Origin: Nanobdellota archaeon
GTDB lineage: Archaea > Nanobdellota > Nanobdellia > Woesearchaeales > SM23-78
Direction: 5' to 3'
NCBI GenBank assembly: GCA_018819305.1
Contig: JAHJQO010000013.1
Coordinates: forward strand, 1-35,142
Length of the DNA: 35,142 nt
In this document: in pieces, positions 1-35,142 of the stretch
How positions within the stretch are numbered: the stretch's first letter is position 1
How the letters are laid out: each line of letters starts with the position of its first letter
Made by a program: the position numbers and the translations under genes
The notes under the pieces: generated by a model
Told to the model about the DNA's origin: nothing
Database searches by the model: none
The model's input: the letters and a program-made list of their open reading frames with translations, nothing else

Positions 1-1
1 A

Positions 2-1795
2 GACAGCCACGCACACTCAAAAAGCACAATCACAATCAGCGGAGAAAACGTAACAGCAGGAACAATAGCAGACGCCAGAATAGCAAGCACCATAGCAAGA
101 GACAGCGAACTACCAATAGGAGACTGCGGAGCAGGAACATTTGTTCAAAACACAACAAGCGGAAGCGTAGAATGCGCAACACCTGTCGGAGACGGAACAG
201 GAACAGACGACCAAACATACGCAGAAATCGGAAGCGGAACAGCCACAAGCAAAACCTTCAGAGTAGGCGACAGTAGCACACTCGCAGCCACAGGAACAGG
301 AACAATAACAGCCAACGACACAGTATGCACAGACTGCCTCGGAACAACAGAAATAGCAGGACTACTATCAGCAGACATAAGCGGACTAGCAGACGTAGAC
401 CTAAACGACGACTTCGGAGAATTCACATGCACAGGCGCAGCACAAGGATGCACACTAGACACAGGAAGCTTCGACGACGAATACATAGAACTAGGAGACA
501 ACTTCATAGGAGACGTAACAGGACCATACAGCGCAACAATCGTAGGAGACGACAGCCACACACACACCAAAAGCACAATCACAATCAGCGGAGAAAATAT
601 CACAGCAGGAACAATAAACGACAACAGACTCGACTTCACACTAGCAGACGCACACGCAGACGGAGGATGTGCAGACTGCATAGACGGAACAGACCTAAAA
701 GACACAATAACACTAGATGCAAACCTAGCGATAAACAGTTATGATGTAACAGTAGGAGAAGACTTAAAGGTTTCTGGAAATCTTAATGTTACAGGAAATG
801 TAACAGTAGGTAAAGGTCTCTTTCTTGGTCGGTACAGTTCAAAACCATCTTGCGGCGCAGCTCAACAAGGAATGCTTGTTTTTGACACTGTTGAAGTCAA
901 ACCTTATGTATGTAGCGGTAGCACTTGGAAACCTTTAGACTCGGATTATGATAGCGATGGCATAACTGATGCTATTGATACTAATGATGCTAATCCTAAT
1001 GATGCAACTGCTGTGGAAGCAGATGTAAGGACTGGTGAAACATTTTATGCAGGCGGTGCTGCAAGAACTGGTAGCATGAATGATTGTTCAAACGGTGGAA
1101 GTACCTGCTACGCAAACGGAGGATACTGGGCAAGCGCAGCATGCGCATCACAAGGAAGCCAAAGCTGCTGGCCAACAGGAAGCTACTACGCAGCAACAAC
1201 ACAAACACTAAGCGCAGCATCAACAACAGTAAACCAAGGATACTACACAGCAACAACCTTAACAGCAGTAGACGCAGACCTAGCAACAGGAAACATAAAA
1301 AGCGGAACAAACATATTCGGAATAGCAGGAAACAGCAACGTAGTAGACACATCAGGAGGAAACATAGACAGCACAGCAAGAATAAGATCAGGATACACAT
1401 GCTACAGCGACGGAACATCATACGCAGGCTCACTAGCAAACTGCGGATTAGGAGGAAGCAGCTGCTACGCAAACGGAGGATACTGGTACGACACAAGCGG
1501 AACAGTCTCAAATAATAATCAAATAAAAAGTGGGTACGCAGCATTCAGCGACGGAACAAAATACACAGGAACATATACGCCTACAGTATTCTGGTCAACG
1601 ACTGGGTGTTTACCAAATGACCCTTGTTCTACTAGATGTACTGGGACTGTAACTGGTAGCGTACCCGTTACAATGTCAGGAAGCTGTGTTGTTGATAGGT
1701 ATTGTCTTGATGATCTTTGCTTATCAAGATATCAAAGAGTAGAATTGTATGGCTGTGCTGACCCTGGAAAGGTAGAGTGTTTATGTGTGCTATAA
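2..1795 (+). CDS. 3' part (598 codons, open at left edge) of a large repetitive secreted/surface protein with tail-fibre-like and TSP3-like (DSDYDSDGITDAIDTNDANPND) segments
   Basis: Frame +2 is open from base 2 to TAA 1793-1795, longer than the track ORF 872..1795. Repeated 'DSHxHxKSTITISGENxTAGTI' segments and Cys/Gly/Thr/Asn-rich composition. Confidence 0.85.
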   Translation, partial: DSHAHSKSTITISGENVTAGTIADARIASTIARDSELPIGDCGAGTFVQNTTSGSVECATPVGDGTGTDDQTYAEIGSGTATSKTFRVGDSSTLAATGTGTITANDTVCTDCLGTTEIAGLLSADISGLADVDLNDDFGEFTCTGAAQGCTLDTGSFDDEYIELGDNFIGDVTGPYSATIVGDDSHTHTKSTITISGENITAGTINDNRLDFTLADAHADGGCADCIDGTDLKDTITLDANLAINSYDVTVGEDLKVSGNLNVTGNVTVGKGLFLGRYSSKPSCGAAQQGMLVFDTVEVKPYVCSGSTWKPLDSDYDSDGITDAIDTNDANPNDATAVEADVRTGETFYAGGAARTGSMNDCSNGGSTCYANGGYWASAACASQGSQSCWPTGSYYAATTQTLSAASTTVNQGYYTATTLTAVDADLATGNIKSGTNIFGIAGNSNVVDTSGGNIDSTARIRSGYTCYSDGTSYAGSLANCGLGGSSCYANGGYWYDTSGTVSNNNQIKSGYAAFSDGTKYTGTYTPTVFWSTTGCLPNDPCSTRCTGTVTGSVPVTMSGSCVVDRYCLDDLCLSRYQRVELYGCADPGKVECLCVL

Positions 1796-2000
1796 TAATC
1801 TAAATAGTAACCTGTCAAATTTCTGTAAATAATAAATTATTTTTAATTAATTCTTTTTTTTAGTAATCGTATAGAAGTCTGAAAATAATATTTTTTCTTT
1901 TTTGTTTTGGAGAATTCTTCTTTTCTCCCTTGAGTGTTGTATCAGAACAAAAACTATTTTAAATAGTAGGATTATCCTTGTTTTCAGAGAAAGGATTATA

Positions 2001-2498
2001 ATGATACTAAAAGACGCAGTTAAAAAAGTTGAAGAAAGCAAAGTATTCAAGGCTTTCATTAAAGAGCATTCTGATTATTATCTTGTGCATTGCTTTACAA
2101 TGTTTGATGAAGGCGAGAGAAAGCATAAGTGGGAGCTTGGTTATTATTCTCAGAAAACAGATAAAATGGTTGTGTTTGAGACAGACCCAAAAGTCAACAT
2201 GAAGCCAGAGGAAGAGGCTTTTAAAAAAGAAGGAACTGTTAAGAAGCTTGAAATCAGCAAAGTAAAAATCAGCCCAAGCAGTGCTCTTGAAATCTCTACT
2301 GGACTTGTTAAAAACAAGTATCCTGCACAGCTGATAACTAAAAGAATTGTTATTCTTCAGAATCTGGACAAACAAGTTTACAATATAACATTAATAAGTG
2401 CAAACTTCAGCATTCTTAACATCAGGATTGATTCCAGCACAGGAGAAGTCCTGCAGGATAATATTCAGAACATTATGAGCCTTGGAAAAAGAGTTTAA
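2001..2498 (+). CDS. hypothetical protein with PepSY-like C-terminal half
   Basis: ATG at 2001 (MILKDAVKKVEES...) is a more likely start than the extended ORF at 1902. C-terminus 'LDKQVYNITLISANFSILNIRIDSSTGEVLQDN' resembles PepSY folds. Confidence 0.6.
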   Translation: MILKDAVKKVEESKVFKAFIKEHSDYYLVHCFTMFDEGERKHKWELGYYSQKTDKMVVFETDPKVNMKPEEEAFKKEGTVKKLEISKVKISPSSALEISTGLVKNKYPAQLITKRIVILQNLDKQVYNITLISANFSILNIRIDSSTGEVLQDNIQNIMSLGKRV

Positions 2499-2541
2499 AC
2501 AAACTAACTAAAAATAATTCAATCTTATTTTTTAGAAAGAA

Positions 2542-2943
2542 CTAAAGCAACAAAACAGCTTCTTCAGGAGTAATAACCTTTATTTCTTGATATTTTTTTA
2601 ATTTCAATAAATGTTTATCTTGACTTATAATAAAATCCACTTTACCTGTAATTCCTGCTTCAAGAAATTTATTGTCATCAGGGTCATCTTTTACAACATT
2701 TATCTTTATTGTTGACTCAACAATAATAGAATTTTCAATTATCAAATTTTTCCATTCTGTAATCATATCATAAGGTATTTTAATCTTAAAATTTTTTAAT
2801 GTTTTTACGAATTCATCTAAAATTTCCATAGAGGTAATTAAATCGAATTTTCTATTTCTCCATTTATCTATAATTTGAGAACAAAAATTTCCCTTCCAGA
2901 ATATTCCAGAAACAAAAACATTTGTATCAATAATTACTCTCAT
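2542..2943 (-). CDS. PIN-domain putative toxin (VapC-like)
   Basis: N-terminal 'MRVIIDTNVFVSGIFW', 'DPDDNKFLEAGITGKVDFIISQDKHLL' typical of PIN_3 proteins; ATGA overlap with the upstream AbrB gene. Confidence 0.85.
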   Translation of the reverse strand: MRVIIDTNVFVSGIFWKGNFCSQIIDKWRNRKFDLITSMEILDEFVKTLKNFKIKIPYDMITEWKNLIIENSIIVESTIKINVVKDDPDDNKFLEAGITGKVDFIISQDKHLLKLKKYQEIKVITPEEAVLLL

Positions 2944-3200
2944 TTTTTTCGAGCTTGTTTAATTGCTTCTCCTACGTTAGATAAATGCATTCCTTTCTTT
3001 TTAGCAAAATCTCTTGTTTTCTTAAGTAGTTTATCAATTCCAGTAAAAGAAGGCATTTCTAACTTTCTCAATACAATAGTATTATCTTCTCCAATAACTA
3101 CAAATTTCTCTCCTGCATGAATTCCCATTCTGTCTCTTAAACTTTGGGGAATAACTACCTGCCCTCTTGAACTTACACTTGTTACTTCAATATCTCCCAT
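2940..3200 (-). CDS. AbrB/MazE/SpoVT-type DNA-binding antitoxin
   Basis: 'EVTSVSSRGQVVIPQSLRDRMGIHAGEKFVV'. Start at ATG 3200 preceded by GGAGGTTAAA Shine-Dalgarno; track ORF extends further upstream. Confidence 0.87.
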   Translation of the reverse strand: MGDIEVTSVSSRGQVVIPQSLRDRMGIHAGEKFVVIGEDNTIVLRKLEMPSFTGIDKLLKKTRDFAKKKGMHLSNVGEAIKQARKK

Positions 3201-3406
3201 TTTAACCTCCAAATAAGTTTGTATTCTAAGTAAGATTATCTTATTTATAAATTTTTTGTTTTGCGTCTTCATTTTCAAAAAAAGAAGTTTTTGCTATTAG
3301 AAAGTTAATAAGGTGTAACTCAGGCATATATTTCTGAAGCAATGGTTTGCAAGTTATAGTTTCAGGGGTCATCATCTTTATAAACAACTTCATCTTAAAA
3401 AGTTGT

Positions 3407-3517
3407 ATGGTTATTAACAAGGATTCTAAAGGCATCAGTTATAAAGCAATGATTAACAGTAAAAACCTGAATTCATTTTTTCCAAAAGATTCTGATAATA
3501 AAGAAGAGGAAGAATAA
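3407..3517 (+). CDS. possible 36-aa small protein (MVINKDSKGISYKAMINSKNLNSFFPKDSDNKEEEE)
   Basis: Short ORF in an otherwise unexplained gap, acidic tail; no clear RBS. Confidence 0.2.
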   Translation: MVINKDSKGISYKAMINSKNLNSFFPKDSDNKEEEE

Positions 3518-3550
3518 ATTTATACTCTTAATTTCTTGTTTAGTTCTTAT

Positions 3551-4297
3551 TTATTTTCTACCAATATAGGGAGCAACAATATTAATAGCATCAGCAATTT
3601 CTTGTTCTTCAGTCCTGTTCATATCCAGATAAACAACTTTAGAACCATGTTCTTCAAAAAGCTTTTTGAACCAATCAGACATGTATCTTTCATAGAGGTT
3701 TTTTTGAAATTCATACTTGTCAAAAATAGACTGGTCTTGTTTTTTTCTTTTTTTCATTCTGTCCATAACAAACTCTGGCTTGGCATCCAGAATCACCAAG
3801 AGATCAGGGGCGTGCTGTATTGCTAAATTATTTCCTTCAAACCCAAGAACAATATCAAGTTCCAAAGGCTCTGCCTGAATAGGCTGATAGGCAACAGAAG
3901 AAGTAATTCCCCTTCCTTGAATAATCAACTTGCCTTTTTCAAGCAAAGGAATAATAAGCCTCCTATAAAGAATCATTCTGTCAAGTGAATAAAAAAGAGC
4001 AGTATCAAAAGCAGAGTAATGTCTTGAATTGTGTTTAATTATTTCTTCTCTTAAAACCTTACCAATGCCAACATATGTAGGTTCTGAAGAAAAAATAATG
4101 TCATATTCAAATAATTCTTCTGGCTCTGGAAAAAACTCATGTTTTTTTGTATATTCTTCAAGGTCAAATATCTTTTTTCCTTTTTCCAGTGCATATTTTT
4201 GCAAACCATCAAATAAAATGCCTTTGCCGCTGCAGTCAGGGCCGTCAATAATTATGAATTTTCCTTTATTTCTTTTATTTTGATTATTTATCCCCAC
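3551..4297 (-). CDS. tmk: dTMP kinase-like P-loop kinase
   Basis: 'KFIIIDGPDCSGKGILFDGL' P-loop, 'FSSEPTYVGIGKVLREEI', 'DLLVILDAKPEFVMDRM'. Probable GTG start at 4297 after a GAGGT motif, overlapping the thyX end; ORF track start 4339. Confidence 0.8.
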   Translation of the reverse strand: MGINNQNKRNKGKFIIIDGPDCSGKGILFDGLQKYALEKGKKIFDLEEYTKKHEFFPEPEELFEYDIIFSSEPTYVGIGKVLREEIIKHNSRHYSAFDTALFYSLDRMILYRRLIIPLLEKGKLIIQGRGITSSVAYQPIQAEPLELDIVLGFEGNNLAIQHAPDLLVILDAKPEFVMDRMKKRKKQDQSIFDKYEFQKNLYERYMSDWFKKLFEEHGSKVVYLDMNRTEEQEIADAINIVAPYIGRK

Positions 4298-5873
4298 TAT
4301 AAACCTCTTTATACTTCTTATTAAATTCGTGTTTTCCACCTAAAAGCATCATAGTAAGAGGCATTGCCTGCCTAGCAAGGTCAGCCATTGTATTAGCTTT
4401 GCCGCGTATATCCCATTGTGCATGAAGGTCCTCTCTAAAACGAGAGATATGATAAAACTCACGAGCATTTGCTTTGAAAACAACACTCCTATTATGAGCA
4501 TTGGTTAGAATATAATCTGCTCCAAAAGGTTCTTTTTCTTTGACTTTGTCAAATAAAAATTGTGTTTTATACATTACATTTCTAAATTTCATTTCTAAAC
4601 CAGATTCTGAAATTGAAGGAGGTATTGTATAATGGTTCCTGGCCTTCACAGGATTATACTTCTGAGGCAGCAAAGTCATCATTCTGTGTCTTTTGAACTG
4701 GGCAAAAGCACTTGCACTCATAACCACTTCAAAAGTAAGGTCAGGAAGCTCAAACTCTCTTGGCAGAGCATCCCACTGCTCAATATTCTCAAGTTCCTTC
4801 TTCACAATAGTTTCCTTGTGTTCATAACTGAGAGCAGAAGCAGAAGCATAAGACTCTTGAAAAGATTTGCCTGTTGCTCGTTTGATAAGCATTGCCACTA
4901 ACTTTGTATCAGCATTCCTGTCAGGGTCAAGAAGTCTGACCTCAGAATCACCTACGGAGGATAAGTAACGCCTCAAATAATTTACTTTTTCATTTTGCAG
5001 CATAGGAACAATTTGATTTCGAATAAATTCATTGCTTCTTTCTTTGCCATTCTTCAAAAAATCATTTGGCTCTGTGAATAAAAGCAAAGAAGGAATTATC
5101 TCTTTTCCCAATTCATATAATTGCCTTCCCAAGTCCTGCACCTCTGCCAATGGATGCACAGCTGTGTATTTGATAAATTTCTCTAAATCACGGGCATTGG
5201 TTGTAAAGCCAAGCTGCCCCTCGCTAGCCAAAGACAATACATAACGAGCATCTTCTTTTGCCCATCCATCAAGAATACCAACAGATTTATTTGCTCTTAT
5301 CTCATCAGGAAAAGTTGTTCCTATTTGTTCTTCTTCTGCATCAATAACTTCATTAACAAGGCGAATCATTCTCTCATCATTTAGAAAATAATTTTTGAGT
5401 ACAGGATAAAATTCTTTGTATTTGTTGTTTTGATACTCAACAAGCTCTATGAATTCATTTTCAAAATTCCTTAATTCAAAAGGCATCATATAATCTCCTT
5501 CCATAGTAATATATCTTTGGGATTTTTCTGTGTAAGCACATAGTCTCTGGGATTCTAATGTTTCAATTGCAAGCCTTGATATATTAAGGACATCAAAGTT
5601 AAGAACTGCATGCTCTGCAACAGAATGATGCCCCATCTTGAAAACAATAGCTCTGTTTGATTTTCTGGCTTGTTCTACATCTTCTCTTGATTCTTTTCTT
5701 AGTTCTGTAACTGATTTTGGATCTCGCGAGATACGTGCATAAGCTGCAGAAATTGATTCTGGAGTTAGAAAGTTATGTAAATCATCTTCTGTTATAGTTC
5801 CTTTTTTTACAAGCTCTTCAAGAGCATCTCTGTCAACATTATAACCTGCAAGAATAACATTTAATTTATTCAT
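4284..5873 (-). CDS. thyX: FAD-dependent thymidylate synthase, tandem ThyX-domain form (529 aa)
   Basis: Two ThyX-like halves: N-half 'GHHSVAEHAVLNFDVLNISRLAIETLESQRLCAYTEKSQRYI', C-half 'FAQFKRHRMMTLLPQKYNP...NAREFYHISRFREDLHAQWDIR'. Confidence 0.9.
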   Translation of the reverse strand: MNKLNVILAGYNVDRDALEELVKKGTITEDDLHNFLTPESISAAYARISRDPKSVTELRKESREDVEQARKSNRAIVFKMGHHSVAEHAVLNFDVLNISRLAIETLESQRLCAYTEKSQRYITMEGDYMMPFELRNFENEFIELVEYQNNKYKEFYPVLKNYFLNDERMIRLVNEVIDAEEEQIGTTFPDEIRANKSVGILDGWAKEDARYVLSLASEGQLGFTTNARDLEKFIKYTAVHPLAEVQDLGRQLYELGKEIIPSLLLFTEPNDFLKNGKERSNEFIRNQIVPMLQNEKVNYLRRYLSSVGDSEVRLLDPDRNADTKLVAMLIKRATGKSFQESYASASALSYEHKETIVKKELENIEQWDALPREFELPDLTFEVVMSASAFAQFKRHRMMTLLPQKYNPVKARNHYTIPPSISESGLEMKFRNVMYKTQFLFDKVKEKEPFGADYILTNAHNRSVVFKANAREFYHISRFREDLHAQWDIRGKANTMADLARQAMPLTMMLLGGKHEFNKKYKEVYSGDK

Positions 5874-6060
5874 TTCACACCACCCTAGAGTTAAAACTTT
5901 TTAATAAAGTAAAAACTTGATATTTATATAAATTATTAAACCAGAACATACAGTATTAAAACATAGAGTTCTAAAATAGATTTGCAAACATTTATTAAAA
6001 AAGACCATTTTCCTCACCACAAAAGGGAATTAATAAGATTAAGAAGGTGAGGGGAAGAAA

Positions 6061-6615
6061 TTGATTATTGGACTTACCAGCTTATTAGGCGCTGGAAAAA
6101 CAACAATTGGTGATTACTTAGTTAAAAAAGGATTTGTTTTCTATTCATTATCAAATGTTATCAGAGATGAGGTAAAAGCAAAAGGCAAAGAGCTTACAAG
6201 AGACGTGCTTCAGCAAACAGGCAATGAACTTAGAAAAGAATTTGGCAGGTCTGTTCTTGCAGACAGGATTCTTGAAAAAATCAATAAAGAACCAGACAAG
6301 AATTTTGTGATTGATTCTATAAGAAACCCTGCAGAGATTGAGGCTCTGAGAAAAAGAAAAGATTTCACTCTCGTATTTGTTGATGTACCTATTGAAATAC
6401 GTTTTGATAGAATAAAAAACAGAAAAAGAGAAGGAGAAGCAGAAATCAACTTTGATGAGTTCAAAGTTTCTGAAGAAAAAGAGCTTCAAAGCCAAGACTC
6501 AGCAAGCCAACAGCTTATCCATTGCAAAGAAATGGCTGATTTTATTATACATAATGATTCAACTGTAGAAGAATTTCATAAAAAGATTGATGAACTATTA
6601 GAGGAGTTACGATGA
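6061..6615 (+). CDS. AAA_18/dephospho-CoA kinase-like NMP kinase
   Basis: 'MIIGLTSLLGAGKTTIGDYLVKKGF' P-loop; TTG start after AGGTGAGGGG; 4-nt overlap with downstream dCMP deaminase. Confidence 0.75.
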   Translation: MIIGLTSLLGAGKTTIGDYLVKKGFVFYSLSNVIRDEVKAKGKELTRDVLQQTGNELRKEFGRSVLADRILEKINKEPDKNFVIDSIRNPAEIEALRKRKDFTLVFVDVPIEIRFDRIKNRKREGEAEINFDEFKVSEEKELQSQDSASQQLIHCKEMADFIIHNDSTVEEFHKKIDELLEELR

Positions 6616-7154
6616 GTGGAGAAAAAATAAAAGATTCAGAAGAACAGGTGAAGAAAGGAAATACTGAAAAAGAAAAATACATCAGACCAACATGGGATGA
6701 ATATTTTATGGAAGTTTCGCGTACAATTGCAAAGAGAGCAACATGCGACAGAGGAAGAAGTGGATGTGTGATTGCAAAGAACAAGCAGCTCCTTGTTACA
6801 GGTTATGTGGGCTCACCTATTGGAATGCCTCACTGCGATGATGTAGGGCATTTGATGAAAAAAGTTATTCATGACGATGATAGTATATCACAGCACTGTG
6901 TGAGAACAGTTCATGCAGAGCAGAATGCAATATGCCAAGCTGCAAAGCTTGGAGTTCCAATTGAAGGAGCAACTCTTTACTGCAAGATGACACCCTGCAG
7001 AGTATGTGCAATGCTTATAATTAATTCTGGAATCAAAAGAGTTGTGTGTGAAAAGAAATATCATAAAGCAGAAGAAACAGAAAAAATGTTTCTCAAAGCA
7101 GGGACTGAACTAGATTATTTTGATGAAAGCATTGAAAAATATGAGAATATGTAA
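6612..7154 (+). CDS. dCMP deaminase (ComEB-like)
   Basis: 'HAEQNAICQAAKLGV' and 'TPCRVCAMLIINSGIKRVV' zinc-deaminase motifs. Confidence 0.92.
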   Translation: MSGEKIKDSEEQVKKGNTEKEKYIRPTWDEYFMEVSRTIAKRATCDRGRSGCVIAKNKQLLVTGYVGSPIGMPHCDDVGHLMKKVIHDDDSISQHCVRTVHAEQNAICQAAKLGVPIEGATLYCKMTPCRVCAMLIINSGIKRVVCEKKYHKAEETEKMFLKAGTELDYFDESIEKYENM

Positions 7155-7184
7155 ATAAGATACTCAAATAAGCAATAATATGAA

Positions 7185-7943
7185 TTATTTTTTTGCTGTT
7201 CTCCACAATATCTGAAAATATTCAATAAAACTCTTAGCCACATCTTGCGATTTAATATTAATAGCAGAAATCTTCCTGCCAAATATGATAATAACAGTGT
7301 GGTTCTTGAAAATATTTATTGCCACAGGAGAAGTATGCAAGATATATTTTGTTTCTGTTCCAGAATATTTTTTTGAAGAATAAAGCCTTTCTGTTGATTC
7401 TTTTTGCCTATAATTGAATAGCATTTTAGTTTTAATCTTGTTTTTTTCTCTGAGCAAATGTATTTTCTCAAAAAATGCCTGGATCGCAGTTTCATCTGAA
7501 CCTTTTGTTCCGCCTATAACATAGCAAGTCTCATTTTTCTTCATAATTCTTATTTGCTCTCTAAATATTATCTCTAATCCTTTTAAACCGGACAGTAATT
7601 CTACCTCTTGCTCTTCCTTAGAAGAATTATATTTCAAAAGGAGTTCAGGCAGAATATTATGGGCTTCCTTTTCAAGAATAGCCAGCTCATTTTTTTTGTT
7701 TTCCAGATAAAGCATTACCTGATCAGGATGTATGGGTTTAAAATGCTTAATTTTATCTTTAATATACACCGACACTAAGCCTTTTTCATGCAGTTTCTCC
7801 AACAATTCATAAACCTTAGACCCTGCAACTCCTGATTTATTCACTATATCTCCTCTAGTTGAATCCCCTAACTCCAAAAGTGCTAAGTAGACCTTGCTTT
7901 CTGAACTCGTAAGGCCTATATGGGCTAAAACATCTTGTATCAT
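7185..7943 (-). CDS. TrmB-family transcriptional regulator
   Basis: N-terminal wHTH 'LTSSESKVYLALLELGDSTRGDIVNKSGVAGSKVYELLEKLHEKGLVS' plus TrmB C-terminal pattern. Confidence 0.85.
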   Translation of the reverse strand: MIQDVLAHIGLTSSESKVYLALLELGDSTRGDIVNKSGVAGSKVYELLEKLHEKGLVSVYIKDKIKHFKPIHPDQVMLYLENKKNELAILEKEAHNILPELLLKYNSSKEEQEVELLSGLKGLEIIFREQIRIMKKNETCYVIGGTKGSDETAIQAFFEKIHLLREKNKIKTKMLFNYRQKESTERLYSSKKYSGTETKYILHTSPVAINIFKNHTVIIIFGRKISAINIKSQDVAKSFIEYFQILWRTAKK

Positions 7944-7978
7944 AGTCCCCCTTTAAGGGGAACTAATATTTAAATATT
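7944..7978. promoter_or_regulatory. Palindromic operator-like element plus symmetric TATA box between the divergent trmB-like and 8034 genes
   Basis: 7944-7964 AGTCCCCCTTTAAGGGGAACT is a near-perfect palindrome (one mismatched pair); 7965-7978 AATATTTAAATATT is a perfect palindrome. Confidence 0.6.
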
Positions 7979-8033
7979 ACTTTTTATTCATATATCATAC
8001 TAACTAAGTGCTTAGTCCACAAGAGGTTATAAA

Positions 8034-8453
8034 ATGAAAATAAAAAAAAATGACTTAAAATTTACTGTAATACCAGCAGCAATCCTATTATCTGCAGCTC
8101 TTGCAGGGACTGGATTAAACTCCATAATAAATCATAAAGAAAGAAAGACCCAACAAATAGCAATAGAAAACAGAATAGATAATCGCATTCCAATTCCAAA
8201 AGAAAATCAAGCACTAATCAAAGACCCCAAATATCTAAGTGGACATATTTCTTTAGGATATACGCTGTTAACAGACATGGATTGCGATGGGAAATGGGAT
8301 GCTGCAGAACAAGTGTATGCAGGATGGACTACTGGAAATTATTATCATAAATTACTCTTTAAAAAAGGATTTGGGCCTTCTCAAAGCATGCCTGAAAGCA
8401 TCAAAGTCTACACAGTAGAACCAAATTTTTTTGAAAAATATGAATTAAAGTAA
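8034..8453 (+). CDS. membrane-anchored/secreted protein with an EF-hand-like loop
   Basis: N-terminal TM segment; 'DMDCDGKWDAAE' matches a 12-residue DxDxDGxxDxxE calcium loop. Confidence 0.65.
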   Translation: MKIKKNDLKFTVIPAAILLSAALAGTGLNSIINHKERKTQQIAIENRIDNRIPIPKENQALIKDPKYLSGHISLGYTLLTDMDCDGKWDAAEQVYAGWTTGNYYHKLLFKKGFGPSQSMPESIKVYTVEPNFFEKYELK

Positions 8454-8459
8454 GATTGT

Positions 8460-8705
8460 TCAGTAAACAAACAAAGTCTTCAACTTACTTGTATGCCCGC
8501 TCTTAATCCTGACTCTTTTCTTTAAGAGCTTTGAAAAGAACTTAACAACCTCTTTGTTGGCCTTGTTATCCTGAGCAATGGCAGATATCTCAACTATTAC
8601 TGCTCTTTTTTGATAATCATAGCCAAGAACATAGTTTTGTTTTTTGCCAGGCTTAACAAAAATTCTCAGAGAATTATCAATAATATAATCAGTTGGATTA
8701 ATCAT
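8460..8705 (-). CDS. DUF167 family protein (YggU-like)
   Basis: 'RIFVKPGKKQN...VVIEISAIAQDNKANKEVVKFFSKLLKKRVRIKSGHTSKLKTL' pattern. Confidence 0.85.
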   Translation of the reverse strand: MINPTDYIIDNSLRIFVKPGKKQNYVLGYDYQKRAVIVEISAIAQDNKANKEVVKFFSKLLKKRVRIKSGHTSKLKTLFVY

Positions 8706-8707
8706 TT

Positions 8708-9028
8708 TTAACTGTAATCACGCCAAACATGCTTGCATTTCCTGCATTTCAAAAACTTGGTTTCGGGCTCGTCGCCTGCTCTTGTCTGCAGCATCCAATA
8801 ACCTGCTTTGTCATGTCCGCATTCAGGACACTTAACATCGGTTTCCGGGAGAACTGAATCATTTTCTTCAACAACTTCAATCTCTTTCTCATCTTTAGCC
8901 ATATCTTCTTTAATCTCTGCTGATTCCAAATCTTTGCTTGTATAGCCGCAGCTGCAGGCAAGCACTTTTTTCTTTTTTTCAGTTTTTGGCTTCAATAATG
9001 AGCCGCACTTTGGGCAAAACATAGTCAT
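8708..9028 (-). CDS. tfs: transcription factor S (TFS/RpoM-like)
   Basis: N-terminal 'MFCPKCGSLL' zinc ribbon and C-terminal 'CPECGHDKAGYWMLQTRAGDEPETKFLKCRKCKHVWRDYS'. Confidence 0.95.
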   Translation of the reverse strand: MTMFCPKCGSLLKPKTEKKKKVLACSCGYTSKDLESAEIKEDMAKDEKEIEVVEENDSVLPETDVKCPECGHDKAGYWMLQTRAGDEPETKFLKCRKCKHVWRDYS

Positions 9029-9105
9029 AGTAAAAAACCCCCATTTTTCCTATAAACTCATACTTTTGAGAATTGTTTAAATATTTTCCGATTTAATGCA
9101 CAGAA

Positions 9106-9822
9106 TTAAACATGAAGGCCAATCATCTTTAAAAAATCAACAAACCATATCTTAACATATCCCAGCCAGGGCACCCTTACTACAGCTTTACCTAATAATT
9201 GCTTTTCAAGAATACGGGTTTCATCAAGCTCAGCATCTCTAATCTGGCCTTTGTTATGGTCTCCTAAGGTTTGAAACACCCACATATTCTGATTTTCTTT
9301 AGCTACAACTCTATGAATTATAGGATAATCTTTTTTAGATTGGAAAACAATAATGTCTCCGAGTTGTATATCTTCTGGTTTTTTTCCAACCAAGAACATT
9401 ATATCTCCTTTGTAAAAGCCATTCTTAAAAGGATAATCTTCAAAATCATAACGAGTTATGTTTCTCTCCAGATAATGGTCTCCACAAGTTTGCCAGAACT
9501 CGTCAAAATCAAATTTCAATTTCTCATCAAACTGCTTTCCACATATCTCATACTTATACTCAAAACAAATATCATTTGATTCATTTACACAAAGAGGCGA
9601 AGTCCTGTGCTCCATGCTGTTGCTCACAACAGCCACAATAGGAAAATTAGTGCCAAAAACAAGGCCTAAGCTAGGATAAACAATGAATTTAATAATTAAA
9701 TAAGCAAGAATAATATTAATTATCCAGCTGGCAGCAGAATTGTCATGCCAGATAAAAAACCAAATCTTCCCATACCAAGTAGTTGGCTTCTTAGGTGTTT
9801 TATTCTTTTTTTTCCAACCCAT
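9106..9822 (-). CDS. signal peptidase I, archaeal/ER type (S26B)
   Basis: 'VAVVSNSMEH' catalytic Ser and 'PIIHRVVAKE' His motif; N-terminal TM segment. Confidence 0.85.
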   Translation of the reverse strand: MGWKKKNKTPKKPTTWYGKIWFFIWHDNSAASWIINIILAYLIIKFIVYPSLGLVFGTNFPIVAVVSNSMEHRTSPLCVNESNDICFEYKYEICGKQFDEKLKFDFDEFWQTCGDHYLERNITRYDFEDYPFKNGFYKGDIMFLVGKKPEDIQLGDIIVFQSKKDYPIIHRVVAKENQNMWVFQTLGDHNKGQIRDAELDETRILEKQLLGKAVVRVPWLGYVKIWFVDFLKMIGLHV

Positions 9823-9907
9823 AGTTAAACATGAAAAACTAGCTATTAAAAAAGGTTGTGGTTTTTGCAGAAAAGTTTAAATACAAATATCACTTTCCAA
9901 TAGCAAA

Positions 9908-10741
9908 ATGGGGAAAAAAATAAAAAATTTAGTAATGAGTGGAATTGCCGCATTATTTCTTTTACAAGCAACACCTGCACCATCAAGTGTAGTTGCTTCA
10001 GCACCTGAAAAAATTGTTTATTCTATAAAGAAAGAAGATCTGGAGAAAAAGTTTTATTGGTCATTTGAGAAATGTCACAAATCATCAAATTTTGATGATC
10101 TTAAAGGCAAAGGGGCTGAAAAATTTAAGAAAAATCTAGAAGACTTGCTGGGTTTCTCGGATTACAAAGGAATATTAAACTATGCAAACGAGTTTAATGT
10201 CATACTTGAACATGTGCATACTGTGATAAACTATCATCTAGCAGAAGGAGTCGGAAAAGCCCACGAAGTACCTACAGAAATACGACGTTTAGGAAATGCC
10301 GAGACTTACAGAAGAATACCTACAATTGAAACTTCTGATTATAAGCTTGACCTTTCTATCAACAATGATGGTGTAAATGTAATTGAAATCAGATTCGAAG
10401 ACAAAGATATTGAATACACATTAGATATTCGTTTCTTAGATGAAAATAGTTTTAATAACAGGGAACGAATAATCCAAAAATCTTCTTCAGTAGGTACTCC
10501 TGTCATCTGGAGGCATACAGATAGTTCTATGATAATGGGATCTGATGGAAAATATAATTTTAATGGCAAACCAATTCAAGAATTTCAATTCTCAGATTTT
10601 GAATCTGAAAAAAACCCGGATGGTTTTGTTATGACTGGATATGTACCTGTGTTTGAGAACTTTGATTTAAAGAAATATAATGACTTATATTTGAAGCTAA
10701 TAGACAAGTTATTATATGAATCGATTATCCCAAACCTTTAA
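9908..10741 (+). CDS. secreted hypothetical protein
   Basis: Signal-peptide-like N-terminus 'MGKKIKNLVMSGIAALFLLQATPAPSSVVAS'; TTTAAATA box about 25 nt upstream. Confidence 0.65.
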   Translation: MGKKIKNLVMSGIAALFLLQATPAPSSVVASAPEKIVYSIKKEDLEKKFYWSFEKCHKSSNFDDLKGKGAEKFKKNLEDLLGFSDYKGILNYANEFNVILEHVHTVINYHLAEGVGKAHEVPTEIRRLGNAETYRRIPTIETSDYKLDLSINNDGVNVIEIRFEDKDIEYTLDIRFLDENSFNNRERIIQKSSSVGTPVIWRHTDSSMIMGSDGKYNFNGKPIQEFQFSDFESEKNPDGFVMTGYVPVFENFDLKKYNDLYLKLIDKLLYESIIPNL

Positions 10742-10776
10742 AAACCCGTCTGCTCTCCCATTATTGAGGGGAGTGT

Positions 10777-11652
10777 ATGAAAGCTATCAATATTACTTAT
10801 TGTTCTTGTAACAAGTATTTTTTTCAGAATCAATGGAAGTCATATACAACTATGAAAGACCTTGTTTCTAAGAAGATTCGTGAGCAGATTCCAAAAGCTC
10901 AACTTAAGTTCGAGGATTTTAATTTTCCTGACCAGCCCAAAGAAAAAGTAGAAAATGAAGTGAGCGCCGCTGCCAAAGACAAAGAGCACAAAGTCAAAGT
11001 CATTCTGAAGCTTGCCAAATGCAATCTGTGTGAAAAAGAAGGCACTGAATATTTTGAAGCTACCTTACAGATTAGGAGTGCTAATTTTGACATTCTTGAG
11101 GAAAGTATTGAATACCTGCAAGTAAGAGTTGCTAATCTGAGGCACAGGGGCATGTTTATCAACAATGTCAAGAGGCAGCCTGAAGGATTTGATTTGTATA
11201 TGAGCAATAAAAGAATTGCCCAGAGCCTTGGAAGAGAGCTTCAGGAAAAATATGGCGGAGTTTTCAAAGCCAGCCCGCGTCTTCAGACAAGAAATCATCA
11301 AACCAGCAAAAATGTTTACAGAATGAACATTCTTGTTAAGCTTCCTGATTTTGTCAAAGGAGATATTATTCTTACAGATGATGGAAATGTTCTCAGAGTT
11401 GATAAATTAGGCAAGAAAATAAAATTATATGATTTGGACAAAGGAACAAACATTGTTATTGATTATGAAAAACTCAAATACCACATCCTGAAAAAACATT
11501 CTACATATGTATCAAAAGTGCAGCCTGGGCTTGAAGTGATTAATCCTTTTGACTATCAATCAAGCATGGTAAAGAATAATCCTGAAAGAAGGCCTGACTT
11601 GGGCGCAGAAGTCCAGGTAGTTGTGCATAAAGGTATTTATATTTTAAGCTAA
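10777..11652 (+). CDS. NMD3-family 60S/50S export-factor homologue
   Basis: 'LQVRVANLRHRGMFINNVKRQPEGFDLYMSNKRIAQSLGRELQEKYGG' characteristic of archaeal NMD3. Confidence 0.87.
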   Translation: MKAINITYCSCNKYFFQNQWKSYTTMKDLVSKKIREQIPKAQLKFEDFNFPDQPKEKVENEVSAAAKDKEHKVKVILKLAKCNLCEKEGTEYFEATLQIRSANFDILEESIEYLQVRVANLRHRGMFINNVKRQPEGFDLYMSNKRIAQSLGRELQEKYGGVFKASPRLQTRNHQTSKNVYRMNILVKLPDFVKGDIILTDDGNVLRVDKLGKKIKLYDLDKGTNIVIDYEKLKYHILKKHSTYVSKVQPGLEVINPFDYQSSMVKNNPERRPDLGAEVQVVVHKGIYILS

Positions 11653-11665
11653 AAGGTAAAATTAA

Positions 11666-12691
11666 ATGGAACCATATACACGAGGAAAATTAGGCATTAT
11701 TGCTTGTGAATCCAGCAGACATTTTGCTGAAAAAGTTATTGAACAGCTGAAAAAAATCACTGAAAAAGAAAAAGAAACTAATGGAGATTATCTGATTAAA
11801 ACAAAAGAAACTCAGTTCAGCAACACTGAGATAAAAACCGAGCTTGAAGAAAGCATAAGAAACAAAGATATTTATATTTTTCAGGATGTTGAAAATAAAT
11901 CAAATGGTTTTAATGTTAATGACAATCTTTTTGCCCTGAAAACAGCAATACAAGCTGCAAAAATGGCAGATGCTCATTTTATCACTGCTGTCATACCTGC
12001 TTATCCTTATGCAAGGCAGGATAAGCCCAAGACCAGAGAAGGTATATCTGCAGCAATGATTGCCAGAGAATTAGAAGATATTGGTGCTGGCAGGGTTATA
12101 ACACTTGATATTCATAACGAAGCAATTGGCGGATTTTTTAGAAAAGCCATCTTAGAGAATCTTCGCGCATCTAAATCATTTATGGATTATATAAAAAAGA
12201 ATATTGGACTTAAAGACCTTGTGATTGTTGCTCCTGATGCAGGCGGGGCTGCCAGAGCAAATTTTTATGCAAAAAAACTAGGCACTAAGCTTGCCTTGAT
12301 TCATAAGGAAAGAGATTATTCAAAAACAAGCACAATTGAAAACATGGAGCTTATAGGAGATGTGGAAGGCAAAAATGTTTTTGTTGTTGATGACCTGCTT
12401 GATACTGGCGGAACAGTGGTTAATGCTGCAAAAAAACTAAAAGAAAAAGGCGCAGATAAAATTTATTTTGCAGTCAGCCTTGCACTGCTCAATGGCCCTG
12501 CTGTTGAAAGAATTGAAAAAGCATACAAAGAAGGTTTCATAACAAAAATCATCGGCACTGATGTCATTTTTCATGGCAAAGACTTTGCAAAAAAACATGA
12601 CTGGTATGAAGAAGTAAGTCTTGCAAAGTATTTTGCAAAAGTAATTTATAATATTAACAGAGGAATATCAATAAGCAGATTATTGGAATGA
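11666..12691 (+). CDS. prs: ribose-phosphate pyrophosphokinase
   Basis: 'AYPYARQDKPKTREGISAAMIARELEDIGAGRVITLDIHNEAIGGFF' and PRPP loop 'VFVVDDLLDTGGTV'. Confidence 0.93.
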   Translation: MEPYTRGKLGIIACESSRHFAEKVIEQLKKITEKEKETNGDYLIKTKETQFSNTEIKTELEESIRNKDIYIFQDVENKSNGFNVNDNLFALKTAIQAAKMADAHFITAVIPAYPYARQDKPKTREGISAAMIARELEDIGAGRVITLDIHNEAIGGFFRKAILENLRASKSFMDYIKKNIGLKDLVIVAPDAGGAARANFYAKKLGTKLALIHKERDYSKTSTIENMELIGDVEGKNVFVVDDLLDTGGTVVNAAKKLKEKGADKIYFAVSLALLNGPAVERIEKAYKEGFITKIIGTDVIFHGKDFAKKHDWYEEVSLAKYFAKVIYNINRGISISRLLE

Positions 12692-12952
12692 TTATTCTTC
12701 TAAGAATTGTTCTATTTCTTTCTTTTTCCTGATATTTAAGGATACATGAGTTTCACCTGTTTTTTTGTACCTGATAATCAATTCCATCTTATATAATTCT
12801 TCTAAAGCATTTTTTACTTGTTTTGTCCCTCGCATGTGTTTTGGAAATCTTTTGAAAAGATTTTTTTCTTCTGTATGAGAAGCATTCCATTTTGCTGGTC
12901 GATGCTTTTTTAGAGTGTCTAAGATAGTTTGTTGTATTTCTTTTTTATCCAT
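12692..12952 (-). CDS. small wHTH-like hypothetical protein
   Basis: 86-aa ORF with helical N-terminus and 'NALEELYKMELIIRYKKTGETHVSLN' wing-like end. Confidence 0.5.
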   Translation of the reverse strand: MDKKEIQQTILDTLKKHRPAKWNASHTEEKNLFKRFPKHMRGTKQVKNALEELYKMELIIRYKKTGETHVSLNIRKKKEIEQFLEE

Positions 12953-13090
12953 AAACTAACAGTTGCAAAATACTGGTTTATAAAATCAATGATGAAATTT
13001 CCGAAGATTTTCCGAACAAGTTTGTATTATTATGAAACATGCATGTATCAAAACGAAACATTTAAATATTTGAATCGACCACATCTAATC

Positions 13091-13426
13091 ATGGAAGAAG
13101 AAACAATAATAACGCATCTATTAGGGAACAGCCCCCGAGTCAAAGTTTTGGACTTGTTAATCATAGGCAGACGCTTAGAATACTGCATATCAGATATGGC
13201 TGAATTTGCAGGAGTAGGAAGATCAACTATTTACAGAATGCTAGATGACATGTTAAAAAGCGAAATAATAAAGCCAACAAGAAAACTTGGAAGAATACAA
13301 TTATACCAATTAAACATAGAAAACCCGAAAGTCAAACTGATAGTTGAAATGTTTAATAAGATAGCTAACATAGAGTCAGAAAAAGAAATCGCAAGGCAGA
13401 CAATGAAAGTTAAGGTTAAGAGGTGA
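13091..13426 (+). CDS. winged-helix transcriptional regulator
   Basis: ATG 13091 (MEEETIITHLLGNSPRVKVLDLLIIGRRLEYCISDMAEFAGVGRSTIYRMLDDML) preceded by ATTTAAATATTT; track ORF starts upstream at 12929. Confidence 0.7.
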   Translation: MEEETIITHLLGNSPRVKVLDLLIIGRRLEYCISDMAEFAGVGRSTIYRMLDDMLKSEIIKPTRKLGRIQLYQLNIENPKVKLIVEMFNKIANIESEKEIARQTMKVKVKR

Positions 13427-15001
13427 TTATTTACTTTTTTCTTTCTTTTTCTTATCATACTTCTTCAAAGAAGTCTGCCCCTTTCTAGTTCCTTTTTTTA
13501 CAACAACTTTTTCTTCTCTTAAGTCCTGGCCGACTTGTTTTTTTATTGAAAGAGAAGTTGCTCTTCCTATCAATTGGCTTAATTGTGTGAAATCTACGTT
13601 TTTCACATCTTCAATTGTTTTTATTTTGTTGTTGAAAAGTTTTCTTGCTCTTGTTCTTCCAACAGATTTTAGTTTCAGCAGAGGAAGCAGTTCTTCTTTC
13701 GCACCATACTTAAGCCTTAGTCTTATTTTTGCTAACTCTGAAATCAATCCATGCAATTTTATCAGCCTGCTTAACTCTTGCGAAGCATATATCAACCAAT
13801 CTGCTCTTTCAAGCTTTGCCCTGCTCTCGCCAGGCCTTACATTAAATTCTTCAAGAAGAATTTCATCGTCTTTTTCATTAATCCATTCCTGAAAAAACAA
13901 AGCTGTTTTTATGCTTTTGATGTATTCCTCGTATTCTGGCTCAAACATGCTTGGTTCTAAGCTCAAGATTGATGTTTCATATTGCGCAGCCTTGTTCTCG
14001 ACAAGTTCATATTCACGCACTCTGACATTCAAGAGCGGCCGCAACTCCAAGGTGTAAGAAACCATTTGCAAAAATGATATGTCTCTGAGCAATTTGTCTT
14101 TTGCTCTTTTCAAACAAGTAATTAGATAATGTGCTGTGTAAGGGTCAAGATAGAGCTGGCTTACTCTGGCTCCAAGAAGAGTGGCTTCTAATTTATCAAT
14201 CTTAATAGATATGAACTCCCATTCTGCTAACTTATTTAAAATTCTATCAATAATCTCACTTAATTTCTGAATATCCTTGAACTGATGAGCATAAAATGTT
14301 TTTTTAAAAAAATCCATTAATGTTTTTTTTGAATTTGCAAAATCAGTGGCAATAAGGCTTAGAACATAAGTTCTTAAAATAGGTTCAACAGCCAGTTTGC
14401 TGAGAATCTCTTCTGTTTCTCCTTCAATATAATTATCAATAATATTTTCTTTCTCACTTTCTGATTGTGCAATGCAAATTGCTTCTCCAAAAGTATCATT
14501 AAAATCAGGCCTGCCTGCTCTGCCGCAAAACTGTTCGAACTCAAGCACAGGAATCCATGTCATTCCGCGAGGACCAGAAAAACGTTTAAGATCACGAATA
14601 ATAACTCTAAAGGCTGGCAAATTTATTCCTAGCGCAAGACTTGGAGTGCTACAAATAATCTTTATCATTCCATTTCTAAAATTATCCTCAACTAATTCTC
14701 TTTGCTGTGAATGCAGGCCTGCATGATGAAAAGCAACACCATGTCTGAAACATAAAGCAAGTCTCTGGCATTGTTTTGTTGGCTTGTCAAGAGTTTTTAA
14801 TGCTTTCTGGCTTAATTCTTCAAGCTTTTGTTTTTCTTTTTCAGCAGGCTTAATCTTTTTGCTAATTCTCTCTGCTTCTGCTTCTGCACTGTTCTTAGTG
14901 TTAACAAAAACAAGAGCCTGCTTGTCTTTCTCAAGTGTATCCAAACATATATTCAGAACATTATTATCATACAAATGTTTGATTTGGGTTGTTTTTTGCA
15001 T
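13427..15001 (-). CDS. Hel308/Ski2-like helicase, C-terminal half only (RecA2, winged helix, ratchet, HhH)
   Basis: 'ALVFVNTKNSAEAEA', 'AFHHAGLHSQQRELVEDNFRNG', 'CSTPSLALGINLPAFRVIIRD', 'EQFCGRAGRP', C-terminal 'LKSVGRTRARKLFNNKIKTIEDV'. No Walker A or DEAD box. ATG 15001 preceded by GGTGGG. Confidence 0.85.
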   Translation of the reverse strand: MQKTTQIKHLYDNNVLNICLDTLEKDKQALVFVNTKNSAEAEAERISKKIKPAEKEKQKLEELSQKALKTLDKPTKQCQRLALCFRHGVAFHHAGLHSQQRELVEDNFRNGMIKIICSTPSLALGINLPAFRVIIRDLKRFSGPRGMTWIPVLEFEQFCGRAGRPDFNDTFGEAICIAQSESEKENIIDNYIEGETEEILSKLAVEPILRTYVLSLIATDFANSKKTLMDFFKKTFYAHQFKDIQKLSEIIDRILNKLAEWEFISIKIDKLEATLLGARVSQLYLDPYTAHYLITCLKRAKDKLLRDISFLQMVSYTLELRPLLNVRVREYELVENKAAQYETSILSLEPSMFEPEYEEYIKSIKTALFFQEWINEKDDEILLEEFNVRPGESRAKLERADWLIYASQELSRLIKLHGLISELAKIRLRLKYGAKEELLPLLKLKSVGRTRARKLFNNKIKTIEDVKNVDFTQLSQLIGRATSLSIKKQVGQDLREEKVVVKKGTRKGQTSLKKYDKKKKEKSK

Positions 15002-15026
15002 TGATTCCCACCAGAATAAAAATAAA

Positions 15027-15160
15027 TGGGCCCGCCGTGATTTGAACACGGGACCGCACGATGTCTGTACGCACGCTCAGGAACAAGTTCCTGGCGCGCT
15101 CGCCCAAAAAAGGGCTACGCGTATCAGTCGTGTGCTCTAGCCAGGCTAAGCCACAGGCCC
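15027..15160 (-). tRNA. tRNA-Ile(GAT) with a 59-nt intron at 37/38
   Basis: Acceptor GGGCCTG/CGGGCCC, D arm GCTTAGCCTGGCTAGAGC, anticodon stem CACGA/TCGTG, loop CTGATA^A, T arm CCGTG TTCAAAT CACGG. Intron 15063-15121. Confidence 0.9.
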
Positions 15161-15197
15161 AATATATATGAAAATATATGAAAATGAAAAACCAAGT

Positions 15198-15303
15198 TTG
15201 GGTTCGACCGCAGGCTAGAACCCAAGTAGTTTTCGCTAACCTCATCAAAAGCAAAGCTTTTGGGAATCAAAAACACGGTTTTTGTATTTTTCTAAAAAGG
15301 TTA
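15198..15303. repeat. Hairpin cluster between the two tRNA genes
   Basis: TTGGGTTC(15198-15205)/GAACCCAA(15218-15225). Closing stem TAACCT(15237-15242)/AGGTTA(15298-15303) encloses CAAAAGC-aaa-GCTTTTG and CAAAAAC-acg-GTTTTTG. Confidence 0.7.
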
Positions 15304-15305
15304 CA

Positions 15306-15437
15306 CGCCTCCACTCGGATTCGAACCGAGGACCTTGTGGTTTCTACGGTCGCTCAGAAATCAAAGATTTCTGGCGTGCTCGGACAAAAACGTCCTACGC
15401 ATAACAGCCACATGCTCCACCGCTAAGCTATGGAGGC
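15306..15437 (-). tRNA. tRNA-Asn(GTT) with a 60-nt intron at 37/38
   Basis: Acceptor GCCTCCA/TGGAGGC, D arm GCTTAGCGGTGGAGC, anticodon stem TGTGG/CCACA, loop CTGTTA^A, T arm CTCGG TTCGAAT CCGAG. Intron 15342-15401. Confidence 0.9.
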
Positions 15438-15483
15438 ATTTAATAGACGATATGAACCAGAAACTGTTTATATAGTTTATGTT

Positions 15484-16872
15484 TTATTGCTTTTTAATCT
15501 TAGGTCCTTCTTTAGTATCCTCAACAACAAAACCTTTAGCTTTTATCTCATCTCTAAGAGTGTCTGATAATGCAAAATCCTTGTTTTTTCTTGCTTCTTC
15601 TCTTTTATCAATTAAATCCTGTATTTCTTTGGGAATTTCCACTTCTTCCTGCTTCAATAAGTCTAATCCTAAGATGTTATCAAAATCAGATATCAAATCA
15701 ACTTTGTTTTGCTTGCTTAAATTATTATCATTAATCACTTCATTAAGAACAGCAAGTGCTCTTGGCATGTTTAAGTCGTCATTAATTTCTTTTAAGAATT
15801 TGTCCTGAAAAGAAGCTTTGAGTTTTTCATTATCTTTTCCAGAACCATCTACTTCAGCAATCTTGTTTTTCAAAGCTTTGTAAGCACTAGATGCTCCTTC
15901 TAATCCTTCCCAGCTAAACATTAATTGTTTTCTGTAATGTGTTCCCAGGCAAAAGAATCTGTAAGCAATAGGGTCAAATCCTTTGTCAATAACAGTCTGC
16001 AAAGTTATGAATGTTCCTGAGCTCTTAGCCATTTTGCCTTTGTCCATTACCAAGAATTCTCCATGAATCCAATACTTAACCCATGGTTTTTTACCAGTTG
16101 CAGCCTCTGATTGGGCAATCTCATTAGTATGATGAACAGGAATGTGGTCAATTCCTCCTGTATGAATATCAAATTGTTCTCCAAGATATTTGCTTGACAT
16201 TGCACTACACTCAATATGCCAGCCAGGATAACCAGTTCCCCATGGGCTGTCCCATTTCATCTCCTGTTCTCCAAACTTTGATTTGGTAAACCATAGAACA
16301 AAGTCAGTATGATTTTTTTTATTATGGTCTTTGTCTGTTCTTGCACCTTCTTTTAACTCATCAAGTTTTAGACGGGCTAGTTTTCCATAATCATCAAGTT
16401 TGCCAGTGTCAAAATAAAGATTGCCTCCTGTAAAATAAGCAAAACCATTTTTTTCAATCTTCTGATCCATCTCAATCATTTCTTTAATATGGTCTGTTGC
16501 TTTGCAAAGAGTTTCAGGAGTCTGGATGTTTAAATGTTCAGTATCACTGAAAAAAGCATCTGTGTAAAACTTTGCAATATCCCAAACTGTTTTTTTTTCT
16601 CTCTTCACAGCAACAAGCATTTTATCTTCGCCTTCATCAGCATCAGAAGTCAAATGCCCAACATCAGTGATGTTCATGACATGTTTTAATTTAAAACCAT
16701 TTTTCAAAAGAGTTCGTCTGAGAACATCATTAAAAACATAAGTTCTAAGATTGCCAATATGAGCAAAATTATACACAGTCGGACCACAAGCATATAATCC
16801 GACATTTGGAGGATTAATAGGCATAAACTCCTCTTTCTTCCTGCTCATTGTATTATATAGTGTTAAACCCAT
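15484..16872 (-). CDS. cysS: cysteinyl-tRNA synthetase
   Basis: 'GLYACGPTVYNFAHIGNLRTYVFNDVLRR', 'GYPGWHIECSAMSSKYLGEQFDIHTGGIDHIPVHHTNEIAQSEA', 'KMAKSSG'. Confidence 0.96.
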   Translation of the reverse strand: MGLTLYNTMSRKKEEFMPINPPNVGLYACGPTVYNFAHIGNLRTYVFNDVLRRTLLKNGFKLKHVMNITDVGHLTSDADEGEDKMLVAVKREKKTVWDIAKFYTDAFFSDTEHLNIQTPETLCKATDHIKEMIEMDQKIEKNGFAYFTGGNLYFDTGKLDDYGKLARLKLDELKEGARTDKDHNKKNHTDFVLWFTKSKFGEQEMKWDSPWGTGYPGWHIECSAMSSKYLGEQFDIHTGGIDHIPVHHTNEIAQSEAATGKKPWVKYWIHGEFLVMDKGKMAKSSGTFITLQTVIDKGFDPIAYRFFCLGTHYRKQLMFSWEGLEGASSAYKALKNKIAEVDGSGKDNEKLKASFQDKFLKEINDDLNMPRALAVLNEVINDNNLSKQNKVDLISDFDNILGLDLLKQEEVEIPKEIQDLIDKREEARKNKDFALSDTLRDEIKAKGFVVEDTKEGPKIKKQ

Positions 16873-16974
16873 ATTATATACTGTTAAGTGAGTGGATTTT
16901 TTAAAGGTTGTTATAGAAAATCCATATTTTCCACTTCATAAATATTTATATACTAATTGTATCTTTATTAGTTA

Positions 16975-18597
16975 ATGCCTGTAAAAAACAAAACTGACAG
17001 AAAATTCATTGTGGTCACAGGCGGTGTTCTCTCTGGCTTAGGAAAAGGTGTTGCTGCTGCTAGTATTGGAAATCTGATTACTAAAGCAGGTCTTAAGGTT
17101 ATTCCTATCAAATGCGACGGATATTTGAATGTTGACCCTGGCACTATGAACCCTGTTGAGCACGGCGAGGTGTTTGTTCTTGATGATGGCGGCGAAGTTG
17201 ACATGGATTTTGGCCATTATGAAAGATTTCTTAATGTAACCTGCAAGTTCAAGTGGAATCTTACCATGGGCAAGGTTTATGAATCAATTAGAAAAAAAGA
17301 GCGACGTGGTGATTATCTTGGTAAGACTGTACAGTTGATTCCTCATGTTTCTGACTTAATTAAGGAGTGGTTTTTTGAGATTGGCAAAGAAGAAAATGCA
17401 GATGTTGTTATGATTGAAGTTGGAGGCACTGTTGGTGATATTGAGAATGAATTATATATTGAAGCTTGCAGGCAGTTGAAAAGAAATGTTGGAGAAGAAA
17501 ATATTCTATATATACATCTAACTTATATTCCTATTCCAGGACATGTAGGTGAGCAAAAGAGCAAGCCAACTCAGCAGTCTGTTGCACTTCTCAGAGAACG
17601 CGGTATTGAGCCTGATGTGATTATTGGAAGGTGCTCTGAGTATCTTGATGAGAAAATCAAAAAAAAGATAAGCACTTTTTGCGGTGTTGATGAAAAAGCT
17701 GTTATCACAGGTATTGATGTTGATAGCGTATATAAATTGCCTTTGAGTTTTTCAAAAGAAGGAATCAATGATATTATAAAAAAAGAATTAGGAATTGAAT
17801 CAGGAGTCAAACCTGAATGGAAAAAACTTGTTGACAATCTTTCTAAACTTGACAAAGAAGTAACTGTTGCAATATGTGGCAAATATACTGAACTTGATGA
17901 CTCTTATGCCAGCATTGTTGAGGCTTTAAAGCATTGCAGTGCTAATTTAAAAGTTAAGGTAAACGTCAAGATGGTTGAGACCACTGATATCAATAGCCCT
18001 GCAGATGCAAAAAAACTATTAAAAGGAATTAGCGGCGTGATTGTACCTGGTGGATTTGGAAGCAGAGGAACTGAAGGCAAAATCAAGGTCATACAGTATT
18101 GCAGAGAGAGCAATATTCCTTTTCTTGGAATATGTCTTGGCTTACAATTGGCAGTTGCTGAATTCGCAAGAAATGTTTGTGGTTTAAAAGGTGCTAACAG
18201 CACTGAGCTTGACTCTAAAACAAAACATCCTGTTGTTGATATTCTTCCTGAGCAGAAAAACATTAAAGATAAAGGAGGAACCATGAGATTAGGTGCTTAT
18301 CCTGCTCTAATAAAACCAAATACATTAATTTGGGAATTATATGGTAAACAAAAAGAAGTGAGCGAAAGACACAGGCACAGATATGAAGTCAACCCTGAGT
18401 ATCATGATATTCTTCTAAAGAATGGCTTGATTTTCTCTGGCATGAGCCCTGACAGAAAACTGGTTGAATTTTTTGAACTTCCAAAGAACAAACACAAGTA
18501 TTTTGTTGGAACTCAGGCTCATCCTGAACTCAAAAGCAGGTTTGAAAAACCAGCACCCTTGTTCTATGGATTGGTTAAGGCTTGTTTGGAAAAGTAA
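16975..18597 (+). CDS. pyrG: CTP synthase
   Basis: 'FIVVTGGVLSGLGKGVAAASIGNL', 'KCDGYLNVDPGTMNPVEHGEVFVLDDGGEVDMDFGHYERF', GATase 'FLGICLGLQLAVAEFARN'. Confidence 0.97.
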   Translation: MPVKNKTDRKFIVVTGGVLSGLGKGVAAASIGNLITKAGLKVIPIKCDGYLNVDPGTMNPVEHGEVFVLDDGGEVDMDFGHYERFLNVTCKFKWNLTMGKVYESIRKKERRGDYLGKTVQLIPHVSDLIKEWFFEIGKEENADVVMIEVGGTVGDIENELYIEACRQLKRNVGEENILYIHLTYIPIPGHVGEQKSKPTQQSVALLRERGIEPDVIIGRCSEYLDEKIKKKISTFCGVDEKAVITGIDVDSVYKLPLSFSKEGINDIIKKELGIESGVKPEWKKLVDNLSKLDKEVTVAICGKYTELDDSYASIVEALKHCSANLKVKVNVKMVETTDINSPADAKKLLKGISGVIVPGGFGSRGTEGKIKVIQYCRESNIPFLGICLGLQLAVAEFARNVCGLKGANSTELDSKTKHPVVDILPEQKNIKDKGGTMRLGAYPALIKPNTLIWELYGKQKEVSERHRHRYEVNPEYHDILLKNGLIFSGMSPDRKLVEFFELPKNKHKYFVGTQAHPELKSRFEKPAPLFYGLVKACLEK

Positions 18598-18612
18598 AGT
18601 TAAGAAACAGTA

Positions 18613-19287
18613 TCATTTCTTCTTGCAAACAAACATTGCGTGGTCTCTTTCATAAGGCTCAAGATTTCTCTGGTCAACAATAAGCATTTCACTCTCTTCA
18701 AGCTGCTTTCTGACTTCTTTGAAAATCTCAGATGGCCTTCTCGCAACATCAACACTTCTTGCCTTAAGAGCAAGCAAACCAAAACCGCCTTTTTTCAAAT
18801 AAAATGCGCAATTCTTAAGAAAAATTTCAACCTGGTTTCTCTGTGCAATGTCCTGAAAAACAACATCAACTTCTTTTGTAACCAAATCCTTATAATTTTC
18901 AGGATGATTAGCATCAGCAAGAATCGGAGACATGTTTTTTCTCTGCTCACATAAAAAAATAAGGTCTCTTACAACTCTTGGAGCATTGTCAACACAAAAA
19001 ACAAAGCCGTCATTCTCGACAATATCAGAAACATAACTAGGAGTAAATCCATGGCTGGCGCCAAGATAAAGCACAAGACTGCCTGGTTTCAGCCCAATCT
19101 GGGATACGCCTTTCATAATACTTGCGCCAAGTTTGCTCCTGAAAACATCCCATGCTCTGAATTCAACACCATTAGAGTGCACAAAATCTTCGTCAAAAAA
19201 CCTTTTGCCTTTAGTCAGATTCTTAGTAAAAAGATTCCTTCTGCTCTTTCCATCATCAAAAACATTGAACTTATTTATTTGCTTCAT
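18613..19287 (-). CDS. flpA: fibrillarin-like rRNA/tRNA 2'-O-methyltransferase
   Basis: 'GSLVLYLGASHGFTPSYVSDIV', 'ILADANHPENYKDLV', 'VDVVFQDIAQRNQVEIFLKN', 'LEPYERDHAMFV'. Confidence 0.93.
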   Translation of the reverse strand: MKQINKFNVFDDGKSRRNLFTKNLTKGKRFFDEDFVHSNGVEFRAWDVFRSKLGASIMKGVSQIGLKPGSLVLYLGASHGFTPSYVSDIVENDGFVFCVDNAPRVVRDLIFLCEQRKNMSPILADANHPENYKDLVTKEVDVVFQDIAQRNQVEIFLKNCAFYLKKGGFGLLALKARSVDVARRPSEIFKEVRKQLEESEMLIVDQRNLEPYERDHAMFVCKKK

Positions 19288-19296
19288 TATACACCT

Positions 19297-19674
19297 TTAT
19301 TTCTTAAAAACTGTTTTGAACAAAATAATCCTGCTTAAACCAATAGAGTACATAATAACACTTATCACTAGGAAAATAATTATTAAATACTTGACATCAA
19401 GATACAAAAATAATAATCCCAGCACAAGAACTGTCTGAGCAACCATGATATAACTTGAAGTATGCTCAAAATAAGAATGTTTTTTTCCTGTCTTATGGAT
19501 CTTTTCCTCAAATATCATCCAAAAGAACAAAATAAAACCAATCAAAAGAGTGACTAAATAAAAAAAGATATGAAATTTAAACCAGTAAAAAACAAAACCA
19601 AGAATAATAATAAATATTAAAGCTACTAATTCCTGCTCAAACAATAAAAACTTGTCATGTTTAGTTATCCTCAT
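19297..19674 (-). CDS. small multi-TM membrane protein
   Basis: 125 aa with several hydrophobic segments; 4-nt overlap with the upstream nop5 gene. Confidence 0.65.
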   Translation of the reverse strand: MRITKHDKFLLFEQELVALIFIIILGFVFYWFKFHIFFYLVTLLIGFILFFWMIFEEKIHKTGKKHSYFEHTSSYIMVAQTVLVLGLLFLYLDVKYLIIIFLVISVIMYSIGLSRIILFKTVFKK

Positions 19675-20405
19675 TTGAACCTCACCTCTAATCCTTTTAG
19701 CAATTCATCTGCGATAAATTCGCCCTGAAAAAAGTCAATTCTTGCAGCAAGGAAAATTTTGTCAGCCAAAGCCCTTGCAACTTTGCCTTTCATTTGTTTT
19801 TTTGCACTCTGAACCATGTTATGCTGCATTAAAAAACCATACTTTGGAGGCCTGGCTCCTGTCTTAATATGCCTGAACAAAGCTTTTTCTGCACCAAGAA
19901 GCTGGATTGTGCTGCTTCTCATCATTGCTAGTTTTCTCAAGCTTCCAGCTCCTCTTAAAAGCTTGGCACCAACTGTTCCTCCTGCCAGTGTAAAAAGATT
20001 AGGGCAAAACTCTTTCATAGTGTTTTCAAGGTATGTTTCTAGAAAATCCTTCTGCGTAATTAGACTCCCTATAGTCTTTGCCATGGAAATCATAGGTTCT
20101 ATATCTTTCTGCTTAATATCAGCACCCATGGTTTTATTAATCTTGAATTCTGACTGCAAAGCTTTTTTAGTTCTCTTTGCAACAAAACTGGCAAATGATT
20201 CATTATCATCAATTATTTTGTCAAGCTCAGGCAAATACAAACCATACCACTCTCTAAGGCGCTTAGTCAATACATTTATTATTCTCTGCAGCTCTTCTAT
20301 GTTATTGACAGTGTTAATTATATATAAATCAGGGCTGACACTCTCTATGACAGCTTTTCTTGCAGCCTCAATAGCTTTTTCCCTGAGCTTCAATAGCTTT
20401 GACAT
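19671..20405 (-). CDS. Nop5/Nop56-like C/D RNP protein lacking the N-terminal domain
   Basis: 'LREWYGLYLPELDKII' coiled-coil region and Nop signature 'GSLRKLAMMRSSTIQLLGAEKALFRHIKTGARPPKYGFL'. Only 244 aa. Confidence 0.92.
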   Translation of the reverse strand: MSKLLKLREKAIEAARKAVIESVSPDLYIINTVNNIEELQRIINVLTKRLREWYGLYLPELDKIIDDNESFASFVAKRTKKALQSEFKINKTMGADIKQKDIEPMISMAKTIGSLITQKDFLETYLENTMKEFCPNLFTLAGGTVGAKLLRGAGSLRKLAMMRSSTIQLLGAEKALFRHIKTGARPPKYGFLMQHNMVQSAKKQMKGKVARALADKIFLAARIDFFQGEFIADELLKGLEVRFK

Positions 20406-20652
20406 AAGGATGAATAACCAATAGAATCTTTTAAATGTTGTTATAAATCAGAGCTATTTCAGGAATCTTTCAATTTACTCCCAACCCCGATTCTTATAAA
20501 CAGCTGCAACCAAAGCACAGGCAGGTAGTACTTATCTCATAAAATTTACGAATATGAGAATGTTAATGACAAAAAAAGTTTAACAAATTTCTTTTCACGT
20601 TTTTTCTTCATAACCTTTATAAACCCTTTCTGACTATTGTATTTTGATTAAA

Positions 20653-23295
20653 ATGAGCGAAGATAAAAGAGAAAGCATGAAAGTAAGTGCAAAGGAAAAA
20701 CTCAAGCTCAAGCATTTTGTAAAGGAGCTTGCTCAACATAAAGGGCGCCATACAGAACTGGTGAGTGTTTATGTTCCTACAGGTTATGACATGAACAAGA
20801 TTATTAATCATTTGCAGCAGGAGCAGGGAACTGCAAGCAATATCAAAAGTGCAAGCACAAGAAAGAATGTTATTGATGCTCTGGAAAAAATGGTACAGCA
20901 TCTGAAGCTTTTTAAAAAGACACCGCCTAACGGAATGTGTGTTTTTGCTGGCAATGTTGCTGAACGTGAAGGACAGCAGGATTTTGAAGTATGGAGCATT
21001 GAACCTCCTGTTCCTATGAATCAGCGTCTGTACAGATGCGATAAAGAGTTTGTTCTTGAGCCTCTCAAAGAAATAGTTGAGCATGAAGAGACTTATGGTA
21101 TGGTTGTCCTGGACAGAAGAGATGCGACCATTGCATTGCTAAAGGGAAAAACAATTGTTCCTTTGCAAAAAACTCATTCAGAAGTTCCTGGAAAAATGCG
21201 TGCAGGAGGTCAATGCTGCGTACCTAATTCTTTAGTTCAATTATCTGATGGTTCTCTTCCTAAAATTGAGATTGTTCATAACCCCCACATTGTCAAAAGT
21301 ATGGTTATAAACAATCATTCAATTCGGAATTCGAACATAACAGACAAATGGAATGTAAAAAAGAGCCAAATTTACAAAGTTATCACAAAAAACCCACGTC
21401 TTGAGCTGGAAACTTCTAAAGACCATAAATTCTTTGTAACAACAGAAAAAGGGATTATTCAAAAAACAGCTGAGGAATTAAATTCTGAAGATTTATTGAT
21501 AATGCCTGAAAAGATTGATGTAAAAGGGAATGCTCAGAAATTGAACTCAAAAAGATATTATAATTCTTTCATAATAACAAATGAAGGTAAAACTTATTTA
21601 AAGGAAAAAAGGGTAAAAAAAGGTTTGCTTCAAAAAGAACTATCAAAAAAAATAGGTTTAACACAAACAGCTATCTCTTCGTATGAGTTAGGAAAAATAA
21701 ATCCTAAAAAAGATGAATTAGAGAAACTCTGTAGAGAACTTAACCTAAACTTCACAGGATTCTTAAAAAAATATACTAAGCCTTATCTTTATAAGGATAT
21801 TAAATTACCTGAAGTTTTATCAGCTGAATTTGCTCAGTTTATAGGATATTTAATAGGAGATGGATGTATAGAAAGAGACAGAATAAGTTTTTATGAACAA
21901 AATAAAGAAGTGGCCTTGGAACTTCAGAAAAAATTCAATAAATATCTTCAAACAACATCTTCATACAAGTTTAGAGAGGGTAAAAACTATCATCAAGTCA
22001 GGTTCACCAGCAGACCTTTGGTAAGATTAATTACTGAGGAATTTCCTGAAATCAAAAAAACCAAGAATAGTGATATCCCTAGAAAAATACTTTTATCAGA
22101 TAACAAAGTTCTTGCAGCTTTCTTAAAAGGATTGTTTGACGCTGAAGGATATGTTCATAAGAAAAGAGGGGTTGCTTTTTCTGTTAATAATAAGAACCTT
22201 GCTCAACAAGCACAACTCGTTCTTCTGAGATTCTCTATTCTAAGCTCATTACAAGAATATGATAATCGTGCAAATAAGTATTCTGATAATCCAAGATTCA
22301 CAGTTGACATAACCGAAAAGAAATCATTGGACTTATTTAATAAATACATTGGTTTCACTTCATGTGAAAAAAATAAAAAATTAGCAAATATACTAAGTCA
22401 GAAAACAGATAGAAGCTACAATAGGCAGATAATCGTTCCAGGATCAAAGATAAGGAAACTTATTGAAAAATCAGGTTATAATCTTCAATTATTCCCAAGA
22501 GTAAGCGGATTCTTTAATGACAAAAGAATGATGAGCAAAGAAATTTTTATGAATTCAATCCTTAAACATGTTAAAGACCCAAAACTTTATGCAAAATTAA
22601 AGGATATCTATGAGTGCCCGATTCTCCCTGTTAAAATAAGCAAAATAGAGAAATCAAAAAAAATTGTTGAAATGATAGATATTAGTGTGAAGAATCAAAA
22701 TTTCATAGCAAACGGCTTATTCGTGCATAATTCTGCACCCAGATTCGCCCGTCTCAGAGAGGGCGCTATTAAAGAGCATTACAAAAAAATTGCTGATTAT
22801 ATGAAAGACCAGTTTCTTTTCCTGAAAGATCTCAAAGGTATTTTAATAGGAGGTCCCAGTACAACAACTAATGATTTTCTGAACAAGGGTTATCTTACTA
22901 CTGATGTTAAGAACAAAATCATTGCAGTCAAGGATCTTAGCTACACAGGTGATTTCGGGCTTCAGGAACTTTTAGAAAGGTCCCAGGATGTGCTTGCAGA
23001 AGAAGAAGTTGCAAAAGAAAAAAATCTCATGCAGAAATTCTTTAATCTCTTATCAACAAAGCCTGACATGGCGAGTTATGGAAAAGAGCAGGTCAAGCAA
23101 TGCGTGATAATGGGTGCAGCAGAGACAGTGCTGATATCTGAAGCTTTAGGTGATGATTTGATTGATGAGTTTGATGAAGAAGCTCAAAAACTCGGCACAA
23201 ATGTCGAGGTTATATCCACAGAAACCAGAGAGGGAGTACAGTTAAAAGAAATGGGTGGAATTGCGGCTATTCTAAGATATCCTGTACATAGTTAG
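20653..23295 (+). CDS. prf1: peptide chain release factor aRF1 interrupted by an intein
   Basis: Exteins 'SVYVPTGYDMNKIINHLQQEQGTASNIKSASTRKNVIDAL', '...GKMRAGGQ' and 'SAPRFARLREGAIKEHY...IGGPSTTTNDFL'; start taken at ATG 20653 (track begins at TTG 20644). Confidence 0.95.
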   Translation: MSEDKRESMKVSAKEKLKLKHFVKELAQHKGRHTELVSVYVPTGYDMNKIINHLQQEQGTASNIKSASTRKNVIDALEKMVQHLKLFKKTPPNGMCVFAGNVAEREGQQDFEVWSIEPPVPMNQRLYRCDKEFVLEPLKEIVEHEETYGMVVLDRRDATIALLKGKTIVPLQKTHSEVPGKMRAGGQCCVPNSLVQLSDGSLPKIEIVHNPHIVKSMVINNHSIRNSNITDKWNVKKSQIYKVITKNPRLELETSKDHKFFVTTEKGIIQKTAEELNSEDLLIMPEKIDVKGNAQKLNSKRYYNSFIITNEGKTYLKEKRVKKGLLQKELSKKIGLTQTAISSYELGKINPKKDELEKLCRELNLNFTGFLKKYTKPYLYKDIKLPEVLSAEFAQFIGYLIGDGCIERDRISFYEQNKEVALELQKKFNKYLQTTSSYKFREGKNYHQVRFTSRPLVRLITEEFPEIKKTKNSDIPRKILLSDNKVLAAFLKGLFDAEGYVHKKRGVAFSVNNKNLAQQAQLVLLRFSILSSLQEYDNRANKYSDNPRFTVDITEKKSLDLFNKYIGFTSCEKNKKLANILSQKTDRSYNRQIIVPGSKIRKLIEKSGYNLQLFPRVSGFFNDKRMMSKEIFMNSILKHVKDPKLYAKLKDIYECPILPVKISKIEKSKKIVEMIDISVKNQNFIANGLFVHNSAPRFARLREGAIKEHYKKIADYMKDQFLFLKDLKGILIGGPSTTTNDFLNKGYLTTDVKNKIIAVKDLSYTGDFGLQELLERSQDVLAEEEVAKEKNLMQKFFNLLSTKPDMASYGKEQVKQCVIMGAAETVLISEALGDDLIDEFDEEAQKLGTNVEVISTETREGVQLKEMGGIAAILRYPVHS
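21214..22731 (+). mobile_element. 506-aa intein with HTH insert and LAGLIDADG homing endonuclease, in aRF1
   Basis: Block A 'CCVPNSLVQLSDG', block B 'TSKDHKFFV', LAGLIDADG motifs 'FIGYLIGDGCI' and 'FLKGLFDAEGYV', block F/G 'NFIANGLFVHN' then Ser+1. XRE-like HTH 'LLQKELSKKIGLTQTAISSYELGK' at about 21592-21750. Confidence 0.93.
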
Positions 23296-23304
23296 TATTA
23301 TAAA

Positions 23305-24303
23305 ATGAAAAAAGAGATTTATGTTTCTTGGTGCAAGGGACTTGCAGACAGTGAAGAAGCATTAAAGATTCTCAGAGAATCACCTTATGTTACTGGTGTT
23401 GAGACTCTCAATTATGACCGAGATGAGAAAAAGTTTCAAAAAGCAGGCTTAAAAGTTTCAATACATAATCCAACCAGATTCTTGAATATTGATTTGAGTG
23501 ACAGTGAATTTATTGATGTCATAACTAGTAAGGAAAATTCTCATATGCTTAATGGAATCAGAACAGAAAACGCCTATACTGCAGGATTTCACATCTGCCA
23601 TAAAATTTATTTTAAGGAAGGTAAGCTGGTTCTTAAAGATGAAATTGATGAGAAAAGCATTACAATTCATGATGAAGAAGTGGTGTTCAATAATATCTTA
23701 AATAATCTTTTACAAATAGAGAAATTAATCAATAAAGGCTTTCCCGAAGATAAAAAAAAGAAAGTGCTGTTTGAAACCAATACTTTTTATGACCCTAAAA
23801 TTCTAGAAAAAAGAGATTATAAATCTGAAAAAGAAAAACTAACTGTTGAACTGGTTAAATATTTCTCTTCACTTGAATTTTATAAAAAAATATTAAATCA
23901 TCCAAAGATTCATAATGAAAATTTTGGATTGCTTTTTGATGTTGCACATGTCATAGCTACAGCTAGCACCAATGTTCTTAGCAAAATATACAAAGGCACC
24001 CAAGATGATTTTATTAATGAACTCATTAATATAAGCAAAGGAAGAGTATATCAGCTGCATCTTAATGCACCTAAAGGTAATCTAAAAACAGGAATCATAG
24101 ATGGACATAAATCTTTTACACTGGATGAACCAAAAACTGAGCTAATATTAGGTTATGCAAAAGAAATATTAAATCAAAACCCTAATCTAACTACAGTGAC
24201 CCTTGAAATGTATACAAATCAGGAACCTGTAAAACATGCTCAAATACTTGCTGAACAAGCAGAGCTTGTTGCAAAAAAACTAGATATTGAAGTGGAGAAG
24301 TAA
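23305..24303 (+). CDS. TIM-barrel-like protein (AP-endonuclease-2/DUF692-like), function uncertain
   Basis: 'LLFDVAHV', 'VYQLHLNAPKG', 'VTLEMYTNQEPVKHAQILAEQAELV' TIM-barrel-type patterns. Confidence 0.45.
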   Translation: MKKEIYVSWCKGLADSEEALKILRESPYVTGVETLNYDRDEKKFQKAGLKVSIHNPTRFLNIDLSDSEFIDVITSKENSHMLNGIRTENAYTAGFHICHKIYFKEGKLVLKDEIDEKSITIHDEEVVFNNILNNLLQIEKLINKGFPEDKKKKVLFETNTFYDPKILEKRDYKSEKEKLTVELVKYFSSLEFYKKILNHPKIHNENFGLLFDVAHVIATASTNVLSKIYKGTQDDFINELINISKGRVYQLHLNAPKGNLKTGIIDGHKSFTLDEPKTELILGYAKEILNQNPNLTTVTLEMYTNQEPVKHAQILAEQAELVAKKLDIEVEK

Positions 24304-24308
24304 AAAAA

Positions 24309-25025
24309 ATGAATCTCGCTGAAAAAGCATTCTCAGAACTGTTTCCAGATAAAAGATTAACTAAAAATTTGAGTGTAAAATACTCAAGAGCATTCAGGGC
24401 TTACAATGCAAATGTTAAGTACACTGCTTCTTCTATGGTGTTTAATCTTTCGTATGAATGGAGAAAAGTGAGCAATGAGATAAAGATGGGTTTGATTCAG
24501 TCTCTTCTTGCCAAAGTATACAAAGAGAAAAACAAACCAATCAAAAAGACAATAAACATGGATATTTATGAGAACTTTCTCAAAAACATTGGCGATTATG
24601 CAGAAGTTAAAGAGAGCGACCCTATGCTGGAAGAAAGCTTTGAGCGTGTTAATGAGAAATACTTTAATGGATTTATTGACAAACCTAATCTTAAATGGGG
24701 AAGCATAACCTTTTCAAAACTCGGCACGTATGAATACGGAGCAAACACAGTCACTATATCAAAGGTTCTTGAAGAAGACCAGGAACTGCTGGATTATGTA
24801 ATGTACCATGAATTGCTGCATAAAAAGCACAAGTTCTACAGTAAGAATGGCAGAAGCTATCATCACACCAGCAAATTCAGGAAAAAAGAAAAAGAGTTTG
24901 ATAATCCTGATATTGAAGAAAAACTAAAGAGATTTCTGACTAAAAAACGAGTCAAAGCTGTTTTTTCTTATACAAGGAGAAAAACGACGAGAAAGCCTGG
25001 TTTTTTCCGCAACCTTTTTAAATAA
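24309..25025 (+). CDS. SprT-like zinc metallopeptidase
   Basis: 'DYVMYHELLHKKHKF' HExxH with downstream 'HHTSKFRKKEKEF'. Confidence 0.75.
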   Translation: MNLAEKAFSELFPDKRLTKNLSVKYSRAFRAYNANVKYTASSMVFNLSYEWRKVSNEIKMGLIQSLLAKVYKEKNKPIKKTINMDIYENFLKNIGDYAEVKESDPMLEESFERVNEKYFNGFIDKPNLKWGSITFSKLGTYEYGANTVTISKVLEEDQELLDYVMYHELLHKKHKFYSKNGRSYHHTSKFRKKEKEFDNPDIEEKLKRFLTKKRVKAVFSYTRRKTTRKPGFFRNLFK

Positions 25026-25074
25026 AACTCAAATCTCAGGAAATATAAGAATATAATAATCCTTAGGTGATAAT

Positions 25075-25476
25075 ATGGCTGGAGAAGTAAAAAGAAAGAG
25101 CGTGGGAAGCTTACAAGTAGGCAATTACTGTGTAATTGACGATGCAGCATGCACAGTCAGTAATATTCAGACTTCAAGGCCAGGAAAACACGGCCATGCA
25201 AAAGTAAGATTAGATGCTGTTGGCATGGTTGACGGCAGAAAAAGGCAGATTGTTATGCCAGGACATGATGAAATTGATGTTCCTATGATTGACAAGAGAA
25301 ATGCACAAGTATTAAGCATTACAGGTGATACTGCCCAGGTAATGGATGCAGATACATATGAAACTTTTGATCTCGCAATTCCAGAAGAATTAAAAGAAGA
25401 ACTAGCAGAAGGAGCAACTGTTGTTTACTGGCAAATCCTTCATGACAGAATTATGAAACAGATCAAACCGGAGTAA
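25075..25476 (+). CDS. translation factor aIF5A
   Basis: Hypusination loop 'TSRPGKHGHAKVRLDAVGMVDGRKR'; full-length 133 aa. Confidence 0.96.
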   Translation: MAGEVKRKSVGSLQVGNYCVIDDAACTVSNIQTSRPGKHGHAKVRLDAVGMVDGRKRQIVMPGHDEIDVPMIDKRNAQVLSITGDTAQVMDADTYETFDLAIPEELKEELAEGATVVYWQILHDRIMKQIKPE

Positions 25477-25575
25477 GCCGGTTTGAGCGTGCCAAAAATC
25501 TTTGATTTTTAAGCACAAATCAAAAATGAGTGAACTCATTTTTGGTTGCACCAAAAAGCAAAGCTTTTTGAGTGC
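25464..25575 (+). repeat. Four-hairpin array between aIF5A and eL40
   Basis: CAAACCGG/CCGGTTTG (stop codon in loop); GTGC-[CAAAAATC ttt GATTTTT]-AA-GCAC; CAAAAATGAGT-ga-ACTCATTTTTG; GCAC-[CAAAAAGC aaa GCTTTTTG]-A-GTGC. Confidence 0.85.
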
Positions 25576-25604
25576 AAATCAAAAACGAATAAATGTGAAA
25601 CAAA

Positions 25605-25766
25605 ATGGTAAAATTCCCAGAAGCAGAAGCAAGGCTTTTTAAGAACATATTTGTATGCAGAAAATGCAAAAGCAAGGTTCGAGCATCAAACCTAAAAGTC
25701 ATAGCTGGCAAAATACGATGCAGAAAATGCAATTCAAAGGTTTTAAGGCCGATTAAGAAGAAATAA
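25605..25766 (+). CDS. 50S ribosomal protein eL40 (L40e)
   Basis: 53-aa ORF absent from the track: MVKFPEAEARLFKNIFVCRKCKSKVRASNLKVIAGKIRCRKCNSKVLRPIKKK; PEAEARL signature and two CxxC pairs. Confidence 0.93.
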   Translation: MVKFPEAEARLFKNIFVCRKCKSKVRASNLKVIAGKIRCRKCNSKVLRPIKKK

Positions 25767-25819
25767 ATAGTTTTCTAACCAAAACTTTAAAAACCCGTTA
25801 ATCAATAAATTGAATTAAT

Positions 25820-26989
25820 ATGAGTTTTTTGAGTTTTATTCTTCAGAATAAGTGGATAATATTATTTTATCTACTAATTATTGTCTTTATAGTTGTCAAG
25901 AGAAAAAAGTTTCAGTTTCAGGCAAAGTTCATTGCTTTGTACAGAACAAAATTCGGCCTGAAATTCATTGATCGAATAGGAACAAAACATTCTGAATTCA
26001 TCAAAATCCTCGGATATATGGGAATTGGAATTGGTTATGTTGGCATGATTACAATTATAGGATTTATTGTCAAAGGTATTGTTGACTTAATACTCAATCA
26101 TAATGCACCAGCAGTTATTGCTCCTGTAATACCTGGTATACCCATACCTGGCAGTCCTATATTTGTTCCTTTCTGGTATGGCATAATCGCATTATTCATT
26201 GTAGTGCTTATTCACGAATTTTCTCATGGTATTGTTTCAAGAGCACACGGCATACCAGTGCATAACTCAGGCATTGTATTCTTTGGTCCTTTAATTGGTG
26301 CTTTTGTTGAGCCTGATGAGAAAAAATTGCAAAAACAAAGTGATGTTGTCAAATACAGTGTTTTTGCTGCAGGACCCTGGTCAAATGTTATAACAGCAGC
26401 CCTTGCCCTGCTAATACTTAGCTTTGTATTTAATCCAGCAATCAATGCTGTTGCACAACCAACAGGATTTAGTTTTTTAGAAATAACTTCTGGCATGCCT
26501 GCAGAAATTGCTGGTCTTGAAGCAGGCGTTGTTTATAACAAGGTCAATAATATAATAGTTCTAACAATTCCTGAATTCGCAGCAGCTCTTGGCGATTTAG
26601 AAGCTGGTGAAACAGTGCTTATTGGCAATGATGATATAATGTATTCTGTTATAGCTATTGAAAATCCAGAAGCAGCTGATACTGGAATCATAGGTGTTCA
26701 GTTTCATTCTCAAAAAAACACGCATTTTACAAATCAAAATAATGTCTTTGTTAAATTATTAATCTGGTTCAACGGCCTGTTCACATGGATATTCATCCTC
26801 AGCTTGGGTCTTGGACTCGCAAACCTGCTTCCATTAGGTCCTGTAGACGGAGGAAGAATGATTCAGATAAGCCTTGAAAAAATCATAGGAAAGAAAAAAG
26901 GCGACCATGTATGGAAGAAAATAACCTTATTATTAATAATAGTACTAGTCATACTTTTGATTGTGCCAATACTTAGAGTTATAATTTAA
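25820..26989 (+). CDS. site-2 protease family (M50) membrane metalloprotease with PDZ-like segment
   Basis: 'VVLIHEFSHGIVSRAHG' and 'LLPLGPVDGGRM'; multiple TM segments. Confidence 0.9.
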   Translation: MSFLSFILQNKWIILFYLLIIVFIVVKRKKFQFQAKFIALYRTKFGLKFIDRIGTKHSEFIKILGYMGIGIGYVGMITIIGFIVKGIVDLILNHNAPAVIAPVIPGIPIPGSPIFVPFWYGIIALFIVVLIHEFSHGIVSRAHGIPVHNSGIVFFGPLIGAFVEPDEKKLQKQSDVVKYSVFAAGPWSNVITAALALLILSFVFNPAINAVAQPTGFSFLEITSGMPAEIAGLEAGVVYNKVNNIIVLTIPEFAAALGDLEAGETVLIGNDDIMYSVIAIENPEAADTGIIGVQFHSQKNTHFTNQNNVFVKLLIWFNGLFTWIFILSLGLGLANLLPLGPVDGGRMIQISLEKIIGKKKGDHVWKKITLLLIIVLVILLIVPILRVII

Positions 26990-27008
26990 GTGATAAATTC
27001 TTTTTTTA

Positions 27009-27092
27009 ATTGTTAAAGTTTATTTAACACCAAAAACCATATGGTTTTTGATTGTTAAAGTTTATTTAACACCAAAAATAATATGATTTTTG
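27009..27092. repeat. Two tandem 42-bp units with internal palindromes
   Basis: ATTGTTAAAGTTTATTTAACACCAAAAACCATATGGTTTTTG (27009-27050) then ATTGTTAAAGTTTATTTAACACCAAAAATAATATGATTTTTG (27051-27092). Confidence 0.95.
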
Positions 27093-27128
27093 ATTAACTT
27101 TTTAAACCATTCTCAAATTCTAAGATAA

Positions 27129-27815
27129 ATGATTAGTGTTGTGCTTATTGAACCAGAGAACTCTGCAAACATTGGAAGTGTTGCAAGGGTTATGGCGAAT
27201 TTTGGTGTCAATAATCTTGTTCTTATTAATCCAAAGTGCAAGATAAATGAGGAAAGCAGGCGCCTTGCTAAAAATGCACAAAAAATTCTTGACAAAGCAA
27301 AAATTAATGGTTTTAACTCACTGGCTAAATTTGACTGCTTAATTGGCACTACAAGCAAGCTTGGTAATGATTATAATATTCTAAGAAGTCCTTTAACACC
27401 TGATCAGCTGGGGAAAAAACTTAAAGAAATAAAAAACAGAAAAATTGCATTGATTCTTGGGAGAGAAAGTGATGGTTTAAGAAACAAGGAAATCAAGCTG
27501 TGTGATTTCACAGTCACTATTCCTACAAGCAGAAACTACAAAGCCCTAAACATAAGCCATGCTGTTGGTGTTCTTCTTTATGAAATTTTCAAAGAGCAAA
27601 ACACAAAAGAAATAATGAAACCTTATACTCCTATTAGTATTAAAGAAAAAGAGCAAATCCTAAAGTTACTTAATAATGCAATGAAAAAAATGGATTTCAC
27701 CACTCTGAGAAAAAAAGACACTCAGCTCAAAGTTTGGAAACGAATGATTAGCAAGAGTTTTATGACCAAAAGAGAAGCATACGCATTGATGGGATTTCTG
27801 AAGAAAATAAAGTAG
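27129..27815 (+). CDS. SpoU-class RNA methyltransferase (TrmJ-like)
   Basis: 'VVLIEPENSANIGSVARVMANFGVNNLVLINP', 'ALILGRESDGLRNKEI', 'IPTSRNYKALNISHAVGVLLYEIF'. Confidence 0.88.
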   Translation: MISVVLIEPENSANIGSVARVMANFGVNNLVLINPKCKINEESRRLAKNAQKILDKAKINGFNSLAKFDCLIGTTSKLGNDYNILRSPLTPDQLGKKLKEIKNRKIALILGRESDGLRNKEIKLCDFTVTIPTSRNYKALNISHAVGVLLYEIFKEQNTKEIMKPYTPISIKEKEQILKLLNNAMKKMDFTTLRKKDTQLKVWKRMISKSFMTKREAYALMGFLKKIK

Positions 27816-27998
27816 GGGCTTGACGACCAAAGGGAGGAAACCCCTGCTTTTGACGAGATTTTTTGCAAAAATCTCCGCAGATGGGATTTCTGAAGAAAAT
27901 AAAGTAGGGGCTTGAGCGTTTTTTAAGCGAAACCCCTTTTTTGATTAAACTTTTCCTAAAAGTTTACGCAAATGGGTTTTTTGAAGAAGATTAAATAG
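27788..27998 (+). repeat. Tandem repeat (about 90-92 bp) of the trmJ-like gene 3' end plus hairpins; three copies of the MGFLKKIK-stop coding tail
   Basis: Copy 1 at 27788, copy 2 at 27880 (36 nt identical), copy 3 at 27970 (diverged). Confidence 0.92.
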
Positions 27999-28058
27999 CT
28001 TTATAAATCACTGAAAAATTCTAAACATTTATATAAAAAAAGAGGAAGGTTATATATA

Positions 28059-29081
28059 ATGATCGTTGAATTAGCTTCGGGAACTCTTTTTGACATGAGT
28101 ACACCTTTAGGAAAAGTATTCATACCTATATTTATAGGAATAGTTACCATTATAGTTGCCAACTTAATCAACATTCTTATGAAAAAAGGCTTTAAAACGG
28201 CAGAGCGCGCACTTGAAAAGCATGCTGCAAATACAAAAGATGAATATCATAAAGATAAAATTGCTTCTGAAAAAACCAAGTTTGTATTTATGAGAAGGAT
28301 TACTACAGGGATTATTTATTTAATAGGAATCATATTACTCATAAGTACTATTCCATCTTTGAAAACATTTTCTTATTCATTACTGGCAGGAGCAGGAGTG
28401 TTTGCTATAATAATTGGTTTTGCAACACAAAAAACTTTTGCCAACATAATATCTGGGCTTATGATTTCTATAAGCCAGCCTTTTAGAGTGGGTGACAGAG
28501 TTAGATTCCAGGATGAATATGGAACAGTGCAGGACATAACATTAAGGCATACTGTACTTAAAACCTGGGATAACAGATATGTAATCATACCAAATGATTT
28601 GATCAACCAAGAAGTCATCAATAATTATACTATTGGGGATGAAAAAATTCTAGCCACAGTGGAAATAGACATAAGTTATGACTCAGATATTGATTTAGCC
28701 AGAAAAATCATGCATGAGGAAATACTTAAACATCCAAAATATATTGACAATCGAACAGATGCAGACCTGCTGGAAGGAAAAGACCCTGTAAAAGTGCGAG
28801 TTGTGGGTTGCGGTGATTTTAGTGTAAAACTCAGAGGCTATTACTGGGTAGCCAACCAGCCAGACAACATGATTTCAGGATATGAACTAACAGAGAGCAT
28901 AAAAAAGAGATTTGACAAAGAAGGTGTTGAGATTCCTTTCCCATACAGAACTGTTGTGTTTAAAAAAGATATTCAAAAACCTAAAAAACTCAAAGCAGGT
29001 AAAAAGACTGCAGTAAAACAAGTAAGAAAAAAAGCATCTAGAAAAACAGCAGGAAAGAAAGCCAAAAAAAAGAAGAAATAA
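28059..29081 (+). CDS. MscS-family mechanosensitive channel with Lys-rich C-terminal tail
   Basis: 'GAGVFAIIIGFATQKTFANIISGLMISISQPFRVGDRVRF' and 'VIIPNDLINQEVINNYT'. Confidence 0.92.
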   Translation: MIVELASGTLFDMSTPLGKVFIPIFIGIVTIIVANLINILMKKGFKTAERALEKHAANTKDEYHKDKIASEKTKFVFMRRITTGIIYLIGIILLISTIPSLKTFSYSLLAGAGVFAIIIGFATQKTFANIISGLMISISQPFRVGDRVRFQDEYGTVQDITLRHTVLKTWDNRYVIIPNDLINQEVINNYTIGDEKILATVEIDISYDSDIDLARKIMHEEILKHPKYIDNRTDADLLEGKDPVKVRVVGCGDFSVKLRGYYWVANQPDNMISGYELTESIKKRFDKEGVEIPFPYRTVVFKKDIQKPKKLKAGKKTAVKQVRKKASRKTAGKKAKKKKK

Positions 29082-29094
29082 AATAATAAAATAA

Positions 29095-30084
29095 CTACAT
29101 CCATTTCTTTTTTCTAAAGTACCAGAACATCAGAACAGCAACTGTTATCATTATCCCTATAATAATATAATAACCTACAGGCCAGAAAAGTTCAGGCATA
29201 TATCTAAAGTTCATACCATATACCCCTGTGATAAATGTCAGCGGCATAAAAATAGTGGTTATTATAGTCAGTTTTTTCATAACTTCATTCATTCTGTTAG
29301 ATGCAGCAGTCATCTGAGTTGAAAGAACAGATGTATAAGCTTCAAAAGTGCTGTTAAGCAAGTCTCTTTGAGTTTCCAGCTCAGTATGCACTCGCATAAT
29401 ATTATCATAAACATCCCTAAAGTATATGCATGTCAAAGGCCTGACATAAGGAACATCCCTCCGCGTCAGCTTATTAATAACATCCCTTTGCGGAGCAATA
29501 CTTTTCTTCATATGCAGCACTTCCCTTTTCATTCGCATAATCTCTTTTAGTATGTTCTTCGGAGGATTATGAGATACCACAGCAGATTCTAATTCAGCAA
29601 TATATCCATCCCATTTCTCAATCATAGGAAAATAAAGATCCAGAAAAAAGTCAATTATTTCATACATAAAAAAATCAGGTGTTCTGTTGGTGATTTTTTT
29701 AGACTTTTGCAGCTTATCAGCCAGGTGCTCAACACTTGGCGATTTATAATTATGAATCGTAACAAGAAAATTATTGCCAAGACAAAAATCTATTTCTCTT
29801 TGCCGGATAGCACCATTATTAAGGTCTGCTGCCACACTGTGCAGAACAATGAAAAGATAATCTTCAAATAATTCTATCTTCGGCAATTCAATTGACTTTT
29901 TACAGTCCTCAATTGTCAGTGCGTGCACATTGAAAGTGTTCTGAAAAAACACATATTCATCATCTTTAGGTTTTTCAAAATCAACCCATATCGCTGCTTT
30001 TTTATCTTTTAGATATTTCTTCAACTGCTTAGGAGAAACATTACTCAATACCTTCTTATTTTTACATACAAAGATTCGCATCAT
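29095..30084 (-). CDS. corA: CorA-family divalent cation transporter
   Basis: 'TFITGVYGMNFRYMPE' GMN motif followed by the second TM segment at the C-terminus. Confidence 0.93.
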   Translation of the reverse strand: MMRIFVCKNKKVLSNVSPKQLKKYLKDKKAAIWVDFEKPKDDEYVFFQNTFNVHALTIEDCKKSIELPKIELFEDYLFIVLHSVAADLNNGAIRQREIDFCLGNNFLVTIHNYKSPSVEHLADKLQKSKKITNRTPDFFMYEIIDFFLDLYFPMIEKWDGYIAELESAVVSHNPPKNILKEIMRMKREVLHMKKSIAPQRDVINKLTRRDVPYVRPLTCIYFRDVYDNIMRVHTELETQRDLLNSTFEAYTSVLSTQMTAASNRMNEVMKKLTIITTIFMPLTFITGVYGMNFRYMPELFWPVGYYIIIGIMITVAVLMFWYFRKKKWM

Positions 30085-30115
30085 TTTTCAAAGATTATTT
30101 TTCAAAGCTTAAAAA

Positions 30116-30445
30116 TTATTTTCCTCTTTTTTTACCTTCAAAATAAGCTTTTACTCTGGCTTCTATCTTGGGCTTTGCACCTGTACCTAGCGCATAGTAT
30201 TTTTTCTCTGCTTCACCGCCCCAGGAATAATCTCCTTTTTCCATCTTAATAGTTTCCAGTTTGAACTCTCCTAGTGCAACGCCTTTTTTCAGATGATAAT
30301 AAATAACTCTCAAAGTAACCTTGGGAAAAAGAGCAACATAATCCTTGTATAATTCATATCCATATGCTTTTCCCTTGAAAAACAGAATTTCAATAAGATT
30401 CTGTCGAATACTGCTGCCTATAGGCCGCCCCCTTTTTTTCTTCAT
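30116..30445 (-). CDS. PadR-like wHTH protein with AT-hook-like N-terminus
   Basis: 'KKKRGRPIGSSIRQNLIEILFFKGKAYGYELYKDYV'. Confidence 0.55.
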   Translation of the reverse strand: MKKKRGRPIGSSIRQNLIEILFFKGKAYGYELYKDYVALFPKVTLRVIYYHLKKGVALGEFKLETIKMEKGDYSWGGEAEKKYYALGTGAKPKIEARVKAYFEGKKRGK

Positions 30446-30509
30446 AATAATATTTTTGTATCTTATTTATTTAAATGTTGCGATTAATTTTCAATAGGGT
30501 AAAGAAATA

Positions 30510-31484
30510 TTATTTTTTTGTTTTTATTTCTCCTTTCAAAGCACCCAAAATCTCGCATCTCTTGCAGATTTTTTTAGCGCATGGCTCTCCGCATTTCTCA
30601 CATTTGCCAATCTCGATATCTTTGTCTGCTTCTTTATCAATATCTTTTTCTTTCATCTGGTGCACTGTTCGCAGGAAAAACTGGACTATGTTATATTTTG
30701 TCGGCGGAAATTTCTTTTCAAAAGCATCAAGCATGTCTGCATATTCTTTTCTATAAGCACCTTCTCTGCAAGGGCATGGCTCGTAATTCACAGGAAACTT
30801 CATGAACTTTGAATATTTTATGATTTCTTCTTCAGTGCAAAGATATAATGGCTTTACTCTTTTGACAAATACTTTGGTTGAATTGGCTTTGCCACTGCCA
30901 CTAACAGGTCCTTGTCTTTTTGCAAGAATCAAATCATTTCTAAACACATTCATAATAAACGCCTGAGCTTCATCATCAAGATTATGCCCGGTGACAAGGC
31001 AGTCGAATTTCCATTTCTTTGCATATTTATTCAAAAGATACCTTCTGAGAACACCACAAATCATGCAGGAAGAATAAGTGAGGCCTTTTTCCTGGGCAAC
31101 AGATTTGATAAAGCAAAGAGAACTGCCAAATTCTTCTCTAAAATTAATCTCATTAAGTTTGACATCGTATTTTTTGCATACTTTTCTCAGGTTTTCAAGA
31201 TTCTTTTTTGTGTAATTGCCAATAACAGCATCAACAGTAACAGCTTCAATATTATAACCAAGCTTTTTCAACACATAAAGAGCAGTAGTTGAATCCTTGC
31301 CACCGCTGACAGCAACACCCACTCTGTCTTTTTTAGAAAACAAATCAAATTTCTTTATTGTTCTTTTGATTTTCTTCTCAAAATAATCTTTAAAGTGTTC
31401 ACTGCACAAATCACTGCAATACACGCTTTTATCACATTTAATACATTTCTTTGATTTATTGGATTTTTTCGGTTTGTCAGGCAT
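30510..31484 (-). CDS. tRNA 2-thiolation PP-loop protein (TtuA/Ncs6-like)
   Basis: 'VGVAVSGGKDSTTALYVL', 'SCMICGVLRRYLLNKYA', 'LVTGHNLDDEAQ', plus CxxC zinc ribbons at both ends. Confidence 0.9.
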   Translation of the reverse strand: MPDKPKKSNKSKKCIKCDKSVYCSDLCSEHFKDYFEKKIKRTIKKFDLFSKKDRVGVAVSGGKDSTTALYVLKKLGYNIEAVTVDAVIGNYTKKNLENLRKVCKKYDVKLNEINFREEFGSSLCFIKSVAQEKGLTYSSCMICGVLRRYLLNKYAKKWKFDCLVTGHNLDDEAQAFIMNVFRNDLILAKRQGPVSGSGKANSTKVFVKRVKPLYLCTEEEIIKYSKFMKFPVNYEPCPCREGAYRKEYADMLDAFEKKFPPTKYNIVQFFLRTVHQMKEKDIDKEADKDIEIGKCEKCGEPCAKKICKRCEILGALKGEIKTKK

Positions 31485-31561
31485 AATAACAAAGAAATAG
31501 AGTCTTTTTTTAAATCTTTAGAAAATAATCAAGTACTAATCAATCATTAATCATTCACGCC

Positions 31562-33010
31562 TTATTCATGCCTTATTCTCTTGAGCAAATCCTTGATTTG
31601 CCTGGCTTCTTGATTGTAAGATTCATGATTCTCATTCAAAGCATGCTCTTCCATACGCTCAACAAATTCTTTTATCTTCAGAACTTCTTCCAAAAGATGG
31701 ACTTCTTTATCAACTTCATCTTGTACAGTTTCTTCATCAGATGTCGTCTGCTCTGCAGAGGGCTCAGAAACTTCAGTTTCTGTTGTTTTTTCTTTTTCTT
31801 GCTCAATCTCATCAAGAAACTCAAGGTCTTTTTTCAAGTTCTCATCAATTTCTTCTTGAAGCTCTTCTTTTTCTTCTTTTGCTGAGGTTTCCTGCATAAT
31901 TACTTTTTTTGCTTCTTCATTAGAAATAATCTCAGGCATTTCAAATTTCTGCTCTTGTTCCTGGCCTGCTATTGTCTCAAGCTTATGCTCCATTGTCTTC
32001 TTTCCACTATCATCAACAGTCAATTTAATTTCTTCTTTTTCATCAGTCACTCTTTTTGGCTCGCCTGTAATTCTATTTGCTATGAATACATAAGTATAAT
32101 CATCTCTCACACTAAGATAAAGCTTTAAATCAGTTCCGACAAAACTCTTTGCTCTTTTTGAAATTCTGGCAACCTCATAAATCTGCTTGTCATCAAGTTT
32201 CTGCCGAGAACCAGATTCTTTTAATTCATTTCTTACGATTTCATCAGTTTCAGGATTCCTCACAAGGCTATATTCCTGGACATTAACATCTGCTTTGTTA
32301 ATAATCAGACTGTCATGGTCTAATTCATGATAATCTTTGCCTAAAATTTGTTTATCCTGAGAATAATCCTGATAACCAAAAAAACTTTGCACAACAATTG
32401 TGCTCTCATCAATATTTGAACAGGAGTATGAAACAGCAGACTGTTTTATCTTCTTCATCTTCTGAATAATTATTCCCATTCCAAAGTCACCAGAAATATC
32501 TATTTTCTTTCTATACCCAATTGATTCTGGTGAATAAACAGAAGCCCAAGAAAGCTTAATTGCAGTTATTAACACTTCTTTGCCTTTAATATTCTGCATA
32601 AATCCTTCTGTATCATCTGTTGGTAAAAGATAAGAAGGGCTTCTAAAAACACTGACAAAAGGAGGATTCCAATCTGATACAATATTGCTTGCAGTGGCTC
32701 CAGTATCTATGCTTAATGATTCATAAGCCTCGCTTAGTTCTTCTTCAAATTCTTTAGGAAGTTTAGCTTCATTAAATAGCTTCAGAATCTCTTTGTATGC
32801 ATCTGCAGCTTTTGTATTGTGAAAAATCTTTTCAAGCTTGACCTTTAACCCGTTTTCAGCTAGAAAATCTTCAAAAGCATTGTTATTTATAATAAAAGAT
32901 AGAGGAATATTAATTTTTTTTTCCCTGAGCACAGCAAGGTCAACTGCTCGAAACCCGACGCTGTCTAAGTCAGAACGCTTCACATTGTTTAGAGTTATTA
33001 TATACCTCAC
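31562..33010 (-). CDS. stand-alone PPDK/PEP-synthase N-terminal-like domain fused to an acidic coiled-coil tail
   Basis: 'VSVFRSPSYLLPTDDTEGFMQNIKG...AIKLSWASVYSPESIGYRKKIDI...MGIIIQKM' matches the PPDK_N pattern; Glu-rich C-terminus; no phosphohistidine or PEP-binding domains. Confidence 0.7.
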   Translation of the reverse strand: MRYIITLNNVKRSDLDSVGFRAVDLAVLREKKINIPLSFIINNNAFEDFLAENGLKVKLEKIFHNTKAADAYKEILKLFNEAKLPKEFEEELSEAYESLSIDTGATASNIVSDWNPPFVSVFRSPSYLLPTDDTEGFMQNIKGKEVLITAIKLSWASVYSPESIGYRKKIDISGDFGMGIIIQKMKKIKQSAVSYSCSNIDESTIVVQSFFGYQDYSQDKQILGKDYHELDHDSLIINKADVNVQEYSLVRNPETDEIVRNELKESGSRQKLDDKQIYEVARISKRAKSFVGTDLKLYLSVRDDYTYVFIANRITGEPKRVTDEKEEIKLTVDDSGKKTMEHKLETIAGQEQEQKFEMPEIISNEEAKKVIMQETSAKEEKEELQEEIDENLKKDLEFLDEIEQEKEKTTETEVSEPSAEQTTSDEETVQDEVDKEVHLLEEVLKIKEFVERMEEHALNENHESYNQEARQIKDLLKRIRHE

Positions 33011-33081
33011 TTCACACTCACCACACTATCTTTAAGACGGGTGGATGCAGGGTGATATTTAAATTCTTCGAAGTATTCAAG

Positions 33082-33264
33082 AAACTTTTTGCCCGCTCAC
33101 TACGTTCGCTCACAAAAGTTTGCAAAATGCAAGCGGTTCCTAGCACATGCTCAGAAGCCATGCTTCTGGCACAACAAAATTAAAAATTTTGAGTGCCAAA
33201 AAAACAAAAGTTTTTTTGAGCATCACAAAAACCAAAGGTTTTTGCTGAAAAAAGTGCCGGAACC
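33082..33264. repeat. Hairpin array with four-way junction, in the pfkB 3' region
   Basis: AAACTTTT/AAAAGTTT; closing stem GGTTCC-TA-GCAC (33135-33146)/GTGC-C-GGAACC (33254-33264); contiguous junction 33147-33223; extra hairpin CAAAAACC-aaa-GGTTTTTG 33226-33244. Confidence 0.88.
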
Positions 33265-33313
33265 CCTTATAAGAAACTAAGCAAAATAAATAAGCAAATT
33301 TCACATGTCTTGG

Positions 33314-34297
33314 TTAAGCCTTTCTCTTCTCAATTTTTCTCTTGTCTTTTTTCACAGCTTCAAACAGGCTCTTGCGATGAAGCAAAAGGTTCTGGGCTCC
33401 ATGATGGCAGATAACAGATTCTGCATTGATTATTGCCATTTTCAGGCAGAAGTCAAAAGGTTTTTTCAACATCAGGCCTGCAACCAGAGTTGATGCAAAA
33501 GAATCTCCTGCTCCTGTTGATTCAACAATCTGAAGATTCTTGTGAGGCAGAATTTTGTAAAAATAACCATCTTTGTAAGCCACGACACCGTTTTTGCTGT
33601 CTGTTATTGCAATTATTTGAGGACCATAAACCATTAATTTCATAATATTAACTTCACGCGTGCTGTTGCCCACAAGAGATTCTGCTTCCTCTTTATTTAG
33701 CACAAGCACATCAGCATATCGAATCAGATTAATTGCTTCTTTAGGATAAGAATCCAACATAGTAGCAGAAGGATTTAAAGCAATCTTTATTTTGTTTTTC
33801 CACGCATGTTCTGCTATTTTCAGCATTGTATGCAGGCTCTGGTCACGCATAGAAGTGAAGAAAAACCATTTGGTTTTTAGTTTTGACATAGTAAGTTCTG
33901 TAAATTTTAATTCACTGTTGCTTCCTCTGTAAGTCAGAATTGTCCTGTCATGTTCTACAGAATCAAGAATTATAGAAAAGCCGTTTTCTTTTCCTCTTGC
34001 ACCAAGAAAAGAAATTTTTTCTTTTTTCAGACCTTTCATGATAAGCTCACTGTTAGGATCCCTGCCTGTCTTTCCAATGTAGCCTGTTTTCAGTCCAATG
34101 CGAGAAAAAGAGACTGCAGCATTAAATCCAGAGCCTCCTAGATTTTGCATGTGCTTATTTATAAGTATCTTTGCACCTACAGGATAAGAAATAAGCTCAG
34201 TCGTATCATTTTTGGAATGAATATCTATGACTTGAGACTGGTCTGTATGAACAAATAAATCAACCATGTTGCTTCCAAAGGTAATGACATCGTACAT
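33314..34297 (-). CDS. PfkB-family carbohydrate kinase
   Basis: 'NLGGSGFNAAVSFSRIGLKTGYIGKTGRD' and 'IVESTGAGDSFASTLVAGLM'. Confidence 0.92.
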   Translation of the reverse strand: MYDVITFGSNMVDLFVHTDQSQVIDIHSKNDTTELISYPVGAKILINKHMQNLGGSGFNAAVSFSRIGLKTGYIGKTGRDPNSELIMKGLKKEKISFLGARGKENGFSIILDSVEHDRTILTYRGSNSELKFTELTMSKLKTKWFFFTSMRDQSLHTMLKIAEHAWKNKIKIALNPSATMLDSYPKEAINLIRYADVLVLNKEEAESLVGNSTREVNIMKLMVYGPQIIAITDSKNGVVAYKDGYFYKILPHKNLQIVESTGAGDSFASTLVAGLMLKKPFDFCLKMAIINAESVICHHGAQNLLLHRKSLFEAVKKDKRKIEKRKA

Positions 34298-34338
34298 GTT
34301 AAATCTATTACAGAAACAGAGGTTTATAAAAGTTATTA

Positions 34339-35010
34339 TTAATTATAAGAAGTGTATGTTCCTTTTTCTGCATGGAATGATTTTCCCCATGGCACAGGCA
34401 TCTTTAGGTTCATGAATTGTTTTATTGTACTGTGAAGCCTGTAAGCTGTTTTATACAGGTCTTTTTTGTAAGATTTTATTTCCTTAAGATAGTGCCTTTC
34501 TCTAAACCACATTTCCAACCTGCTCAACAAACCACTTTTTTCCCATTCATTTCGATAATCCAGCTGAAGCCATGCTTCAACTCTCATTATAATCTCGCCT
34601 TTATTAGTCTTGAATTTTTGCCCTTTATGCATTATCTCAACTGTTTTCATAGCAAGGATTTGCCAGTCAATTTTTAAGAAGTACCTGTAATATCTATTTC
34701 CTCTTGGAATCATGACAGCTCGCCACCAAATGTGGTTTTCTTTCATGCCAGCCTGATTTATTCTCTCCAGATAAAGAGTTTCAAATTTGTCATCACCTGG
34801 CTTGCCATCAGCAGCAGAAAACCCTTCGTCAACCAGCCAAGCATGCACAAGCTTGTAAAGGTTCTTGAGATGCATAACTTCTTCATGATCTACTTCAAAC
34901 TTAGCAACATTAAACTCTCTTTTTCCCACCTCTTCAGGCCTTAGTCTGGCACCCATAGAAATAATAATCAGCAAGGGATTATTTAAAGCTTTTGAAAAAT
35001 TAGGCTCCAT
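34339..35010 (-). CDS. hypothetical protein
   Basis: Long ORF with coding-like composition; start may instead be ATG 34956 (MGARLRPEEV). Confidence 0.6.
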   Translation of the reverse strand: MEPNFSKALNNPLLIIISMGARLRPEEVGKREFNVAKFEVDHEEVMHLKNLYKLVHAWLVDEGFSAADGKPGDDKFETLYLERINQAGMKENHIWWRAVMIPRGNRYYRYFLKIDWQILAMKTVEIMHKGQKFKTNKGEIIMRVEAWLQLDYRNEWEKSGLLSRLEMWFRERHYLKEIKSYKKDLYKTAYRLHSTIKQFMNLKMPVPWGKSFHAEKGTYTSYN

Positions 35011-35068
35011 CCATTAAATGATTTTGTATTCTTTTGTGGTTTAATAGGAAGGATTCGTATTTTTATTG

Positions 35069-35104
35069 AAAAAGTTACTTTTTTCTTGGAAAAAGTAACT
35101 TTTT
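35069..35104. repeat. 15-bp perfect inverted repeat, 6-nt loop
   Basis: AAAAAGTTACTTTTT-tcttgg-AAAAAGTAACTTTTT. Confidence 0.9.
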
Positions 35105-35142
35105 GTTTTTAGAATGTTTCATTTTATGCTTTTTCTTTTATA

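Follow-up and report, generated by a model that had tools for sequence, protein, structure and literature searches.

A hairpin cluster in a Nanobdellota archaeon belongs to an interspersed, apparently mobile repeat and lies within another repeat

Introduction

Hairpin repeats of the REP type (REP/RAYT; BIME, REPIN) are largely extragenic, are tied to a Y1 transposase and carry a GTAG or CGTC tag beside the palindrome. In-frame selfish palindromes in essential proteins are already known from Rickettsia and Wolbachia, and have been reported in one methanogen. Rickettsia palindromic elements (RPE; Ogata et al. 2000, 2002) are 105 to 146 bp long with 12-bp terminal inverted repeats (PMC2229807). 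They occur between genes and in-frame in conserved ORFs, and the genes for RNase P RNA and tmRNA can also carry them (PMC2229807, PMC10969869). In Methanocaldococcus jannaschii, palindromic repeats within coding sequence (Suyama et al. 2005) are cited in PMC2229807 and PMC2996958. Mitochondrial double-hairpin elements of Allomyces, and related repetitive hairpin elements, are cited in PMC2800124 and PMC4478555; from the lack of duplications, an RNA intermediate has been proposed for the Allomyces elements (PMC2800124). The bulge-helix-bulge introns of archaeal tRNA genes, and the transposition of tRNA introns in the Thermoproteales, are covered by Fujishima (2010), cited in PMC3978253.

The window analysed here is the whole 35,142-nt stretch of contig JAHJQO010000013.1 from a Nanobdellota archaeon. 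Between a pfkB-family kinase gene and a gene for a PPDK_N-domain protein it contains a tight cluster of hairpins. We consider it probable (roughly 0.8) that this cluster holds a short non-coding mobile hairpin element, termed family B, arranged as an inverted tandem in the loop of a second hairpin repeat, termed family A.

Experimental procedures

The genome containing the window comprised 1.53 Mb in 57 contigs, with a listed completeness of 82%. A covariance model, R1, was built from an alignment of seven copies from this genome and was used to search the genome itself, 60 genomes of relatives and a sample of 285 genomes of the phylum. Folding energies were calculated with RNA and DNA parameters and compared with those of dinucleotide shuffles. 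Genomes, contigs and loci are designated G, C and L, respectively.

Results

All of the arms that an earlier note had named were found in place (Table 1), and its claim that such packing is unlikely by chance held on both strands, as RNA or as DNA, with z-scores of about -6 to -9. For 161 nt folded as RNA, z was -6.64 (+ strand) and -5.94 (- strand); with DNA parameters the values were -8.75 and -6.71, respectively. The exact 130-nt interval gave -6.85, and the 77-nt junction as DNA gave -6.55. No shuffle folded as well as the native cluster in any run. The perfectly packed junction, described as containing no unpaired base, was the minimum-energy fold with DNA parameters and essentially also that of the minus-strand RNA. 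The plus-strand RNA, however, favoured another register, in which GTGC/GCAT lengthens hp3 past a bulged A. Alternative registers for the GTGC/GCAC tags had been anticipated, and this local one is the register backed by covariation across copies. The only Rfam matches in the whole window were two tRNAs near 15 kb, with none at the hairpin cluster, and a phage collection gave no match. Elsewhere in the window, an 883-aa ORF (20644-23295, + strand) resembles the archaeal release factor aRF1 with an intein (GGQCCVPNSLVQL ... GLFVHNSAPRFARLREG).

Table 1. Positions of the hairpin cluster, its component repeats and neighbouring features in the window
Feature	Position	Strand	Basis
PPDK_N (ATP-binding) domain protein, downstream neighbour	31562-33010	-	PF01326, E 3.2e-26; synteny with pfkB kept in congeners
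Promoter-like GAAGAATTTAAATAT of downstream gene	33055-33069	-	Kept in congeners; by-eye alignment of L246 with L247, L248 and L250
Left copy of AAGAAACT, an 8-bp direct repeat on either side of family A	33079-33086	+	Possible target duplication, unproven
Family A, approximate extent	33087-33270	+	Outer limits inferred; family A missing from this site in congeners
Family-A right hairpin, 5' arm GGTTCC-TA-GCAC	33135-33146	+	Sequence; own-genome copies
Whole family-B array, 101 nt, in family-A hairpin loop	33147-33247	+	Comparison with family-A copies
Second family-B core, opposite orientation, hp2 in common	33147-33195	-	R1, 34.3 bits, E 3.7e-8
Tag ATGCT and partner AGCAT	33147-33151; 33219-33223		Sequence
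hp1; hp2; hp3; hp4	33152-33168; 33175-33191; 33197-33218; 33226-33244		Sequence
Family-B core, CAA-hp2-A-GTGC-hp3-A-GCAT	33172-33223	+	R1, 69.6 bits, E 7.9e-19 (not an independent match, the copy being one of R1's seven training sequences); covariation
Accessory hairpin hp4 (CAAAAACC-AAA-GGTTTTTG, 33226-33244) plus CTG, array end	33224-33247	+	Sequence; folds
Family-A right hairpin, 3' arm GTGC-C-GGAACC	33254-33264	+	Sequence; own-genome copies
8-bp direct repeat AAGAAACT, right copy	33271-33278	+	
pfkB-family kinase, upstream neighbour	33314-34297	-	PF00294, E 8.1e-33
tRNA read as Ile (GAT), ~60-nt anticodon-loop insert	15027-15160	-	RF00005, 47.6 bits, 60-nt insert; identity from reading of the sequence
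Weaker family-B copy inside CTAACCT/AGGTTA hairpin between tRNA-Asn and tRNA-Ile	15243-15287	+	R1, 31.7 bits, E 2.3e-7
tRNA read as Asn (GTT), ~60-nt anticodon-loop insert	15306-15437	-	RF00005, 54.5 bits, 61-nt insert; identity from reading of the sequence

When the genome was searched at the DNA level, the locus split into two separate modules. Module A corresponds to window positions ~33074-33143 and resumes at 33254-33264. It comprises a left hairpin (AAACTTTT/AAAAGTTT), a linker (GCAAAATGCAAGC) and a right hairpin that is broken by the family-B array. Copies were recovered by blastn at C49:9241, C4:1993, C29:819 and C46:27904. Elsewhere module A is a simple hairpin, such as GATTCC-TA-GTGC-AAAAAA-GCAC-C-GGAATC, and at L009, L012, L014 and L019 its loop consists of AAAAAA or AAAAAC only. 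The second module, B (33147-33247), was found again elsewhere as arrays of hairpins. In the window, the array is placed exactly between GCAC (33143-33146) and an A-type AAAAAA loop (33248-33253). Family B was also found inside the family-A linker (L038, L164, L168, L169). Direct repeats suggestive of a family-A target duplication were seen only in the window (8 bp) and at L082 (9 bp), not at other copies. The L082 copy adjoins a tRNA gene, and its 9-bp repeat, AAGCCTCTG, is part of the tRNA end.

The family-B unit is 46 to 52 nt long and consists of two adjacent hairpins, CAA-[hp2]-A-GYGC-[hp3]-A-GCRY, with the tags GYGC and GAGCAY. From 102 distinct R1 matches the structure was resolved as hp2, an unpaired base, and GYGC-C[hp3]G-A-GCRY with a bulged A. 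Standard pairing was present in 97.3% of 1712 pair cells, in an alignment fitted to R1 that favours the two stems of the model, with the tag helix lying outside it. Changes on both sides were counted in 203 cells and affected 16 of the 17 pairs. None of 500 shuffles reached the observed value, and sliding the partner strand reduced pairing to 41-58%. The tag helix itself covaries (GTGC/GCAC, GTCC/GGAT, CTGC/GCAG, GCGC/GCGT). In the window, R1 matches both strands, and the copy is made up of two inverted units with the middle hairpin in common, the minus-strand core contributing hp1 and the ATGCT/GGCAC tags. ATGCT is complementary to AGCAT, and GGCAC to GTGCC, because two opposite units share one hairpin; this accounts for the 'perfect' junction. 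The palindromic long form was present in 6 of 90 copies (for example L028, L032, L157, L163 and L210).

The earlier note had proposed a Holliday-like DNA cruciform or a structured RNA. Structure was confirmed, and homologous copies keep their complementary arms, so it is not refuted on that ground; what did not stand is the singularity of the feature, since at this locus two interspersed repeats are inserted one within the other. An ordinary cruciform, or a chance cluster of palindromes at a single locus, would agree with the high stability as DNA (z -8.75), yet dozens of copies with compensatory changes exist elsewhere. The own-genome search, the R1 matches and the covariation refute this explanation, and its probability is negligible.

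Within its own genome R1 had 92 matches with E-values up to 5, and the scores of 25 of these exceeded 45 bits. Among relatives, 42 of 60 genomes matched at E ≤ 0.1, with the highest counts in G002 (69), G006 (61) and G047 (35). At E ≤ 1e-6, 40 of the 285 genomes in the phylum sample matched, 39 from the same order and one from the same class; order-level matches below ~40 bits are AT-rich, and some of these may be due to chance. The genes for S6e, EndA, eIF2gamma and ELP3 mark the genome of the window as archaeal, probably that of a DPANN archaeon of the Woesearchaeales type. The order contains many families, with genomes of 0.6 to 2.1 Mb, and the distribution of family B across it is patchy. 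Copies lie at contig ends in G006 (C6, C7, C21), G047 (C8) and G038 (C5, C89). The repeats probably break these assemblies, and the copy numbers are therefore minimum values.

Mobilisation by an HUH (Y1) transposase, with hairpins and tetranucleotide tags of a REP-like element recognised as ssDNA, would suit the conserved tags (GTGC, GAGC) and the lack of a clear target duplication. Like REP/RAYT sequences, family B consists of small, interspersed, high-copy hairpins with conserved tags. The genome of the window contains a single Y1_Tnp gene (G000:C57:28136-28516, L081), the frame of which is broken by a TGA. Against this, Y1_Tnp was absent from the copy-rich genomes G006, G004, G047 and G038, and its presence (22 of 60 genomes) was not associated with copy number (Mann-Whitney p = 0.60), so that a Y1 transposase as current driver is largely refuted. 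Unlike REP, family B is commonly intragenic, and its tags are not GTAG or CGTC. We regard this explanation as very unlikely.

Filled and empty sites were compared directly. In ELP3, a 51-nt insert is missing from all six of six congeners, and the position is conserved. The pfkB and PPDK_N genes are adjacent in G002, G004, G005 and G006. The window insert, which lies upstream of the promoter-like GAAGAATTTAAATAT, is absent from this intergenic site in G002, G004 and G005, and the distance from the pfkB stop codon to GAAGAATTTAAATAT is ~20 nt in G002 versus ~245 nt in the window. Since the orthologous locus lacks the element in these three congeners, the element does not serve a conserved function of that locus. 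In G006 the site is occupied by an unrelated hairpin repeat instead. The family-A linker is without family B at L082 and contains it at L164 and L168 (for L168, the junction was assigned by eye). The D-loop hairpin of tRNA-Gln lacks the nested family-B copy that is present in tRNA-Glu(CTC). No target duplication longer than 1-2 nt was seen at the family-B junctions examined. Two tests against permuted flanks gave no significant preference for insertion into hairpin loops; single cases that fit loop insertion are the window, L025, L044 and tRNA-Glu. Family B is dispersed over many non-homologous sites, its structure is under selection or maintained by templated copying, and it has been gained (or lost) at defined sites. 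Movement of a copy was never observed.

Fourteen copies in this genome lie within ORFs, across eight identified protein families and one Lys-rich ORF. The in-frame hosts are eIF2gamma, GrpE, an FKBP-type isomerase, S3, S6e, EndA, ELP3, an AAA ATPase and the Lys-rich ORF. In G002, one copy each was found in an FtsY-like and a prefoldin-like protein (both names assigned by inspecting the sequence). The in-ORF copies, 16 of 16, were on the coding strand and in a single frame, although two to five frames were stop-free in each; the ELP3 copy has a shifted 5' end. The in-frame copies would encode peptides of the PSKAKPLSAKGKPLSI type. The gene for EndA, the tRNA-splicing endonuclease, contains three in-frame copies in an N-terminal extension (L029). 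In the GrpE gene (L033, 804-936), the element sits within a tandem 87-nt duplication. Copies in eIF2gamma, EndA and FKBP are near-identical and have flanks in common; the in-frame copies are therefore not fully independent, and recombination between ORFs may account for the spread of some.

Copies in 5' leaders precede rpS2, EF-1beta, a histone-like gene (identified by reading) and FKBP in G002; another precedes an N-terminally extended nucleotidyltransferase-like ORF that is conserved in G002 and G003. At L028, L031, L158, L159, L174 and L207, the loop of the last hairpin contains a Shine-Dalgarno sequence and the 3' end of that hairpin adjoins the start codon. The L159 and L207 leaders also contain a conserved short upstream ORF. 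At L156 (G002 C40, ~13700-13900), the element is flanked by a ~29-nt direct duplication of the start of the next gene (GGTAAATAACAAAAACACAGTTTTTGA). Between co-directional genes, 22 intergenic copies were sense and 11 antisense; the family-B core of the window is antisense to both neighbouring genes. Family B could be read as a cis-regulatory or processing RNA, its leader and trailer hairpins acting in translation control, stability or termination on genes with a common regulatory protein. The Shine-Dalgarno loops, the mild sense bias and the strongly conserved structure speak for this reading, whereas the unit also occurs antisense (as in the window), in-frame in ORFs, in tRNA genes and within other repeats, and is missing from orthologous sites. 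It is accordingly rated as quite unlikely. The sense lean need not be expected of a neutral parasite. Some leader copies of the mobile element may nevertheless have been co-opted, because the hairpin presents a Shine-Dalgarno sequence immediately upstream of the start codon.

Genes for tRNA-Gln(CTG) and tRNA-Gln(TTG) contain hairpin inserts in the D-loop. In the tRNA-Glu(CTC) gene these D-loop hairpins recur and enclose a family-B unit, and the T-loop has an insert as well; tRNA-Glu(TTC) has no insert. A further family-B copy lies in tRNA-Gly(GCC). All of these tRNA identities were read from the sequences. The inserts of the window tRNA-Asn and tRNA-Ile genes have the same architecture as family B, hairpin-A-(GC-rich tag)-hairpin-A-tag. 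Among relatives, the Gln gene of G009 has no D-loop insert, that of G003 has a small one (14 nt), and some have D-, anticodon- and T-loop inserts together. D- and T-loop inserts are common in the order, sometimes three per gene (L041, L096, L047, L102, L103, L107), and further examples in relatives are L217, L224, L226, L229, L232 and L236. ARAGORN overlooked nearly all intron-bearing tRNAs, including both in the window. A crude scan for bulge-helix-bulge motifs found no convincing motif in the D-loop inserts, the strand geometry of the scan probably being reversed; by eye, the insert of the window tRNA-Ile fits a relaxed motif.

These inserts bear on transposition at the RNA level by the tRNA-splicing machinery, in which excised hairpin RNAs would be joined into RNA loops and copied back to DNA. 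This route is suggested by the like architecture of tRNA inserts and dispersed copies, by the frequency of D-, T- and anticodon-loop inserts in the order, by the lack of a clear target duplication, and by a range of hosts that includes strongly expressed genes of translation and the gene of the splicing endonuclease. RNA intermediates were proposed for the Allomyces elements on the same ground (PMC2800124). On the other side, reverse transcriptase was not found in the copy-rich genomes G002 and G004, and its presence (19 of 60 genomes) was not significantly associated with copy number (Mann-Whitney p 0.14); the bulge-helix-bulge scan, of uncertain geometry, also gave the D-loop inserts no convincing motif. 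Copy-rich G004 has neither a Y1 transposase nor a reverse transcriptase. Transposition by this route is unlikely.

Discussion

Family B resembles RPE and their Wolbachia counterparts in being a short stem-loop found between genes, in-frame in one stop-free frame and in RNA genes, a likeness drawn from described features. The shared strand and frame of 16 of 16 in-ORF copies, the ELP3 site empty in six congeners, and the copies in tRNA-Glu(CTC) and tRNA-Gly(GCC) all belong to this pattern. It differs in that the core is 46-52 nt long, has two tagged hairpins and no terminal inverted repeat, and is archaeal and also found in tRNA genes; only the longer form seen in the window is palindromic overall. 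As size and terminal repeats do not agree, family B was not assigned to RPE, though it is RPE-like in behaviour. The M. jannaschii repeats, as described by the papers that cite them, are likewise archaeal, palindromic and in-frame in protein genes, in another lineage. The Allomyces elements are also patchily distributed two-hairpin mobile units without target duplication, with related hairpin elements inside genes; they are organellar, whereas family B resides on the chromosome of an archaeon and shows in-frame selection within many proteins. Of the features of classical MITEs, duplication at family-B junctions does not exceed 1-2 nt, and an 8-bp direct repeat surrounds the family-A copy of the window. 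Archaeal bulge-helix-bulge introns similarly occupy D-, anticodon and T-loops, but here related hairpin units are also present in proteins, leaders and intergenic DNA. In the open-access collection that was searched, outside which most subscription papers fall, no description of family B was found, and no report of such an element from DPANN-like archaea.

On the preferred reading, that of a mobile hairpin element, family A would be the older hairpin repeat, into the loop of which an inverted-tandem copy of family B was inserted. Family B would spread as a parasite and be tolerated where harm is small, namely between genes, in the introns and loops of tRNAs, within other repeats, and in protein segments that are disordered and rich in Lys, Ser and Pro. 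Within proteins, the survivors would be only those copies with a stop-free hydrophilic frame. Since no obvious or long target duplication was seen, a single-stranded hairpin intermediate (RNA or ssDNA) is probably the likeliest route.

A bolder proposal, which we hold to be rather improbable, is that one hairpin module reaches tRNA introns, ORFs, leaders and intergenic DNA through RNA-level cutting and joining by the tRNA splicing endonuclease and ligase, followed by copying into the genome. If true, archaeal tRNA introns and 'protein-coding palindromes' would be two faces of one mobile element.

Described here is an archaeal family, patchy within one diverse order of small-genome archaea, that occurs in tRNA genes, is nested in other hairpin repeats and has clean empty sites. 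How tiny elements without a protein of their own spread is a long-standing question, and the many copies, precise junctions and tRNA connection of family B make it testable. Family B may also be a source of new protein sequence, in the form of short, predicted disordered segments in eIF2gamma, S3, S6e, GrpE, EndA and FtsY.
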